Below, one piece after another: positions 1 through 64,000 of a stretch of DNA of 64,000 nt. Below the pieces are notes generated by a model, which worked only from the letters and a program-made list of their open reading frames with translations, was not told the DNA's origin and ran no database searches. Every line of letters starts with the position of its first letter. Position 1 is the first letter of the stretch. Position numbers and translations under genes: made by a program. The DNA comes from an uncultured Bacteroidales bacterium (GTDB taxonomy: Bacteria > Bacteroidota > Bacteroidia > Bacteroidales > F082): positions 1 through 64,000 of the forward strand of contig CAMZAM010000008.1 of assembly GCA_947304185.1 (NCBI GenBank), read 5' to 3'.

Positions 1-57
1 GATTAAATTATTTTTTGCGTTAAGTAAGAAGTAAGCTTAATCTAAAAAAACAATGAT

Positions 58-927
58 ATGAGACAGTTAAAGATTTCAAAATCAATCACTAATCGTGAGC
101 AAGGAGCACTCGACAAGTATCTTGCCGATATAGCGAAGGAGCCAATGATAACTCCTGATGAGGAGGTGGAGCTTGCTCAGAGGATTAAGTTAGGCGACCA
201 GATTGCGCTCGACCGTTTGGTGCGGGCAAACTTGAGATTTGTGGTGTCGGTCGCAAAACAGTATCAGAATCAAGGACTTAGCCTCGCTGACCTGATCAAC
301 GAAGGTAATGTCGGACTTATAAAAGCTGCACAGCGTTTTGATGAGACAAAAGGATTTAAGTTTATATCTTATGCGGTGTGGTGGATACGTCAGGCTATCC
401 TTCAGGCTGTTGCCGAGCAGTCGCGTATGGTGCGTCTGCCGCTGAACCAGGTGGGCATGCTGAGTCGCGTGAAGAAGACAGCGTCGTATCTCGAGCAGTT
501 GTATCAGCGTAAGCCGACGGTTAAAGAAATCGCCGACGAGATCGATATGCCAGAAGATAAAGTCGAGACAATATTGAAAATCAATGCAAAAGAGGTCTCG
601 ATGGACGCTCCTGTCAGCAACGACGACGACCTGACATTTATCGACACCGTGGTGCCTGAAGACAATAACGAAGCCGATAAGGATATCGTTTTGGAGACCG
701 ATTCAGCAGCGATAAAACGCTCATTGTCAGTGCTTAATGAGAGAGAACGCGAGGTTATCATACGTTATTTCGGCCTCGGCGACGACCGTCATTCGTATAC
801 CCTTGAAGAGATTGGCTATATGATGGATATGACTCGCGAGCGCGTGCGTCAGGTGAAGGACAAGGCTTTGAAGAAACTGCGGCTGCGTTCGAAAAAAAGT
901 TTGCAACGTGTGTTGAACGATGACTAA
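58..927 (+). CDS. rpoD: Primary RNA polymerase sigma factor (sigma-70 family)
   Basis: Directs core RNA polymerase to housekeeping promoters. At 289 aa it is the short Bacteroidota form without region 1.1. Region 1.2 lies at about residues 15-47, region 2 at about 52-122 (core-binding and -10 recognition, including the YAVWWIRQAI segment), region 3 at about 135-200, and region 4 at about 225-277 with the helix-turn-helix around MTRERVRQVKDKALKKLR. An ATG at 53 is out of frame and stops at once, so the start at 58 is preferred. The next gene, yidC, has its own promoter. The TAnnTTTG elements across this window are the kind this sigma factor would read. Confidence 0.96.
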   Translation: MRQLKISKSITNREQGALDKYLADIAKEPMITPDEEVELAQRIKLGDQIALDRLVRANLRFVVSVAKQYQNQGLSLADLINEGNVGLIKAAQRFDETKGFKFISYAVWWIRQAILQAVAEQSRMVRLPLNQVGMLSRVKKTASYLEQLYQRKPTVKEIADEIDMPEDKVETILKINAKEVSMDAPVSNDDDLTFIDTVVPEDNNEADKDIVLETDSAAIKRSLSVLNEREREVIIRYFGLGDDRHSYTLEEIGYMMDMTRERVRQVKDKALKKLRLRSKKSLQRVLNDD

Positions 928-934
928 AAATTCG

Positions 935-942
935 TAATTTTG
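935..942 (+). promoter_or_regulatory. -7 element upstream of yidC
   Basis: TAATTTTG matches the Bacteroidota -7 consensus TAnnTTTG and lies 27 bases before the yidC ATG, in the short gap after rpoD. No convincing -33 TTTG was placed here or at the other -7 sites listed, so each rests on the -7 match and its position. Confidence 0.65.
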
Positions 943-969
943 CACCTTAATTTTTAGGATAAAATTTAT

Positions 970-2904
970 ATGAATAAAAACTCAGTAATTGGCATCATCC
1001 TTATCATTGGAATATTAGTGGGATGGTCGATTTGGATGACACCTTCGAAAGAGGAAATCGCGAGACAAAGAGAGTATCAGGACTCGATTTATAGAGCAAA
1101 CAGAGAGCGTTACATTCAGGATTCGATCCGTTTTGTCGAAGCACAGAAGGCCGCTGAACAACAGACGGTGGCTCAGATGAGCAACGGCGAGGTGTCGGAT
1201 GCCGTGATGCGCGACAAATATGGCGTTTTCGCAACGACAGCGACAGGTGAGGAGAAGATCTACACAATAGAGAACGACGTGTTGAAGCTTACCTTGACAT
1301 CCAAAGGCGCATTCGTGAAGACGATGGAGCTGAAGGATTACAAGACATGGGATTCGTTAGAACTCATCGGCTTTGACGAGAACACCACAAAGTTCAACAT
1401 GTCGTTCTTCGCTTCGAACAGAAATATCAATACTATTGATTTATATTTCACTCCATATCTAAATAATTATCCTTACGATGGAGATGGAAATATAGTGGTG
1501 AAAGACCAGCCAGTGTCGCTGACTTTCCGTGCTTTTGCTGATGATTTGACCAATCAGCTGAATCCGAATCAATATATTGAATTCACTTATACCCTTACGA
1601 AGGACGAATATATGGTCGATTTCGATGTGAAGACAGTCAACATGAAGAATGTGATTGCCTCGAATACCAATTTCGTCACCCTCGACTGGTATGCCGATAT
1701 CTTAAAACAGGAAAAAGCTGTCGACCGTTACAACGGCTCTAACGTCTATTATAAGTTCTTAAGCGATGACGTTGAATCACTTAGCGGTGACCGTGGCGGT
1801 GAGAAAGACGGTGAGAAAGACCTTCGCGCCAACCTGAAATGGCTGTCGTTCAAACAGCGTTTCTTCAGCTATGCTATCATCGCAAAGGATTATTTCAGCT
1901 CGGCTGTGATAGGCATGAAGACAGAACCGCGTCAGCAGAATCCACGTTATCTCAAGACGATGTACGCCACCGTCGACGTGCCTTTCGATGCGTTCCAGGA
2001 GACCAACGACCTGCCGATGCAGTTCTATTTCGGTCCTAACAGCTTGAAAATCATGGATAAATACGATTTGGACCTCGACAAGCAGATCCCTCTGGGAGGT
2101 AAGCTCGTCGGCTGGATCAACAGATATATCGTTGTCAACGTGTTCAATTGGCTCGGCAGCTATGGTTGGAACTACGGTATCGTGATTTTGGTGCTGACCG
2201 TCATCATCAAGCTCGCTTTGATGCCTTTTGCATTCAAATCGTATCAATCGACGGCAAAGATGCGTGTCTTGAAGCCTGAGATTGACGAAATCAACGCGAA
2301 ATATCCTGATGAAAAGGATAACATGAAGAAACAGCAGGCCATCATGGACCTCTACAAGAAAGCAGGCGCGAGCCCGACAGCAGGATGCTTGCCGATGTTG
2401 CTGCAGCTCCCTATCTTGTGGGCTATATTCCGTTTCTTCCCGTCGAGTATCGAGCTTCGTCAGCAGCCTTTCCTCTGGGCCGACGACCTTTCGACCTACG
2501 ACAGCATCCTCGACCTTGGCTTTAACATCCCGTTCTACGGCGATCACGTCAGTTTGTTCACACTGCTGATGACAGTCACGACGATACTCTACACCTACAT
2601 CAATAACAAGCAGATGGCTGCCACCAACCAGCAGGGCATGAAGGGAATGAAAGTCATGATGTACGTCATGCCGATCATGTTCCTCGGTCTCTTCAATAGC
2701 TATTCAGCTGGTTTGAGCTATTATTACATGCTTGTCAACATCATCACATTCCTGCAGATGTATCTGTTCAGAGTGTTCCTTGATGACGATAAGCTGCGTA
2801 AGAAAATCGAGCTCGCAAAGCAGAAGCCGGTGAAGAAGTCGGGATTCCAGAAACGTTTGGAAGAACTGCAGAAACAGCAGCAACAAATGCAACGCAGGAA
2901 ATAA
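970..2904 (+). CDS. yidC: Membrane protein insertase YidC
   Basis: Inserts and folds inner-membrane proteins, with or without SecYEG. The 644-aa protein has an N-terminal transmembrane anchor (about residues 6-24), a charged linker, a large periplasmic domain (about 90-360) and the conserved C-terminal insertase core: a helix around YGIVILVLTVIIKLALMPF near residue 400, then three or four further hydrophobic segments to about 610. The tail is basic and Gln-rich, as usual for ribosome contact. This is the long Gram-negative architecture. Its stop overlaps the aroK start by one base (TAATG), which implies translational coupling. Confidence 0.96.
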   Translation: MNKNSVIGIILIIGILVGWSIWMTPSKEEIARQREYQDSIYRANRERYIQDSIRFVEAQKAAEQQTVAQMSNGEVSDAVMRDKYGVFATTATGEEKIYTIENDVLKLTLTSKGAFVKTMELKDYKTWDSLELIGFDENTTKFNMSFFASNRNINTIDLYFTPYLNNYPYDGDGNIVVKDQPVSLTFRAFADDLTNQLNPNQYIEFTYTLTKDEYMVDFDVKTVNMKNVIASNTNFVTLDWYADILKQEKAVDRYNGSNVYYKFLSDDVESLSGDRGGEKDGEKDLRANLKWLSFKQRFFSYAIIAKDYFSSAVIGMKTEPRQQNPRYLKTMYATVDVPFDAFQETNDLPMQFYFGPNSLKIMDKYDLDLDKQIPLGGKLVGWINRYIVVNVFNWLGSYGWNYGIVILVLTVIIKLALMPFAFKSYQSTAKMRVLKPEIDEINAKYPDEKDNMKKQQAIMDLYKKAGASPTAGCLPMLLQLPILWAIFRFFPSSIELRQQPFLWADDLSTYDSILDLGFNIPFYGDHVSLFTLLMTVTTILYTYINNKQMAATNQQGMKGMKVMMYVMPIMFLGLFNSYSAGLSYYYMLVNIITFLQMYLFRVFLDDDKLRKKIELAKQKPVKKSGFQKRLEELQKQQQQMQRRK

Positions 2905-3416
2905 TGCTTCCTGACAGGATTTACATCATCGGATACATGTGTTCCGGGAAGTCGTCGATTTCGCGGAAACTGGCGGCACGGTTGGGTTACGAGCCATTCG
3001 ACACCGATGATTTGTTTGAGGAGAAGTATCATATCTGCGTGCAGGATTTCTTCGAGAAATACGGTGAGGATTATTTCCGTAAGTTTGAGTCAGAGATATT
3101 GAAAAAGACAGGCGAGATGCACAAAGTGGTAGTTTCCACTGGTGGCGGAACGCCTTGTTTTTTTGACAACATGCAGTGGATGAACGACAACGGACTCACA
3201 ATCTTCGTGAAGACCAGTCCAACCACGGCATTTCACCGTATCATGAATGCTAAGCGCAAACGTCCGTTGGTGTATGGTAAGACAGAGGATGAACTACGCC
3301 AATACGTTGAAAATCACTACAATTCGCGTATGCCGATTTACGAGCAGGCGAATTTTATCGTCAAAGGCGAGAATTTCGATATCGAAGAGGTGATCGATTA
3401 TCTATCGAAGCTCTAA
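2904..3416 (+). CDS. aroK: Shikimate kinase
   Basis: Phosphorylates shikimate with ATP in the chorismate pathway. At 170 aa it has the normal family size. The P-loop is at residues 10-18 (GYMCSGKSS), the shikimate-binding DTD at 33-35, the GGG loop at 80-82, and the lid arginines lie in KRKRPLV. The start codon overlaps the yidC stop. The last 15 bases overlap the convergent rlmD gene, so the two 3' ends share sequence and no separate terminator is visible between them. Confidence 0.95.
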   Translation: MLPDRIYIIGYMCSGKSSISRKLAARLGYEPFDTDDLFEEKYHICVQDFFEKYGEDYFRKFESEILKKTGEMHKVVVSTGGGTPCFFDNMQWMNDNGLTIFVKTSPTTAFHRIMNAKRKRPLVYGKTEDELRQYVENHYNSRMPIYEQANFIVKGENFDIEEVIDYLSKL

Positions 3417-4829
3417 CAGTACCACGTTTTCGACGTGCTGGGTGTGCGGGAACATGTCGACAGGCTGCACCGCCTTGACAGCATACAAATCGTTAAGTAA
3501 TTGTAAATCACGGGCTTGCGTGGCTGGGTTGCAGCTCACGTAGACGATCTTTTTAGCTTTAATCTTCTTCAGCTGCTCGATGACTTTGTCGGCCATGCCT
3601 GCGCGCGGCGGGTCGGTGACGATGAAATCAGGTTTGCCATGCTCGGCGATGAACTCGTCGGTGAGCACCTTGGCCATGTCGCCGGCGAAAAACTCAGTAT
3701 TTGTGATGTTGTTGAACTGCTCGTTGATCTTAGCGTCGACGATGGCTTCCTCGACGTATTCGATGCCGACTACGTGCTTCACGAAACGCGAGAAATACAA
3801 GGCGATGGTGCCTGTTCCGGTGTAGAGGTCGTACATCAGCTCGTCGCCCTGAACGCTGGCGAGGTCGAATGCCGCTTTGTAGAGTCTTTCCGCCTGATAC
3901 ACATTGGTTTGGAAGAAGGAGACAGGTCCTACGCGGAACTTCAGGTCGTCGAATCCCGGGCGTGGCGACTTCATCGTTTCCACCAGATATGGCTCGCCTT
4001 TCAGACATTCGAACGGCAGGTCGGAGATGGTGTCGTTGAACTTGCTGTTGATGACCAACATCAGCGAGATTATCTGCGGGAACTGTGCCGAAAGGGCAGG
4101 GATGAGCTCGTTTCTCACTATCTCGTTTTCCTCGTTTATCACGATGATGACCATGAACTCGCCTTTGCCGTTGCAGCGGATGATAACGTTGCGCATGGTG
4201 CCTTGGTGGGCTCTCACGTTATGATATGAGAGATGGCGTTTCATAGTGAAGTCCTTGATAAACAAGCGTATATCGTTCGACGGGTCGGCCTGGAGATAAC
4301 ATTTCTCGATGTCGATCACGCGGTCGAACAGGCCTGGCAGATGGTAGCCGAAACCTTTGCAGTCCTCTTCGCCGTAGGTGCCTGCGGGAGCGCCGTCGGT
4401 GAGCCATTTGCGATTCGAAAAACTGTATTCGAGCTTGTTACGATAGTAAAACTGTTTCTCGCAGCCCAGAATCGGCATCATCTCTGGATATTCGATCTTC
4501 CCGATGCGGTCGAAGTTATCTTTGATCTGCTTCTGTTTGTAATACAGTTGCCATTGATAGTCAAGGTGTTGCCATTTACAACCGCCGCATAGGCCGAAAT
4601 GCTGGCAAACAGGTTTCACGCGCTTGTCCGACTCACGTTTTATGTTGATGATCTTGCCGTCGAAGCAATTCGATTTCTTCTTAAACACTTGAATATCAAC
4701 GATATCGCCTGGTGCGCCGAAGGGGATAAACACGACTTTCTCTTCCGGCTTGGCAATGCTCATGCCTTCCGAACCCGCGTCGATGATTTCGACGTCCTCG
4801 ATAAACTGTGGCTGCTTAATTTTTTTCAT
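3402..4829 (-). CDS. rlmD: 23S rRNA (uracil-5-)-methyltransferase, RlmD/RumA type
   Basis: Methylates a 23S rRNA uridine at C5 using SAM. The N-terminal ~60 residues look like a TRAM RNA-binding domain. Iron-sulfur cysteines are seen at C75, C81 and C84, with a fourth candidate in the EKCYLQAD segment. The SAM pocket is DLYTGTGTIALYF, and the catalytic cysteine is C433 in VSCNPATQARDL. The length of 475 aa is normal. The 3' end overlaps aroK by 15 bases. A -7 element sits four bases before the ATG, so the transcript may have almost no leader. RlmD cannot be separated from RlmC/TrmA-like paralogues with certainty from motifs alone. Confidence 0.9.
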   Translation of the reverse strand: MKKIKQPQFIEDVEIIDAGSEGMSIAKPEEKVVFIPFGAPGDIVDIQVFKKKSNCFDGKIINIKRESDKRVKPVCQHFGLCGGCKWQHLDYQWQLYYKQKQIKDNFDRIGKIEYPEMMPILGCEKQFYYRNKLEYSFSNRKWLTDGAPAGTYGEEDCKGFGYHLPGLFDRVIDIEKCYLQADPSNDIRLFIKDFTMKRHLSYHNVRAHQGTMRNVIIRCNGKGEFMVIIVINEENEIVRNELIPALSAQFPQIISLMLVINSKFNDTISDLPFECLKGEPYLVETMKSPRPGFDDLKFRVGPVSFFQTNVYQAERLYKAAFDLASVQGDELMYDLYTGTGTIALYFSRFVKHVVGIEYVEEAIVDAKINEQFNNITNTEFFAGDMAKVLTDEFIAEHGKPDFIVTDPPRAGMADKVIEQLKKIKAKKIVYVSCNPATQARDLQLLNDLYAVKAVQPVDMFPHTQHVENVVLLELR

Positions 4830-4833
4830 GCCG

Positions 4834-4841
4834 CAAAATTA
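4834..4841 (-). promoter_or_regulatory. -7 element directly before rlmD
   Basis: On the minus strand TAATTTTG is followed by four bases and then the rlmD ATG, so initiation about 5-7 bases downstream would give a leaderless or nearly leaderless mRNA. Confidence 0.6.
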
Positions 4842-4860
4842 CAAAATTTTTTCATTCCTC

Positions 4861-4901
4861 CGTCATTTCGACCGCAGCCGATAGGCGGAGTGGAGAAATC
4901 T
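4861..4901 (+). repeat. Dispersed ~40-bp element, unit 1
   Basis: The unit begins CGTCATTTCGACCG and ends GGAGTGGAGAAATCT, with a GC-rich partly palindromic centre. It lies between the divergent rlmD and Sel1/FGE genes. Related units occur at 14552, 31594, 31643 (inverted) and 35643 (inverted). Nothing in it codes for a protein. Confidence 0.85.
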
Positions 4902-4933
4902 TTTTTTTTCTTGCATTTCTCAAAGTCATTTCA

Positions 4934-4941
4934 TATTTTTG
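4934..4941 (+). promoter_or_regulatory. -7 element upstream of the Sel1/FGE lipoprotein gene
   Basis: TATTTTTG lies 24 bases before the ATG at 4966. It supports that start over a TTG at 4939, which overlaps the element. Confidence 0.65.
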
Positions 4942-4965
4942 CAATTCAAAATAATAAACTATATC

Positions 4966-6747
4966 ATGAAAAAACTCCTGTTTATCGCCATTGTAGCCGT
5001 TTTAGGACTTACGGCATGCGGCCCATCGGCTGAGGAACTTGTTCAACAAGGCAAAGCTTATCTTGAAAATGACGACTGTGAGAAAGCTGTAAAATGCTTT
5101 GGAAAAGCTGTTGAGAAAGGCAATGCCAAAGCTATGTATGAGATCGGATTGATGTATTATGACGGTATATGCGTTGATAAAGACCATGAATCGGCTGCCA
5201 CTTGGTTTAAGCACGCAGCAGATATAGGATATCCTGATGCTCAAAACAAACTCGCAATGATGTATTGGGCAGGTAATGGAGTCGAAAAAAATGATGAAAA
5301 AGCTGTAAAATGGGCGCAGTTGGCATTGGGAATAGGCGAGTATTTAGGGTCGCATTATTGGGAATCGTATTATGTATTAGGCATTTGTTATGTTACAGGA
5401 AAAGTGTTGCCTCAAGACAATAAAAATGGGGTGAAGTATTTGCAAAAAGCAGCTGATATGAATATCCTTGTTGCACCTGTTGCAGATAAAATACTTCTTC
5501 CTCTTTATCTGGAAGGCGAGGGCGTTCAAGACGACGAAAAAGCCATTACGGCGTGCTGTGGAGTAGAATTAAATATCGATAGAGCTGAAGCCATGAATAG
5601 CATAGGTATGATGTATTATAATGGTGAAGGAGTCGATAAAAACACGACGAAGGCATTTAATTGGTTTAAAAGAGCTGCAAACGCAGGTAATGCTACAGCA
5701 CAATACAACACGGCTGTTGCATATTATTATGGTATAGGTGTCAATAAAAGTCTGACTGAAAATAGAAAATGGTTGAAAATGGCTGCGGAGAACGGAAATG
5801 CTGATGCACAGTTTAATCTTGGAGGGGCGTACATTACTGGTGTAGGTGTGCCTCAAAATATGACCGAAGCCAAATATTGGCTGCAAAAAGCCGCCGACCA
5901 AGGACATAAGGAAGCTAAAGAAGAATTGGAAGCGTTGAGAAAAGTGGAAAAAGTTAGGAGAGACAAAGAAGCCGCTGAAAAAAAAGCTTTGCAAGACAAA
6001 GAAGCTAGTGAAAAAAAAGAGAAAGAAAAAGCAAAAATAGGAGTTTTTGATAAAAAAACTTTCACAGTAGATGGTGTTTCAATTGAAATGGTTGGGGTTC
6101 AAGGCGGCACATTTACAATGGGAGGAACCTCGGAACAGGGCAGAGATGCTGAAAGTGACGAAAAAACTACACATAATGTAGTTTTGAATGATTATTATAT
6201 TGGGAAGTTTGAGGTGACTCAGGCACTGTGGGTGGCCGTTATGGGAAATAATCCTTCTGGATTTCAAGGCGACAATCTGCCTGTTGTATGGGTCGGTTGG
6301 GAGGTTGTTCAAGAATTTATAAGGAAGTTGAACCAGAAAACGGGTGCTAGGTTCCGTTTGCCAACAGAGGCTGAATGGGAGTATGCCGCGAGAGGCGGAA
6401 ACATAAGCAAAGGATATAAATATAGCGGAAGCAATAATATTGGTGATGTTGCATGGTACGACGGCAATAGTGGTGGCAAGATTCATCAAATCGGGACAAA
6501 AGCACCAAACGAACTGGGTGTTTATGATATGACTGGCAACGTTTCGGAGTGGTGCCAAGACTGGTACGGCGAATACAGTGGCTCAATCCAGCTCAACCCG
6601 AATGGGGCATATTCAGGCTCATACCGCGTGTATCGTGGTGGCTGTTGTACCAACTTCGCGAGGTACTGCAGAGTGTCGGATAGGGACTACGGCAAACCAG
6701 GCTACGGGGACAGCTACCGCGGCTTTCGCCTTGCCATGAGCTATTAG
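4966..6747 (+). CDS. Sel1-repeat / FGE-sulfatase-fold lipoprotein; candidate DGR target
   Basis: The 593-aa protein starts with a lipoprotein signal (lipobox LTAC, Cys at about 18). It then has Sel1-like repeats with AMYEIGLMYYDG-type motifs (about 28-330), a short Lys/Glu-rich coiled-coil linker (about 330-370), and a formylglycine-generating-enzyme/C-type-lectin-fold domain (about 372-593) with FRLPTEAEWEYAARGG and MTGNVSEWCQDW. It probably sits in the outer membrane as a binding or scaffold protein. The fold is shared with FGE, but an enzymatic role is not indicated. The last ~45 residues carry Tyr, Asp, Gly, Ser, Cys, Thr, Asn and Phe at regularly placed sites within a fixed RV.RGG...ARxCRVSxR....P.......GFRL frame, the pattern of a DGR variable region. 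The usual RGGSW is RGGCC here. Confidence 0.85.
   Translation: MKKLLFIAIVAVLGLTACGPSAEELVQQGKAYLENDDCEKAVKCFGKAVEKGNAKAMYEIGLMYYDGICVDKDHESAATWFKHAADIGYPDAQNKLAMMYWAGNGVEKNDEKAVKWAQLALGIGEYLGSHYWESYYVLGICYVTGKVLPQDNKNGVKYLQKAADMNILVAPVADKILLPLYLEGEGVQDDEKAITACCGVELNIDRAEAMNSIGMMYYNGEGVDKNTTKAFNWFKRAANAGNATAQYNTAVAYYYGIGVNKSLTENRKWLKMAAENGNADAQFNLGGAYITGVGVPQNMTEAKYWLQKAADQGHKEAKEELEALRKVEKVRRDKEAAEKKALQDKEASEKKEKEKAKIGVFDKKTFTVDGVSIEMVGVQGGTFTMGGTSEQGRDAESDEKTTHNVVLNDYYIGKFEVTQALWVAVMGNNPSGFQGDNLPVVWVGWEVVQEFIRKLNQKTGARFRLPTEAEWEYAARGGNISKGYKYSGSNNIGDVAWYDGNSGGKIHQIGTKAPNELGVYDMTGNVSEWCQDWYGEYSGSIQLNPNGAYSGSYRVYRGGCCTNFARYCRVSDRDYGKPGYGDSYRGFRLAMSY
6613..6742 (+). other. Candidate DGR variable region (VR)
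   Basis: This is the 3' end of the Sel1/FGE lipoprotein gene. Within residues 553-584, 17 positions (Y553, Y556, C560, C561, T562, N563, F564, Y567, D572, D574, Y575, G576, G579, Y580, D582, S583, Y584) have codons ending in C or T. Each could arise from AAC or AAT by changes at adenines only. The residues between them are the conserved scaffold of the fold. The region ends with GC-rich CGCGGCTTTCGCC, where an initiation-of-homing site would be expected. No template repeat or reverse transcriptase was seen in the window, so this is a candidate that would be served in trans. Confidence 0.5.
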
Positions 6748-6795
6748 TGTAACGAAAAAACAGATGTAGAAACGTTATAAACTATAAATTGTATT

Positions 6796-8289
6796 ATGAA
6801 AATTCCGGACATTCAATCCGCTCGGGCAGCAGATGCTTATACCATTGAAAATGAGCTGATTAGCTCAGTCGATTTGATGGAGCGTGCTGCCACACAAATA
6901 TATTTTTGGCTGATGAAGAAGCTGAAAACCAAGGAAGTCTCGATAAAAATCTTCTGTGGTATGGGCAACAATGGCGGCGATGGTTTGGCTTTGGCACGCT
7001 TGCTGGCAACAAATGATATCTTTGCCCAGGTTTATATCGTTCATGTGAGTGACAAATTCAGTCATGATGCTGAGGTGAATTATCAGCGTTTGAAGGAGAT
7101 TCCGGATGTGCTGATGTTTGATATTTTCTCGAAAGACGATTTTCCGAAGATTTCAGACGATGAAATAATTGTTGACGCACTGTTTGGTTCCGGTTTGAGC
7201 CGTCCGCTGGATGGATTGGCGGCGGAATTGGTGACTCATTTAAATGATAATCAAGCAGTTAGAATTGCTATTGACATTGCGTCGGGATTGAATGGCGATT
7301 CGATAAACAACTGCGGTGTGATTTTCAGACCGGATTACACTGTGTCGATGCAATTCCCGAAAATGGCGTTTCTGTATCCCGAAAATGAGCCGTTTGTAGG
7401 AAAATGGGAAGTCTTGGACATCAAAATCCATCCAGATTATATTGAAAATTTGGAGACAGCGAATTTTTACACAACAGCCGATGTTGTGAGGCCGTTGCTG
7501 CACAAGCGCGGCAAACATTCGCACAAAGGCACTTATGGTCATGCGTTGCTGATAGCCGGCTCGACTGGCAAAACGGGGGCCGCGTTGTTGGCCTCGGAGG
7601 CCTGTTTGCGCTCAGGAGTAGGCCTATTGACCACACATCTGCCGAAGTTGGCGATGTTGCCGTTGCAGGTTTATCTGCCGGAGGCGATGATAAGCGTTGA
7701 TGAGTCGGAGAATTGTTTCTCGCAAGTTCCTGATTTGCAACCATATAACGCAATAGGAGTGGGGCCTGGATTGGGCAAGGCTGAAGAGACTGTAAATGCT
7801 TTAAAAAGTCTCATTCAAGAGGCTCGGGTGCCAATGGTTCTTGACGCAGATGCTTTGAATATCATTTCTGAAAACAAAACATGGCTGGCGTTTTTGCCTG
7901 AAAACACTATCATCACGCCGCATCCGAAGGAGTTTGAGCGATTGTTTGGCAAGACCGACAACTCGCAGCAACGTCTTGAACTTCAGCGGGAGATGTCTGC
8001 CAAGTATAGGATCATAATAGTTTTGAAAGGAGCTAACACCTCGATAGCTTTCCCGAACGGCAGCTGTTTCTTCAATTCGACTGGCAACCCAGGCATGGCA
8101 ACAGCTGGCAGCGGCGATGTCTTGACAGGCATTATCTTGTCGCTTTTAGCTCAGCGTTACACTCCTGAAGAGGCAGCAATCATTGGCGTTTTCATGCACG
8201 GCAGAGCAGGCGACAAAGCCGCCGAAAAGCTTGGCATGGAGTCGATGATAGCTGGAGATATCGTAAAAAAACTGGATTTTAGAATTTAG
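6796..8289 (+). CDS. nnr: Bifunctional NAD(P)HX epimerase / ADP- or ATP-dependent dehydratase
   Basis: Repairs hydrated NADH and NADPH. The N-terminal YjeF_N epimerase domain (about 1-215) contains GMGNNGGDGLALARLL. The C-terminal carbohydrate-kinase-like dehydratase domain (about 225-497) contains KGTYGHALLIAGSTGKTGAA and the catalytic GSGD at 438-441. The 497-aa length is that of the fused bacterial enzyme. It lies 48 bases after the Sel1/FGE gene and is followed by the YgjP-like gene on the same strand. No promoter is obvious. Confidence 0.95.
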   Translation: MKIPDIQSARAADAYTIENELISSVDLMERAATQIYFWLMKKLKTKEVSIKIFCGMGNNGGDGLALARLLATNDIFAQVYIVHVSDKFSHDAEVNYQRLKEIPDVLMFDIFSKDDFPKISDDEIIVDALFGSGLSRPLDGLAAELVTHLNDNQAVRIAIDIASGLNGDSINNCGVIFRPDYTVSMQFPKMAFLYPENEPFVGKWEVLDIKIHPDYIENLETANFYTTADVVRPLLHKRGKHSHKGTYGHALLIAGSTGKTGAALLASEACLRSGVGLLTTHLPKLAMLPLQVYLPEAMISVDESENCFSQVPDLQPYNAIGVGPGLGKAEETVNALKSLIQEARVPMVLDADALNIISENKTWLAFLPENTIITPHPKEFERLFGKTDNSQQRLELQREMSAKYRIIIVLKGANTSIAFPNGSCFFNSTGNPGMATAGSGDVLTGIILSLLAQRYTPEEAAIIGVFMHGRAGDKAAEKLGMESMIAGDIVKKLDFRI

Positions 8290-8326
8290 TAGGGATCCTG
8301 ATATCAATCAGAAAAGTTCCATAATT

Positions 8327-9010
8327 ATGATTAAAACCACCATCATAAAAGGGAAGGAAGTCCGCTACGAGTTCAAACGCATGCATCGACGGAGCGTGGC
8401 CGCTAAGATACGTCGCGACGGCGTGATAGAGGTCAAGGCGCCACTGCTTTACCGCGAAAGCGATATGTTAGCTTTCCTTAATCAACACCATAGATGGATT
8501 TTTAATCATTACGACAAGCTACAAACCACTGAAAATCAACGAAAAAAATACGTTTCGGGTGAGATCCACCATTATCTTGGTGAACAATATATGCTTCAGG
8601 TTAATCAAAGCAGAAGAAACTCCGTTTTGATAGAAGGTGACACGATGATTGTCAACTGCAAAAGCCCTGATGATGTTGAGCGTACGTTGATGAAATGGTA
8701 CAGAAACCAGGCGAAAATTGTTATCAGCGAACTGCTTCCGTCTATAATCGGGAAATTTAGTAAATACAACGTGGCACCGGCAAAAATCTCCATCCGTGAC
8801 ATGCGGTCGAGGTGGGGTAGCTGCTCACGAAAAGGCAATATCAGCCTTAACTTACAGCTGATAAAACTTAACGAAAACTGCATCCGACAAGTTATCATTC
8901 ACGAGATGTGCCACCTCGTGTACTTCAACCATCAGACAGGCTTCTATAATCTCATGGAAGAGATGATGCCGGATTGGAAAAAGTGGAAAAAAGAACTGAA
9001 GTTCAAATAG
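8327..9010 (+). CDS. YgjP-like (DUF45/SprT-like) zinc metallopeptidase
   Basis: The 227-aa protein belongs to the YgjP/DUF45 family. The zinc motif HEMCH is at 192-196, preceded by RSRWGSCSRKGNISLNLQL, the other family hallmark. The N-terminal half has the usual basic beta-rich segment (RRSVAAKIRRDGVIEVKAP). Family members are predicted cytoplasmic metallopeptidases, but their physiological substrate is not established. The gene ends five bases before the convergent end of parE. Confidence 0.85.
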   Translation: MIKTTIIKGKEVRYEFKRMHRRSVAAKIRRDGVIEVKAPLLYRESDMLAFLNQHHRWIFNHYDKLQTTENQRKKYVSGEIHHYLGEQYMLQVNQSRRNSVLIEGDTMIVNCKSPDDVERTLMKWYRNQAKIVISELLPSIIGKFSKYNVAPAKISIRDMRSRWGSCSRKGNISLNLQLIKLNENCIRQVIIHEMCHLVYFNHQTGFYNLMEEMMPDWKKWKKELKFK

Positions 9011-9015
9011 TCGGA

Positions 9016-10941
9016 TCAATCCAACTTGTCGATATTCGAATCGTCCTCAACTCTAAGATTATCAATGATAAACTTCTGACGCTGGTCAGTGTTTTTGCCC
9101 ATGTAATACTTCAGAAGCTCAGGAATCGTCATGTCGTGGCGCAGGATGATAGGCTCAAGGCGCATGTTCGGACCGATGAAATAGCTGAACTCGTCGGGTG
9201 AGATCTCGCCGAGACCTTTAAATCTCGTGATTTCGGGATGAGCGCCGAGCGATTTGATGGCGTCGACACGTTCCTCGTCGGTGTAGCAATATCTTGTCTC
9301 TTTCTTATTTCTCACGCGGAACAATGGAGTCTGCAAGATGTAGAGGTGTCCACCGCGAACCACATCAGGGTAGAACTGCAGGAAAAATGTTAGCATCAGC
9401 AGACGGATATGCATGCCGTCGACATCAGCATCGGTGGCGATGACAATGTTATTATATCTAAGATTTTCTATTGATTCGTCGATATTCAAAGCTGCCTGCA
9501 GGAGGTTAAACTCTTCGTTTTCGTAGACGATTTTCTTCGTCAGGCCGTAGCAGTTCAACGGCTTACCGCGGAGGCTGAACACCGCCTGTGTCTGAGCGTC
9601 GCGGCTCTTGGTGATGCTGCCTGATGCTGAGTCGCCCTCTGTTATGAATAACGTCGACTCGAGACGTTTTTCCTGGTTGGTGTTGTAGTGTATGCGGCAG
9701 TCGCGGAGTTTTCTGTTGTTGAGACTGACTTTCTTGGCACTCTCGCGGGCGAGTTTCTTGATGTTTGCCATGCCTTTGCGCTCTTTCTCATTCTGGATGA
9801 TCTTGCGCATCAAAGCCTCGGCTACGTCGCCATTCATGTGCAAAAACTTGTCGAAATGCCTCTTTATAATGTCGGTGATATACGCACGGATGGTCGTCTC
9901 GCTCTCTTTGTCCATGTAGTTTGACGAGAATTTCGTCTTCGTCTGACCTTCGAACTCGGGCTCATCGACTTTTATTGACAACGAAGCGATAAACGAGCTG
10001 CGGATATCGGATGTCTCGTATTCTTTGTTATAGAACTCCCTGATAGTCTTAGCGATAGCCTCGCGGAACACGTTAAGATGCGTGCCGCCGAGAGGGTTGT
10101 ACTGGCCGTTGGCAAATGAGAAATACTCTTCGTTCGACGTGACGTTGGAGTGTGTGAAGGCGCATTCAAAGTCGCCTTCTTTGATGTGTATGATAGGGTA
10201 GGCGCAGGTCTCGAGCTTGCCGATCTTACGTGTCAGCAGGTCGAGGAGGCCGTTCTTTGCGTGATATTTTTGTCCGTTGAGGATGAGGGTGAGGCCGCTG
10301 TTAAGGAAAGCGTAGTTCCACACCATCTCGTCGACGTATTCCATGAGGAAGTGGTAGTTACCAAACAGCTCGGCGTCGGGCACGAACGTTATCTCTGTGC
10401 CGTTTTTCTGGTCGGTAGGGATGATGTCTGATTCTGACAGCAGTTCACCTTTTGAGAACTCCACGACTTTCGTCATGCCGTCGCGGAATGCCTGTGCGCG
10501 GAAATATGACGAGGCTGCATTGGTGGCTTTTGCACCCACGCCGTTGAGACCCACGGCTTTCTTGAATGCACCGGTGTTGTACTTACCGCCGGTGTTCATC
10601 TGTCCCATACAGTCTTTGAGAGAGGCGAGAGGGATGCCACGTCCGTAGTCGCGAACGCGTACCTTGCCGTCGTTGATGTCGATCTCGATGACTTTTCCAG
10701 CACCCATGTTGAACTCGTCGATACTGTTGTCGACGATCTCTTTCAACAGGATATAGATGCCGTCGTCGTGAGCTGAGCCGTCGCCCGCCTTGCCGATGTA
10801 CATTCCCAGACGTTTACGGATATGCTCGTTCCACGACAGATGCTGAATCGCATCGTCATTATAATCAACCGGATTTACGTTTGTGGTAAAATCTAACTCG
10901 TTGTCTTCCAATACGTTATCGTCAATAATTTCTTCCGCCAT
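9016..10941 (-). CDS. parE: DNA topoisomerase IV subunit B (ParE-like)
   Basis: ATPase/TOPRIM subunit of a type IIA topoisomerase that decatenates chromosomes. The GHKL ATPase motifs are VRDYGRGIP and GLNGVGAKATNA. The TOPRIM acidic motifs are TEGDSASGS and ATDADVDGMHIR. The TKSRDAQTQAVFSLRGKPLN segment is ParE-type rather than GyrB-type for this phylum. The ATG at 10941 (MAEEIIDD) gives 641 aa. A TTG at 10965 is in frame but overlaps the -7 element. No parC lies next to it: the downstream neighbour is the convergent YgjP gene. Confidence 0.92.
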   Translation of the reverse strand: MAEEIIDDNVLEDNELDFTTNVNPVDYNDDAIQHLSWNEHIRKRLGMYIGKAGDGSAHDDGIYILLKEIVDNSIDEFNMGAGKVIEIDINDGKVRVRDYGRGIPLASLKDCMGQMNTGGKYNTGAFKKAVGLNGVGAKATNAASSYFRAQAFRDGMTKVVEFSKGELLSESDIIPTDQKNGTEITFVPDAELFGNYHFLMEYVDEMVWNYAFLNSGLTLILNGQKYHAKNGLLDLLTRKIGKLETCAYPIIHIKEGDFECAFTHSNVTSNEEYFSFANGQYNPLGGTHLNVFREAIAKTIREFYNKEYETSDIRSSFIASLSIKVDEPEFEGQTKTKFSSNYMDKESETTIRAYITDIIKRHFDKFLHMNGDVAEALMRKIIQNEKERKGMANIKKLARESAKKVSLNNRKLRDCRIHYNTNQEKRLESTLFITEGDSASGSITKSRDAQTQAVFSLRGKPLNCYGLTKKIVYENEEFNLLQAALNIDESIENLRYNNIVIATDADVDGMHIRLLMLTFFLQFYPDVVRGGHLYILQTPLFRVRNKKETRYCYTDEERVDAIKSLGAHPEITRFKGLGEISPDEFSYFIGPNMRLEPIILRHDMTIPELLKYYMGKNTDQRQKFIIDNLRVEDDSNIDKLD

Positions 10942-10962
10942 GTTCTCAAAAAAATCTTTTTG

Positions 10963-10970
10963 CAAAAATA
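10963..10970 (-). promoter_or_regulatory. -7 element upstream of parE
   Basis: The minus strand reads TATTTTTG, 21 bases before the ATG at 10941. It forms a divergent pair with the element at 11039. Confidence 0.65.
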
Positions 10971-11038
10971 ATAAAAAAAGTTAGAAGATAAAAGTGAAAA
11001 GATAAAAGATTTTTTCAACACGAATTCCACAAATTTCG

Positions 11039-11046
11039 TACTTTTG
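11039..11046 (+). promoter_or_regulatory. -7 element upstream of the EamA transporter gene
   Basis: TACTTTTG lies 19 bases before the ATG at 11066. An upstream ATG at 11059 is out of frame and stops after nine codons. Confidence 0.65.
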
Positions 11047-11065
11047 CCCGTTTTTTTAATGGAAA

Positions 11066-11959
11066 ATGGAGAAGATAACCTCAAATAAGAAATTTTTCGG
11101 CACCATATGCGGCATTCTTGCAGCAGTGTTTTATGGCACAAATCCTCTTGGAGCCTTGAAGCTCTACGAGCAGGGCATGAACACCAACTCGGTGCTTTTC
11201 AGCCGCTTCAGCATGGCATGGATTATCATCTCTATCATATTGATTATCAGGAAGGAAAACCTTAAAGTGACTAAACGTGAGTTCGGAACGCTTACAGCTC
11301 TTGGACTGCTTTTTACGGCTTCTTCGATGACGCTGTATTTCAGCTTCCAATATATTGCAGCAGGTGTGGCATCGACACTTTTGTTCACTTATCCAATCAT
11401 GACGGCGGTGATAATGGGTCTGTTTTTCAAAGAGAAAGCAGGCTTTAAGACTGTCATAGCCATCATTTTGTCGTTGGTTGGCGTGCTTTTGCTTTATTGG
11501 AGCGATGCGGGCGGCACTTTGGACACTCTTGGCGTGATTCTGGTGCTTGTTTCGGCCCTCACTTATGCAATCTACATCATCGTAGTGAACCGTTGTCCGC
11601 TTGAGATGTCATCGTTTAAGATAAACTTCTATGTGGTGCTTTACTGCGCTATCGGTATGGCCGTGTTTGCTTGGCTTACCGGACAGCCTTTGCGACTGCC
11701 TCACAATGCTGTGAGCTGGTTTTATGCCACATGGCTTGCCGTCGTTCCAGCAACTTTGTCGCTCGTTTTGATGGTTTATGCCTCGAAATACGTGGGAGCG
11801 ACACCCACAGCAATCCTCGGAGCATTGGAACCTCTGACAGCCGTTTTAATCGGAATATTTGTCTTTAACGAGCCTTTCGGCGTTCGTCTTGCAATAGGTA
11901 TAGTTCTGATTCTCAGTGCAGTGATTATTACTGCTTATCAGCCAAAAAAACATTCTTAA
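11066..11959 (+). CDS. EamA/DMT-superfamily transporter
   Basis: Inner-membrane permease of 297 aa with ten predicted transmembrane helices arranged as two EamA repeats (about 10-145 and 155-290). The second repeat ends in the typical GALEPLTAVLIGIFVFNEPF motif. Such proteins export or import amino acids, nucleosides or other metabolites, and the substrate cannot be read from the sequence. The 3' end overlaps the convergent flippase gene by 32 bases. Confidence 0.88.
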   Translation: MEKITSNKKFFGTICGILAAVFYGTNPLGALKLYEQGMNTNSVLFSRFSMAWIIISIILIIRKENLKVTKREFGTLTALGLLFTASSMTLYFSFQYIAAGVASTLLFTYPIMTAVIMGLFFKEKAGFKTVIAIILSLVGVLLLYWSDAGGTLDTLGVILVLVSALTYAIYIIVVNRCPLEMSSFKINFYVVLYCAIGMAVFAWLTGQPLRLPHNAVSWFYATWLAVVPATLSLVLMVYASKYVGATPTAILGALEPLTAVLIGIFVFNEPFGVRLAIGIVLILSAVIITAYQPKKHS

Positions 11960-13223
11960 TCCCTATAACCAAAGCTTTCACGTCTTCTTTTGTCACCAAC
12001 AGCTCCTTGGCGGAGGTTTTATTGATTTTCTTGAAGACGATCCACTGGTAAATAATTGTAGCTAAATGAGTTAGCGATGCAGCAATACCTGCACCGACCA
12101 TTCCGAAAGGCGGTATCAAGAGGTAGAGCGACGGAATTGTAACTATAAGCCCGACTAATGCACCGTAGAGATTATATTTTGGCATATTGACGCCGGAGAA
12201 ATAATGGCAAAACACGGTGTTTGCGGCCATAAAGACAACTCCGGGTGCCAGAGCTATCATCACCACGCGCATTGCCGCGAAATCGGCTGTAAAGAGCCAG
12301 GAATAGACGCTGGTAGGGATGATGCACACTATGAAGATGCAGATCGCTGTCAGCACCATGGCGATTTTAAGCAGTTGAACGGTGATTTTGGCCGCTAACT
12401 CATTGTCGGTCAGGTTGCTAATCTTCGAAAATTGCACCATTGCGATGCTTTGTCCGATCATCTTAGGAGCTTCCGACACCTGTGAGGCCGCGTTATACAC
12501 TCCGACCTTGGCATCACCCCAGAAACTCTTGATAATCAGGAAGCTGAGACGACGGTTGAGCATCGAGACAAGCGTCGACATCTGTATTATACTGCCGAAT
12601 TTGAACATCTCACGGATTGTCTCACGTATCGAGTCGTTGCCTTTGTCCTTCAGGTAAGGCCAGATCTGCGTCAAGCCAGAGAGATAACCGACGATGTAGC
12701 CCGTCATAAGAGAGAAGATGAAGGCATCGGCGTTGCGAATATTGAGGACGAAGATGTAAAACAGCATCGAACTCATCTGTGTCAAGAACTGTATGATAAA
12801 CAATATGTTTTTCGTGCCGACACGTTCTTTTCCGAGTAGGGTGGTGAGGTTGAAGTTATGCAGACTGTATATGAAAACCAGCAGCAACACAATGCCGTGA
12901 TAGCCTTCGGGTATGAACTCAAAGCCTGTGTGAATAAAGGAGCAGATATATATCGCTAAAGCGTATAGAGCAACGATAATCGCCGACCAGATATACGTTA
13001 TCTTAAACAGCGTACGATAGGATTTTCTGGGAGTGAAATAAACCAAGCCGCTACCTGCCAAAAACTCAACGCCGATGAGGAGTATCGACACGTCGAGAAG
13101 CACTATGCCGCCGATGCCCCAGGCCTCTGCGCCAAGGTAATGCGTGCCGAACCACAACGTCACAAAGTTGCAAATGGCGTTGAGAGCTTGAGTGCCGAAA
13201 GTGCCGAATATCTTCTTTATCAT
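11928..13223 (-). CDS. Polysaccharide flippase-like membrane protein (MOP superfamily)
   Basis: 431-aa polytopic protein of the oligosaccharide/polysaccharide transporter type. It starts with FGTFGTQALNAICNFVTLW, a usual first helix for Wzx-like proteins, and has about 12 hydrophobic segments. It probably flips lipid-linked glycans across the inner membrane. It lies directly after, and overlaps by four bases, the formyltransferase-like gene, so the two form an operon. The glycosyltransferase gene across the divergent promoter supports a surface-glycan role. Confidence 0.85.
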   Translation of the reverse strand: MIKKIFGTFGTQALNAICNFVTLWFGTHYLGAEAWGIGGIVLLDVSILLIGVEFLAGSGLVYFTPRKSYRTLFKITYIWSAIIVALYALAIYICSFIHTGFEFIPEGYHGIVLLLVFIYSLHNFNLTTLLGKERVGTKNILFIIQFLTQMSSMLFYIFVLNIRNADAFIFSLMTGYIVGYLSGLTQIWPYLKDKGNDSIRETIREMFKFGSIIQMSTLVSMLNRRLSFLIIKSFWGDAKVGVYNAASQVSEAPKMIGQSIAMVQFSKISNLTDNELAAKITVQLLKIAMVLTAICIFIVCIIPTSVYSWLFTADFAAMRVVMIALAPGVVFMAANTVFCHYFSGVNMPKYNLYGALVGLIVTIPSLYLLIPPFGMVGAGIAASLTHLATIIYQWIVFKKINKTSAKELLVTKEDVKALVIGIKNVFLADKQ

Positions 13224-14848
13224 TTTTTCCTCTTTTGTCGAATTTGTTGCTTAAAACCTTGCCATGTGAATGTGAAACGTTTGGCGTCGAACACCGTTAT
13301 CTCGCCATCGCTGTTGATGGTGTGTATGCCTTTGTTATATGGCGTATTTTTAAAAGGTTTTATCTCTTTTGTTATTTCTTCAATATATTGATATTCAGAT
13401 AATTGAACTATCTTATTTAAAGTAATACTTGAACCATAATGCAAGGTGCTGTTTTGCGCTGGACGAACCAATTTTCCATCGATATTTTGTATCGTTCCGG
13501 CCATGCGTGAGTTGCTGCAGTCGACCTTGACAGGATTGTTGTAATGTGGGCGATACGGACCGCGTAAATCATCGGCGACGAACACAAACAGATGGGTGTG
13601 AGGATGTTTCTGCGGCGTGGTAAACAGGTAGAACTTGCCGTCGTGAATGAACAGGGTGGTATCAACGAATCGGCCTTGCAAGAGGTCGCAGTCGAATGTC
13701 AATTGGTCGTTATCGAAACGATACAGCGACACCTTATTTGTCTGATTTGACTCAGGGATGCAGTATATTTGTCCTTGATAATCAAATACATAAGGGTAAG
13801 AGCGATGCTCAGGGAATCTGCTTATTTTATGATATATTTCGAAATTCTCCGATTTCTTGGCTACAGCCAGATCTGCCTTGCCGTTTTTGTTTGAGAACCA
13901 TTCGAAAAACAGGTATGTGTCGTTGTCATTTGAAATGATAAACGGGTCGGCGAAGTAGTCCGATTTCGGTGGCTTCAGCCAATGGATGTCAGTCGGCGTG
14001 GTATAATAGCCCACGTTCCAATCTTCCTGTCGGAACAGGTCATTCCAGTGATATGCCACCTTGCGCCATAAGCACAGCCAGAAATATTTTAGCATCTGGA
14101 AGTTCTTTGGCGGATGCATTATCGGGGCCTTCGACTGCGACAGCTCCGGCTCGAATTTTCCATTGACTATCATGTCTTTACATGCCTGTAACGGCAACAC
14201 CTCCGATTCAAGCAATAGCCTGTTCAGATGGGCTTTGTATGAATGTAAGACTGTGTCGAATTGTAATCGCCTGATTATCAATCCTTTATCCAACTCATCG
14301 GTGAGTTGCTGTAGTATGACGCCGTTGGCAGGAGTTTTACGCATGAACTCCCAGAATCCGGGAGGACCGCCACGCACAATTCGTTCATCGTCATGATGAT
14401 ACGACCAAACACCATACTTTGCGCTCTTCAAAACTTCGCCGCGTATGATATCAAACCCGAAACGCAGGATGAAATCGAGGTTGTAGGAACGGATTTTTTC
14501 GATATCTTCATCGCTGAAATATGTGGAAATGCCTTTGTAGATTGGCATTACCGTCATTTCGACCGGAGCGCAGTGGAGTGGAGAAATCCCATTCGACCAA
14601 TTAATATGACGTTTTGCTTCCGGTTTAAACCAATATCTGTGCCAGATCCTGAATAAGATTTGGCGATAGGGGTAGTGACAGACCTTGTCGAAAAACGATT
14701 TGTATGGCTTCGATTCATCACCGTTTTTGATTATCAATGATAATTCTATGCCGTTGTCAATCAATAATTTAACAGTGTCAAACTGCCATTGCTCGACGGC
14801 GTCGCCGTCGAGCATAATTCCCAACCGTATCGTTTTATTCAAGTCCAT
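13220..14848 (-). CDS. Formyltransferase-like / beta-propeller fusion, predicted glycan-modifying protein
   Basis: 542 aa in two parts. Residues 1 to about 245 resemble the formyltransferase fold (LDFILRFGFDIIRGEVL, then SYHHDDERIVRGGPPGFWEF in the place of the formyltransferase HHSLLPxYRG motif). Residues about 265-500 resemble the five-bladed propeller shared by GH32/43-type enzymes and plant GINT1 (PKSDYFADPFIISNDNDTYL, FFEWFSNKNGKADLAVA). The role is probably in making or tailoring surface polysaccharide, given the overlapping flippase gene. Residues 87-100 (GISPLHCAPVEMTV) are encoded by a copy of the dispersed 40-bp element lying in frame. No catalytic assignment is offered. Confidence 0.75.
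   Translation of the reverse strand: MDLNKTIRLGIMLDGDAVEQWQFDTVKLLIDNGIELSLIIKNGDESKPYKSFFDKVCHYPYRQILFRIWHRYWFKPEAKRHINWSNGISPLHCAPVEMTVMPIYKGISTYFSDEDIEKIRSYNLDFILRFGFDIIRGEVLKSAKYGVWSYHHDDERIVRGGPPGFWEFMRKTPANGVILQQLTDELDKGLIIRRLQFDTVLHSYKAHLNRLLLESEVLPLQACKDMIVNGKFEPELSQSKAPIMHPPKNFQMLKYFWLCLWRKVAYHWNDLFRQEDWNVGYYTTPTDIHWLKPPKSDYFADPFIISNDNDTYLFFEWFSNKNGKADLAVAKKSENFEIYHKISRFPEHRSYPYVFDYQGQIYCIPESNQTNKVSLYRFDNDQLTFDCDLLQGRFVDTTLFIHDGKFYLFTTPQKHPHTHLFVFVADDLRGPYRPHYNNPVKVDCSNSRMAGTIQNIDGKLVRPAQNSTLHYGSSITLNKIVQLSEYQYIEEITKEIKPFKNTPYNKGIHTINSDGEITVFDAKRFTFTWQGFKQQIRQKRKK
14552..14588 (+). repeat. Dispersed ~40-bp element, unit 2, inside a coding sequence
   Basis: CGTCATTTCGACCG...GGAGTGGAGAAATC on the plus strand, within the minus-strand formyltransferase-like gene. 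It keeps the reading frame and contributes about 13 residues between the segment ending KRHINWSN and the one beginning MPIYKGI. Confidence 0.85.
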
Positions 14849-14863
14849 TCATCAAATAAAGCG

Positions 14864-14871
14864 CAAAGATA
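14864..14871 (-). promoter_or_regulatory. -7 element upstream of the formyltransferase-like/flippase operon
   Basis: The minus strand reads TATCTTTG, 15 bases before the ATG at 14848. Confidence 0.7.
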
Positions 14872-14918
14872 ACGAAATTATTTTATAAAATAAAAAATCA
14901 TCGCAATAATATTTTGCG

Positions 14919-14926
14919 TATCTTTG
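14919..14926 (+). promoter_or_regulatory. -7 element upstream of the GT2 fusion gene
   Basis: TATCTTTG lies 13 bases before the ATG at 14940. It is divergent from the element at 14864, in a 91-base AT-rich gap. Confidence 0.7.
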
Positions 14927-14939
14927 CAGTTTAAAATAT

Positions 14940-16898
14940 ATGAAGCTTTCAGTCGTCATAGTCAACTACAATGTCGAGCATTTCCTCGAGCAGTGCCTCT
15001 ATTCGGTGCGTCGTGCCATGCAAGGCATTGACGGTGAGGTATTTGTGGTTGACAATAACTCAGTCGACGGCTCTCTGAAAATGCTTGCGGCGAAGTTCCC
15101 TGAGGTTAAAGTCATCGCCAACAAAGACAATGTGGGCTTCGCGAAGGCTAATAATCAAGCGATTAGGATCTCGACAGGGGAGTATGTGCTTCTACTAAAT
15201 CCCGACACTGTCGTTGAGGACGATACCTTCAGCAAATGCTTGGCTTTCATGGACTCGCATCCCGATGCGGGCGGCCTCGGAGTGAAGATGGTAGACGGTA
15301 AGGGTCAGTTTCTGCCTGAGTCGAAGCGCGGACTGCCAACGCCGATGACGGCTTTCTATAAGATTTTCGGACTATCGAAGCTGTTCCCGCATTCGAGGCG
15401 CTTCTCGAAATATCATCTGGGATATCTTCCGGTCGACGAGGTCAACTCCGTTGATATCTTGGCAGGCGCTTATATGCTCATGCGCCGCGAAACCCTTGAT
15501 AAATGCGGACTTCTCGACGAGACGTTCTTCATGTACGGCGAGGATATAGATCTGTCATATCGTATCACCTTAGCGGGATATAAAAACTACTATTTCCCGG
15601 AGACGCGAATCATACATTATAAAGGCGAAAGCACCAAGAAAACCAGCGTAAACTACGTGTTGGTGTTTTACAAGGCGATGGAGATTTTCGCGAAGAAACA
15701 CTTCGGTCAGCATAGGGCGAGGCTGTTCTCGTTTGTCATCAACTTGGCCATATATTTCAGGGCTTTTCTCGCTTTGATGTCGCAGTTCCTCGGTAAGATT
15801 TATATGCCTCTCATCGATGTGGTGTTAGGCTACTCAGGACTTGCAACTATCAGCTATTTCTGGGGACATTACATGATTTACGACGGCATAGGGTCGTATC
15901 CGATAACGCCGTTGTTTACGATAATCTTGCCGATATACATCCTGATATGGCTGATTACCGCATATTTTACCGGCGGTTACGATAAGCCATACCGCATCGC
16001 CCCGGCAGCTGGAGGCATAATGTTAGGCAGCATCCTTATCCTTATGCTCTACGCTCTGCTTCCGACAGGACTGCGTTTTTCTAGAGCTTTGATACTCTTT
16101 GGAACGATATGGATGGCGCTTCAGATGACTTCAAGTAGAACTTTAGGTTACATACTTAAACTCGCTGATTTCCAATATGGTAGAAATGCAAAGAAACGCT
16201 TCTTAGTGATAGGAAATACCGATGAGACAAAGCGTGTTGAACAGCTTCTGAAGAGCACTTCCATCAAACCTGATTTCATCGGATTGGTGGCACCGAACAA
16301 CAGTATGGAGATTCCTGAAAATTATCTTGGAAATATAGAGCAAGTACCTGATATCATTGGCATCTACAAGATTACTGAGATAATTTTCTGCTCAAAAGAC
16401 ATCACACACCAGGAAATCATCGATAAGATGGTGGAATGGCATGCCAGCAAACTCGATTATAAGATCGCGCCGGTCGACACTTTGTCGATCATTGGAAGTA
16501 ACTCCATCAACACGCGCGGAGACCTCTATACCGTTGATATTCGTACAATTAACACCATTCAGAACAGGCGAAAGAAACGTCTTCTCGACTTCTCGCTATC
16601 GTTCTTTGGCATCGTTTTCTGGATATTTGCGGTGTGGTTTGTCAAAAAGCCATTCAAATTCTTGGTCGATTGCTTCAAGGTGTTATTCGGTGGATATTCC
16701 TGGGTGGGCTATTGTCCGACTGAAATCGTTGACGGTCAGAGACTTCCGAAGATCAAGAAAGGCATATACAACCCTGCGTCGATGTTCGAAGGCGATCTTG
16801 ATGACGAGGCACGCAATCGATTGAATGTCATCTATGCCCGTGACTACACGGTTTTGAAAGATTTTAATATATTGTTCAGAATGTTACTGAAACGATAA
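14940..16898 (+). CDS. Family 2 glycosyltransferase fused to a degenerate polyprenyl-sugar-transferase-like half
   Basis: 652 aa. Residues 1 to about 240 are a GT2 domain of the rhamnosyltransferase type (VVIVNYNVEHFLEQCL, VDNNSVDGS, LLLNPDTVV, GEDIDLSYR). Four or five membrane helices follow (about 260-400), then a Rossmann-like segment (KRFLVIGNTDETKRVEQLL, about 420-510). The C-terminus (about 540-652) resembles the ends of WcaJ/PglC-type sugar-phosphate transferases (KRLLDFSLSFFGIVFW, later LPKIKKGIYNP and DYTVLKDFNILFRMLL), but the central catalytic stretch with its basic and KFRSM-type motifs is missing. The GT2 half is probably active and the transferase half probably structural. It is predicted to act in surface glycan assembly with the divergent operon. 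Confidence 0.85.
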   Translation: MKLSVVIVNYNVEHFLEQCLYSVRRAMQGIDGEVFVVDNNSVDGSLKMLAAKFPEVKVIANKDNVGFAKANNQAIRISTGEYVLLLNPDTVVEDDTFSKCLAFMDSHPDAGGLGVKMVDGKGQFLPESKRGLPTPMTAFYKIFGLSKLFPHSRRFSKYHLGYLPVDEVNSVDILAGAYMLMRRETLDKCGLLDETFFMYGEDIDLSYRITLAGYKNYYFPETRIIHYKGESTKKTSVNYVLVFYKAMEIFAKKHFGQHRARLFSFVINLAIYFRAFLALMSQFLGKIYMPLIDVVLGYSGLATISYFWGHYMIYDGIGSYPITPLFTIILPIYILIWLITAYFTGGYDKPYRIAPAAGGIMLGSILILMLYALLPTGLRFSRALILFGTIWMALQMTSSRTLGYILKLADFQYGRNAKKRFLVIGNTDETKRVEQLLKSTSIKPDFIGLVAPNNSMEIPENYLGNIEQVPDIIGIYKITEIIFCSKDITHQEIIDKMVEWHASKLDYKIAPVDTLSIIGSNSINTRGDLYTVDIRTINTIQNRRKKRLLDFSLSFFGIVFWIFAVWFVKKPFKFLVDCFKVLFGGYSWVGYCPTEIVDGQRLPKIKKGIYNPASMFEGDLDDEARNRLNVIYARDYTVLKDFNILFRMLLKR

Positions 16899-16904
16899 TT
16901 TTTG

Positions 16905-16912
16905 TATTTTTG
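16905..16912 (+). promoter_or_regulatory. -7 element upstream of nusB
   Basis: TATTTTTG lies 29 bases before the nusB ATG and seven bases after the GT2 gene stop. Confidence 0.65.
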
Positions 16913-16941
16913 CAGACTGAATTTTTTATCAATTAAGGATT

Positions 16942-17904
16942 ATGTTAAACAGAAGATTTTTGAGAATCAAGGTGTTACAAGCGCTCTACGCATATATCGA
17001 GTCGGGCGAGACCAACATCAGTAACGGAATTAAAAATCTGCTTGAGAGCGTCGACAAGCTGTATGAGCTGTTTATTTGGCAGTTGTCGTTTCTCGTAGAA
17101 ACTAAACGTTTTGCGGAGAATAAAATCACAGAAAACAAACATAAATACATCCCGACTTACGATGATTTGCACCCGAATCTGAAGTACGTCAACAACCGTC
17201 TGCTCAACCTCATCGAAGACAATGTCGATTTCAAGAAACACGAGGCTGCGCTGAAGATTAACTGGGCCGACGATCCGCAGGAAGTGGTGAAGAAATACTA
17301 CACCATGATGCGTGAGACGCCGGAATACAAGAAATACATGGCAGATAAGACCGATACCTTTGCGGCCGACAGGAAGTTTATCGTAGAGATGATTACGAAT
17401 TATTTCGCCGATCTGGATGTGTTGCAGGACTTCTATGAAGACAAGAGCATTTACTTTGTCGATGATTATCATTTAGTTAGCTCTATGCTCATCGAATTCT
17501 TCAGCAAGATGAAGAACTTCGACGTGAACTCGCAGCTGCCTTCGATCTACAAGACCGACACTGCCGAGCCTAACGCCGACGAGAAGTTTATTCAGGACCT
17601 GTTCCGTGAGACTATCAACCACAACGAGGAGTTTGGCATGCTTATCGCCGACAACACCAACAACTGGGAGAAAGAGCGTATCTGCCTGATGGACATGATA
17701 ATCCTGAAGATGGCTCTCACCGAGTTCGTGTGCTTCCCGTTCATCCCGGTGAAGGTTACTATGAACGAATATATCGAGATTTCGAAGTATTTCAGCACCC
17801 CGAAGAGTAAGATATTCGTCAACGGAATCCTTGATAAACTGGCGAAAAAGCTCAACGAGGCTGGAAGTATCAATAAAATGGGATTAGGATTACTTGAAAA
17901 GTAA
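16942..17904 (+). CDS. nusB: Transcription antitermination factor NusB
   Basis: RNA-binding antitermination factor for rRNA operons. At 320 aa it is the long Bacteroidota form: MLNRRFLRIKVLQALYAYIE opens the N-terminal helical part, a Lys/Glu-rich middle follows, and the canonical NusB core occupies about 200-312 (LMDMIILKMALTEFVCFP, then KYFSTPKSKIFVNGILDKLA). In many Bacteroidales nusB lies beside yajC-ybbR-coaE. Here that group is 26 kb away, and nusB instead precedes porQ and recF. Confidence 0.93.
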   Translation: MLNRRFLRIKVLQALYAYIESGETNISNGIKNLLESVDKLYELFIWQLSFLVETKRFAENKITENKHKYIPTYDDLHPNLKYVNNRLLNLIEDNVDFKKHEAALKINWADDPQEVVKKYYTMMRETPEYKKYMADKTDTFAADRKFIVEMITNYFADLDVLQDFYEDKSIYFVDDYHLVSSMLIEFFSKMKNFDVNSQLPSIYKTDTAEPNADEKFIQDLFRETINHNEEFGMLIADNTNNWEKERICLMDMIILKMALTEFVCFPFIPVKVTMNEYIEISKYFSTPKSKIFVNGILDKLAKKLNEAGSINKMGLGLLEK

Positions 17905-17943
17905 ACTTTAGCTTTTGGCCATTGGCTGTTGGCAATTAAACAT

Positions 17944-18993
17944 ATGAAGAGATTACTGGTTATAATGTTCCTATTGGCAATGTTTGTCGTTGATATTCAA
18001 GGACAAACATCGAATGGCGCATACAGTTTTCTCGACATGACGAGTTCGGCAAGGGTGGCTGCTTTAGGCAATACCGATCTGTCGATTTACGACAACGACA
18101 TCGAACTCGGAGTCTACAATCCTGCCTTGATAAACGGCGAGATGCACAACGATATCGTGCTATCTTACGTCAACTATTATGCCGATATCAGTCATGCCAT
18201 GGTGCAATATGGTCGAACATTCGATAAAATAGGCACTTTTTCGGGCTCTGTGATGTATCATAGCTATGGCAAGATGAAATATGCCGATGAGGAAGGAAAT
18301 GTTGACGGAGGTACGTTTTCGCCCTCAGATTTCAATGTGATGATAGGATGGGGTAGACAACTCACTCCGAATTGGAGCATCGGTGCCAACGTGAAGTTTG
18401 CCGGAATACAGTACGAGCGTTATAAGACATTCGCTATCGCGGTCGATGTAGCCGGCAGCTACAGGACTGAAAGCGGGTGGATGTTCTCGGCGACGGCACG
18501 AAATATAGGTTACGAGTTGTATTCGAACTTTGAAGGCGACCGTAACAAGCTTCCATTCCGTTTGTCGGCAGGTGTTTCGAAGCGTTTGGAACACGTGCCG
18601 TTCCTGTTCAGCATAGTCTACGAAAACATCCAGAAATGGGATTTGACATACGACGATCCTCTTGATTTGGAGGGCAACATCGACCCGATAACCGGGACAA
18701 AGAAAAAGAAGTCAGGCGCTGCCAGTTTCGCCGATAATATGATGCGTCATATAGTGTTCGGCGGCGAGATTTACATCGGGAAGAACCTGGTGCTGCGTGC
18801 TGCTTACAACTACGGGATGAGGCAGAATCTCAAGACTCCGACAAGAAAAGGCATGTGCGGATTCTCGTATGGCGTGGGGGTGAATATCTGGAAGTTCAGC
18901 ATCAACTATTCAAGATCGGAAATGCACATCTACGGTTCGCCGAATTATATCACTATCTCGACAAATCTGGACCGTTTTTGCAAAAATAGGTAA
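17944..18993 (+). CDS. porQ: Type IX secretion system protein PorQ
   Basis: 349-aa outer-membrane beta-barrel of the PorV/PorQ/FadL-like group. It has a Sec signal peptide ending near IQGQ, then the PorQ-typical opening YSFLDMTSSARVAALGNTDL, and YNPALINGEMHNDI. PorQ takes part in the T9SS attachment complex that moves CTD-bearing proteins to the surface, which fits the three CTD proteins in this window. The ATG at 17944 gives a clean signal peptide, better than the TTG at 17929. It lies 39 bases after nusB and four bases before recF. Confidence 0.85.
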   Translation: MKRLLVIMFLLAMFVVDIQGQTSNGAYSFLDMTSSARVAALGNTDLSIYDNDIELGVYNPALINGEMHNDIVLSYVNYYADISHAMVQYGRTFDKIGTFSGSVMYHSYGKMKYADEEGNVDGGTFSPSDFNVMIGWGRQLTPNWSIGANVKFAGIQYERYKTFAIAVDVAGSYRTESGWMFSATARNIGYELYSNFEGDRNKLPFRLSAGVSKRLEHVPFLFSIVYENIQKWDLTYDDPLDLEGNIDPITGTKKKKSGAASFADNMMRHIVFGGEIYIGKNLVLRAAYNYGMRQNLKTPTRKGMCGFSYGVGVNIWKFSINYSRSEMHIYGSPNYITISTNLDRFCKNR

Positions 18994-18997
18994 GTAA

Positions 18998-20107
18998 ATG
19001 TTTCTCAAAGAGTTAAAGTTGACGAATTTCAAAAACTGTGAGTCAGCCGACCTGCAGTTTTCGGAGAAAATCAACTGCTTCGTAGGGCTTAACGGAGCAG
19101 GCAAGACCAATATACTCGATGCTATTTACTACCTCGCTTTCTGCAAGAGCTATTTCACGACCACCGACAAGCAAAACATCCGTCATGGGCAGGATTTCTT
19201 TGCCATTCATGGCGATTTTGTGACCGATAACGACGAAACGCAGACTATCTCATGTGTACAGAAGGATGCGACGAAGAAGTCGTTTAAATGCAATAAAAAA
19301 GAGTACGAGCGTTTGGCCGACCATATCGGCAAGATTCCGATGGTGATGATTTCGCCTTACGATCGCGATTTGATCAACGACGGCAGCGATTTACGCAGGA
19401 AATTCATCGACGGCGTGATATCGCAGTTCGACTCGGTGTATCTCGGCGATTTGTTGCAGTACAACAAGGTATTGGCGCAACGTAACACCCAGCTGAAACA
19501 GTTCTGGGAAAACCGTTATTTCGATGCGAGTCTGCTGTCGCTTTGGGATGAACAGCTCGTGCGTTATGCTACCCCGATTTATGAGAAAAGAAAGGCATTT
19601 CTGAAGGATTTCATGCCAATCTTCCAGAAATATTATGATATTGTCTCAGGCACATCGGAGAAGGTCGACATCGTTTACGAAAGTGCGCTTCACGACAAGC
19701 CAATGGAGCAGCTCTTGCAGGAAAGTCAGGAGAAAGACCGATATTCGTCGTATACCAATGTTGGAATCCATAAAGATGATTTGAGCTTTTTGATTGATAA
19801 TCATCAAGTTAAGAGGTTTGGCTCGCAAGGGCAACAGAAGTCGTTCGTGGTGGCGGTGAAGCTGGCTCAGTTTGATTTCAACTATCAGAAGATTGGTTTT
19901 AAGCCGATTTTGCTTTTGGACGACATCTTCGATAAGTTGGACGATAATCGTGTGGCACAACTCGTGAAATTGGTTGGAAACGATTATTTTGGACAGGTGT
20001 TTATCACTGATACTCAACGACAAAGGATTCAATATCTTTTGGATAACATTGATGGAAATCATAAGATTTTTGAAGTTGAACAAGGAAAGATAAAGAGCGA
20101 TGAGTGA
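18998..20107 (+). CDS. recF: DNA replication and repair protein RecF
   Basis: SMC-like ATPase that helps load RecA at gaps and stalled forks. The 369-aa protein has the P-loop GLNGAGKTNILDAIYYLAF (about 31-49), a signature motif RFGSQGQQKSFVVAVKLA (about 271-288) and Walker B ILLLDDIFDKLD. The length is normal. It overlaps the next gene, a DUF721 protein, by eight bases, a common pairing in this phylum. Confidence 0.94.
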   Translation: MFLKELKLTNFKNCESADLQFSEKINCFVGLNGAGKTNILDAIYYLAFCKSYFTTTDKQNIRHGQDFFAIHGDFVTDNDETQTISCVQKDATKKSFKCNKKEYERLADHIGKIPMVMISPYDRDLINDGSDLRRKFIDGVISQFDSVYLGDLLQYNKVLAQRNTQLKQFWENRYFDASLLSLWDEQLVRYATPIYEKRKAFLKDFMPIFQKYYDIVSGTSEKVDIVYESALHDKPMEQLLQESQEKDRYSSYTNVGIHKDDLSFLIDNHQVKRFGSQGQQKSFVVAVKLAQFDFNYQKIGFKPILLLDDIFDKLDDNRVAQLVKLVGNDYFGQVFITDTQRQRIQYLLDNIDGNHKIFEVEQGKIKSDE

Positions 20108-20390
20108 TCCGAATATGACAACGTTAGGCGATGCCATAAAGGCGTTTTATCATGATAATCATAGAGATAGCGCATTGGATGAGCAGACCATTCTGAATTC
20201 CTGGAATGACGTCGTCGGGGATTTCATTGCGGCGCACACCTTGAGTACCAGCGTCAAAAACGGCATTTTTTACGTAAAAGTCGATGCCGATTCGTTGCGA
20301 AACGAGCTTTTATACGCCAAGTCGATGTTATTGAAGAAGTTGAATTCAAAGGTTGAGAACGAAATTTTAAAAGATATTGTTATTAATTAA
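20100..20390 (+). CDS. DUF721 (DciA-like) protein
   Basis: 96-aa DUF721 protein with the W-containing core SWNDVVGDFIAAHTLSTSVKNG and the C-terminal LRNELLYAKSMLLKKLN. The domain resembles KH folds and is found in DciA, a loader of the replicative helicase in bacteria without DnaC/DnaI. Its overlap with recF fits a replication or repair role. Whether this short protein performs the DciA function cannot be settled from the sequence. Confidence 0.85.
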   Translation: MSDPNMTTLGDAIKAFYHDNHRDSALDEQTILNSWNDVVGDFIAAHTLSTSVKNGIFYVKVDADSLRNELLYAKSMLLKKLNSKVENEILKDIVIN

Positions 20391-20401
20391 AAAATAATTT
20401 G

Positions 20402-20409
20402 TATCTTTG
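20402..20409 (+). promoter_or_regulatory. -7 element upstream of efp
   Basis: TATCTTTG lies 34 bases before the efp ATG, just after the DUF721 gene. Confidence 0.7.
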
Positions 20410-20443
20410 CGCCGATTTTTGAATAATTTAAAATTTACGTAAT

Positions 20444-21010
20444 ATGATTAACTCACAAGACATTAAGATTGGAAGCTGCATCAGAATGGATGGTAAACTT
20501 TATTTTTGCGTCGATTTCCAGCATGTGAAGCCGGGCAAAGGTAACACTATCATGCGTATTAAGCTGAAGAGCGTGGTTGACGGTCGCACATTGGAGCGCC
20601 GTTTCGATATCGGTGAAAAACTTGAAGACGTTCGCGTTGAGCATCGTCAGTATCAGTACCTTTACAAGGAAGGTGATGATTACATTTTCATGAATCAGGA
20701 AGACTACGAGCAGATCCCTCTTATGAAAGATCTTATTACAGGTGTTGATTTCCTTAAGGAAAGCGACGTTTGCGACGTTATCTTCGACACATCGACCGAT
20801 ACAGTTCTTTTCGCTGAACTTCCAGTGAAGACTGTCCTCGAGGTAACTTACACAGAGCCGGGCGAGAAGGGTAACACAGCCACCAACGCCATGAAAGAGG
20901 CTGTCGTTGAGACAGGCGCCAAGGTCAGAGTTCCTCTGTTCATCAACACAGGCGATAAGATTAGAGTTGACACACGTACCGGTGAGTACGCAGAAAGAGT
21001 TAGAGAGTAA
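20444..21010 (+). CDS. efp: Translation elongation factor P
   Basis: Relieves ribosome stalling at polyproline. 188 aa with three beta-barrel domains. The domain I loop HVKPGKGNTIMRIKLKSV places K32 at the modification tip, so a lysine-type modification or an unmodified lysine is expected rather than arginine rhamnosylation. The C-terminal signature GDKIRVDTRTGEYAERV is intact. It is followed after six bases by lpxD, a common order in Bacteroidota. Confidence 0.96.
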   Translation: MINSQDIKIGSCIRMDGKLYFCVDFQHVKPGKGNTIMRIKLKSVVDGRTLERRFDIGEKLEDVRVEHRQYQYLYKEGDDYIFMNQEDYEQIPLMKDLITGVDFLKESDVCDVIFDTSTDTVLFAELPVKTVLEVTYTEPGEKGNTATNAMKEAVVETGAKVRVPLFINTGDKIRVDTRTGEYAERVRE

Positions 21011-21016
21011 AATAAT

Positions 21017-21955
21017 ATGAGAATTGAACCAGCAACGACGGTAAAGTGCATCGCTGATTACATTGGCGCGTCCAAGGTCATCGGTGACCAGAATCAAGTC
21101 ATCACGGGGCTCAATGAGCTTCATGAGGTTGAGGCTGGCGACATCACTTTCGTCGATCATCCGAAATACTATCAGAGAGTGCTGAACTCTGCTGCCACTG
21201 TCATCATCATCAACACTGCTGATGTGGAGTGTCCGGCGGGTAAGACTCTCATCGTCCACGACTGTCCGTTCGACGCATTCAACAAGGTTATCTTGTCGTA
21301 TCGTCGTTTCGAGCCGGCAACAGCGATGGTAAGTCCTAAAGCCGAGATCGGTGAAGGCACCATCATCGAGCCGGGAGCATTCGTGGCAGATCACGTGAAA
21401 ATCGGCAAGAATTGCATCATCCATGCCAACGTGACCATCAACAATTGGACTGTCATCGGTGACAACGTCATCATCAACAGCGGTTCAGTCATCGCTGCCG
21501 ATGCTTGTTATTTCCAGCATCGCGGTAAGGATCGTCAGGTGAAGTTCGAGTCATGTGGTCGTGTGGTAATTGAAGACGATGTCGAAGTCGGAGCTTTGTG
21601 CGCCATCGACATCGGAGTCACCAGCGACACTATCGTCGGAAGAGGCACCAAGATGGATAACCACGTCCAGATTGGCCACGATGCAAAGATCGGTAAGAAC
21701 TGCTTCCTCGGAGCACACTGCGCTATCGGCGGAGTGTCGAGAGTGAAGGACAACGTGTCGATCTGGTCGATGTCGGCAATCAACAAAGACCTTGTCATTG
21801 CTGAGGGCACTACTGTCTTGGCTTACACAGCTGTCGATAAAGACACTGAGCCTGGCGTGACATACTTCGGAATGCCGGCCATGGAGGCCAAGAAGAAATG
21901 GAGAGAGATGGCATGCGTGAGAATGCTGCCGGATCTCATCAACAAAATCAAATAA
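21017..21955 (+). CDS. lpxD: UDP-3-O-acylglucosamine N-acyltransferase (LpxD)
   Basis: Adds the second acyl chain in lipid A synthesis. The N-terminal LpxD uridine-binding domain covers about residues 1-100. A left-handed beta-helix of hexapeptide repeats follows (about 105-260: IGEGTIIEPGAFVADHV, IGKNCIIHANV and others). The catalytic-type histidine is in NHVQIGHDAKIG. At 312 aa it is slightly short, with a reduced C-terminal helix. It is co-transcribed with efp and ends at a strong terminator. Confidence 0.93.
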   Translation: MRIEPATTVKCIADYIGASKVIGDQNQVITGLNELHEVEAGDITFVDHPKYYQRVLNSAATVIIINTADVECPAGKTLIVHDCPFDAFNKVILSYRRFEPATAMVSPKAEIGEGTIIEPGAFVADHVKIGKNCIIHANVTINNWTVIGDNVIINSGSVIAADACYFQHRGKDRQVKFESCGRVVIEDDVEVGALCAIDIGVTSDTIVGRGTKMDNHVQIGHDAKIGKNCFLGAHCAIGGVSRVKDNVSIWSMSAINKDLVIAEGTTVLAYTAVDKDTEPGVTYFGMPAMEAKKKWREMACVRMLPDLINKIK

Positions 21956-21985
21956 AAAAAAGCCGCTCGATTGAGCGGCTTTTTT
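21954..21985. terminator. Bidirectional intrinsic terminator between lpxD and gapA
   Basis: The stem AGCCGCTC/GAGCGGCT has a GATT loop, an A-run on the left and a T-run on the right. It can end transcription from both convergent genes. Confidence 0.92.
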
Positions 21986-21997
21986 ATTTTATATGAT

Positions 21998-23005
21998 TTA
22001 GTACTTCATCATCTCGATGAGGTCGACCATACGGTTTGAATAGCCCCATTCGTTATCGTACCACGACATTATCTTCACCATCTTACCCATCACCATGGTG
22101 CTTTCGGCATCGAATATCGATGAGTGTGGGTTATGGATGACGTCGCAGCTCACGATAGGATCTTCGGTGTATTCGAGGACGCCTTTCATAGGACCTTCAG
22201 CGGCTTCACGCATTGCAGCGTTGATTTGTTCCTTGGTGGCTTCTGTCTTCAGTGTGCACACGAGGTCGACGAGAGAGCCTGTTGGGGTAGGGACGCGCAC
22301 CGCTATGCCGTCGAGTTTGCCGTTGAGCTCAGGGATCACAATACCTACAGCCTTTGCAGCGCCTGTTGTGGTAGGAATCTGCGACATGGCGGCTGAACGT
22401 GCACGACGAAGGTCGCTGTGCGGACCGTCGAGGATCACCTGGTCGTTGGTGTAGCTGTGGATGGTTGTGATATAACCCTGTTCAATGCCGAAACGGTCGT
22501 TGAGGACCTTAGCGACAGGAGCGAGGCAGTTTGTGGTGCAAGATGCGTTGCTCACGCACTCGATGTCATCGGTGAGGTCGTTGTTGTTGACGCCGACCAC
22601 GATGGTAGCGTCGATGGTGTCTTTAGCAGGAGCTGAGAGGATGACTTTCTTGGCGCCGTTCTTGAGGTGGTCGCCATAGCCGCCCTTGCTGCTTTCCTTA
22701 GCGCGGAAGATACCTGTCGACTCGACGACTACGTCAGGAGTCTTGCTCCATTTGATATTGATAGGAGCACGCTCAGCTGTGACAGGGACGCGTACGCCGT
22801 TGACTATCAATGCTGATTCATCGAATTCGACTGTGCCAGGGAACTTGCCCTGTGTTGAATCGTATTTCAGAAGATGAGCCAAAACCTTGGTGCTTGTCAG
22901 GTCGTTGATACCCACAACCTCGAGGTTAGGACGTTCGCAGCAGATGCGGAAAACGTTACGGCCGATACGACCGAAACCGTTGATACCTACTTTAATCTTT
23001 TCCAT
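21998..23005 (-). CDS. gapA: Glyceraldehyde-3-phosphate dehydrogenase, type I
   Basis: Glycolytic enzyme converting glyceraldehyde-3-phosphate to 1,3-bisphosphoglycerate with NAD. 335 aa with the NAD-binding NGFGRIGRNVFRICCE, the catalytic cysteine in SNASCTTNCLAPVAKVL, and the WYDNEWGYSNRMVDL end. The ATG at 23005 is preceded by a ~60-base leader carrying a -7 element. It is monocistronic. Confidence 0.97.
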   Translation of the reverse strand: MEKIKVGINGFGRIGRNVFRICCERPNLEVVGINDLTSTKVLAHLLKYDSTQGKFPGTVEFDESALIVNGVRVPVTAERAPINIKWSKTPDVVVESTGIFRAKESSKGGYGDHLKNGAKKVILSAPAKDTIDATIVVGVNNNDLTDDIECVSNASCTTNCLAPVAKVLNDRFGIEQGYITTIHSYTNDQVILDGPHSDLRRARSAAMSQIPTTTGAAKAVGIVIPELNGKLDGIAVRVPTPTGSLVDLVCTLKTEATKEQINAAMREAAEGPMKGVLEYTEDPIVSCDVIHNPHSSIFDAESTMVMGKMVKIMSWYDNEWGYSNRMVDLIEMMKY

Positions 23006-23067
23006 ATTACCTATATTTAAAATTTAATGATTCAAAAATTGAAAATCAAACTTATTAATCCAAAACG

Positions 23068-23075
23068 CAAAGGTA
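23068..23075 (-). promoter_or_regulatory. -7 element upstream of gapA
   Basis: The minus strand reads TACCTTTG, 62 bases before the gapA ATG. The remaining 150 bases up to the next gene are AT-rich and show no further feature. Confidence 0.65.
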
Positions 23076-23223
23076 ATAAAAATCTGTTGAATGACGAAGC
23101 GTTTTTTATATTTTTTATGAAATTTTCTAAAAATGCAATAAATCCATGCGAAGAGGGAATTGTCATCTTCGAGTCGGTTGTAGGCGACGAAACGCCGGTG
23201 TTCACACGCGTTGTAAGATAAGA

Positions 23224-23643
23224 CTATATTTTGGTGAAGCGGAACGTCATGAGTTCAATCATGTCGCCGACTTCTTCGATTTCATGCCAAGGTGAGACTT
23301 TCTCGCCCATTACTTCGCCCTCTTCCTGGGTATCGAAGTAGGCTTTGTCGTTTTCGATCTTCCAGTCGTAGCATTCGGCGTACATCATGCCGTCTTTGAG
23401 CTGAATCTCGCCTGATTTCACGGCTTCGTCGATCTCTTCCTGTGAAACGCCTTCCGGGATTGGCACCAGCATATAGATCTTGCTGTTGTCGAACTCCATG
23501 ATGGTCTTCGCAGCAATGGCGTAATCATCGTCAATATTAGGTTTTGCAAGGAAATCCTCGACTTTAAGCCATTCGAAATCTTCTTTTTTGTCGTTATACC
23601 ACAACATTTCGGCAACACGCCATTTTCCGATAAAATCTCTCAT
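23224..23643 (-). CDS. Hypothetical protein, small lipocalin-like
   Basis: 139-aa acidic protein without a signal peptide or membrane segment. It opens with MRDFIGKWRVAEMLWYND, and the early GKW followed by alternating beta-type stretches and FTKI at the end recall bacterial lipocalin/FABP-like proteins, but no firm family is recognised. It lies 26 bases downstream of the esterase gene on the same strand and may be co-transcribed. It is real by codon pattern and by the absence of a competing frame. Confidence 0.7.
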   Translation of the reverse strand: MRDFIGKWRVAEMLWYNDKKEDFEWLKVEDFLAKPNIDDDYAIAAKTIMEFDNSKIYMLVPIPEGVSQEEIDEAVKSGEIQLKDGMMYAECYDWKIENDKAYFDTQEEGEVMGEKVSPWHEIEEVGDMIELMTFRFTKI

Positions 23644-23669
23644 AATGATGAATCTTTAGTTTATTAAAA

Positions 23670-24752
23670 TTATTCTAAAATGATTTTTTCTGTTAATCCG
23701 TTGCTTTTTATGAAATAAATACCATTGCCAATGCCTTGTAGGTCAAGCATGGCGATGCCAGCGTCAAATTGTTTTTGAATAATTGTATTTCCTTTAATAT
23801 CAATAACTTCGATAGTAGTAGGGGCGTCTAACTCGATCTTTATCTGACCATTGGTGGGATTGGGATACACCTTCAACTCACCTGTGGTCGGGTTGTTGAC
23901 GTTGTTCACCGTGTTTTTTCCTGTAAAGAAGTCGTGAATATAATCTATGTAGCTTATGTCGTATTGATTTGCATTTCGATACCAGCTGTGGGTGCCGCCG
24001 ATGACCTTCAAAAAACGAAGCTCTTTGGTGCCGGGATAGACGTATTGCACAAACCTCAGGCCGTCGTTATGAGTGTCGGGCAATGAGTCAATAATCGGCT
24101 CGTCGGTGCAGCTGTTGGCGTTTCTCCAGTAGTTGAGGATGGCATCTACGCCAAGTCCAAGGTTGGAACCGAAATACTGCGAGTAGCCGTTGTCGCCTAC
24201 GACATTATCGCTGGTTCCGTGGATATGCAGCAACCTCACCGGTGCCACTGGAGTTTGGTTTGCCATGGCGTAGGTAATCAGTCCGCTTACTGGTGCTGCG
24301 GCGTTGATGCGGTCGCCGTGTTCGATGGCCATTCGGTGCGACATGAAACCTCCCATCGAGAAGCCGGTGAAGAACACGCTGTCTTGATTTATAGGATATT
24401 GCACTGCCAGACTGTCGAGGAGAGCCATCAGGAAGCCGGAATCGTCGATTGTGCTGTTCATAAGCGCTGCGTTCCACATCGTGCCGTTGCCTTCGTTGAT
24501 GGCTTGGGGGATGACGACCATCCAGTTAAAACGGTTGGCAATCTGTTGGAAGTTATGCTCGCTGTTGACATGGTTGATGTTGTCGCCTAAGCCATGAAGG
24601 AAGAACAAAACTGGCAATGATTCATAGTTTTCAGGCGTTTTGACGAGATATTGTCTCTGCATGCCTTGCCATTCGATGGTCTGAATCTGAGCGAAGCATA
24701 GGTTACCGGTTAATAAGAAAAGGATGATTGGTAATAATTTGCAAATTTTCAT
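23670..24752 (-). CDS. Secreted PHB-depolymerase/feruloyl-esterase-like hydrolase with T9SS type A sorting domain
   Basis: 360 aa. A Sec signal peptide (to about NLCFAQ) is followed by an alpha/beta-hydrolase of the LpqC/esterase type. The nucleophile elbow is GFSMGG (FFTGFSMGGFMSHRMA), the oxyanion region is LFFLHGLGDN, and the likely catalytic His is in GGTHSW. The C-terminal ~75 residues are a type A sorting domain (VYPNPTNGQIKIEL ... NGIYFIKSNGLTEKIIL). It is exported through T9SS and probably surface-attached or released. Feruloyl or acetyl esters of plant polysaccharide are plausible substrates, but the substrate is not readable. Confidence 0.88.
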   Translation of the reverse strand: MKICKLLPIILFLLTGNLCFAQIQTIEWQGMQRQYLVKTPENYESLPVLFFLHGLGDNINHVNSEHNFQQIANRFNWMVVIPQAINEGNGTMWNAALMNSTIDDSGFLMALLDSLAVQYPINQDSVFFTGFSMGGFMSHRMAIEHGDRINAAAPVSGLITYAMANQTPVAPVRLLHIHGTSDNVVGDNGYSQYFGSNLGLGVDAILNYWRNANSCTDEPIIDSLPDTHNDGLRFVQYVYPGTKELRFLKVIGGTHSWYRNANQYDISYIDYIHDFFTGKNTVNNVNNPTTGELKVYPNPTNGQIKIELDAPTTIEVIDIKGNTIIQKQFDAGIAMLDLQGIGNGIYFIKSNGLTEKIILE

Positions 24753-24776
24753 AATCGATCAAGTTAATTTATTCTG

Positions 24777-24784
24777 CAAATATA
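24777..24784 (-). promoter_or_regulatory. -7 element upstream of the esterase gene
   Basis: The minus strand reads TATATTTG, 24 bases before the ATG at 24752. Confidence 0.65.
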
Positions 24785-24805
24785 CAAATTTTTGGATGTT
24801 TTTCA

Positions 24806-24813
24806 TAAATTTG
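24806..24813 (+). promoter_or_regulatory. -7 element upstream of the DUF1905-ogt genes
   Basis: TAAATTTG lies 19 bases before the ATG at 24833. It is divergent from the element at 24777. Confidence 0.6.
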
Positions 24814-24832
24814 CAGAAATTATCGTTTATAT

Positions 24833-25096
24833 ATGAGCAAAATGTTTGAATTTGATGCGATTATCATCCAAAATGAGGATATGGATGCCGCATACGTCGA
24901 GGTGCCATTTAACATCAAGGAAATATTTGATAAAGGCCGTTTGGCGGTTCATGCAACATTTGATGGCGAGCCTTATGACGGACAAATCGTGAAAATGGGA
25001 ACACCTTGTTTTATTATAGGGATTCGGAAAGATATTCGAAAAAAGATAGGGAAGACGTTTGGCGATTTGGTTCATGTGACCTTCGAGGAGCGATAA
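24833..25096 (+). CDS. DUF1905 domain protein
   Basis: 87-aa protein that is almost entirely a DUF1905 domain: [20 protein letters not shown], then the [17 protein letters not shown] and [20 protein letters not shown] segments. The domain is a small beta-barrel of unknown biochemical role. Its stop codon directly abuts the ogt start, so the two are co-transcribed. Confidence 0.85.
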
Positions 25097-25627
25097 ATGA
25101 AAAACAGGAATATTATAAATATCATGCGCTATCTTTTCCCTTGCGGGGAAATGATTCTTGGTTCTTTCGATGGAGAATTATGCCTGTGCGATTGGGCTGA
25201 TGGCCGTCGGCGTGCTTCAATAGACCAACGTTTGCAAAGAATCTTGAATGCCAATTTTGTTGAAGGTTCTTCAGACATTATAGAGATGGCTCGCCAACAG
25301 CTAAACGAATATTTTTTGAATCAACGTCGTGAGTTTGATATTCCATTATTATTTGTCGGAACTGATTTTCAGAAAAAAGTTTGGAGTGAATTGCTGAAAA
25401 TTCCTTATGGGAATACCATTTCGTATGGTGAACTGGCTCAACGAATTGGCAAGCCGAATTCAGTCCGTGCTGTCGCTAACGCCAACGCAGTCAATGCAAT
25501 AAGCATCATAGCACCTTGTCATCGCGTCATCGGCAGAGATGGTTCTTTGACTGGCTATGGTGGAGGCTTGGAAAGGAAAAGATATTTATTGAATTTGGAG
25601 AAAAAACATTATCTTTGCAAAAAATAA
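25097..25627 (+). CDS. ogt: Methylated-DNA--[protein]-cysteine S-methyltransferase
   Basis: Suicide repair protein that removes O6-alkyl groups from guanine. The 176-aa protein has the C-terminal core with IPYGNTISYGELAQRIGKPN, VRAVANANAVN and the active-site PCHRVIG. The start at 25097 follows the DUF1905 stop directly. An internal ATG at 25124 (MRYLFPCGEM) would give 167 aa and cannot be excluded. The 3' end contains a -7 element for the next gene. Confidence 0.93.
   Translation: MKNRNIINIMRYLFPCGEMILGSFDGELCLCDWADGRRRASIDQRLQRILNANFVEGSSDIIEMARQQLNEYFLNQRREFDIPLLFVGTDFQKKVWSELLKIPYGNTISYGELAQRIGKPNSVRAVANANAVNAISIIAPCHRVIGRDGSLTGYGGGLERKRYLLNLEKKHYLCKK
25610..25617 (+). promoter_or_regulatory. 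-7 element inside the end of ogt
   Basis: TATCTTTG overlaps the last ogt codons, 14 bases before the C-GCAxxG-C-C gene start. It may drive the next three genes. Confidence 0.6.
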
Positions 25628-25631
25628 AATC

Positions 25632-26015
25632 ATGAAAACAAGAATTTCGGAAGCGGTGGATAAGAAAAACTGCGGCTATAACTGCGCGCAGGCTTTGCTT
25701 TGCACGTATTGCGACCTCGCTGGTCTTGACGAAGAGACGGCAAGAAACCTCGGTAGCGCGTTCGGCCTCGGAATGGGTAACATGGAAGGCACTTGCGGCG
25801 CTATCACAGGCGCTGGGATGGTGTTGAGTCTGGCGTCCGACGACAGAGTGAAGTCTATCCGTGCCATGAAACAGATTATGAATAAGTTTCAGCTTCGCAA
25901 TGGTGCCACGCAATGTAAGATGCTGAAAGGCGTCTGTACTGGCAGGGTGCTTCGCGAATGCTCCGACTGCGTGGCCGATGCCGCCGAATTTCTTGAAGAG
26001 GAGTTGGAAAAATAG
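25632..26015 (+). CDS. C-GCAxxG-C-C family redox-type protein
   Basis: 127-aa cysteine-rich protein of the C_GCAxxG_C_C family. Visible cysteines include KKNCGYNCAQALLCTYCDLAG, the GTCGAITGAGM motif near residue 57, and the C-terminal CKMLKGVC and CSDCVADAA pairs. Members are thought to bind metal or act in redox reactions, but the function is not established. It lies four bases after ogt and six before the PPDK-like gene. Confidence 0.87.
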   Translation: MKTRISEAVDKKNCGYNCAQALLCTYCDLAGLDEETARNLGSAFGLGMGNMEGTCGAITGAGMVLSLASDDRVKSIRAMKQIMNKFQLRNGATQCKMLKGVCTGRVLRECSDCVADAAEFLEEELEK

Positions 26016-26021
26016 TTTATC

Positions 26022-29000
26022 ATGAGCGAGACATTCAAATCACAGGCGCTGGAGGCAAATTTGGCGCAGACACGATATAAGGACATCTTTATTCCTGAAG
26101 AGCATCAGGCATTTATCGCATTGAGCGCCAGTTACTTCGGTATAAATAAGCGCGCTAAGGAGTGCATCACAGAATACCATCATCCGCTGTCGAACCACAC
26201 CTTTGTGACTGAGGAGTTGCGTAAGATTTTGATGGACGATTTCTGGTTTTATACCAGAGATGATGTGCCGGCCGACACGCTGAAACTGCCTCTCGAGATG
26301 ATGCGCAGTCTCCTGAAACCCGAAGTGGCCATGAAACTGAGGCTTAACATAGTTGTCACTTTGCTGGAATTTGCAGGTCAGGTTTACACTAAATCGCAGA
26401 AACATTCAAATCTTATTAAATTGACATTCAATATCTTAGAAGATAGATTTGAGTCGAATAAAGATTGTTATATCCTTGCCACAAAACATGCTGAGCGTTA
26501 TCTCGACAGCGTGGCAAAAGATGATAAATTCGCCGATTCGGCTTGTCATCTGCTAAGGATAATGCTTCAGGAGAACTATCGTTATTGGCAGTCGACTTCG
26601 GAAGTTGAGAAATGGGTTAAGGATAACGAGAAACTCCTTTCTGATGAAGAGAAAAAAGTGATAGTTGATGAGGTCGGAAAGCCTTATCTCAATGATCTGA
26701 ATAAGAATCTGAAAGCAGCGAAGAGTTGGGATGTCCTTGCTGATATGCCTCATTTTGAACAGGTTGCAAAACGTTTCACCGAGTCAGAGAAACTGTTTGA
26801 CCACTTCATCACTAAGTTTCATTATGTGTTTTATCTGTTGCACCTTCCGGGGATGGAGAGTCAGCGCGAACGTCTGATTTGGAACATGGATCGCATGATG
26901 CGTGATGCCATCGACGAGATGCCACAGGAAGAACTGATACCGTTCATCGATACGATATTCAGTCTGGCAAAGGAGTTACGGAAAAATTATACCTCTGCAG
27001 TGCTTGATTTTCAGCTTACCTTAGGTAAGAAAATCATTGATGTCGACACTACCGAGATGAAAGAGATAGTCAATCATTTCGAGAAACAACTGATTGAGTT
27101 CGGCTTCGTCACGCCGGGTAATGTGTATGTTAACGAAGACTGGCAACTGTCAGTAAACACTGACCATATCAAGAATATCCGAGTGTGGCTCGAGCTCATC
27201 GAATACTCGAAGACGCCTCTCGACAAGCTGCTCTCGTCGTTGATTGTCAACCTTAAACTGGGTGGTATCTTCATCAGCGACACCGACCTTTTCCAGAGAG
27301 AGATCACCAAAATATTGAACTCTAACATCTCGCCATATTATAAAAAGGTGAAGCAGCTCTCGCGTATCTTCCCGGTGTATTTCAACGAGATAGGAGCGGA
27401 GGGCGAGATTCGTAACGTCACCACTAATATGGATGAGATATCGCTTCGTCAGGATAAACTCGTGCATTTCTTGAGAAAACAGGTCCATACTGAGAGTAAC
27501 AACACTCTTATCGACCTGACTTTCGATGTATTTAGGTTTTGGAGCGATGGCAACCTTGACGATCTGAAGCCTATCTTGCCGAAAAATGTGTTTGAGGCTA
27601 TTGATATGGAGAGCGAGTATTTCGTTCACGTTCATAACCTCGTGCAGACGATGTGCGAGATATCTTGTCTGAATCCCGAGGATATACTGATGCTTTCACG
27701 CGATGACTACGAAAATCTCATCAAGAAGGCTGCTGATAAGATCAATATCGACGAGGAGTCATATAAGCGGGAGCATTTGCGTTTGATGGACATCCGCGAC
27801 CTTTATGCTTATCTTCGTGAGAAATACAGCTTCGAAAGTGTCAATATTTTTGCGTACTTGCGTAATTTCCCGTTCATCCCCGACAAGGACATCGACGATT
27901 TCGAAAAGGTGTATAAAGAAAAGAACTTTGGCAAGTCGTTGAGCATGATTTATGTCTTCATGAACAAGCTGAAGGAGATAATCTTCAACCCTGAGGTCAG
28001 CGAAGGATGGGAAAATATCTATCACAAACGTCATATCGCCATCGGAATTCCGTCAATGTATGGCACATATCGTGAGAACAAATTCGAGGCTATGGGCTTG
28101 ACGTTCAGGCTCGAACGTGTGGCGACGCAGCTCATGGAGCAGGTGGTGCAGAGCATCAACCTCGAATACATATCTGAGCGGACGCTGAATCAGATTTACA
28201 TCATTTTGCGTTATTTCCGCGACGGTCTGGCTCTCGACGGTATAACCAACCAGAGTTTCAACTCGAAACTCGACATGCTGAGGTATTCGTTGACCTCGCG
28301 AAGCTTCTCGTTTGGCCAGTATATCAATATCTTCCAGTTCATTGCGGAAGACGTCAGACGTATCATCATCAAGTACTTCTTGAAATCGTATGAGTATCCG
28401 CTGAAGGTTGTTATTCCGCAGCTTTTCGACCCTGAGAATAAGCTCAACGAGCGCGATATGGCTGCTTTGATAAGCAAGAAATCGGAGGAGTTTCATCGTG
28501 ACATGCTCTCCGACGCCTTCCTGATGCAGCCTTTGGATAATTTCATAGGTAGAATCTTGACTTCGTTACGGACGATGGAGTCGCAGCTCAACCCGAAGCT
28601 CATCAGCGACATCATGACGTATAACTCTGATATGCTGATCAGTCCGTTCTGGATCTCGACGCCAAAGATCGATAACCAGGTTTTTATCGGCAACAAGGCA
28701 AACAACCTGAAGACCCTGTATCTGAAGGGCATGCCGGTGCCTCCGGGTTTCGTCATCACCACCGAGGCTTTCCGTCGTAATGAGACCATTAATGCCATCC
28801 CTGAGTTGCAGACCGAGATTCACGGAATGATAAAGAAATATATCGCAGAGCTGGAGCATATCTCGGGTCGTAAGTTCAACAACCCGGAGGCACCGCTTTT
28901 GGTATCGGTGCGCTCTGGAACGGCTATCTCTATGCCGGGAGCTATGGATACGTTCCTCAACGTCGGTTTGAACGACGAACTCGTCGAGAAGATCGCCGAA

Positions 29001-30164
29001 GACCCAGAGAAAGCTTGGGCTATCTGGGATTCATATCGTCGTTTCTTACAGAGTTGGGGCATGGCAAAAGGCATACATCGTGACTTTTTCGATGAAGAGA
29101 TTAACAGTTTTAAATCGAAATACAACGTCAAACAGAAGGTCGATTTCGAGGTGGCGCAGATGCGTGAGATGGCATATTCTTACAAGGAGATCCTTAAGGA
29201 ACACGGAGTGGAGCTGGAACAGGACCCGTTCAAGCAGATCATCGAATGTGTGAACATGGTGTTCGACTCATGGAACTCCGAGCGTGCGCTGGCATATCGC
29301 CGTCATCTGGGAATCTCAGAGAACTGGGGAACGGCTGTCATTGTGCAGCAGATGATTTACGGTAACATCAGCGAGGTGTCGGGCACTGGCGTAGTGTTCA
29401 CGCAGAACCCGCATCGTGAACGTCCGGGCGTGCATCTGTATGGCGACTTCACCATGCGCAGCCAGGGTGAGGACATCGTGGGCGGACTCGTGAAGCCGTT
29501 GCCTATTGGCGAGACGCAGCGTAAGGCCGCTAACCTCGAGGGACCGTCGATGCAGACTGCTCTTCCGGAGATTTATAAGAAGATATATTCCATCGCGAAG
29601 ACGTTGACTGAAGACCTCGGTTACGCTCCGCAAGAGATGGAGTTTACCTTTGAATCCGATAAGCCTGAGGACTTCCACATCCTGCAGATTCGCGACCAAG
29701 ACCTGAAGCTTGAAGACACCGTGAACGCCTTCGTGCAGTCGCCTACGGAGATGAATCAGATAGGTCGAGGCATGGGCATTGGAGGTGGAGCGATGAATGG
29801 TCTTGTGGCATTTAATGAATTGGATATCAAGACATTACGAAAAGAGCATAAGAAAGAAAACGTCATCTTGGTTCGTCCTGATACAGTCCCTGACGATATC
29901 GGATTGATTTTCGATACCGATGGATTGCTTACAGCTCGTGGTGGTGCTACGTCGCATGCGGCTGTCACAGCGGTACGTCTCGGAAAGGTATGTGTGGTGA
30001 GTTGCGTCGAGCTGATGGTCAACGATGAGAAACATTGCGCCGAGCTCAACGGACATAAGATTCAGATGGGTGACAAGATCGCCATCGACGGCAACCTCGG
30101 ATTAGTGTACCTGGGACATTATCCGACTGAGAAGATGACAATGGGAAAAGGATATAATTATTAG
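26022..30164 (+). CDS. Giant PEP/pyruvate-binding (PPDK-like) protein
   Basis: 1380 aa. Residues 1 to about 880 are an all-helical region without a recognised motif. From about 885 there is a PPDK/PEP-synthase nucleotide-binding domain (NKANNLKTLYLKGMPVPPGF, then SVRSGTAISMPGAMDTFLNVG). Near the C-terminus is the swivelling phosphohistidine domain GGATSHAAVTAVRLGKVCVV, with the catalytic His at about 1310. The PEP/pyruvate-binding TIM barrel of true PPDK is absent, so pyruvate-phosphate dikinase activity is doubtful and an ATP-dependent phosphohistidine transfer to another partner is more likely. The secreted nuclease gene starts two bases after its stop. Confidence 0.85.
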   Translation: MSETFKSQALEANLAQTRYKDIFIPEEHQAFIALSASYFGINKRAKECITEYHHPLSNHTFVTEELRKILMDDFWFYTRDDVPADTLKLPLEMMRSLLKPEVAMKLRLNIVVTLLEFAGQVYTKSQKHSNLIKLTFNILEDRFESNKDCYILATKHAERYLDSVAKDDKFADSACHLLRIMLQENYRYWQSTSEVEKWVKDNEKLLSDEEKKVIVDEVGKPYLNDLNKNLKAAKSWDVLADMPHFEQVAKRFTESEKLFDHFITKFHYVFYLLHLPGMESQRERLIWNMDRMMRDAIDEMPQEELIPFIDTIFSLAKELRKNYTSAVLDFQLTLGKKIIDVDTTEMKEIVNHFEKQLIEFGFVTPGNVYVNEDWQLSVNTDHIKNIRVWLELIEYSKTPLDKLLSSLIVNLKLGGIFISDTDLFQREITKILNSNISPYYKKVKQLSRIFPVYFNEIGAEGEIRNVTTNMDEISLRQDKLVHFLRKQVHTESNNTLIDLTFDVFRFWSDGNLDDLKPILPKNVFEAIDMESEYFVHVHNLVQTMCEISCLNPEDILMLSRDDYENLIKKAADKINIDEESYKREHLRLMDIRDLYAYLREKYSFESVNIFAYLRNFPFIPDKDIDDFEKVYKEKNFGKSLSMIYVFMNKLKEIIFNPEVSEGWENIYHKRHIAIGIPSMYGTYRENKFEAMGLTFRLERVATQLMEQVVQSINLEYISERTLNQIYIILRYFRDGLALDGITNQSFNSKLDMLRYSLTSRSFSFGQYINIFQFIAEDVRRIIIKYFLKSYEYPLKVVIPQLFDPENKLNERDMAALISKKSEEFHRDMLSDAFLMQPLDNFIGRILTSLRTMESQLNPKLISDIMTYNSDMLISPFWISTPKIDNQVFIGNKANNLKTLYLKGMPVPPGFVITTEAFRRNETINAIPELQTEIHGMIKKYIAELEHISGRKFNNPEAPLLVSVRSGTAISMPGAMDTFLNVGLNDELVEKIAEDPEKAWAIWDSYRRFLQSWGMAKGIHRDFFDEEINSFKSKYNVKQKVDFEVAQMREMAYSYKEILKEHGVELEQDPFKQIIECVNMVFDSWNSERALAYRRHLGISENWGTAVIVQQMIYGNISEVSGTGVVFTQNPHRERPGVHLYGDFTMRSQGEDIVGGLVKPLPIGETQRKAANLEGPSMQTALPEIYKKIYSIAKTLTEDLGYAPQEMEFTFESDKPEDFHILQIRDQDLKLEDTVNAFVQSPTEMNQIGRGMGIGGGAMNGLVAFNELDIKTLRKEHKKENVILVRPDTVPDDIGLIFDTDGLLTARGGATSHAAVTAVRLGKVCVVSCVELMVNDEKHCAELNGHKIQMGDKIAIDGNLGLVYLGHYPTEKMTMGKGYNY

Positions 30165-30165
30165 T

Positions 30166-30954
30166 ATGAAAAAGTTCTTATTGTTAATAATTGGATTATT
30201 AATTTCAATAATAATCTTTTCGCGAGATAAGCTGAAGCTCGACAACGTAGAGATTCCTGCACCTCTCAGCGATCGCACCGAGCGTGTGATAGTGCATAAA
30301 GGATATACCGTTTCATATAATGCCGACTGGAAGATCCCGAACTGGGTGGCCTATGAGCTCACCGACGTGGAGGTGGCAGGCGAGGAGCCACGAGCCAAGA
30401 AGTTCGTTCCCGATCCCATGGTGCCTAAGTATGAGTCAGCGACTACTGACGATTACAAGAACACGGGGTGGGACCGAGGCCATATGGCGCCGGCCGCCGA
30501 CATGAAATGGGATCCACAGGCGATGCGGGAGTCGTTTTATCTGTCGAATATCTGTCCGCAGAACCGTAACCTCAATGCCGGGGCATGGAAAGATCTGGAG
30601 GAGCAGGTGCGCGACCTCGCAGCTCAGAAAGGAAGTATCTACGTGGTGTGCGGGCCTATAGTAGAAGAGGACTATCAGACCATCGGCGTGAACAAGGTGG
30701 TCGTCCCGGCGGCGTTTTTCAAGGTCTTGCTGCAGAAAGAAGGTGATAACGTCTACACTATCGGCTTCATATATGAAAACGTAGGCGGCCGGCGTCCGAT
30801 GTCGACCTATGCCATGACCGTCGATGAGGTTGAAGCCATCACCGGCATAGATTTCTTCCCTTCGTTACCTGATAAGATTGAAGACAAGGTCGAAGCGGAG
30901 GCTGATTTTTCACACTGGGTTGTCAAAAAGGATAAAATAAAAAAGGGCGAATAA
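30166..30954 (+). CDS. Secreted DNA/RNA non-specific endonuclease
   Basis: 262 aa with an N-terminal signal sequence or anchor (KKFLLLIIGLLISIIIFS). The beta-beta-alpha-metal nuclease core has the catalytic DRGHMAPAADM, followed by the metal-binding Asn region YLSNICPQNRNLNAGAW. It is of the Serratia nuclease/NucA type and acts on extracytoplasmic DNA or RNA, for nutrient salvage or defence against free DNA. It follows the PPDK-like gene with almost no gap. Confidence 0.93.
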   Translation: MKKFLLLIIGLLISIIIFSRDKLKLDNVEIPAPLSDRTERVIVHKGYTVSYNADWKIPNWVAYELTDVEVAGEEPRAKKFVPDPMVPKYESATTDDYKNTGWDRGHMAPAADMKWDPQAMRESFYLSNICPQNRNLNAGAWKDLEEQVRDLAAQKGSIYVVCGPIVEEDYQTIGVNKVVVPAAFFKVLLQKEGDNVYTIGFIYENVGGRRPMSTYAMTVDEVEAITGIDFFPSLPDKIEDKVEAEADFSHWVVKKDKIKKGE

Positions 30955-30975
30955 TCATTCGCCCCATGTACTAAT

Positions 30976-30999
30976 CCGTAAACAGTAAACGGTAAACTA
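30976..30999 (-). repeat. Heptamer array GTTTACn at the rubrerythrin stop
   Basis: Read on the minus strand, the rubrerythrin stop TAG is followed by three GTTTAC-type units (TTTACC, GTTTACT, GTTTACG). It is one of several tandem arrays in the window that begin at a stop codon. Confidence 0.7.
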
Positions 31000-31542
31000 T
31001 TTGAAGTATCTGTTATACAGTCCTTCAAAGCCTTTGCCGTGACGTGCTTCGTCTTTAGCCATCTCGTGGACGGTGTCGTGGATGGCGTCGAGGTTACGTT
31101 CCTTTGCCACGCGGGCGATACGCATCTTCTCTTCGCAGGCGCCGCATTCAGCCACCATACGTTTGTAAAGGTTGGTCTTGGTGTCCCAAACCACCTCGCC
31201 AAGCAATTCTGCGAAACGGGCGCAGTGATCTGCCTCTTCAAAAGCATAACGTTTGAAAGCCTCAGCAATCTCTGGGTATCCCTCACGGTCGGCCTGACGA
31301 GCCATCGCCAGATACATACCGACCTCGGTTGCCTCTCCCATAAACTGGGCGTTTAGGTCTTTGATCATCTCATCACCGGTGCCTTTGGCGATACCGATAA
31401 CGTGTTCGGTCACAAAGTTAAGAGCTGCACTCTCATCGAGGACCTTCCATTCAACAACCTGTTTGCATTGTGGGCATCTTTCAGGAGCTTCTTCTCCTTC
31501 ATAAACGAAACCGCAAATTGGACATACGAATTTTTTCTTCAT
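30997..31542 (-). CDS. Rubrerythrin (reverse type, N-terminal rubredoxin)
   Basis: 181-aa peroxide-reducing diiron protein. An N-terminal rubredoxin-like domain ([20 protein letters not shown]) precedes the ferritin-like four-helix domain with EEADHCARF and [10 protein letters not shown] ligand helices and an earlier [15 protein letters not shown] helix. Rubredoxin before ferritin is the reverse of classical rubrerythrin. It protects anaerobes from peroxide, which fits an anaerobic Bacteroidales. It is convergent with the nuclease gene, and its stop leads into a heptamer array. Confidence 0.93.
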
Positions 31543-31593
31543 GATATTTTATTTTTAGTTTAGAAAATTTGTAATTCTATATTTGTTTTGTTT

Positions 31594-31681
31594 CGTCATT
31601 TCGACCGACCGTATGGAGTGGATAAATCTCATTACATTATTTGAGATTTCTCGATTCCGCTTCGCTTCACTCGAAATGACG
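31594..31681. repeat. Dispersed ~40-bp element, units 3 and 4, as an inverted pair
   Basis: The left unit is 31594-31630 (CGTCATTTCGACCG...GATAAATCTC) and the right unit is 31643-31681 in inverted orientation. They are separated by about 12 bases and could fold into a long hairpin. The right unit encodes the last four residues (RHFE) and the TGA stop of the GH109-like gene. Confidence 0.85.
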
Positions 31682-33097
31682 GGTAGCATGTTTGTATCCT
31701 TTAACTTTATTCCAGTCACCGCGAGTGAAGTCAGGCATCTTCACCGGCATGCCGTGGTTTTCTATTGATGCTGCCGACAGCTCTCCGATGCATGACCATT
31801 CAGCGGCGTCGTAGACGTCTTCATCGAGAGGCAGTCCGTTATGTAGACAGTATATCAGACGGTAGTCCATGATGAAGTCCATGCCGCCATGACCGCCTAC
31901 TTCTTTGGCTTTTTCTTCTATTTCCTTCGCAATAGGATGGAGATATTCCGCTAAGATCTTGTCGCGAACGTCTTTAGGTACGAATCCGTGGACGTTGAGT
32001 CGCTGACCTTCTTCAAGAAATCCTTCAGGAAGATTCTTCTCCATCAAGGTGAAGCCTTCGATAGGATATTTGTTTGCAAAGCCTTCAGTACCAGTGAGTT
32101 GATAAAGTCTGTTGTAAGGACGGTATGTGTAGACGTTATGCTCGATTAAGATGGTCTTTCCCTTGTGAGTCTCGATCATCGTGGTAGTCATGTCGCCGTT
32201 GGCAAACTGATCGACGCCCATCATCTCCTTGGCGATCTCCTTGCCATTATATGAAGGAGTGCTCATTGAGACGAGATAATCCATCTTATCGCCGCGGTGG
32301 ATGTCCAAGACCTGGCAGATTGGTCCGAGTCCGTGGGTAGCGTAGACGTCGCCGCTATGTTTCTGGTTGTAGTCGAGACGCCAATTGTCCTGATATTCAG
32401 CCCAATACGGCTCGAGGTTATGGATGTATGCGCCTTCGCCATGAATCACTTCGCCGAACATGCCGAGCTTAGCCATGTTGAGTGCCGTTATCTCGAAGAA
32501 GTCGTAGCAGCAGTTTTCGAGCATCATGCAGTGTTTGCGTGTCTGCTCGGAGACGTCGACGAGTCTCCAACAGTCGGCTACCGAGGTGGCGGCAGGGACT
32601 TCCACAGCCACGTGTTTGCCATGTTGCATGGCGTAAACAGCCATCTCTACGTGTGTTTGCCAGTTGGTGCAGATATAAACGAGGTCGATGTCGTCGCGCT
32701 CACATAGCTGCTGATATGCTGTAGGGCCAACATATTCAGCGGCTCGCGGTAATCCTTTAGCCTCGAGGATGCCTGTCTGAACCTTATCTACATTCTCCTG
32801 AAGGAGGTCGCACAAAGCCACGATATCAACGCCGTCGATATAAGTCATGCGATAGACTGCATCCGGACCGCGCATGCCTAATCCGATGAAGCCTATGCGG
32901 ACATTCTCGATAGGCTCGGCTGCAAAACCAAGCATACTAGTCTGACCAGCTACACGTTGCGGCTCGTCGAAGACAATGCAATTGTTTTCAAATCGGTAGT
33001 TTTTTCCGGAATTACAATCATTTTTGCAACCGCTCATCATGACGATGAGAAGGAGACAAATCGCTATAATAGAATCGGTTAGTTTTTTGTTTTTCAT
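31667..33097 (-). CDS. GH109-type alpha-N-acetylgalactosaminidase (Gfo/Idh/MocA family)
   Basis: 476-aa lipoprotein (signal with SGC lipobox near residue 24). The NAD-binding Rossmann domain is VRIGFIGLGMRGPDAVYRM. The GH109 hallmark stretch is HVEMAVYAMQHGKHVAVEVP, then HCMMLENCCYDFFEI and GEGAYIHNLEPYW. GH109 enzymes remove terminal GalNAc by an NAD-dependent elimination mechanism, for example from blood-group A antigen and mucin. Neighbouring sugar kinase, transporter, galK and fucosidase genes support host-glycan use. The C-terminal RHFE and stop come from a dispersed repeat, so the original C-terminus may have been replaced. Confidence 0.88.
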   Translation of the reverse strand: MKNKKLTDSIIAICLLLIVMMSGCKNDCNSGKNYRFENNCIVFDEPQRVAGQTSMLGFAAEPIENVRIGFIGLGMRGPDAVYRMTYIDGVDIVALCDLLQENVDKVQTGILEAKGLPRAAEYVGPTAYQQLCERDDIDLVYICTNWQTHVEMAVYAMQHGKHVAVEVPAATSVADCWRLVDVSEQTRKHCMMLENCCYDFFEITALNMAKLGMFGEVIHGEGAYIHNLEPYWAEYQDNWRLDYNQKHSGDVYATHGLGPICQVLDIHRGDKMDYLVSMSTPSYNGKEIAKEMMGVDQFANGDMTTTMIETHKGKTILIEHNVYTYRPYNRLYQLTGTEGFANKYPIEGFTLMEKNLPEGFLEEGQRLNVHGFVPKDVRDKILAEYLHPIAKEIEEKAKEVGGHGGMDFIMDYRLIYCLHNGLPLDEDVYDAAEWSCIGELSAASIENHGMPVKMPDFTRGDWNKVKGYKHATRHFE

Positions 33098-33177
33098 TGC
33101 GAACGAATTGAAATGTAAAATTACAAAATTTTTTCATTCGAATGATATTTATTTCTATTTTTACAAAAATTTTTGTC

Positions 33178-34224
33178 ATGGAAAAGCTGAACGATATTGT
33201 CGCAAAGTTTGAAATCACTGGGAAAGTGACCGATGTGAAACCGATGGGCGAGGGCCTCATCAACGACACTTACAAAGTGTTTGTCGATGGCTCCGACAAG
33301 CCGAAATACGTGCTTCAGTGCATCAACAATGCCATTTTTCAGGATGTCGACATGCTAATGGACAATATTAATAAGGTGACGAATCATATCCGTAAAAAAG
33401 GCAAAAACACTCTCCAATTTTTGAAAGCTGATGCCGGGAAATCATATTATTTTGATGGTGAGAAGTATTGGCGGGTGATGGTTTTTGTTCCCGATTCGAT
33501 TACATATCAAGCAGTTACGCCTGAATATTCATACATTGCAGGCAAGTCGTTCGGTGAGTTCGAGTCGCTTCTATCCGATCTTGACGAACCTCTTGGCGAG
33601 ATTATCCCTGATTTTCATAACATCGAGTCCCGCCTGAAACAACTGCGCGATGCTGTGGCTGAAGATAGGGTAGGACGCGTCAAAGAAGTCCAGTATTATC
33701 TTGATGAAATATTCAAATGTGAAGAAAAGATGACCCTTGGAGAGCGTCTTTATCGTGAAGGCAAGCTTCCGAAACGTGTCTGTCATTGCGACACCAAGGT
33801 CAATAATATGCTTTTCGATAAAGAAGGTAATGTATTGTGTATCATAGATCTAGATACGGTTATGCCGAGTTTTGTCTTCTCTGATTACGGCGATTTCTTA
33901 AGAACTGCAGCCAACACTGGTGCCGAAGACGATCCTAATCTCGATAATATCGGCTTCAATATGGAGATTTACAATGCGTTTACTAAGGGATATCTTGAAG
34001 GTACGAAAGGTTTTCTCCTTCCAATCGAAAAAGAAAACCTTCCGTATGCGGCGTTGCTGTTTCCATACATGCAAACCGTAAGATTTTTAGCGGATTACAT
34101 CAACGGCGACACCTATTATAAGATTAAATATCCCGAGCATAACCTCGTCCGCACCAAAGCGCAATGGCGATTATTTGAGAAAGCGAAGTCTAAAGAAAAG
34201 GAAATGAGGGAAATTATTGGTTAA
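33178..34224 (+). CDS. N-acetylhexosamine 1-kinase-like aminoglycoside-phosphotransferase-fold kinase
   Basis: 348 aa from the ATG at 33178 (MEKLNDIVAKF); an upstream in-frame ATG at 33142 would add a hydrophobic stretch and is less likely. The kinase fold shows MGEGLINDTYKVFVDG at the nucleotide site, the catalytic loop VCHCDTKVNNMLFD and the metal-binding IIDLDTVMPSFVFSDYGD. The overall pattern fits NahK, which phosphorylates GalNAc or GlcNAc at C1. It sits divergently next to the GH109 gene, so GalNAc released there is a natural substrate. NahK identity is inferred from pattern and context. Confidence 0.85.
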   Translation: MEKLNDIVAKFEITGKVTDVKPMGEGLINDTYKVFVDGSDKPKYVLQCINNAIFQDVDMLMDNINKVTNHIRKKGKNTLQFLKADAGKSYYFDGEKYWRVMVFVPDSITYQAVTPEYSYIAGKSFGEFESLLSDLDEPLGEIIPDFHNIESRLKQLRDAVAEDRVGRVKEVQYYLDEIFKCEEKMTLGERLYREGKLPKRVCHCDTKVNNMLFDKEGNVLCIIDLDTVMPSFVFSDYGDFLRTAANTGAEDDPNLDNIGFNMEIYNAFTKGYLEGTKGFLLPIEKENLPYAALLFPYMQTVRFLADYINGDTYYKIKYPEHNLVRTKAQWRLFEKAKSKEKEMREIIG

Positions 34225-34312
34225 AAGATAAAAGTTAAAGGTTAAAAGAGAAGCGCGAAGCGACTCCAAAGTCCTCTTCGCGCTCTTTTAACTTTCCTCT
34301 CTTAACTTTTAA
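34221..34312. repeat. GTTAAAAG-type arrays in inverted orientation between convergent genes
   Basis: GTTAAAAG-type units start at the nahK-like stop, and their mirror copies lead into the MFS gene stop on the other strand. The stop TAG of the MFS gene is followed by TTAAAAGTTAA on the minus strand. Confidence 0.8.
34241..34292. terminator. Hairpin formed by the inverted arrays, probable bidirectional terminator
   Basis: GTTAAAAGAG-AA-GCGCGAAG pairs with CTTCGCG-CTCTTTTAAC around an 11-15 base loop. The GC core with flanking A/T tracts fits a terminator shared by the nahK-like and MFS genes. Confidence 0.75.
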
Positions 34313-35614
34313 CTATTCCGTAGGAATATCTTTGTTTACATTCTTTGATCCTACAAGTGCGTAGAACAGTATGTAGGCCAATCCGGCGACAATCACCCAG
34401 TAGCTCTGGAGATAGCCAGTGCCGCCGTTTGCGTCAACGATGGCGTTCATCAACAATGGCAGGATACCGCCGCCGCACACCAGCGTCATAAAGATACCGG
34501 AAGCTTTCTCAGTGTATTTGCCAAGACCTTCGACAGCGAGGTTGAAGATGCCGCCCCACATCACAGAGGTGCAAAGTCCGATCAGCATAAAGAATGCAGC
34601 GTTGAGCGGAACGCTCACGAGACCGAATCCTGCGGCACCGTTGAAAGCAGGGATCTTCACCATCGTTGAAGGGCCGAACATTCCCAACAACGTCAGGATG
34701 ATGCCGAGACACGACACTGCCGTTAACATGGTTTTGGCAGAGACTTTATTGCCTATGATACCACCAATCAGACGACCGATAAGCATTAAGAACCAATAAG
34801 TTGCAGCCACCGATGCCGCGACGTCGTCAGCCTGGATACCAACAGGGAAAATGTTTAACTCAGGATTCTGCAGCCATTTGTGCAAGACGTTCGGGATGCC
34901 GACCTCGACACCTACATAGATGAAGATGCCTATAGCACCGAGCACGAAATGACGGAACGCCATCGGACCTTTGCCGTCGTCGAGCTTTTGTGTTATGACA
35001 CGCTGCTCATTCTCAGGAATATCAGTTCTCTTGATGACGATGTAAGCGATGGCGAAGATGGCCAAAGCTGTGTACATCAACGGGAAGACGTCGCTGATCT
35101 TAGCATCCACGATGCTCGGGATGAGCAATCCTGTGATAACGATAACTGCTGTTCCCATCAATGAATTGAAGCTGCCACCGATCTGGATGAGCTGGTTGCC
35201 TCTGTTGCCGCCACCACCGAGTTTGTTAAGCATCGGGTTGACAACGGTGTTGAGTAAGCACATGCTGAAACCTGCGATGAAAGCGCCGATGAGATAGACG
35301 AAGAAGCTCTCAAACACACCTGAGAGTGTCTGAATGCCAACGCCTATGAATCCTACGGCTACCGCGATGAGAGCCGTCTTTTTATAACCTCTCTTCTGAA
35401 GGAGGTTACCTGAAGGAATTCCCATCACCGCGTAAGCGATAAAGTTGGCGAAAACACCAAGCGTTCCTTGCCAGTTCGGGATGTTGAACTGGTTTTTCAG
35501 AATGTCGCCCATCGGTGATGCCAAATTCGTCACAAACGAAATCATTCCGAAAAGCAAGAACATCACAATAATCGGAATGGTGTAATTCTTTTTGTTTTCA
35601 ACTTTTTCTGCCAT
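34313..35614 (-). CDS. Sugar MFS transporter (FHS family, FucP/GluP-like)
   Basis: 433-aa inner-membrane permease with 12 predicted helices. The first helix TIPIIVMFLLFGMISFVTNL and the segments GIPSGNLLQKRGYKKTALI and MLNKLGGGGNRGNQLIQIGG match the fucose/glucose/galactose:H+ symporters. It probably imports monosaccharides released by the GH109 and GH29 enzymes. It heads, in order, a minus-strand gene series whose other members are the nucleotidyltransferase, galK and a T9SS protein. Confidence 0.88.
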   Translation of the reverse strand: MAEKVENKKNYTIPIIVMFLLFGMISFVTNLASPMGDILKNQFNIPNWQGTLGVFANFIAYAVMGIPSGNLLQKRGYKKTALIAVAVGFIGVGIQTLSGVFESFFVYLIGAFIAGFSMCLLNTVVNPMLNKLGGGGNRGNQLIQIGGSFNSLMGTAVIVITGLLIPSIVDAKISDVFPLMYTALAIFAIAYIVIKRTDIPENEQRVITQKLDDGKGPMAFRHFVLGAIGIFIYVGVEVGIPNVLHKWLQNPELNIFPVGIQADDVAASVAATYWFLMLIGRLIGGIIGNKVSAKTMLTAVSCLGIILTLLGMFGPSTMVKIPAFNGAAGFGLVSVPLNAAFFMLIGLCTSVMWGGIFNLAVEGLGKYTEKASGIFMTLVCGGGILPLLMNAIVDANGGTGYLQSYWVIVAGLAYILFYALVGSKNVNKDIPTE

Positions 35615-35642
35615 TTTATTAAATTTTTAACTTATAACTTTA

Positions 35643-35683
35643 AGATTTCTCCACTCCGCCTGACGGCTTCGGTCGAAATGACG
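35643..35683 (-). repeat. Dispersed ~40-bp element, unit 5
   Basis: On the minus strand it reads CGTCATTTCGACCGAAGCCG...GGAGTGGAGAAATCT. It lies between the MFS and nucleotidyltransferase genes and ends ten bases before the stop of the latter. Confidence 0.85.
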
Positions 35684-35693
35684 GGATGGGAAA

Positions 35694-36593
35694 TTACCAT
35701 AGATTCTTTGGATAAACTCCTTTATCGATGAGGTTCTGTATCTTCTTCACCACATCCGGCTTATCTTCTTTATATGTCACGCCAAACCACACGGCATCGC
35801 TCGACAATACTTTTAATTTTGCCTTCTTGTCGTTGATTAAGTTGTTGACCATCAATGGGATGTAGAACTCAGCCTTGATGTTAGTCTGTGCCGGACCGTC
35901 CAAGAATGTCTTGAATCCATCTTCAAGATAACCCAAGAAATCAGGGGTGAAGCCGAAGAAGTTCATTGATACTAAGGTGTCGAGTGGGAGAGGATGTTCT
36001 CCAGTCTCGTCGGTGTATGCTGCACCTCCAGCTGTTTTCGCAATAGAAGTGCGCTCGACTATTGTCTGCAGGTAGTTACATCTGTTTGATGTGCAGACTC
36101 CACGCGACACAGTGCCGAAGTCTGACAATGTGTTCTGGAGTTTGTAGGCTACCATCGAGTATGCGCCTTTCTTGCCTTCGCATTCGATGAGGTATTTCGC
36201 CATCACCTCAAATGCTTCCTTGCCATAGAAGTCATCGGCGTTGATCACTGCGAACGGCTCCTTGATGACGTTGGCGGCCATCAGCACGGCGTGACCTGTT
36301 CCCCAAGGTTTTACACGGCCCTCAGGCACTTTGTAGCCCTTCGGAAGGCATTCAAGTCCTTGATACACATATTCTACTGGGATTCCGAATTTCGCGCTGC
36401 TGTTGACTTTTTCGAAAGCCTCGGCAAAGTCTTTACGAATCACAAACACGACTTTCCCGAATCCGGCGCGCTTGGCGTCGTAAATCGAATAATCCAAAAT
36501 CGCTTCATTGTTTGGACCTACACCGTCCATCTGCTTCAGGGCTCCATATCGTGAACCCATTCCAGCTGCTAAAACTAATAATGTTGGTTTCAT
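35694..36593 (-). CDS. Sugar-phosphate nucleotidyltransferase
   Basis: 299-aa NTP_transferase-family protein. The N-terminal pyrophosphorylase motif is LVLAAGMGSRYGALKQMDGVG (a G-x-G-S/T-R loop), followed by NADDFYGKEAF, where the metal-binding Asp lies, and FWGxT-like features replaced by VWFGVTYKEDKPDV. It probably activates a sugar-1-phosphate made by the nearby kinases (GalNAc-1-P, Gal-1-P or Fuc-1-P) to a UDP- or GDP-sugar. The precise substrate is not readable. Confidence 0.82.
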   Translation of the reverse strand: MKPTLLVLAAGMGSRYGALKQMDGVGPNNEAILDYSIYDAKRAGFGKVVFVIRKDFAEAFEKVNSSAKFGIPVEYVYQGLECLPKGYKVPEGRVKPWGTGHAVLMAANVIKEPFAVINADDFYGKEAFEVMAKYLIECEGKKGAYSMVAYKLQNTLSDFGTVSRGVCTSNRCNYLQTIVERTSIAKTAGGAAYTDETGEHPLPLDTLVSMNFFGFTPDFLGYLEDGFKTFLDGPAQTNIKAEFYIPLMVNNLINDKKAKLKVLSSDAVWFGVTYKEDKPDVVKKIQNLIDKGVYPKNLW

Positions 36594-36596
36594 TTT

Positions 36597-36649
36597 ATCT
36601 TTTAACTTTCCACTTTAAAACTACTCTAAACTTTAAACTTTACACTTTA
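36597..36649 (-). repeat. AGTTTAAAG/GTTAAAAG-type array at the galK stop
   Basis: On the minus strand galK ends CTAGTTTAA, and the array continues AGTGTAAAGTTTAAAG and further units up to the next gene's ATG. Shared pieces (AAAGTTTAGAGTAGTT, AAAGTGGAAAGTT) recur after the type B T9SS gene at 44083-44125. Confidence 0.8.
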
Positions 36650-37795
36650 AACTAGACGTCGTGCTCCATCAGAAATCACCACGTCATAAACCTTTGGCTC
36701 ATGACCAAATCTCTTATTGAATTTCTCTTTGGCTGTGGCGATGAACTTATCGTAAAGTCCTTCTTTTACAAGGTTTATCGTGCATCCGCCGAAGCCGCCG
36801 CCCATAACGCGTGAGCCTGTCACACTGCATTCTTTCGCGATGTCGTTCAAGAAATCGAGTTCATCGCAGCTGACTTCATATTCCTTGCTCATGCCATGAT
36901 GTGTGCCGTACATACGGTCGCCGACGGTAGTGTAATCGCCTTTTTCCAGGGCGTCGCAGACATCCAGAACGCGCTGTTTCTCACCGATGACATACTTCGC
37001 ACGCATGTAATCCTCTTGCGAGATCTCGTTTTTCACCTCGTTGAGCATCTGCATCGTGGCATCGCTGAGATATTTTACCTCTGAATGACGTTTTGCGATG
37101 TGAGCGCAAGCGTTTTCGCACGATTCACGGCGTTTGTTGTATGCTGATGATGCCAGCTCGTGCTTCACCACGGTGTCGAGCAGAACCACTTTATAACCTT
37201 TAGGATCGAATGGGAAATACTCGAATTCCATGGTGGCGCAGTTGAGTCGCATGAGATGGCCTTTCTTTCCGAAGATAGAGGCAAACTGATCCATGATGCC
37301 GCATTTCACTCCGCAGTAGTTATGCTCCGTCGACTGTCCGATACGAGCCAACTCAAATTTGTCGATTCCTAAGTCATAAATGTCGTTCATTGCAAAGGCG
37401 AAGGTGCTCTCCAATGCTGCCGACGACGACATTCCTGCTCCAAGAGGCACGTCGCCTGCAAAGACGGTGTCGAAACCCCTTGGCTTAAAACCGCGTTTCT
37501 GCATCTCGCGAACTACACCGAAGATATATCTTGCCCAAGGCTCTTTCGGAGCGTCTTCCTCACGCATTCCGAACTCGCTCATCGCTTGATAATCAATGGA
37601 GTAGGCTCTGATTTTGTCAGTCCCGTTAGGATTTATCGCGGCATAAATGCCTTTGTCGATGGCTCCAGGAAACACAAAGCCTCCGTTATAATCGGTGTGC
37701 TCGCCGATAAGGTTGACGCGACCAGGCGAGGTGTATACTCGTAACTCATTGCCAAACAACGAGTTAAACTTGCTTTTTATAGTCTGAATATCCAT
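36647..37795 (-). CDS. galK: Galactokinase
   Basis: Phosphorylates galactose at C1. The 382-aa GHMP kinase has GRVNLIGEHTDYNGGFVFPG (substrate signature, about 24-44), the ATP-binding VPLGAGMSSSAALES (about 114-128) and the C-terminal GSRVMGGGFGGCTINLV. The start overlaps the stop of the large T9SS protein gene by one base (TAATG), so they are translationally coupled. The stop codon lies inside a repeat array. Confidence 0.96.
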   Translation of the reverse strand: MDIQTIKSKFNSLFGNELRVYTSPGRVNLIGEHTDYNGGFVFPGAIDKGIYAAINPNGTDKIRAYSIDYQAMSEFGMREEDAPKEPWARYIFGVVREMQKRGFKPRGFDTVFAGDVPLGAGMSSSAALESTFAFAMNDIYDLGIDKFELARIGQSTEHNYCGVKCGIMDQFASIFGKKGHLMRLNCATMEFEYFPFDPKGYKVVLLDTVVKHELASSAYNKRRESCENACAHIAKRHSEVKYLSDATMQMLNEVKNEISQEDYMRAKYVIGEKQRVLDVCDALEKGDYTTVGDRMYGTHHGMSKEYEVSCDELDFLNDIAKECSVTGSRVMGGGFGGCTINLVKEGLYDKFIATAKEKFNKRFGHEPKVYDVVISDGARRLV

Positions 37796-40272
37796 TATTT
37801 CTTGATAAATGTCTTAATAGTCTTTTCGTTTTTACCTTGAATCTCAATGAGATACATACCTGATTCAAGGTTCTCAAGGTCGATGACGGCTTCCTTATAA
37901 TTTATAGTCATCTCCATCACCTTGACGGAAAGGATGTTATAGATGCTGATATGTTGAATGTCTTCTTCTGCATTGATAATCAAGATGTTATCGACAGGAT
38001 TAGGGTAAATCTCTGATCTCAATGACATCTCATTCACGCAGTCGATGGTGTCGGTGGCAACCACCTTTACGTTGTCGATGAACCAAGAATATGTCAAGAC
38101 ATCGCTGCCGTTGTTATGAGCGCGGAATCTCAACCTGATATTCTGTCCTTGATAAGCCGACAGGTCGATGTGAACTGGCTCTTCGAACTGGTTGACCCAT
38201 TGAGGCTGCTCTACAGCGTCCCAGAGTGTAATCCATGTGCCTGTGTTAGTGTTCAGAACATCCACTTTATAATGGTCTTGGTAATCTGCTATGCCGTATT
38301 GACAGAATGTTTCAAATTTGAGTGCTGTCGGGCGGTTGATTGCCATCAAAGGTGTCACGAGAGCCTCGTCCTGCGGACCCCATTCTTCCGACTCATCCCA
38401 TTCAACGCCTGCCATTCTCTCGCCTTGTGGAGGCACCACATAGTATTCGTCGCCGAAATAGTTGGTGGCGTATTCTGCTCTGAATCTGTACCAGCTGAAC
38501 CAGCTCATATTAAGTGATTGTATCGACCAACCCGCAGGTGGGAACTGCTCGTCCTCAAAGCCTTCGAGGAGGATAGGAGCCTGCCAGTCCCAATGTAACT
38601 GATAGGGTTCTGAATCGGCTGAATGTCCGAGGTCGTCAATCAAATGGAACACGATGCTCGCTGTGGTATGGTTCGGCTGTGCCGGTAAGGTCGCTGTGAA
38701 GTCGTAATTGCCTTTTGAAGACTTGTTCAATGTGATGTCATGTGATTGACCGTCTATGGTATATATTGCTGTCATCTGGTTCGGGACGCCAGTTTCATCA
38801 TACACTCTCAAGGTGATGTTCATCGGCGTTTCGGCCCATGTCTGAGTGCCTTTCAACGATACCACTGTAGGTGGGTCGTTGTCAACTGATGTAGAGTTGA
38901 TATAGATGTCGTCGATGCAGAGGTTCCAGCCGTAGCCGCTCACTGCCTCGATGATGATAAATCCGTAGCCTTCAGGACTGTCAAAGGTGTAGCTGTATTC
39001 GTACCAGTCGCTGACGTCGCCTACAACAGGCTCAAGCATGGTGTTACGGTGCACTGTGCCCAATAAGGTGCCGTCGGTAGTGTTGGTGGTCGGGGAGTAG
39101 TACACGTTGATTCTATCCGGACCCATGATGTTGTTGTTGAAGTTACGGAAGATCCAGTAACGCACGGTGTTGTCTGTTGCACTGAGCTGTAACTTCGGAG
39201 ATATCAGATTGCATGAGCTGCCTGCTGGGCTAGTATAGCAATAGAAACGTGCCATAGCGGAGCTCTCATCGTGAGGTGTGCAGTTCGGCCAGTCGTTGGA
39301 TGTCTTGCGCTCGAAGACATAATTGCCGTTGGTTGCCACGTTTTGCCATCCTGTTGGAGGGAACGTCGTACTCTCAAAGCCTTCCGAAAGTGGGAACGAA
39401 TTGAAAGGTTCCAATGCGGTGATGGTGTAATCGGCCGACTGTGTCGGAGCTGAATGTGCCGATGTCACGTCGAAAGTGGCGTGCAGAGTCTCACCATTTG
39501 TGAGATTCATCGGCAGAGTGGCTTTGGCGACCAATTCAACAGAAGTGTTGTAATTTAAGGCTACTTGAGTCACTTGTGTGCCATTCTGATAGAACTCCAT
39601 CGGTAATGAACTGGTATTTGCAAACTGATATGTGTCGGCTTGCTCGCCAGTGTTGCTGATTAAGAAACGCAGATATACCGATTCGCCGAAATATGCTGTA
39701 GTGTCGGCGGTAAGCTGCTCCACATTGAAGTTGTATTGCGCGGTGTGCTCAATCACGACATCGTCGATCGACAAATACCAAGGCATGTTGGTAGCCTCGC
39801 TATGGAAGCCGACGTAGAAGTTTCCTGTGCTTGTCGCCTGAAACACTGCCGAAGCCTGTTCCCATTGTTCGTTATCGACAATAATCTCCGGCACTACAGT
39901 GATGTTCATTGCTGATGCATTGGCGCTTGCTCCTGCCTTGACTTCAAGGTTGAAATGGTCGACATGCCATGTCGAATACCAAAACGACACACGATAGTAT
40001 TCGCCTGCTGTCACGCTGATTTCCTTGTATGTCCACACATCTGAGTTATATGATGCATACAAATACCAATCACCTGTATGTGGCTTACGCCCACGGGCTT
40101 CGTTGTCATCTGGAATGGTGATGCCGGCCTTCCATCCGTTGTCGTTGCATATCCAGCCGACAGGCGTTGCACCAACAGTGTTACCTGTTTCAAATCCCTC
40201 ATTCACAAGGACTTGTGAAAAAGCCATCGTGCCAATCAACAATGCTAAAAGCGTCAAGTAAAGTTTTTTCAT
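37795..40272 (-). CDS. Large T9SS-exported surface protein with choice-of-anchor J domains
   Basis: 825 aa. A signal peptide (LLIGTMAFSQ) is followed by three jelly-roll modules of the choice-of-anchor J/MAM-like type, each with a VNEGFETG- or LSEGFESTTFPPTGW-type opening and a SIDDVVIE/CIDDIYINS/FIDNVKVVA close (about residues 20-170, 290-460 and 565-735). Ig-like linkers lie between them. The C-terminal ~75 residues form a type A sorting domain (IYPNPVDNILIINA ... SGMYLIEIQGKNEKTIKTF). It is probably a cell-surface glycan- or protein-binding protein. Its coupling to galK suggests a role in the same glycan programme. Confidence 0.87.
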   Translation of the reverse strand: MKKLYLTLLALLIGTMAFSQVLVNEGFETGNTVGATPVGWICNDNGWKAGITIPDDNEARGRKPHTGDWYLYASYNSDVWTYKEISVTAGEYYRVSFWYSTWHVDHFNLEVKAGASANASAMNITVVPEIIVDNEQWEQASAVFQATSTGNFYVGFHSEATNMPWYLSIDDVVIEHTAQYNFNVEQLTADTTAYFGESVYLRFLISNTGEQADTYQFANTSSLPMEFYQNGTQVTQVALNYNTSVELVAKATLPMNLTNGETLHATFDVTSAHSAPTQSADYTITALEPFNSFPLSEGFESTTFPPTGWQNVATNGNYVFERKTSNDWPNCTPHDESSAMARFYCYTSPAGSSCNLISPKLQLSATDNTVRYWIFRNFNNNIMGPDRINVYYSPTTNTTDGTLLGTVHRNTMLEPVVGDVSDWYEYSYTFDSPEGYGFIIIEAVSGYGWNLCIDDIYINSTSVDNDPPTVVSLKGTQTWAETPMNITLRVYDETGVPNQMTAIYTIDGQSHDITLNKSSKGNYDFTATLPAQPNHTTASIVFHLIDDLGHSADSEPYQLHWDWQAPILLEGFEDEQFPPAGWSIQSLNMSWFSWYRFRAEYATNYFGDEYYVVPPQGERMAGVEWDESEEWGPQDEALVTPLMAINRPTALKFETFCQYGIADYQDHYKVDVLNTNTGTWITLWDAVEQPQWVNQFEEPVHIDLSAYQGQNIRLRFRAHNNGSDVLTYSWFIDNVKVVATDTIDCVNEMSLRSEIYPNPVDNILIINAEEDIQHISIYNILSVKVMEMTINYKEAVIDLENLESGMYLIEIQGKNEKTIKTFIKK

Positions 40273-40315
40273 TTCTATATTTTTTAAAGATTAATTCCAA
40301 TATTATTTTAACCTA

Positions 40316-40323
40316 CAAAAATA
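40316..40323 (-). promoter_or_regulatory. -7 element upstream of the T9SS protein-galK genes
   Basis: The minus strand reads TATTTTTG, 43 bases before the ATG at 40272. Confidence 0.65.
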
Positions 40324-40356
40324 GAAATGATTTTTAAGAAATGCAAGAAAAATTTG

Positions 40357-40364
40357 TATTTTTG
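40357..40364 (+). promoter_or_regulatory. -7 element directly before the fucosidase gene
   Basis: TATTTTTG is followed by four bases (TGAC) and then the ATG at 40369, the same arrangement as at rlmD. A leaderless or nearly leaderless mRNA is likely. Confidence 0.6.
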
Positions 40365-40368
40365 TGAC

Positions 40369-41748
40369 ATGAAAAGATTATTCCTTACCTTGATGATAGT
40401 GTTGACTTTGGTGTCGTGTACCAAAGAACCGGAACCTGTTTATCCAATACCTACAGACAATCAACTCGAATGGCAGAGACTTGAGACGTATGCCTTTATC
40501 CATTTCGGACCAAACACTTTCAATGATATGGAATGGGGCTATGGCAACGCTCCTGCAAGTACGTTCAATCCTACGAATCTCGACTGCGACCAATGGGTGA
40601 AAACGTTGAAAAACTGCGGCATGAAAGGCGTCATCCTTACCGCCAAGCATCACGACGGTTTTTGCCTTTGGCCGACAAAATCAACTGATTACAATATCTC
40701 AAAATCACCGTTTAAAAATGGAGAAGGCGATGTCGTCCGCGAGCTTTCTGAGGCTTGCAAAAAATATGATTTGAAATTTGGAATCTATTGCTCGCCTTGG
40801 GATAGAAATAACGCTTTCTATGCTTTTCCTGAGTATGTCGAGACGTATCATCAACAGATTCAGGAACTTACAAACAATTATGGTCCATTGTTCGAGTTTT
40901 GGTTCGATGGCGCCAACGGAGGTGACGGCTACTATGGCGGCGCATGCGAGACTCGTCAAATTGATCATAACAAATACTATGATTATCAACGGGCTAAGGA
41001 TACAGTGCTGGCTCATAATTCTACGGCAATGATATTTGGAGGCCCATTCCAGACTGTCCGCTGGATTGGCAATGAAAAGGGCTATTCTGAGCCTACCAAT
41101 TGGTGTAACGAGACGGAAAACGGCACAGAATGGATCCCCGCTGAGGTTGACGTCTCAATTCGTCCAGGTTGGTTTTATCATGAAAATGAAGATGATAAAG
41201 TGAAGACCGTAAATGAGTTGTGTGATATTTACTATAACAGTGTCGGGCATAATTCTAACCTGTTGCTGAATTTCCCTGTCGCCTTAAATGGCAGGATTTA
41301 TCCAGTCGACTCGGCACGTGCCATTGAGTTTTATAATACGATATCTAATGAATTGAGTAACAATCTGTTATCAAACGCTAAAGTTGTAGCAGACAACGAA
41401 CGTGGTCGTCGATTTTCAGCCTCGAAAGTCAACGATGGCAATCCTGACACTTATTGGGCTACTGACGATGACTATCCGTATGGAACCATCTCATTCTCAA
41501 TGGATAAGCCTGTTACAATGAGCCGTGTCATGATTCAGGAATATGTGAAGCTCGGCCAGCGTGTGAAATCGTTTTATCTTGAAGGCGAAAAAAACGGTCG
41601 TTGGTTCAGGATTAACCCTGATGAAACCCTAACGACCGTCGGTTATAAACGTATTGTGTGCTTTGCACCTGTAGAAGTCGACAAACTTGTGATAAACTTT
41701 GAGGAAAGCCGCGGTCCGTTGTGTATCAGTAACATAGCAGCTTATTGA
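40369..41748 (+). CDS. Alpha-L-fucosidase (GH29) lipoprotein with C-terminal F5/8-type domain
   Basis: 459 aa from the ATG at 40369, which gives a lipoprotein signal (LTLVSC). The GH29 catalytic domain covers about 25-330, with HFGPNTFNDMEWGYG, LTAKHHDGFCLWPT and the nucleophile Asp in FEFWFDGANGGDGYYGG. A C-terminal discoidin/F5-8 type C sugar-binding domain (about 345-459) includes NDGNPDTYWATDDDYPYGTI. It releases fucose from host or plant glycans at the cell surface. An ATG at 40327 would add a non-hydrophobic extension before the signal and is rejected. The 3' end overlaps coaE by 23 bases. Confidence 0.92.
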   Translation: MKRLFLTLMIVLTLVSCTKEPEPVYPIPTDNQLEWQRLETYAFIHFGPNTFNDMEWGYGNAPASTFNPTNLDCDQWVKTLKNCGMKGVILTAKHHDGFCLWPTKSTDYNISKSPFKNGEGDVVRELSEACKKYDLKFGIYCSPWDRNNAFYAFPEYVETYHQQIQELTNNYGPLFEFWFDGANGGDGYYGGACETRQIDHNKYYDYQRAKDTVLAHNSTAMIFGGPFQTVRWIGNEKGYSEPTNWCNETENGTEWIPAEVDVSIRPGWFYHENEDDKVKTVNELCDIYYNSVGHNSNLLLNFPVALNGRIYPVDSARAIEFYNTISNELSNNLLSNAKVVADNERGRRFSASKVNDGNPDTYWATDDDYPYGTISFSMDKPVTMSRVMIQEYVKLGQRVKSFYLEGEKNGRWFRINPDETLTTVGYKRIVCFAPVEVDKLVINFEESRGPLCISNIAAY

Positions 41749-42307
41749 TGGCTTCTACCTGAGGCTCTACAGGCTTATTGCCATCGTTATAAATCACGAA
41801 ATCGGCTTTTGATATTTTGGTTTCTTCACTCATCTGCAATCGCATCCTCGAGCGGACGTTCTCCTCAGAGCATTCGTCGCGGAGCATAACACGTTGTAAA
41901 CGGATGTCTTCAGGGGCTGAAACGAAGATTATCTTGTCAAAATACTTACTGTAATTCTTCTCAAACAAAATCGCCGACTCATACAGCACATAGGGCGATT
42001 TCTGCTGCTCGCACCACTCATCGAATCGTTGGTTCAATGCAGGATATAGCACCGACTCGATGAACTTCATCGCCTCGTCGTTTTTGAACAGATGATAGGA
42101 GAGGAGTTTCCTGTTCAAAGTGCCGTCTTCGAAATATACTTCTTCTCCAAAACGTTTGACTATCAATTCTTTAACAGAGGGAATCTGGTAGAGTTTCTTG
42201 GTTTCATCATCGGAATAAAACACTGGGATGCCCAAACCTTCAAACATCTTGCATACATAGCTTTTGCCGCTGCCGATATTGCCGGTTATGCCAATCCTTT
42301 TCATCAT
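41726..42307 (-). CDS. coaE: Dephospho-CoA kinase
   Basis: Last step of CoA synthesis. The 193-aa protein has the P-loop GITGNIGSGKSYVCKMFE, the VFYSDDETKKLY substrate region and the LYESAILFEKNYSKYFDKII lid segment. The start overlaps the upstream ybbR stop by four bases. It is the last gene of the DUF1573-yajC-ybbR-coaE series, an order often seen in Bacteroidota. Confidence 0.95.
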   Translation of the reverse strand: MMKRIGITGNIGSGKSYVCKMFEGLGIPVFYSDDETKKLYQIPSVKELIVKRFGEEVYFEDGTLNRKLLSYHLFKNDEAMKFIESVLYPALNQRFDEWCEQQKSPYVLYESAILFEKNYSKYFDKIIFVSAPEDIRLQRVMLRDECSEENVRSRMRLQMSEETKISKADFVIYNDGNKPVEPQVEAINKLLCY

Positions 42308-43245
42308 TTTACGATGATGTATTCAACCTCTTTCGGGTCGATGTCGATAATCTGTGTGTTGTTGGGGTAAAGCACGAGTCTTACAGGCAGTACGTCGTTG
42401 AAAAACATATCGTTGGTGTCGGCAATAGCCTTGAACGACATATTATTGATGATGGCGTAGTCTTTCATTGCCACGATATAACGTACGCTGGCTTTGTTGG
42501 GGTATAAGTGCATGTTGAGATTTTCTGGAATCTCAATAGGGACTATCACTTCTGATTCGGTGTATTTCTCAACATTTACTGATACTTCCACCTCGTTGAC
42601 GTCTGCTGTGAGCGCGTCATTCAGGTCGATTTCAGCAGTGGTTATAATATTCTGGTTCACGTTCTTCCGCGTGATGACTTTGGTTCTTACTTCTTTGGTT
42701 TTGTTGACATCATCTACTGAGCCGTAAATGGTAATAGAATCAGGCGTTGACGTAGGTTCGCCGTAGTAGTTGAACTGTTTCTCAAACAGAAAACTCGTTT
42801 CAGGCACAATCTTCACCCGCTTTGATGCCAGTCGACTCATGTTGAAATATTGCTGATCGTCGGTAAGCTGTATGTCGTTAGCACTTGACGAAAGGAAATC
42901 GGCAACTTCATCGATGATATAACGGCTGCTGTACGAATAAACTCTATCATCGACTTTCTTGTATTTCACCATCTTCACAGAGATGTCGATCTTGCGTTTT
43001 GACTGCCTTTTGAAATAGTAATTCAGCAGCTTGAAACCGCTCGTCGTCACCGTCGCACTGACCTCCTGATCGTTGTCTTCGATGAGCATTGAGGCAGGGA
43101 CGTCGACATAATTAATGGCAAAAGGAACGGTTACGGTGTAGGTGTCCGACAGTTTGATTATCAGCCATAATGTGGCCGCAATCAGAATGAAAACTATCAT
43201 TCCGCTGAAACGCCTAAATCCATGAGACTGTTCTACTTTTGCCAT
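42304..43245 (-). CDS. YbbR-like domain protein
   Basis: 313 aa with one N-terminal transmembrane helix (GMIVFILIAATLWLIIKLS) and an extracytoplasmic region with YbbR-type beta repeats (for example VTVPFAINYVDVPASMLIED). YbbR (CdaR) proteins in Firmicutes regulate the CdaA diadenylate cyclase; in Bacteroidota the role is not established. It lies 26 bases after yajC and overlaps coaE. Confidence 0.85.
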   Translation of the reverse strand: MAKVEQSHGFRRFSGMIVFILIAATLWLIIKLSDTYTVTVPFAINYVDVPASMLIEDNDQEVSATVTTSGFKLLNYYFKRQSKRKIDISVKMVKYKKVDDRVYSYSSRYIIDEVADFLSSSANDIQLTDDQQYFNMSRLASKRVKIVPETSFLFEKQFNYYGEPTSTPDSITIYGSVDDVNKTKEVRTKVITRKNVNQNIITTAEIDLNDALTADVNEVEVSVNVEKYTESEVIVPIEIPENLNMHLYPNKASVRYIVAMKDYAIINNMSFKAIADTNDMFFNDVLPVRLVLYPNNTQIIDIDPKEVEYIIVK

Positions 43246-43271
43246 CTCACTTAAAGTATTACTTTAATATG

Positions 43272-43592
43272 TTATTTTTGAAGTGCCTGAGTCGGTGCTG
43301 CGACTAAAGCTGACTTCTCGACCTCGATTTTCACGTTGTTGTCGATTGACACCATAACGGTGGTTGGCTTCACTTCAACCACTTTGCCGTGGATGCCGCC
43401 GATGGTTACAACGTCGTCACCTTTCTGTAATGACTCACGGAATCTCTGTTCCTCTTTCTGTTTCTTGTTTTGTGGACGGATGAAGAACAACCAGAACACC
43501 ACGAAAATCAACGCAATCATGAGGAGGCCTGACCAGCTGCCGCCTTGCTGTTGTGGCTGAGAAGCCTGAAGTAAAATGCTTAATGTATTCAT
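43272..43592 (-). CDS. yajC: Preprotein translocase subunit YajC
   Basis: Small accessory subunit of the Sec translocase with SecDF. 106 aa: one membrane helix (GLLMIALIFVVFWLFFI) followed by RPQNKKQKEEQRFRESLQKG and the YajC core GDDVVTIGGIHGKVVEVKP. It lies between the DUF1573 lipoprotein and YbbR genes on the same strand. Confidence 0.95.
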   Translation of the reverse strand: MNTLSILLQASQPQQQGGSWSGLLMIALIFVVFWLFFIRPQNKKQKEEQRFRESLQKGDDVVTIGGIHGKVVEVKPTTVMVSIDNNVKIEVEKSALVAAPTQALQK

Positions 43593-43622
43593 ATTTAAAA
43601 ATTTGATTTAAAGATTCAACAT

Positions 43623-44072
43623 TTAAAAATTGTCGACGGTTTGCACTTGAGCCTTGAATTTCAGGATTGTCTCGGAAGGGTTGGTGTTGGCCTTCACGAT
43701 GATACGTTTGTTCTGAAACCCTTTATGACCTTTGCTGTCGTATGTGATGCTGATGCCGCCTTCTTCACCAGGTTTTATTGGATTTGTGGGGAATTTGGTG
43801 TCGGTGCATCCGCAGGTCTTCTCAACAGCTGTGATGATCAACGGAGCGTTGCCGGTGTTCTTGAATTTATAGGTAAACGACACCTGCTCACCTTGTATCA
43901 TCTTGCCGAAATCATGCTCTACCACTGCGAATTCAATCTTCGGCTCCTTCGTGTTGGCACCCTCAGTCGCCGAAGCAGGATTATTCACCAAACCGGTGTT
44001 GATCTTGCCTTCATCATCTCCGCAAGAAACCAACAAAATGGCCAATAACAATGGTAATAATATTCTCTTCAT
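43623..44072 (-). CDS. DUF1573 lipoprotein
   Basis: 149 aa: lipoprotein signal (LLAILLVSCGDDEG), then a single DUF1573 Ig-like domain (about 45-145) with EHDFGKMIQGEQVSFTYKFK, NTGNAPLIITAVEKTCGCT and GGISITYDSKGHKG. These short periplasmic or surface lipoproteins are abundant in Bacteroidota and lack an assigned function. It heads the yajC-ybbR-coaE series. Confidence 0.92.
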   Translation of the reverse strand: MKRILLPLLLAILLVSCGDDEGKINTGLVNNPASATEGANTKEPKIEFAVVEHDFGKMIQGEQVSFTYKFKNTGNAPLIITAVEKTCGCTDTKFPTNPIKPGEEGGISITYDSKGHKGFQNKRIIVKANTNPSETILKFKAQVQTVDNF

Positions 44073-44082
44073 ATCAATTATC

Positions 44083-44125
44083 TACTTTTAACTTTCAACT
44101 ACTCTAAACTTTCCACTTTGTAAAC
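44083..44125 (-). repeat. AGTTTAAAG/GTTAAAAG-type array downstream of the type B T9SS gene
   Basis: On the minus strand it follows the T9SS gene stop as GTTTACAAAGTGGAAAGTTTAG and further GTTAAAAG-type units. It shares pieces with the array at galK. Confidence 0.75.
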
Positions 44126-45298
44126 CTATCGTCCCGAATTCCAAATCATCACACTGCCTTTATAATTGTAATTCTGAGTCTGTCCTTTGCAGTCCAAAAC
44201 ATAGAAATATGTGCCGTCAGGCAGCTTACCGCCGTCCCAATCGTTCTTGTAATCCGTTGATTCATAGACTATTTTGCCCCATCTGTTGAAAATCACAAGC
44301 TTATGGCTGAGGAAATACTGGTTCAGGTCGTTGATCGGACGTCCGTCTTCGCCGTAGCCTATCTCGAAATAGTCGTTAATGCCGTCGCCGTTAGGAGTGA
44401 AGATGTTCGGAACCTTAAGTTTTACAGGCATTACCGTGACAAAGTCGCGATATGTGGTGTCGCATCCTTGCTCGTTGGTGACCGTCAGCATTGCACCGCC
44501 TTGACCCGTCTCTGAATATGCCACTTTCGGCTTTGAGCTTGTAAAAGTGTTATCATATCCGTCGAATTGCCAGAAGAAATTGTCGATTTCTATTGGACCT
44601 TCATGGCCTTCATACACTGTGTCGTTGTTGTTAAACCACCATGTGACGTACGGATTATCAAGGTAAACGGTGTCAACAGGATCGGAGAAAATCTCGATAT
44701 TCGGATTCATATAAGCCCTGAGACTCACTGTGTCGGTCTGTTGGCAACCATATTCGTTTGTCACCGTCATCGTGTAGTTTGTATAGGCGCTCAGACCCAT
44801 AGCAATCTGTGGATCATCGAGATATTGGATTGGAAGGATAGGCGCGTTCCAATGATATGTAAATGTCGAATAGCCGCCTCCCGATGCTGTCGCTTTGGCG
44901 CGTGCAGTCTTACCGTTGTCGTCGTTTTTGTCCGAACAGGTAAGCGCAAGTTGTTCAAAATCAATGTTAAACTTAGGCCTCATCGTGATGGTGATGCTGT
45001 TGTCGCAGACCGCTGCACCCGATGCTGTGTTCCAGATATAAACGTTGTAAACGGAGTTGTTTTCAGTGATTCTCACCAATGCCGACGGACCGTCGCTGAT
45101 GGTGTCGCCGTCGTGAACCCAGGCATACGAGTAATTGACGTTGAGGTCGACCTGCAGCAATAACTCGCTGTTCCAGCACACCGGCATCGTAACGCCATCT
45201 TCAAGACGGATCTCGCATTGTGCCTTTATCTCGTTGATAGAGAATAAGATAGCAAATGCTAAAACGATGAATCTATATGTCGAAGACAGTTTTTTCAT
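44126..45298 (-). CDS. T9SS type B sorting domain protein (gliding-motility-associated C-terminal domain)
   Basis: 390 aa. A signal peptide (FAILFSINEIKAQ) is followed by PKD/Ig-like segments in the middle (for example YHWNAPILPIQYLDDPQIAM and NNFFWQF-type text), and a type B C-terminal domain from about 300: VPNIFTPNGDGINDYFEIG, then FNRWGKIVYESTDYKNDWDG and LPDGTYFYVLDCKG. It is exported by T9SS and stays at or leaves the surface. The binding target is unknown. It has its own promoter and is followed by the DUF1573 gene. Confidence 0.92.
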   Translation of the reverse strand: MKKLSSTYRFIVLAFAILFSINEIKAQCEIRLEDGVTMPVCWNSELLLQVDLNVNYSYAWVHDGDTISDGPSALVRITENNSVYNVYIWNTASGAAVCDNSITITMRPKFNIDFEQLALTCSDKNDDNGKTARAKATASGGGYSTFTYHWNAPILPIQYLDDPQIAMGLSAYTNYTMTVTNEYGCQQTDTVSLRAYMNPNIEIFSDPVDTVYLDNPYVTWWFNNNDTVYEGHEGPIEIDNFFWQFDGYDNTFTSSKPKVAYSETGQGGAMLTVTNEQGCDTTYRDFVTVMPVKLKVPNIFTPNGDGINDYFEIGYGEDGRPINDLNQYFLSHKLVIFNRWGKIVYESTDYKNDWDGGKLPDGTYFYVLDCKGQTQNYNYKGSVMIWNSGR

Positions 45299-45318
45299 TT
45301 CCCAATGAGTTTAATTTG

Positions 45319-45326
45319 CAAAGATA
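45319..45326 (-). promoter_or_regulatory. -7 element upstream of the type B T9SS gene
   Basis: The minus strand reads TATCTTTG, 20 bases before the ATG at 45298. Confidence 0.65.
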
Positions 45327-45378
45327 GTAAATTTTTAAATATTAATGTATAAAATTTCAATTTATTGTAAATAATGAC

Positions 45379-45403
45379 AAAATGGCATTTAATGCGTCAT
45401 TTT
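45379..45403. promoter_or_regulatory. Imperfect inverted repeat upstream of clpB, possible operator
   Basis: AAAATG-GCATT-T-AATGC-GT-CATTTT is symmetric apart from a two-base offset. It lies 68 bases before the clpB start. It matches neither the CIRCE nor the HAIR consensus. A role in heat-shock control is only a suggestion from position. Confidence 0.35.
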
Positions 45404-45455
45404 GACCGATTTTTCTATTTGGCTAACTTTTTGATGTATTTCAGAAAAACGATAG

Positions 45456-45462
45456 AAAGGAG
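45456..45462 (+). promoter_or_regulatory. Shine-Dalgarno-like site of clpB
   Basis: AAAGGAG lies eight bases before the clpB ATG. Such sites are uncommon in this window, and it supports the start at 45471 without an N-domain. Confidence 0.6.
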
Positions 45463-45470
45463 AAAAAACA

Positions 45471-47552
45471 ATGAATAACAACCAGTTTAACAATCAACAA
45501 AACGCACAGGACAAGGCTCTGGACCGCTTCGCGCGAAACCTCAACGAGCTCGCCGAGAAAGGCAAACTCGACCCGGTGATAGGCCGTGATGAGGAGATAC
45601 GTCGAGTGCTTCAGATTCTGTCGCGACGCACCAAAAACAACCCTATATTAATAGGTGAGCCAGGTGTGGGTAAGACGGCAATAGCTGAAGGTCTTGCGCA
45701 GCGTATCGTGAGCGGCGATGTGCCTGAAAACCTGAAGTCGAAGAAGGTGTATTCCCTTGATATGGGCGCACTTATCGCAGGTGCAATGTACAAGGGCGAG
45801 TTCGAGGAACGACTGAAATCTGTTATCAAAGAGGTAGTCGAGAGCGATGGCGAGGTAATACTCTTCATCGATGAGATTCATACTCTTGTGGGCGCTGGCG
45901 GCGGTCAAGGCGCTATGGATGCTGCAAATATTTTGAAACCGGCTTTGGCGCGTGGTGAGTTGCGTGCAATAGGCGCTACAACACTCAACGAATATCAGAA
46001 ATATTTTGAGCAGGATAAGGCTCTAGAACGTCGTTTCCAAATCGTGATGATTGACGAGCCTGACGAGCAGTCGGCAATATCGATTTTGCGTGGTCTGAAA
46101 GAGAAATACGAGACCCATCACCAGGTTCGTATCCTCGATGAGGCTATCATCGCTGCTGTGGATCTGTCAATACGTTACATCTCTGACCGTTTCTTGCCGG
46201 ATAAGGCTATCGACTTGATCGATGAAGCGGCTTCACGTCTGCGTCTGCAGATTAATTCGGTGCCTGAAGAACTTGAAGACGTACAACGTAAGATTCGTCA
46301 GCTTGAGATCGAACGCGAGGCTATCAAACGTGAGAACGACAAGAAGAAGGTTGAGGAGTTGACAAAGAGTATCAATGAGTTAGACAAGCAGCGCCAGGAT
46401 ATCCGTATGCGTTGGGAGACCGAGCGTGGCTTCGTGGAGAAGATCCAGAAAGAGAAACAAAACATCGAGAACTATAAGTATCAGGCAACGGTAGCCGAAC
46501 GTGAAGGCAACTACGGAAAGGTGGCTGAGCTGCGTTACGGTAAGATCGCCGAGGCGGAGGCTGCAATAGCTAAAGCCAAGGAACAACTCATTAAGGTTCA
46601 AGGCGATAACCCATTGGTTGACGAGGAAGTCTCTGCCGACGATGTGGCTGAAATAGTGTCACGTTGGACAGGCATCCCGGTGCATAAGATGATGCAGAGT
46701 GAGCGTGAGAAGCTATTAAACCTCGAGTCGGAGCTGCATAAACGTGTCGTGGGACAAGACGACGCCATCGCCGCTGTCTCCGATGCTATCAGAAGGAGCA
46801 GGGCAGGTCTGCAGGACTCGAAACGACCGATAGGCTCGTTCATCTTCTTGGGAACCACTGGTGTCGGTAAGACCGAGTTGGCAAAGGCGTTGGCGGAGTT
46901 TCTGTTCGACAACGAGAACAACATGGTTCGTATCGATATGTCGGAATATCAGGAGCGTCACACCGTGTCGCGTTTGATAGGTGCGCCTCCAGGATATGTG
47001 GGCTATGAAGAGAGCGGCCAACTCACTGAGGCAGTGCGTCGTAAGCCATATTCGGTGGTGCTACTCGATGAGATTGAAAAGGCTCATCCTGACGTGTTCA
47101 ACATCCTGTTGCAGGTGCTCGACGATGGCCGTCTGACCGACAACAAAGGCCGTCTGGTCGACTTTAAAAACACCATCATCATCATGACGTCGAATGTGCC
47201 TGAAGGCGAGCTTCGCGACCACTTCCGTCCAGAGTTTTTGAACCGTATCGATGATATCATTGTGTTCAAACAACTCACTGAAGAACAGATAGTTAGCGTT
47301 GTCGCAATGCAGTTCAACAAAGTCAAAGAGATGTTGCAGCCAAACGGTATCGACATCACCATGACCGACGCTGCGATGAAGTACATGGCAAAGATCAGCT
47401 ACGACCCACAATACGGTGCCCGTCCTGTGAAACGTATGATGCAGCGTGAGATGCTCAACGAATTATCGCGCATGATCATCGCAGACAAAGTCAACAAAGA
47501 CAAGCCGATTACGGTTGATTACGATGGAAATGGATTAGTTTTCAAGAACTAA
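45471..47552 (+). CDS. clpB: ClpB-type disaggregase lacking the N-terminal domain
   Basis: AAA+ disaggregase that works with DnaK. 693 aa against about 860 for full-length ClpB. It begins a few residues before the first AAA+ module ([20 protein letters not shown]), so the ~150-residue substrate-binding Clp-N domain is absent. NBD1 has GEPGVGKT and LFIDEIHT, a coiled-coil middle domain spans about 265-380, and NBD2 has GTTGVGKTE and [10 protein letters not shown]. In NBD2 the segment between MTSN and [11 protein letters not shown] is about 25-30 residues shorter than usual. No sequence upstream could encode the missing domain. The gene is monocistronic and ends in a terminator. Confidence 0.92.
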
Positions 47553-47571
47553 CGTGTAATCTTCATTACTT

Positions 47572-47609
47572 AAAACATCCATGGTTATACAGCTGTGGAT
47601 GTTTTTTTT
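47572..47609 (+). terminator. Terminator after clpB
   Basis: AAAACATCCA pairs with TGGATGTTTT and is followed by a T-run. The ACATCCA stem core recurs in the terminator at 48312. Confidence 0.88.
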
Positions 47610-47642
47610 ATTCTTTTTCAGCTATAATTTGAAAATGTTTTG

Positions 47643-47650
47643 TATCTTTG
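47643..47650 (+). promoter_or_regulatory. -7 element upstream of the DUF4160/DUF2442 pair
   Basis: TATCTTTG lies 75 bases before the ATG at 47726, leaving an AT-rich leader. Confidence 0.6.
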
Positions 47651-47725
47651 TAGCGAAAACTAAGAACTGGATTTGTCAAGTCAACAAAAACTAAAATTAT
47701 TTATGTTTAAATAGAATTTGATATT

Positions 47726-47983
47726 ATGCCAGAGACTAGTAGTTTTTATGGAATTGTGATTTCCATGTATCCGGGCGATCATAATCCCCCGCATTTTCAC
47801 GTGAGATATAATGAGTATCGAGCAATTATTGACATTGAAAGTGAAATTGTGACTGGTGAAATGCCCAATCGAGCCTTAAAATTTGTTTTTGAATGGCTCG
47901 ATTTACATCGAGATGAGATTATGGATAATTGGAATAAGTTGCAGAAAGGAATTGCTATTGTAAAAATAAAACCACTTGAATGA
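47726..47983 (+). CDS. DUF4160 protein
   Basis: 85 aa, all DUF4160: MPETSSFYGIVISMYPGDHN, the PPHFHVRYNEYRAIIDI signature and the FEWLDLHRDEIMDNWNKLQK end. Genes of this type usually sit beside DUF2442 genes, as here, and the pair is often listed as toxin-antitoxin-like, though a toxic activity has not been generally shown. The base composition is more AT-rich than the housekeeping genes. The stop lies one base before the partner's ATG. Confidence 0.9.
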   Translation: MPETSSFYGIVISMYPGDHNPPHFHVRYNEYRAIIDIESEIVTGEMPNRALKFVFEWLDLHRDEIMDNWNKLQKGIAIVKIKPLE

Positions 47984-47984
47984 T

Positions 47985-48287
47985 ATGAAAAAAATGATTT
48001 GGATAACTAAAGCTGAAGTTTCGGATAATTATACAATGATTCTGACTTTTAACGATGATAGTCGTCGATCATTCGATTTTAAACAGTTGATCGAAAAGGA
48101 TGATTTGTATAAGCCATTGATAGATAAAAAGTTATTTGAAAACTTTAAGCTAGATGGATGGACTGTTTCATGGGCTAATGGATCCATTGATATCGCACCT
48201 GAATATCTTTATGAAAACAGTATTCCATGCAGTGAGTCTGGCTCTTGGTCCAATGTAGCAGAAGAGCAGGCTCATTACGGAAAATAA
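47985..48287 (+). CDS. DUF2442 protein
   Basis: 100 aa with the DUF2442 core: KAEVSDNYTMILTFNDDSRR, FDFKQLIEKDDLYKPLIDKK and WANGSIDIAPEYLYENSI. It is the usual partner of DUF4160. The ATG at 47985 directly follows the DUF4160 stop. A TTG at 47976 is in frame but overlaps that gene. The pair ends in its own terminator. Confidence 0.88.
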   Translation: MKKMIWITKAEVSDNYTMILTFNDDSRRSFDFKQLIEKDDLYKPLIDKKLFENFKLDGWTVSWANGSIDIAPEYLYENSIPCSESGSWSNVAEEQAHYGK

Positions 48288-48311
48288 TAATACAAATCGT
48301 TAAAATTGAGA

Positions 48312-48341
48312 ACATCCATAGTAATTATGGATGTTTTTTTA
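48312..48341 (+). terminator. Terminator after the DUF2442 gene
   Basis: AACATCCATA pairs with TATGGATGTT around GTAAT and is followed by a T-run. The stem core is the same as in the clpB terminator at 47572. Confidence 0.88.
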
Positions 48342-48404
48342 ATTTCTGCAGTTCGTCACATCAACAACATTTATCAGGTTGAAGAATTAGAGATTGAGGC
48401 AACC

Positions 48405-48421
48405 TGTGCAAAAATTGCACA
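48405..48421. other. Short perfect hairpin TGTGCAA/TTGCACA
   Basis: Seven-base arms separated by three A. It lies between two terminator-like hairpins in the 212-base gap before the next gene. A dyad-binding regulator site is one possibility. Confidence 0.4.
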
Positions 48422-48437
48422 AGTTAAAAGTTTATAC

Positions 48438-48470
48438 AACATGTGCTTCAAAATGGCACATGTTTGTTTT
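48438..48470 (+). terminator. Hairpin with T-rich tail upstream of the unknown 238-aa gene
   Basis: AACATGTGC pairs with GCACATGTT around nine bases and is followed by TGTTTTATTTTT. Its tail overlaps the -7 element of the next gene, so it could act as a terminator or as an operator. Confidence 0.5.
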
Positions 48471-48477
48471 ATTTTTG
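48470..48477 (+). promoter_or_regulatory. -7 element upstream of the unknown 238-aa gene
   Basis: TATTTTTG lies 21 bases before the ATG at 48499, directly after the hairpin at 48438. Confidence 0.6.
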
Positions 48478-48498
48478 CAGTGTTAACAAAAAAATTAT

Positions 48499-49215
48499 AT
48501 GGCTGCAAATAATAAAAACCCAATGGTAATCAATGATAAAGTCCTTAAATCACTTTGTCAAGAATATCTTAATGAAATCGGATTCGGAATTTATGATGAT
48601 CTTCCCGATATTAAAGTTCGCTATGTCTTGGAAACAGATAAGTTCGGTTATGCCTATTTTGGCGATTACTTTTTCTTTGGCGATGATTTTTACGTATGGG
48701 ATGATGATGAACAATGGAAAGACGATCATAATCAGGATGTGGTTGAAGCTGTTTTTAAAGATAGATTTGATAGGTGCGGTTATGCTCATAGAGTTATTTT
48801 TGCCGGTGTTGAAACCGAATTTGTTGACTACAATGGTGAACGAATTTTCACTGGTGATGTGATTAAGTTGGAAGAATCTGCTGAGTATGTGCAATATTAT
48901 GCGGTTGGAGCATGGACACATGGATGTAATGCTGGCTGCTATTGCTTTATCCTTGACAATCATTATTTGCCTTTGGAAGATTGCGCCCGTCGGAATTATA
49001 AAATGACTCGTATGGGGACTGTTTTCTATCAGCTTGATGCCAGTGATTTTATGGAAGTAAATATGCGCACTATGCAGTTTAACGGCTGGCGTGACACCGA
49101 TGAAGATCGCCAACGCAAACTTCTTATGGCAAAATTTACACCAAACTTTGACAAAGAGGAATGGAAGTATTCAGCGTTGGAGATTATTGGAGCGGAATAT
49201 AATTGGAGAGAATAA
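48499..49215 (+). CDS. Unknown protein, possible YopX-like segment
   Basis: 238 aa, very acidic and aromatic in the first third (YAYFGDYFFFGDDFYVWDDD). The middle VDYNGERIFTGDVIKLEE resembles the YopX/phage-type 'NGxxIFxGDIV' motif, followed by a cysteine cluster THGCNAGCYC and a C-terminal KMTRMGTVFYQL. No family is firmly recognised. It has no signal peptide or membrane segment. Its stop overlaps the next start by one base (TAATG), tying it to the 53-aa protein. The AT-rich composition suggests acquisition. Confidence 0.75.
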   Translation: MAANNKNPMVINDKVLKSLCQEYLNEIGFGIYDDLPDIKVRYVLETDKFGYAYFGDYFFFGDDFYVWDDDEQWKDDHNQDVVEAVFKDRFDRCGYAHRVIFAGVETEFVDYNGERIFTGDVIKLEESAEYVQYYAVGAWTHGCNAGCYCFILDNHYLPLEDCARRNYKMTRMGTVFYQLDASDFMEVNMRTMQFNGWRDTDEDRQRKLLMAKFTPNFDKEEWKYSALEIIGAEYNWRE

Positions 49216-49376
49216 TGAACAGTTTTTGTGAGAATTGTAGGTGGTATCTCGGAAATCACGAGTGTGCTGCTTTTACTGGAAAAATCCCCAAAAATGTTTG
49301 GAATGGACAACATAAGACTGTGCTTGAAGGTCAGATAACTGATTTTATTTATGATAAAGTTGGAGATATTATTTAA
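49215..49376 (+). CDS. Small 53-aa cysteine-containing protein
   Basis: This short ORF opens MNSFCENCRWYLGNHECAAF and continues TGKIPKNVWNGQHKTVLEGQ. The spacing C-x2-C ... C-x-AF-x-G-x-IP, followed by a Gly, Gln and His cluster, resembles a recurrent small-protein pattern with a C-x2-C...CxAFP and IPxxI layout, possibly a metal-binding mini-domain. It overlaps the upstream stop (TAATG), so it is very likely translated by coupling. Function unknown. Confidence 0.65.
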   Translation: MNSFCENCRWYLGNHECAAFTGKIPKNVWNGQHKTVLEGQITDFIYDKVGDII

Positions 49377-49383
49377 AAATATT

Positions 49384-49391
49384 TAACTTTG
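49384..49391 (+). promoter_or_regulatory. -7 element upstream of the GIY-YIG gene
   Basis: TAACTTTG lies 22 bases before the ATG at 49414. Confidence 0.65.
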
Positions 49392-49399
49392 CAAAAAAT

Positions 49400-49406
49400 A
49401 GGAGGA
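49400..49406 (+). promoter_or_regulatory. Strong Shine-Dalgarno of the GIY-YIG gene
   Basis: AGGAGGA lies seven bases before the ATG. A full-strength site is unusual in this phylum and may reflect foreign origin of the gene. Confidence 0.65.
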
Positions 49407-49413
49407 TATCGTT

Positions 49414-50307
49414 ATGAATGAACAAATTATTATCACAATTCAGGAATTATTAAAAGGGAGAGGCAGAAACAACGATTTTGATTCAGCTAACGAAAAACGA
49501 ATAAAACTAGTAAGACATAGTGGAGTTATAAAGGATGATAGTGTAATAGGAAAAGACTATTTTGGCCTATCTGTATATGAGTTATACCGTTCAAATTATC
49601 CAAAGTTTTTAGAATGGCAATGCGAACAGAATGAGGAAAAGATGAAAAATGTCGATTACATAGTGTCGTTTATTGGTGAGGAACAATGCCTATGCCGTTT
49701 TGCTGGGGTTTATAGGAACTATGGGACTCAACACAAAACACAGTGTGGTGGCATGTTTTATGATTTGAGAGAAGTTGAAGGGTTCGAGATTTTGAAAAAC
49801 CAAGTTGTTATTGACTGGGGAAAAGCGGCCTTATCTTGGATGCAAAACTGGACAACGGAAAAAGATGTCGTTCGAATAGATCAAGTCGCGGTTAATGAAG
49901 GTGTTCCATATTTTACAAGATATGAAGATGTTCTGTTAAGCTATTCACAATTAAAGCAAGTGGTTGTAGATAAAGAATGGAAGACAAGACTTGAAGCATG
50001 CAACTGCGTTTATGTTATTACAGATAAGAGCAATGGCAGGCAATATGTTGGGGTAACTTATAAAGGATTAAAAGCCGGAATGAAAGGCGGAATTTTAAGC
50101 AGATGGACAGAATATGCAGAAACTGGGCATGGCGAAGATGTAACATTGAAGAAGCTTTGTCAAGATAATCCCAATTATGCAGAAAATTTTCAGTGGTCGA
50201 TATTGGAAACCTTACCACTAAGTGTTATACCCAAGGTGGCCATTGATATTGAAACGAGATGGAAAGACAAGTTATTAACTAAAGTGTGGGGATATAACAA
50301 CAATTAG
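49414..50307 (+). CDS. GIY-YIG nuclease-domain protein with conserved N-terminal module
   Basis: 297 aa. Residues 1 to about 180 form a module with KRIKLVRHSG, VDYIVSFIGEEQCLCRFAGV, FYDLREVEGF and VVIDWGKAALSWMQNW, a layout known upstream of GIY-YIG domains in bacteria but without assigned activity. Residues about 195-297 are a GIY-YIG-type domain: NCVYVITDKSNGRQYVGVTY, then GGILSRWTEYAETGHG (the Arg position) and a later FQWSILE with the metal-binding Glu candidate. It is a predicted single-strand or structure-specific nuclease. It starts a run with a WYL regulator and an exonuclease. Confidence 0.85.
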   Translation: MNEQIIITIQELLKGRGRNNDFDSANEKRIKLVRHSGVIKDDSVIGKDYFGLSVYELYRSNYPKFLEWQCEQNEEKMKNVDYIVSFIGEEQCLCRFAGVYRNYGTQHKTQCGGMFYDLREVEGFEILKNQVVIDWGKAALSWMQNWTTEKDVVRIDQVAVNEGVPYFTRYEDVLLSYSQLKQVVVDKEWKTRLEACNCVYVITDKSNGRQYVGVTYKGLKAGMKGGILSRWTEYAETGHGEDVTLKKLCQDNPNYAENFQWSILETLPLSVIPKVAIDIETRWKDKLLTKVWGYNNN

Positions 50308-50327
50308 TTCTGATATTTTATCTTGAA

Positions 50328-51242
50328 ATGTCAAAAAACCTCTTAAATAAATACGTTTGGCTCGTTGAGACTATTTACAAGGCGAAGTATATCTCGCTTG
50401 AGGAAATAAACAAGCTTTGGATTGAGGAGGATATGAGTGAGGGAATGGAGATTCCTCGTAAGACTTTTAACACTTGGAAAAATCAGGCGGAGGAGTTGTT
50501 CGGGATTATCATCAATTGCGAGCGCAAGGGAGGATACCATTATTATATTGAAAACGCTGACGATATCAAAAATGGAGGATTCCGAAATTGGTTGCTAGAA
50601 TCAGTGTCTGTTGGAAATTTGCTACTTGAAAACAAAAGCCTGAGCACTCGCATTATTCTTGAAAATGTACCCTCAGGCAAAGAGCATTTGGCACAAATTC
50701 TTCAAGCGATGAAGAAGAGTGAAGTGCTAGAAATTATTTATAAAAGCTATTGGGAAGAAGAGGAAAAAACTCTAAAAGTTGCTCCGTATTGTGTGAAACT
50801 GTTTCGTCAGCGATGGTATATGGTTGCGCGCCGTATTTTTGATGATAAAATCAGAATTTATTCGCTCGACAGAATTAAGCATTTGTCAACAACTGCTGAT
50901 ACTTACATTTATCCTGATGATTTCAGCCCAGAGGCTTATTTTGATGGTTTTTTTGGTGTGATTCATGAAAAAAATGTCCCGATAGAAACGGTTGTGCTCA
51001 AAGTGGGGGCGGGCCAGGCTAATTATATGCGGGCATTACCGCTACATCCATCACAAAAAGAGGTTGAGAAAAATAGATTTGGTAGTATTTTTACATTAAA
51101 AATTCGTCCGACATTCGATTTTATGCAAGAGATTCTTTGGAATGGCGATTCTGTGGAAGTTCTTGAACCTCAATGGCTTCGTGTTGAGATGACAGGAATG
51201 GTTAAACGTTTGTGGGATAAGTACAGAATCAAGAAAAGATGA
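50328..51242 (+). CDS. WYL-domain transcriptional regulator
   Basis: 304 aa. An N-terminal winged-helix-like segment (about 1-75: LNKYVWLVETIYKAKYISLE, then PRKTFNTWKNQAEELFGI) is followed by a WYL domain (about 130-200) with VAPYCVKLFRQRWYMVARR and IYSLDRIKHL, and a C-terminal WCX-type extension. WYL regulators sense nucleic-acid or nucleotide ligands and often control defence genes. It lies 20 bases after the GIY-YIG gene, and its stop overlaps the exonuclease start (ATGA). Confidence 0.9.
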   Translation: MSKNLLNKYVWLVETIYKAKYISLEEINKLWIEEDMSEGMEIPRKTFNTWKNQAEELFGIIINCERKGGYHYYIENADDIKNGGFRNWLLESVSVGNLLLENKSLSTRIILENVPSGKEHLAQILQAMKKSEVLEIIYKSYWEEEEKTLKVAPYCVKLFRQRWYMVARRIFDDKIRIYSLDRIKHLSTTADTYIYPDDFSPEAYFDGFFGVIHEKNVPIETVVLKVGAGQANYMRALPLHPSQKEVEKNRFGSIFTLKIRPTFDFMQEILWNGDSVEVLEPQWLRVEMTGMVKRLWDKYRIKKR

Positions 51243-51733
51243 GAGACTTCGCCGCGATAGATTTTGAAACCGCCAACTGCGAGCCGACAAGTGTTTGCAG
51301 TGTGGGGATCGTTGTCGTTCGTGACGGTATTTTTACTGGTAGCTTTTATTCTTTGATTCAGCCGGAGCCGAATTATTACAACTATTGGAACACTCGAGTG
51401 CATGGTCTAACACAACAGGATACCGAGGATGCGTTGGTATTTCCTTACGTTTGGAAAAAGATTGAACCATTGATTGAAGGCTTGCCGCTTGTGGCACATA
51501 ACAGTCCATTCGATGAAGGCTGTCTAAAAGCCGTTTTCCGTTGCTATCAAATGGATTATCCTGATTATCAGTTCTTTTGCACTTGTCGTGCATCGCGAAA
51601 ACATTTCGGTAAATTGCTTCCAAACCATCAGCTTCACACTGTTGCCGAAGCCTGCGGCTATCATTTGGAAAATCATCACCATGCGTTAGCCGATGCCGAG
51701 GCTTGCGCGTGGATAGCAAGGGAGTTGCTATAA
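51239..51733 (+). CDS. DnaQ-like 3'-5' exonuclease
   Basis: 164-aa DEDDh exonuclease. Exo I is FAAIDFETANCEPTSVCSVG (D and E), Exo II lies in LVAHNSPFDEGCL (Asp), and Exo III is HHALADAEACAWIA (His and Asp). It is a stand-alone proofreading-type or small-substrate exonuclease, related to the epsilon subunit. The start overlaps the WYL regulator by four bases, so the regulator and nuclease are translated together. Confidence 0.92.
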   Translation: MRDFAAIDFETANCEPTSVCSVGIVVVRDGIFTGSFYSLIQPEPNYYNYWNTRVHGLTQQDTEDALVFPYVWKKIEPLIEGLPLVAHNSPFDEGCLKAVFRCYQMDYPDYQFFCTCRASRKHFGKLLPNHQLHTVAEACGYHLENHHHALADAEACAWIARELL

Positions 51734-51736
51734 ACT

Positions 51737-51766
51737 AAAAAAGCACCGAAAACTCGGTGCTTTTTT
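51737..51766. terminator. Bidirectional terminator between the exonuclease gene and rpsP
   Basis: GCACCGA pairs with TCGGTGC around AAAC, with an A-run on the left and a T-run on the right. Confidence 0.9.
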
Positions 51767-51789
51767 GTTGTTTTTTAAGATTTGGAATC

Positions 51790-52356
51790 TTAAGCCTCTG
51801 TGGCTGGTGCTTCAGTTGCTGGAGCCTCTTCTGCTGGAGCTTCCTCTGCGTTTTCTGCATTCTCAGCTGCTGCTTCTGCTGCTTCCTTGGCTGCGAGCTC
51901 GGCCTGCTTCTTGGCGATAGCTTCGGCGCGTGCTGCGTTCACCTTGCTTTCAGCTTCGATTCTAGCCTTCTGGTCAGCTCTCTTCTTCTCGGCTTTTGCC
52001 TTGATTTCGCTAGCTAACTTGGCTTCTTTTTCCTTCATCCATGTCTGGAATTTGACCTCAGCCTGTTCAGCTGTCATAGCGCCCTTCTGGACACCAATCA
52101 TCAAATGCTTCTTCAACATGACACCTTTCTTCGAAAGGATTGAACGGACTGTGTCGGTTGGCTGAGCACCCTTGTTTAACCAATCAAGAGCTTTGTCAAA
52201 ATTCAAATTGATCTCAGCTGGAACTGTTACAGGATTGTAAGTTCCGATTTTTTCAATAAATCTACCATCACGAGGTGCACGACCGTCTGCAATTACAATG
52301 TGATAGAAAGGCTGACCCTTCTTACCATGTCTCTGTAATCTGATTTTTGCTGGCAT
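51790..52356 (-). CDS. rpsP: 30S ribosomal protein S16 with long Ala/Glu-rich C-terminal tail
   Basis: Residues 1 to about 85 are S16 proper ([54 protein letters not shown]). A tail of about 100 residues follows, first Lys/Ala/Glu-rich and probably helical, then ending in repeated [18 protein letters not shown]. Long tails on S16 are known in Bacteroidota, but this one exceeds the core in length. It is monocistronic, with its own promoter and a hairpin in the leader. Confidence 0.95.
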
Positions 52357-52394
52357 AAAATTACTTTTTTAATTGATTTATAATTAGTTAACCC

Positions 52395-52411
52395 AAATCT
52401 ACCCGAGATTT
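52395..52411 (-). promoter_or_regulatory. Small hairpin in the rpsP leader
   Basis: AAATCT and AGATTT flank a five-base loop within the ~60-base rpsP leader. It is short and could be chance, but a ribosomal-protein leader element is possible. Confidence 0.3.
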
Positions 52412-52418
52412 GCGGCTG

Positions 52419-52426
52419 CAAAAGTA
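52419..52426 (-). promoter_or_regulatory. -7 element upstream of rpsP
   Basis: The minus strand reads TACTTTTG, 62 bases before the ATG at 52356. Confidence 0.65.
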
Positions 52427-52537
52427 CAAAAAATTTCAATATCTACAACATTTTTCTGAAAATAATTTACTAAGTATTTGATTTTCTTAAAATTAAAAAA
52501 ATGTTTATGAAAATGTAAAAATATTCGAAAAAATTCA

Positions 52538-52545
52538 TATCTTTG
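52538..52545 (+). promoter_or_regulatory. -7 element upstream of dnaE
   Basis: TATCTTTG lies 65 bases before the dnaE ATG. The rest of the 254-base gap between rpsP and dnaE is AT-rich and shows nothing else. Confidence 0.65.
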
Positions 52546-52610
52546 AAGGTTGATTTCATTGTAAAAATACCACTGATAATCAATAAAATTGAGTAGAAAA
52601 AGATAAAATT

Positions 52611-55600
52611 ATGTTTCTGATTTTCGACACCGAGACCACAGGCTTGCCTCTGCTGAATAACGCCCCGCTGACCAACTTCGACAACTGGCCGCGAATGGTT
52701 CAGATTGCATGGCAACTGCACGACGAGCTCGGTAACTTCGTCGAAGCCCAGAATCATATCGTGCGTCCGGATGGTTTCGAAATTCCTATCAAGGCCAAAC
52801 TGGTGCACGGCATATCTACTGAATACGCCCTTGAACACGGCGAAGCGCTTACCGATGTCTTGAATATGTTCCTCGAAGCGGCAAAGAAAGCCAAATACCT
52901 CGTCGGACATAACATCAACTTCGATCTCAGCATCGTAGGCTGCGAATTTCTGCGCGACCGAGGCGAGAATCCTTTGCCAGATTGGAAAATCGTAGACACC
53001 TGCACCGAAAAGACAGCAGCATTTTGCCAGTTCCCAGGTGGCGGTCATGGACGCTTCAAACTTCCTAAACTCATTGATTTTCACAAGCTTCTGTTCGGAG
53101 AAGACTTCAGCTCGGCTCATAACGCCTGCGCTGATGTGGAGGCTACAGCACGCGTGTTCCTTGAATGTGTCCGTCTCGGAGTGCTCGATAATACTGACAT
53201 CCCAGAAGGAGATGAGTTCTTTAAAAAGTTTAAAGAGGCGAATCCCGATGTAATGAAATCTGTCGGAATCGAGATAAAACCGAATTACGAGGTTCAAGAA
53301 GAACCCCCAATAGAGGCAAAAGTTGAGGAAAAACCTGTGGAAACGCCAGATAAACCTGATGAAATCAAGTTTACACATCTGCACGTCCACTCGCATTTCT
53401 CAATCCTCGACGGAATGTCGAAGATCCCGGATCTGGTCAATAAATGTCTGAAATACAACATGTACGCCATGGCGCTAACTGATCATGGTAACATGTTTGG
53501 AATCAAAGAGTTAGCTGATTATTCTGATAAGGTCAATGGAAAAGTAAAAGATAAGATAAAGGAACAAGAGGCTATTTTAAAAAAAGAAGACGCTACCGAA
53601 GAGGAGAAAGCCGCTGCTAATCAGGAGATTGAGAAGCTTAACAAGCAGTTCTTTAAGCCTATTTTCGGTACTGAGGCTTATTGCGCTCCAGTGAATATCG
53701 CTAAACGTGAAGGTCGTAACGACCGCGGATGGCACCTTATCTTATTGGCAAAGAACAAGACCGGCTACAAAAACCTCTGTAAGCTGGCATCAATAGCATA
53801 TACTGACGGTTTCTACTATAACCCGCGTATCGACCACTCGCTTTTGGAGAAATATCACGAGGGAATTATCGCGAGTTCGGCTTGTCTCGGTGGCGAGGTG
53901 CCGCAGAAGATTATGAACGGCGACATCAAAGGCGCTGAAGAGACGATAATGTGGTTTAAATCGTTGTTTGGCGACGATTATTACCTTGAGCTTCAACGAC
54001 ATAAGACCGATAAGCCTGGCGGTGACACAGAAGTATATGCACGTCAGGTGGAGGTCAATAAAGTCATTTTGGAACTGGCGAAAAAGACCAATACCAAGGT
54101 CATCTGCACCAACGATGCGCATTTCGTTGAGGAGGAACATGGCGAGGCTCACGACCGCTTGATTTGCTTGAGCACAGGCAAAGACCTCGACGACCCGACA
54201 CGAATGCATTACACCAAGCAGGAATGGCTTAAGACGCCAGAAGAGATGTACAAGATTTTCTCTGATGTGCCGGAAGCCCTTGCAAACACTATGGAAATCG
54301 CCGATAAGGTGGAGTCGTATTCCATCAATTCCGACCCGATAATGCCGGAGTTCGACATCCCGAAGGAGTTCGGGACAGTTGAGGAATACAAGAAAAAATT
54401 CACCGAAGAGGATTTGTTCAACGAGTTCACGCGCAACGAACACGACGAGGTGGTGATGAGTCAGGAGGCGGCAGAGAAGAAGATCAAGAAAATGGGTGGC
54501 TACGAGAAGTTGTACCGTATCAAACTTGAGGCTGACTATCTCGCGAAACTGGCTTGGGAAGGCGCTAAGATGCGCTACGGCGAAAATCTCACCGATGAGC
54601 AGAAGGAACGTATCAACTTCGAGCTGCATACCATGAAATCGATGGGATTCCCGGGTTACTTCCTCATCGTGGCGGATTATATCCGTGGCGCACGTGAAGA
54701 ACTGGGCGTTTCTGTCGGTCCGGGTCGTGGCTCGGCCGCAGGCTCCGTTGTGGCTTACTGCTTGAAAATCACTGATGTAGACCCGCTGAAATACGACTTG
54801 CTGTTTGAGCGTTTCCTTAATCCTGACCGTATCTCATTGCCTGATATCGACGTTGACTTCGATGATGACGGACGTGGTAAGGTACTCGACTGGATCACTC
54901 AGAAATACGGCAAAGAGAAGGTGGCGCACATCATCACCTACGGCACGATGGCAGCAAAATCGGCCATCCAGGATGTGAGCCGTGTGCAGAAGATTCCGCT
55001 GTCAGAAGTTGCTACCATCAAGAGTTATATCCCTGATCGCAGCTTCCCTGATAACATCAAGGATGAAAAGGGTAAGTCGCCGAAGGTGAACCTCAAAAAC
55101 TGCTACAAATACGTGCCTCAGTTAAAAGAAATGCTTGAGGGCGATAATGAAAATGTGTCGTCAATGCTAACGTATGCTGAGGAACTCGAAGATACGAACC
55201 GTCAGGTGGGCATACATGCTTGCGGCGTCATCATCGGTGCTGATGACCTGACGAAATTCGCACCTGTCTGTACCATCAAAGATAAGGATACAGGCGAGGA
55301 TGTGCTTGTCACTCAATACGATGGACACGTGGTTGAGAACGTCGGTCTTATTAAGATGGACTTCCTTGGCTTGAAGACCTTGACGCAGATTAAAGACGCT
55401 CTCGCCAATATCAAGAAAACACATGGCATAGACCTCGATATCGACCATATCCCGATTGACGATAAGGAGACTTTCGCTCTGTTCAGTTCGGGTAATACCA
55501 TCGGCACGTTCCAGTTTGAATCGCCTGGCATGCAGAAATATCTGAAAGAGCTGCAACCCACTGTGTTTGAGGATCTTATCGCTATGAATGCGCTCTATCG

Positions 55601-57200
55601 TCCGGGCCCGATGGATTACATCCCGAAGTTCATTGCACGTAAGCAAGGCAGGGAACCGATTTCCTACGACTTCCCGGAGATGGAGAAATACCTGAAGGAT
55701 ACCTACGGCGTGACCGTGTATCAGGAGCAGGTGATGCTTCTGTCGCGACAGCTTGCCAACTTCACCCGTGGTGAGTCGGATACCTTGCGTAAAGCTATGG
55801 GTAAGAAGCAGATAGCGAAGATGATGGAGCTCAAGGACAAGTTCATGAAACAAGGTCAGGAGCTTGGTCACGACGCTAAAACGCTCGAGAAGATTTGGAA
55901 TGACTGGGAGAAATTTGCATCGTACGCGTTCAACAAATCGCATGCAACATGTTATTCGTGGATCGCTTATCAGACAGCTTATCTCAAAGCCCATTATCCT
56001 GCAGAATTCATGGCAGCAGTGTTGAATTCGAGCATCCGCGACGCTGAAGAGGTTATCTTCATGCTTGACGAATGTAAACGAATGAAAATCAACGTGTTGC
56101 CGCCTAATGTTAATAGGTCGGAGTATAAGTTTACCGTCGATGAGAAAGGCAATATCTGCTATGGCTTGGGTGGCATCAAGGGCATTGGAGAGGTGGCCGA
56201 TGTCATCAAAGACGAACGAGAGGCCAATGGCCGTTTCACCAGTTTTGCCGATTTCATGGCGAGAGTGGGAGCGAAGAGCCTTAATAGAAAAGTGTTGGAA
56301 CAGCTAGCAAGAGCAGGCGCTTTCAGCGATTTTACGGAGCTTCATCGTGCAGCATATTTCTATATCGCTCCAGGCGAGAAGATGAATTTCATCGAGAAGT
56401 CGATAAAGCAGGTAAACGCGAGCAACGAACGTAAAAACAATGCTCAGATCGACCTCTTCGGAGAGCTTGAGGCCGCTGGTGGTGACGACTTGTTTAAACT
56501 CGATATCCCTGAATGCGAACACTGGTCGAACATCAAGATGTTGGAAGAGGAAAAAGACGCCATCGGATTCTTCCTTAGCTCGCATCCGCTTGACGCTTAT
56601 GAATATACGATAAGGTATTTCATCGATACTAAGCTGGAGAATCTGCAAAATGTCATACAAAATAAGAAAGGTGTTACGGTTCATATCGCCGGAATAGTGA
56701 CTAACTCGGTCGATATGACTACCAAGGCAGGTAAGGCTTTCGGTAAGTATAGCATTGAGGATCAGACAGGTAGCTATGATTTCCCTCTCTTCAGCGAGAC
56801 ATATCTAAAATTCAAACATTTGTTCGTCTTAGGTACACCGCTGATGATTACAGGAATCGTTCAGGAACCTTATTATAACAGGGATTTGCCAGACGATAAG
56901 AAACGTCCTAATGAGCTTAAGATACTGGATGTAACTCTGCTTGAGACTGTGTTTGATAAATCGAAGCGCGAGGCGAAATTCTGCTTGGATATCAATAAGT
57001 TAACAAGCGAAAACGTGAAGGCGGTCATCGATATCTTCAAGGAAAACCCTGGAAATCAGCCGTATTCAATGATGTTGGTTGACAAGAAGCACAACATGAC
57101 TTGCTCGACGCATCCTGAGAAAGGCAAGATCAATGCTGAGGCGGTTTTCAAAAAAATGAACGATTATAGCGATTTAATAACTTACGATTTGTTAAAATAA
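52611..57200 (+). CDS. dnaE: DNA polymerase III alpha subunit fused to an N-terminal DEDDh exonuclease
   Basis: Replicative polymerase, 1529 aa. Residues 1 to about 195 are a DnaQ-like exonuclease with complete motifs (FDTETTG, HNINFDLSI, HNACADVEATA). A PHP domain starts at about 257 (FTHLHVHSHFSILDGMSK, MALTDHGNMFG) and keeps its metal ligands. The polymerase core has PGRGSAAGSVVAYCL and the catalytic PDIDVDFDDDGRGKV, then HhH and OB parts toward the end (VTVHIAGIVTNSVDMTTK). A built-in exonuclease could provide proofreading in cis. It is followed after 31 bases by trxA, which has its own promoter. Confidence 0.95.
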   Translation: MFLIFDTETTGLPLLNNAPLTNFDNWPRMVQIAWQLHDELGNFVEAQNHIVRPDGFEIPIKAKLVHGISTEYALEHGEALTDVLNMFLEAAKKAKYLVGHNINFDLSIVGCEFLRDRGENPLPDWKIVDTCTEKTAAFCQFPGGGHGRFKLPKLIDFHKLLFGEDFSSAHNACADVEATARVFLECVRLGVLDNTDIPEGDEFFKKFKEANPDVMKSVGIEIKPNYEVQEEPPIEAKVEEKPVETPDKPDEIKFTHLHVHSHFSILDGMSKIPDLVNKCLKYNMYAMALTDHGNMFGIKELADYSDKVNGKVKDKIKEQEAILKKEDATEEEKAAANQEIEKLNKQFFKPIFGTEAYCAPVNIAKREGRNDRGWHLILLAKNKTGYKNLCKLASIAYTDGFYYNPRIDHSLLEKYHEGIIASSACLGGEVPQKIMNGDIKGAEETIMWFKSLFGDDYYLELQRHKTDKPGGDTEVYARQVEVNKVILELAKKTNTKVICTNDAHFVEEEHGEAHDRLICLSTGKDLDDPTRMHYTKQEWLKTPEEMYKIFSDVPEALANTMEIADKVESYSINSDPIMPEFDIPKEFGTVEEYKKKFTEEDLFNEFTRNEHDEVVMSQEAAEKKIKKMGGYEKLYRIKLEADYLAKLAWEGAKMRYGENLTDEQKERINFELHTMKSMGFPGYFLIVADYIRGAREELGVSVGPGRGSAAGSVVAYCLKITDVDPLKYDLLFERFLNPDRISLPDIDVDFDDDGRGKVLDWITQKYGKEKVAHIITYGTMAAKSAIQDVSRVQKIPLSEVATIKSYIPDRSFPDNIKDEKGKSPKVNLKNCYKYVPQLKEMLEGDNENVSSMLTYAEELEDTNRQVGIHACGVIIGADDLTKFAPVCTIKDKDTGEDVLVTQYDGHVVENVGLIKMDFLGLKTLTQIKDALANIKKTHGIDLDIDHIPIDDKETFALFSSGNTIGTFQFESPGMQKYLKELQPTVFEDLIAMNALYRPGPMDYIPKFIARKQGREPISYDFPEMEKYLKDTYGVTVYQEQVMLLSRQLANFTRGESDTLRKAMGKKQIAKMMELKDKFMKQGQELGHDAKTLEKIWNDWEKFASYAFNKSHATCYSWIAYQTAYLKAHYPAEFMAAVLNSSIRDAEEVIFMLDECKRMKINVLPPNVNRSEYKFTVDEKGNICYGLGGIKGIGEVADVIKDEREANGRFTSFADFMARVGAKSLNRKVLEQLARAGAFSDFTELHRAAYFYIAPGEKMNFIEKSIKQVNASNERKNNAQIDLFGELEAAGGDDLFKLDIPECEHWSNIKMLEEEKDAIGFFLSSHPLDAYEYTIRYFIDTKLENLQNVIQNKKGVTVHIAGIVTNSVDMTTKAGKAFGKYSIEDQTGSYDFPLFSETYLKFKHLFVLGTPLMITGIVQEPYYNRDLPDDKKRPNELKILDVTLLETVFDKSKREAKFCLDINKLTSENVKAVIDIFKENPGNQPYSMMLVDKKHNMTCSTHPEKGKINAEAVFKKMNDYSDLITYDLLK

Positions 57201-57201
57201 T

Positions 57202-57209
57202 TATCTTTG
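57202..57209 (+). promoter_or_regulatory. -7 element upstream of trxA
   Basis: TATCTTTG lies 22 bases before the ATG at 57232, directly after the dnaE stop. Confidence 0.7.
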
Positions 57210-57231
57210 CAACAACTAAAAATTTAATATT

Positions 57232-57549
57232 ATGGCAGTACATATCACAGAAGAAAACTTCGAGGCTGAAGTCTTGAAGTCGGAACTCCCAGTAATGGTT
57301 GACTTTGGTGCAACATGGTGCGGTCCATGCCGCATGATTGCTCCTTATATGGATCAGCTCTCAGACGAATTTGCTGGCAAGGCAAAAGTGGCAAAAGTCG
57401 ACGTTGACGAATGCCCAGGAGTGTCAGCAAAATTTGGCATCAGAAACGTCCCGACAGTCCTGTTTTTCAAGAACGGTGAAATCGTCGACAAGAACGTCGG
57501 TGCAGCTCCAAAAGCAGCGTTTGAAGAAAAGCTGAAGAAATTAATTTAG
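57232..57549 (+). CDS. trxA: Thioredoxin
   Basis: 105-aa cytoplasmic thioredoxin. The redox motif is FGATWCGPCRMIAPYM, the cis-proline is in RNVPTVLFFKNGEIV, and the C-terminus GAAPKAAFEEKLKKLI is complete. No signal peptide. It serves as a general disulfide reductant. The stop TAG is followed at once by a GTTAAAAG array. Confidence 0.96.
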   Translation: MAVHITEENFEAEVLKSELPVMVDFGATWCGPCRMIAPYMDQLSDEFAGKAKVAKVDVDECPGVSAKFGIRNVPTVLFFKNGEIVDKNVGAAPKAAFEEKLKKLI

Positions 57550-57623
57550 TTAAAAGAGGAAAGTTAAAAGTTAAAAGAGGGTGCAATTAAATATCTATTA
57601 ACCTTTATCTTTTAACTTTTAAC
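57549..57623. repeat. GTTAAAAG array with 16-bp perfect inverted repeat between trxA and the DUF58 gene
   Basis: GTTAAAAGTTAAAAGA at 57563-57578 is the exact reverse complement of 57608-57623, with a 29-base spacer. The array starts at the trxA stop codon and ends seven bases before the DUF58 ATG. Confidence 0.85.
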
Positions 57624-57629
57624 CAAGAT

Positions 57630-58556
57630 ATGATTGATAAAAACAACATTGCTCCTCTTGGGAGTCTCGAGTTTCATGCCCGACAGATTGTCGAGGGCTT
57701 CATCACGGGACTTCACAAGAGTCCGTTTCATGGGTTTTCAGTCGAGTTTGCGGAACATCGCTTGTATAACACTGGCGAGCCAATCCGTAATATCGACTGG
57801 AAACTTTATGGTCGGACCGAAAAACTGTTTGTGAAACGTTATGAGGAGGAGACCAACCTCCGTTGCCAGCTTGTGGTGGATACAAGCTCAAGCATGTATT
57901 TTCCTGTAAAACAAAGACTTGACTATCAAAATCCTAACAAACTTTGGTTTGCTGTTTACAGTGCCGCTGCATTGATGGAGTTGATGCGCCGTCAGCGTGA
58001 CGCAGTGGGTCTTGATTTGTTTGACGACGATGTGACGATTCACACCGAGGCGAAGCTCGCTCCAGTTCATATCAATATGATTTACAATGAGTTGGCGAAA
58101 CTGTTGTTGCCTTACAACAAGAACGATAAGAAAGAGACCAACGCCACTGCTTGTCTGCACAAAATCGCAGAGATGACGCACAAACGTTCGCTCGTCATCA
58201 TCTTCAGCGACATGCTTGAAAATATGGCCAGTTACGCCGATTTGTTTGCGGCTCTTGAACATCTGCGTTATAACAAACACGAGGTGGTTTTGTTCCATGT
58301 ACACGACGGACTTCTCGAGCAGAAGCTGGAATTTGAGAACCGTCCGTATCGTTTTGTCGACCTCGAATCTGGCGACGTGGCTAAGCTCAACCCGACTGAG
58401 GTTAAGGAGAAATACGAGCAAATCATGAAGGCGCGGAAAGACGAGCTACTGCGCCATTGCTACCAATACCAAATCGACTACGTCGAGGCCGACATCAACA
58501 AGCTGTATGACCAGGTGCTGACAGCCTATCTGATAAAACGCGAAAAGTTATATTAA
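57630..58556 (+). CDS. DUF58 (vWA-like) protein
   Basis: 308-aa DUF58 protein: LGSLEFHARQIVEGFITGLH, the core GEPIRNIDWKLYGRTEKLFV and a vWA-type metal site VVDTSSSMYFP, then SLVIIFSDMLEN. Such proteins normally act beside a MoxR AAA+ ATPase in BatA-type systems tied to cell-envelope stress; no moxR or batA gene lies next to it here. No membrane helix is seen. It is convergent with the HhH gene, only two bases apart. Confidence 0.9.
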   Translation: MIDKNNIAPLGSLEFHARQIVEGFITGLHKSPFHGFSVEFAEHRLYNTGEPIRNIDWKLYGRTEKLFVKRYEEETNLRCQLVVDTSSSMYFPVKQRLDYQNPNKLWFAVYSAAALMELMRRQRDAVGLDLFDDDVTIHTEAKLAPVHINMIYNELAKLLLPYNKNDKKETNATACLHKIAEMTHKRSLVIIFSDMLENMASYADLFAALEHLRYNKHEVVLFHVHDGLLEQKLEFENRPYRFVDLESGDVAKLNPTEVKEKYEQIMKARKDELLRHCYQYQIDYVEADINKLYDQVLTAYLIKREKLY

Positions 58557-58558
58557 CG

Positions 58559-60565
58559 TCACATTTTCCAGATTATCTGGATTTTCCCTTCAGTTCTAAC
58601 ATTTCCCTCTATCTTTTCCAATCCGCTACCTATTTCATTGACGTCGCTGTAGATAGTGCAGCCGATCTTTGCGTTTATGGCGATTCCCCATCGGAGCTTT
58701 ACCTTTCCTAAAAGATAGAGTCTCATACCCTTATGATAAAGACTACCGATTGAAAACGAGTTTAGTATGTCATTTTCGTAAGCGTAGACGGCGCCTTTGG
58801 GACTGTCGAACAACGCATAACGGAAGGCGAAACTGTAAGGTCGATTCTCTGGATTATATAGAATATCCTGATAAATGAGATAGCATGTGCCATTTTTCGG
58901 CACATCTTTATTGGTTGTTAATTCTACACGATTTTTTAATATATAATCGCTGCCGACAGGGTAGGTGACGTGAAAACGAAGCGACATCTTGCGGTCGTGA
59001 ATTATAGAGCGCATATATGTGTTTTCACTTGGACCGTTTTTCTCCTTGTCTTTATATCGTAAATGAATGAAAAACAACGATTTACTATTAATTTGATGCT
59101 CAACCTGAAGGTTGTAATCTTGCGCTCGACTTGGTGCATAGGCTGAGGTCTTGACCCAGTCGGATTGTGGGAAATCGGCGGTAGCTATAAGTCGCCAACG
59201 TGGTGCAAACGTGATTGAGGTTGAGAGGTAAAGCCCTTTTTCATTGCGAGGACTACCAGAAGCGAAGGCGTTGCTGTAAAAGTTCTGATTTTTTTTATCA
59301 TAATATCTGTAAAGCACAGTAAAATCTATGTATCCTGCAGGTTGAATGGTGGTACCGATCAATGCGGCAGGAGCTTTGTTATCACTTATGGCAGCTTCAC
59401 CGTAGAAAGCTATCTTTCGTAGCACATAATAGAAGTCAACACCTTGATTTACAAGCGTTCTACCCCGAAAGTAAAAAGTGTTGTAAAGCCGTGGATCGGG
59501 GCTGAGTTCACAACTTAAAAGAGTTTTATGAACGGTATAGCCGATCTGGAAATTTGAGTTTCGATAGCTGATGTTTCCTCCAAATAACTGTTGCGTAATC
59601 GCATGACGGTCAGCGAGTTCACTCTCAGTGCAATGTAGTCCCGTCTGTTGCAGCGAAGTCACCACCAACGGCTCACCGAGGCTGTCGACGACGCTGACAT
59701 TGGCATCGGCTTTTTTGTTGGAGTAGAAGATTGTAAGATCGAACTTCCTGTAATTTAAGGTAGTTGCAACACCTCTAAGATATCTTGCTTCGTTAGCCGA
59801 TTTTGAGGCTCGTATCTTTTTGCTTTTTCTCAAGAGTGAGCCTCCGCTAGCCGCAAATGCCATGCCTGAACCCATCGTAACTCCTTGACCAAAAGCGAGT
59901 TGATAGTCACCAAGCGCCAGCGTCTTAACAAATTCCAAGTCATGCACGACGCAATGAAATGACACGAAATCGAGGATGTTTTTCTCGCCGGCGTCTTTCT
60001 CCATCGCGAATCCTAATTCTAGCTTGTCACGCGAGGTGAAGCTGTATCTCAGTAACATTTTTCGAGGACTTCCAAGATATTTATCCTCTTTGTAACCTTC
60101 TTTTTCGTTAAAACACTGTTCAACTTGAAAAATCGTCTGATGCTTGCCGTATTTCAACAGATTTTTCACTCGAAATTTCTCGTTTTCGTGGGGTTTTTCA
60201 AAGCAAATCAGAGGTTTTATAATATTGATTGTCATCTCGTCGATGCCTTCAATGAAACTCAACTCATCAATCATAGTAATGTCGCCGAAATTCTTTCTAT
60301 ACGCATTTATATTCTCAATGATAAACACATTAACTAAATGTAACTCAATGAGTTGATTCAATTCTTCCTCATTATTGATATTGATTTTATTCTCAAAAAT
60401 AGTCCAATAGTTTTCAATAAGATCGGTGAAGTCAATTTCTTCGGCGTTATCATCATTTTCAAGCATCCGCTCAATTTGGTCGACGATGATATCATCAGTA
60501 ATGTCGTTTTGCGCGACAGCCAGACACGGAAGTATTATTAATAAATGTATCAGAAACCGTTTCAT
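58559..60565 (-). CDS. Secreted helix-hairpin-helix / beta-barrel outer-membrane protein
   Basis: 668 aa with a signal peptide (LIHLLIILPCLAVAQ). The first ~135 residues contain a degenerate ComEA-like helix-hairpin-helix unit (KININNEEELNQLIELHLVN, then ITMIDELSFIEGIDEMTINI). The rest is beta-strand-rich with alternating aromatic/polar strands and probably an outer-membrane barrel (for example LLRYSFTSRDKLELGFAMEK). Proteins with this layout are common in Bacteroidota but of unknown role; the HhH hints at nucleic-acid contact at the surface. It overlaps the 60562 gene by four bases. Confidence 0.8.
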   Translation of the reverse strand: MKRFLIHLLIILPCLAVAQNDITDDIIVDQIERMLENDDNAEEIDFTDLIENYWTIFENKININNEEELNQLIELHLVNVFIIENINAYRKNFGDITMIDELSFIEGIDEMTINIIKPLICFEKPHENEKFRVKNLLKYGKHQTIFQVEQCFNEKEGYKEDKYLGSPRKMLLRYSFTSRDKLELGFAMEKDAGEKNILDFVSFHCVVHDLEFVKTLALGDYQLAFGQGVTMGSGMAFAASGGSLLRKSKKIRASKSANEARYLRGVATTLNYRKFDLTIFYSNKKADANVSVVDSLGEPLVVTSLQQTGLHCTESELADRHAITQQLFGGNISYRNSNFQIGYTVHKTLLSCELSPDPRLYNTFYFRGRTLVNQGVDFYYVLRKIAFYGEAAISDNKAPAALIGTTIQPAGYIDFTVLYRYYDKKNQNFYSNAFASGSPRNEKGLYLSTSITFAPRWRLIATADFPQSDWVKTSAYAPSRAQDYNLQVEHQINSKSLFFIHLRYKDKEKNGPSENTYMRSIIHDRKMSLRFHVTYPVGSDYILKNRVELTTNKDVPKNGTCYLIYQDILYNPENRPYSFAFRYALFDSPKGAVYAYENDILNSFSIGSLYHKGMRLYLLGKVKLRWGIAINAKIGCTIYSDVNEIGSGLEKIEGNVRTEGKIQIIWKM

Positions 60566-61389
60566 AGTCCTACCTCCCTTATTTTAAATATCAGGCTGCT
60601 TTGAAATGAAATGCCTGTATATTGGTTCATCGATGTGGAAACATCAATAACGACGCGGTTTAACATGTAGCCGACACCTACGCTGGCAGTCGCCGGATTG
60701 GTGTGTACACCGACACGGATGTAAAACTCGTTCAAGGTGTGGTATTCCAGTCCGAAGCGGTAGTCGAGACGGCTTTCGGAGTTATATTCCACCTCTGATG
60801 TCGCTAAGAAATCTTTTGTCACCTTATAAGTGAAACCGAATCGAAAAATCACTGGAACTCGTTCATTATGAATGGTTTTTAGCTTCACGTTGATAGGGTT
60901 GAAGACATAAACCCCGATGCATAAATCATTGGTTATATCCGATTGGATTCCTAATTCAAATGTCGCTGTTCGTCGTTTTTCGTAGTCATCGGAGAAGTTA
61001 AACAGCAGATAGTCGAGCTTCAAGCCCATTTTAATATAAGGGCTGAAGGCTCGAGCATAGGCCAACGCGAGTTTGTTTTCGTTGAAATATTCAAACCCGA
61101 AACGGCTCATCGAAAGTCCGAAAGTGCCAATGTTTACTGGCATCACGAAAGCAGCGTTGTAAATACTTAGCTCTTTTATGAAAAATCGGTTTTCGTAGGA
61201 AAATCCTACGCCAAGAAAGTGATAGTCGGCCAAACCGGCCGGATTGTTTTGAATGCTCCAGAAGTCGTTAAACGACACCGAACAATTACCCATCGCATTG
61301 CTGCGACTGCCTGCAACACCTGATAAATCCCAGGAAAAACAATGATTACAAAATAGGCACAGGCCTATTAGGAAAAGGCTTCTTTTCAT
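60562..61389 (-). CDS. PorV/PorQ-like outer-membrane barrel protein
   Basis: 275 aa with a signal peptide (LIGLCLFCNHCFS). The start of the mature part, SGVAGSRSNAMGNCSVSFND and WSIQNNPAGLADYHFLGVGF, is the PorV/UPF0164 pattern, followed by alternating strands. It is probably an outer-membrane protein. Its stop overlaps the HhH/barrel gene start (ATGA), so the two are made together and may form a complex. Confidence 0.82.
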   Translation of the reverse strand: MKRSLFLIGLCLFCNHCFSWDLSGVAGSRSNAMGNCSVSFNDFWSIQNNPAGLADYHFLGVGFSYENRFFIKELSIYNAAFVMPVNIGTFGLSMSRFGFEYFNENKLALAYARAFSPYIKMGLKLDYLLFNFSDDYEKRRTATFELGIQSDITNDLCIGVYVFNPINVKLKTIHNERVPVIFRFGFTYKVTKDFLATSEVEYNSESRLDYRFGLEYHTLNEFYIRVGVHTNPATASVGVGYMLNRVVIDVSTSMNQYTGISFQSSLIFKIREVGL

Positions 61390-61419
61390 GATATTCAGTT
61401 TTTAGTCCTTAAATTTTCG

Positions 61420-61427
61420 CAAAGATA
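61420..61427 (-). promoter_or_regulatory. -7 element upstream of the PorV-like/HhH operon
   Basis: The minus strand reads TATCTTTG, 30 bases before the ATG at 61389. Confidence 0.7.
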
Positions 61428-61459
61428 CAAATTTTTTGAAAAATGTCAATAAAAATTTT

Positions 61460-61467
61460 TAACTTTG
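61460..61467 (+). promoter_or_regulatory. -7 element upstream of the DUF456-rarA-menG operon
   Basis: TAACTTTG lies 15 bases before the ATG at 61483. It is divergent from the element at 61420. Confidence 0.65.
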
Positions 61468-61482
61468 TGCAAAATTTTGAAC

Positions 61483-62004
61483 ATGGATTATTTGTTAATT
61501 GTCTCTGCAATAGTAGTGCTGATCATCGGATTGATCGGCGATATTATCCCAGGAATTCCTGGCACTCCCGTGAGTTATCTCGCACTTCTTCTGGTGCATT
61601 GGACCGACAGATTCAGTTATTCGCCCAAATTGCTTGTGATAGCAGGTTTTATCGGCGCAGTGATAACGGTTCTCGACTATGTCGTACCTGTTTGGGGTAC
61701 AAAGAAATTTGGCGGCACCAAGGCCGGAGTGCGAGGCAGCACCATCGGCTTGATTGTTGGAATACTGGTACTTCCGATGCTTGGCATAGTCCTCGGACCA
61801 TTTGGTATTCTTGGCATTCTGGGCGGTCCGTTCTTCGGTGCATACATCGGTGAAAAGATGGGCGGTACTCCTGATGATCATGCCTGGCGTTCGGCATTTG
61901 GCTCGTTTATCGGCTTCCTCGCCGGCACATTCATGAAGATTGTTTACACCGTCGTTATAGGTTTTTATGTGGTAAGAAGCATAATTGAAGTTGCATTTAA
62001 CTAA
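61483..62004 (+). CDS. DUF456 membrane protein
   Basis: 173 aa from the ATG at 61483 (MDYLLIVSAIVVLIIGLIGD); a start at 61465 overlaps the promoter. There are about four or five transmembrane segments with the DUF456 Gly/Pro-rich pattern (DIIPGIPGTPVSYLALLL, GTKKFGGTKAGVRGSTIG, GPFGILGILGGPFFGAYIGE). Function is unknown. The stop overlaps the rarA start by one base (TAATG). Confidence 0.88.
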   Translation: MDYLLIVSAIVVLIIGLIGDIIPGIPGTPVSYLALLLVHWTDRFSYSPKLLVIAGFIGAVITVLDYVVPVWGTKKFGGTKAGVRGSTIGLIVGILVLPMLGIVLGPFGILGILGGPFFGAYIGEKMGGTPDDHAWRSAFGSFIGFLAGTFMKIVYTVVIGFYVVRSIIEVAFN

Positions 62005-63287
62005 TGAGAAACACCATACCATTAGCGGAACGACTGCGTCCGACGTCCTTGGACGGATACATCGGTCAGGAACATCTGATCGGTAAGAATGCCGTGTTAC
62101 GTCGCGCAATTGAGAGCGGTCACATCCCGTCGATGATCTTCTGGGGACCTCCAGGCGTGGGCAAGACGACGCTCGCATATATCATCTCTAAACAGGTGAG
62201 ACGTCAGTTTTTCGTGCTGAGTGCGGTGAGCAGCGGAGTGAAAGACGTGCGCGAGGTCTATGACCGAGCGCGCATGGCTCCCGAGCCGCCAATACTGTTT
62301 ATCGATGAAATCCATAGGTTTTCCAAGGCACAGCAAGACTCATTGCTCGGCGCCGTCGAGAAGGGTCTGGTGACGTTGATAGGCGCTACCACTGAAAACC
62401 CGAGCTTCGAGGTCATCTCGCCGCTGCTGTCGCGCTGTCAGGTGTATATACTGAAAGAACTGGAGAAAGATGATCTTAAGAAGCTGATAGTCAATGCAGT
62501 AGCTGTGCTGAAAGAGGATTTCAAGAAGGAGATAGTGGTAAAGGAAGACGAGGCTCTGATGCAGATAAGCGGCGGCGATGCACGCAAGCTGCTCAACGCC
62601 ATCGATTTGGTGGTGGGGATGCTCGACGACGCCGAGCCGAAAGCTAAGAAACTCGTGGTGACAAACGAGGTTACGACGAAATACATCCAGAGTAACCTGC
62701 TGAAATACGACCGTCTGGGTGAGATGCATTACGACATCATCTCGGCATTCATCAAGTCGATACGAGGCAGCGACCCTAACGCAGCTGTTTATTATCTCGC
62801 AAGGATGATCGAGGCAGGCGAGGATCCGCTGTTTATCGCTCGAAGGATGCTTATTTTGGCTTCTGAAGACATCGGAAATGCTAATCCTAATGCGCTTTTG
62901 CTCGCAAACGCATGTTTCGACGCCGTGAATAAGATCGGATGGCCTGAGAGTAGGATAATACTCTCACAGACAGTGACTTACCTCGCTTCGTCGGCAAAAA
63001 GCAATGCGGCCGTGGTGGCTATTGACGAGGCTCAGGCGCTGGTTAAAAAGACTGGTAACCTCAGCGTGCCTCTGCATCTGCGTAATGCCCCGACAAAACT
63101 GATGAAAGACCTCGGTTATCATGATGGATACAAATATGCTCACAGCTATCCAGGTAACTTTGTAGAGCAGGAGTTTATGCCTGAAGAGATTTCGGGTGTT
63201 CGTCTGTATTCACCTCAGGACAATCCGAAGGAGATGGAGTTGCGACGCTCGTTAAAAGCTAAATGGAAAGAGAAATATGGCTACTGA
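62004..63287 (+). CDS. rarA: Replication-associated recombination protein A (RarA/MgsA)
   Basis: AAA+ ATPase acting at stalled replication forks. The 427-aa protein has Walker A GPPGVGKTTLAYI, Walker [21 protein letters not shown], the sensor segment IGATTENPSFEV and the C-terminal tetramerisation domain (ARRMLILASEDIGNANPNAL). The length is normal. It overlaps menG by 11 bases. Confidence 0.95.
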   Translation: MRNTIPLAERLRPTSLDGYIGQEHLIGKNAVLRRAIESGHIPSMIFWGPPGVGKTTLAYIISKQVRRQFFVLSAVSSGVKDVREVYDRARMAPEPPILFIDEIHRFSKAQQDSLLGAVEKGLVTLIGATTENPSFEVISPLLSRCQVYILKELEKDDLKKLIVNAVAVLKEDFKKEIVVKEDEALMQISGGDARKLLNAIDLVVGMLDDAEPKAKKLVVTNEVTTKYIQSNLLKYDRLGEMHYDIISAFIKSIRGSDPNAAVYYLARMIEAGEDPLFIARRMLILASEDIGNANPNALLLANACFDAVNKIGWPESRIILSQTVTYLASSAKSNAAVVAIDEAQALVKKTGNLSVPLHLRNAPTKLMKDLGYHDGYKYAHSYPGNFVEQEFMPEEISGVRLYSPQDNPKEMELRRSLKAKWKEKYGY

Positions 63288-63990
63288 TAACGAGCATATC
63301 GCATTGATGTTCAATGATATAGCTCCGACTTACGACAAGTTGAACCACATATTATCGCTGAATGTCGACAAGTCGTGGCGACGTAAGGCAGTGCGATATC
63401 TGAAGAAAGCTGTATCTGCTGTCGAAAATCCTTTGATTCTTGATGTGGCCTGCGGTACGGCGGATTCTACCATAAAAATCGCGGAAAAGATTGTAAACTC
63501 TAAGGTTTACGGAGTAGATATTTCTGAAAAAATGCTCGAAATAGGGAAGGAGAAGGTTGAAAAAGAAGGATTGAGCGATAGAATAAATTTTTCGATTTCT
63601 CGTGCTGAAAGCCTTGATTTTCAAGATGATACATTCGATGCGGTGATGGTGGCTTTCGGTGTGCGTAACTTCTCCGATCGTGAACAAGGATTGAAAGAGA
63701 TTTTACGCGTTTTGAAACCCAATGGCACTCTGATAGTGCTGGAACTCTCTGAGCCTCAGAATGTTATAGTGCGTTGGTTCTATAATCTGTATTTTAAAAA
63801 CGTGCTTCCTCTAATCGGGAAACGTGTCTCGGGTAATTCCAACGCATATCGTTATCTTCAACAGACTGTAGAAAAGTTCCCGATGCCGATGGAGTTTATG
63901 TCAATGTTGAAATCGATTGGTTATCACGAAGTTAAACATAAAGCATTATCGTTAGGATTATGCCGGATTTATCAAGCAAACAAAGCTTAA
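63277..63990 (+). CDS. menG: Demethylmenaquinone methyltransferase
   Basis: Last step of menaquinone synthesis. The 237-aa SAM-dependent enzyme has the UbiE/MenG signatures YDKLNHILSLNVDKSWRRKA, LDVACGTADSTIKIA (SAM site) and NGTLIVLELSEPQNVIVRWF, with RVSGNSNAYRYLQQTVEKFP near the end. Menaquinone fits an anaerobic Bacteroidales, which lack ubiquinone. A following ATG at 63992 may begin the next gene (aroE often follows in this phylum), but only three codons are in the window. Confidence 0.94.
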   Translation: MATDNEHIALMFNDIAPTYDKLNHILSLNVDKSWRRKAVRYLKKAVSAVENPLILDVACGTADSTIKIAEKIVNSKVYGVDISEKMLEIGKEKVEKEGLSDRINFSISRAESLDFQDDTFDAVMVAFGVRNFSDREQGLKEILRVLKPNGTLIVLELSEPQNVIVRWFYNLYFKNVLPLIGKRVSGNSNAYRYLQQTVEKFPMPMEFMSMLKSIGYHEVKHKALSLGLCRIYQANKA

Positions 63991-64000
63991 GATGAGTGTA

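Follow-up and report, generated by a model that had tools for sequence, protein, structure and literature searches.

A probable orphaned target of a diversity-generating retroelement in the genome of an uncultured Bacteroidales bacterium

The C-terminus of a lipoprotein gene in an uncultured Bacteroidales bacterium, presumably of the gut, is probably (we put it at about 0.72) the variable region (VR) of a diversity-generating retroelement (DGR) target, which would have been written in an ancestor by a DGR of the type with an FGE target and an HRDC accessory protein (FGE/HRDC), and which is now orphaned and probably frozen. The gene lies within the window, that is, the whole stretch of 64,000 nucleotides analysed here, and the genome concerned (G000) comprises 2.08 Mb in 36 contigs, is 98.8% complete and is not closed. 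By sequence comparison, the descent of the VR from a DGR is well supported, while current activity in trans is not supported. The features discussed below are as follows.

3402..4829, minus strand: left neighbour, member of the ancestral gene pair (ORF and relatives' loci), which we take to be RlmD/RumA-like
4966..6747, plus strand: target gene, a Sel1-repeat/FGE-domain lipoprotein of 593 aa (ORF and Pfam)
5008..5019, plus strand: LTAC, residues 15-18 (by eye in the sequence), presumably an SPII lipobox
5584..5691, plus strand: top-scoring Sel1 stretch, residues 207-242 (Pfam)
6085..6735, plus strand: FGE-sulfatase (C-type-lectin) domain, residues 374-590 (Pfam; best PDB sequence match 2y3c)
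6616..6735, plus strand: putative VR by descent, ungapped over 6616-6729 against eight sister-genome templates, with a 3' end unlike the seven templates measured
6748..6795, no strand: 48-bp gap to the next gene, without YTAAGC after the VR (sequence)
6796..8289, plus strand: right neighbour (ORF and relatives' loci), presumably NnrD/E-like

The target gene and the search for its machinery

Six Sel1 stretches were identified in the target protein by Pfam, and the top PDB sequence match of its FGE domain is 2y3c, variable protein 1 of Treponema denticola (E 1.5e-36). Surface display and ligand binding may be expected from the lipobox and the TvpA-like fold. An AlphaFold model of the FGE domain was discarded, with a mean pLDDT of 56 and residues 141-210 below 50.

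A sequence-only reading of this DNA had pointed out 17 NNC/NNT codons in the C-terminal region and RGGCC in place of RGGSW, and the codons stand in the sequence as described, all 17 ending in C or T. Its own caveat that codon form is weak evidence was well placed: C4, one of the paralogues among the five FGE genes of G000, is Y-ended at 14 of 15 codons at the VR sites, yet its non-A identity (identity at template positions other than adenine) to the best template is 0.51. The codon pattern of the VR exceeds chance on measures beyond codon form. For example, 22 of the 45 codons from residue 549 onwards have C in the third position, compared with 85 of the 548 before. No second copy that is fully template-compatible was found within the 64-kb window.

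The absence of a local reverse transcriptase (RT), also asserted in that reading, was confirmed, since there is no RVT_1 match and the gap of only 48 bp to the next gene leaves no space downstream for an RT, a template repeat (TR) or a cassette remnant. It had further supposed that the system acts in trans here, for which G000 offers no counterpart: neither RVT_1 nor a two-sequence DGR-RT profile (E <= 1e-15) nor an eight-sequence DGR-RT profile (E <= 10) matches anything in this genome. When the template of G091 was used as a DNA query, nothing better than E 0.01 was found in G000; the same query recovers itself and seven other sister templates at E <= 1.9e-27. A match to the HRDC accessory protein in G000 was rejected as a DGR accessory, being a single match in a 742-aa ORF with similar matches in other genomes; this ORF is presumably RecQ. 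Neither the RT nor the template nor the HRDC-type accessory gene of an active DGR was thus detected in G000, nearly complete and unclosed as it is. The sequence-only reading had held that a template beside a DGR-type RT should be sought, and that their absence from the genome, together with strain differences not mapping to template adenines, would count against it. The search yielded eight cassettes in six of 99 sister genomes and none in G000, so that the first half of this counter-evidence was encountered.

RT matches were also found in two of 80 genome-contig loci (L189 and L196), and FGE matches in four of 83 viral-contig loci (L341, L342, L343 and L261). L261 carries an RT, a weak accessory match and an FGE domain that is 35% identical. 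On L341, a viral contig of 136,532 bp, an FGE domain 62% identical to that of the window has a VR-like C-terminus with a non-A identity of 0.84, and no RT match is present within the stretch examined. The FGE homologues of phages and plasmids are all below 60% identity.

DGR cassettes of the genus and their relation to the variable region

The sister set consists of the 99 same-genus genomes searched, six of which contain eight complete DGRs, each with an FGE target, an accessory gene, an RT and an adjacent template. The RTs are frames of 328-362 aa that match the DGR-RT profile at E < 1e-100, and the top PDB match of the sister RTs is the chain 8ub7 'Reverse transcriptase' (E 9.3e-58), which we assume to be that of BPP-1. 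The FGE targets are 52-70% identical to the FGE domain of the window, and a repeat of about 130 bp of the FGE gene end adjoins each of the eight RTs. HRDC was found in both of the accessory proteins scanned by Pfam (two of the eight), and all eight align together, with 36-69% identity to the first. As for the base mismatches between TR and VR, 126 of 134 fall at template adenines, six gap positions being left out. Judged by their sequences, the FGE/HRDC cassettes of the genus are ordinary DGRs. The earlier assignment of the window C-terminus to the FGE/C-type-lectin class of DGR variable regions agrees with its close homologues being DGR targets with adenine-rich templates, as well as with 2y3c as the best PDB match.

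Two further observations concern the cassettes of the genus. The VR of the core target in G009 (L074, 5167-5296) is one base longer than its template, and the frame of the last FGE residues is shifted. In addition, there is a second DGR type in L124 (G077:C15), L125 (G090:C5) and L126 (G099:C45), with RT frames of 446, 446 and 355 aa, respectively, where TR/VR pairs of 115 bp adjoin the RT and 95-100% of the mismatches are at template A.

The window VR aligns without gaps over 114 bp with each of the eight templates, and the mismatches amount to 18-22 of 33-37 template adenines and 13-21 of 77-81 other positions. The templates themselves differ from one another at 7-20 non-A positions, a range that the window overlaps, and consequently the VR is about as close to the templates as they are to each other. 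The gene therefore resembles a DGR target in two respects, namely a putative C-terminal VR in a protein of predicted FGE/C-type-lectin fold and differences concentrated at the adenines of sister templates, there being no template of its own. The best template gives a non-A identity of 64/77 (0.83), which is too low for the template that wrote the window VR to be among those found. For the own-genome paralogues C2, C22 and C4, the corresponding values are 0.56, 0.56 and 0.51, C3 having no row. When 60 distinct FGE C-termini were ordered by their non-A identity, the window came 22nd; C3 and two core targets, G085:C39 and that of G009 with its frame-shifted VR, have no row in this ordering.

The third bases also follow the templates. 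Where a template has AAC/AAT, its third base is shared by the window in 11-14 of 14 Y-ended codons, with simulated p values of 0.007 to <5e-6 under the C:T use of the gene itself and of 0.03 to 6e-5 under that of the other genes in the window; in the FGE body, the third bases of same-residue codons agree at 36-47%. Against all eight cassettes, non-A identity is higher for the VR than for the gene body, with p < 0.05 for seven; for the nearest cassette, G114b, the difference (0.83 vs 0.75) is not significant (p 0.14).

The earlier proposal that all 17 sites are derivable from AAC/AAT holds for most of them. Template codons are AAC/AAT at 13 sites in all eight templates and at site 556 in five of eight. 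The proposal fails at site 560 (AGC in six templates and AGT in two), site 579 (GAC in seven and AGC in one) and site 561, which is TGG in all eight, so the TGT there is not derived from adenine, just as had been cautioned for the case of a TGG template. Site 561 and the VR changes to A (TCA, AGA, AAA) are not explicable as DGR edits of the known templates.

In the FGE/HRDC family, unlinked genes are served as well, since the unlinked targets G001:C41 and G064:C28 match the templates of their own genomes with 0/81 non-A mismatches each and with 19/33 and 13/33 mismatches at A, respectively. A template-like match (E <= 1e-5) occurs in 18 genomes, 12 of which have no RT of the FGE/HRDC type, and in 11 of these 12 (G122 left out) it lies inside an FGE gene. 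Nine of the 12 are less than 95% complete, so that some RT absences may be gaps; the three with at least 95% are G092, G099 and G102, the row of G102 in the VR-template comparison being poorly anchored (49/81). Fresh-looking VRs for which no matching RT was found are present in G096 (86% complete) and G099 (98%), where they agree with a foreign template at 76/77 and 79/81 non-A positions, respectively. The VR of G001:C45a fits a foreign template (G085b, 79/80) better than its own. In G096:C36 (L347), the VR of which is 76/77 non-A identical to the G114b template, the 3' flank resembles by eye that of the template itself and might be a copy of the template side.

The 3' end of the variable region and an inverted flank

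Over the 18 bases that follow GFRL, VR and TR are identical at 15-18 positions within seven cassettes (G091 left out), while the window agrees with the seven sister templates at 5-9. The element YTAAGC (CTAAGC, TTAAGC, GTAAGC) follows the VR in 18 of 27 VR-class targets, defined by a non-A identity of at least 0.77, against a background of 159 in 5000 random 70-nt stretches. It is missing from the other nine, the window included, and from all five lower-scoring rows (0/5); further loci have it in 10 of 12 cases, one of the 12 being already counted. It should be noted that G064:C21 also lacks the element, yet its VR is 78/81 like the template of its own genome, and therefore a missing YTAAGC is no proof of disuse. 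In the window, both the VR/TR 3' end shared in active DGRs and the target element are absent. A hairpin after the window VR was considered and rejected, with a DNA fold z of -0.13 and no short-loop hairpin.

In all eight cassettes (L073, L074, L118-L123), matching DNA follows the TR and the VR in opposite orientations, the stretch 3' of the TR being an inverted copy of that 3' of the VR. For each cassette, 0 of 500 shuffles were as good, the weakest case being G085b with 12 nt. When 60-nt flanks were compared, the own TR/VR pair was the best of its row in seven of eight (G009 excepted), and none of the other pairings of the eight inverted flanks, 40,320 in all, scores as high as the true one. 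With direct orientation the true pairing again ranks somewhat above most, with 548 of 40,320 as good and scores of 115 vs 239 inverted. The 3' flank of the window gives an inverted score no better than that of unrelated pairs.

A short-loop hairpin after the VR was found in none of the eight genus cassettes. Among 75 further TR/VR pairs, taken from 73 loci, three pairs of which come from the genus and several loci of which are near-copies, 29 have the hairpin, seven have the inverted flank (cut-off at most 1/200 shuffles) and one has both; with a longer VR flank, two of the 75 beat every shuffle. The inverted TR/VR flank was not found described in the literature listings searched or in the available portions of PMC3240598, PMC4372165, PMC4891356, PMC12875486, PMC11792537, PMC10907252 and PMC3521204.

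Tentatively, and at somewhat under even odds, we suggest that the FGE/HRDC DGRs of the genus recognise their targets not by a hairpin of the BPP-1 type, but by a 3' flank of the TR, reverse-complementary to an element of about 12-39 nt after the VR and matched to it in each cassette. The VR and this element would then form a portable address tag, allowing service in trans and movement between genomes and leading to orphaning when the tag decays, as may have happened in the window. Pairing might take place between the flank of the TR RNA and the sense strand downstream of the VR; alternatively, the 5' end of the cDNA could match the DNA there. The flanks would likewise stay matched if one were repeatedly copied from the other. 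If the inverted flank is a recognition tag, retrohoming could be tested directly at the step concerned, which is still called incompletely understood in the part available of a 2026 paper (PMC12875486).

Origin of the window gene and comparison with known systems

No FGE match was found beside the right neighbour in any of 29 relatives' loci, where the left neighbour is within the stretch in 10 and outside it in 19. The two neighbours are at most 430 bp apart, without an FGE gene, in G032, G075, G077, G099, G102 and G085, and 0.5-1.3 kb apart in G063, G095, G076 and G097; the right neighbour is 87% identical in G032 and G075. Since the target gene stands alone between neighbours that are close in relatives, it was either gained as a single target or left by clean loss of a cassette. 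About 800 bp of other DNA lies between the same two neighbour genes in G063:C12 (L235), and the site may therefore be an insertion hot spot. The intergenic segment 4857-4915 contains a repeat-like sequence (CCTCCGTCATTTCGA...), which recurs in the empty site of G032 and has one match in the window. In a tree of FGE bodies with 48 rows, which includes six of the eight core targets and omits rows below 45% identity or without the motifs, the row nearest to the window gene is the G114:C8 core target (body identity 75%), and the branch leading to the window gene has a length of 0.37, which is long, and is inside no starred set.

We propose the following history, by comparison with the cassettes and templates observed in sister genomes. 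A DGR of the FGE/HRDC family would have copied its template into adenine-mutated cDNA, which would have replaced the last ~115 bp of the ancestral gene. The gene would have been either gained alone as a target or left behind by a cleanly lost cassette. With no RT or template detected and with a VR 3' end and flank unlike those of served targets, we consider the patch to be probably frozen at present, so that the orphan target would retain one ligand-binding surface. This frozen state is no more than probable, resting as it does on absence from one 36-contig assembly.

Could the VR still be rewritten by an RT and a template that are in the cell, but outside the assembly or on an unbinned mobile element? 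The unlinked served targets in G001 and G064 and the fresh VRs of G096 (76/77) and G099 (79/81) favour such service, as does the fact that hypervariable loci break metagenome assemblies. We consider it unlikely, as a genome 98.8% complete yields no RT match even at E <= 10 and no template, the window agrees at 5-9 of 18 bases in the 3' end where cassettes agree internally at 15-18, the YTAAGC element is missing and the end branch of 0.37 is long. The gene may also have been taken alone from a DGR-bearing species and never have been a DGR target in its own lineage, an account that overlaps with our preferred one and differs in where the editing occurred. The lack of an FGE match at this site in all 29 relatives' loci and VRs that fit foreign templates, e.g., G001:C45a with 79/80 to G085b, are consistent with it, but no donor was found and the body shares just 75% identity with the core target nearest to it; we hold it as a minority reading, doubtful but the least improbable of the three alternatives.

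Very improbable, in our judgement, is an ordinary FGE-fold lipoprotein whose loops are under normal diversifying selection and resemble a DGR target by fold alone. Other FGE paralogues do vary at the same sites, and C4 is Y-ended at 14/15. However, fold alone would not account for the gap-free DNA alignment and third-base agreement with the templates, for third positions that become C-rich towards the VR, or for own paralogues that reach only 0.51-0.56 non-A identity. An ancestral DGR target, now orphaned, remains our preferred explanation.

Template-adenine mutagenesis is shared with the DGR of Bordetella phage BPP-1, in which the element after the VR is a short-loop hairpin, according to the part available of PMC3240598. 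That system has Avd together with the hairpin, whereas the genus cassettes have the HRDC-type accessory, the hairpin in 0/8 and the inverted flank in 8/8. Among the DGRs of the human microbiome, FGE-sulfatase is the second commonest Pfam domain of predicted targets, with 42 proteins, as far as the available part of PMC4159848 tells; those targets were predicted within DGR systems, unlike the window gene, for which no template was found in its genome.

The present results suggest that, in one genus, what DGR hypermutation has produced persists longer than the machinery itself, given that 12 of the 18 genomes with a template-like match show no RT of the FGE/HRDC type, in assemblies that are often incomplete. 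Targets of this sort would escape surveys in which the RT is the starting point. Treponema denticola, which belongs to another phylum, has the variable protein that is the best PDB match of the window FGE domain. Its family, as described in the part available of PMC4891356, also includes core cassettes with HRDC proteins, remote targets and leftover targets. The window target differs from those of T. denticola in its fusion with Sel1 repeats and in having no known template within a few non-A changes. T. denticola isolates without RT and TR keep their target genes, called leftovers by the authors (PMC4891356, in part), and the orphan target proposed for the window would therefore be an instance of a known phenomenon.
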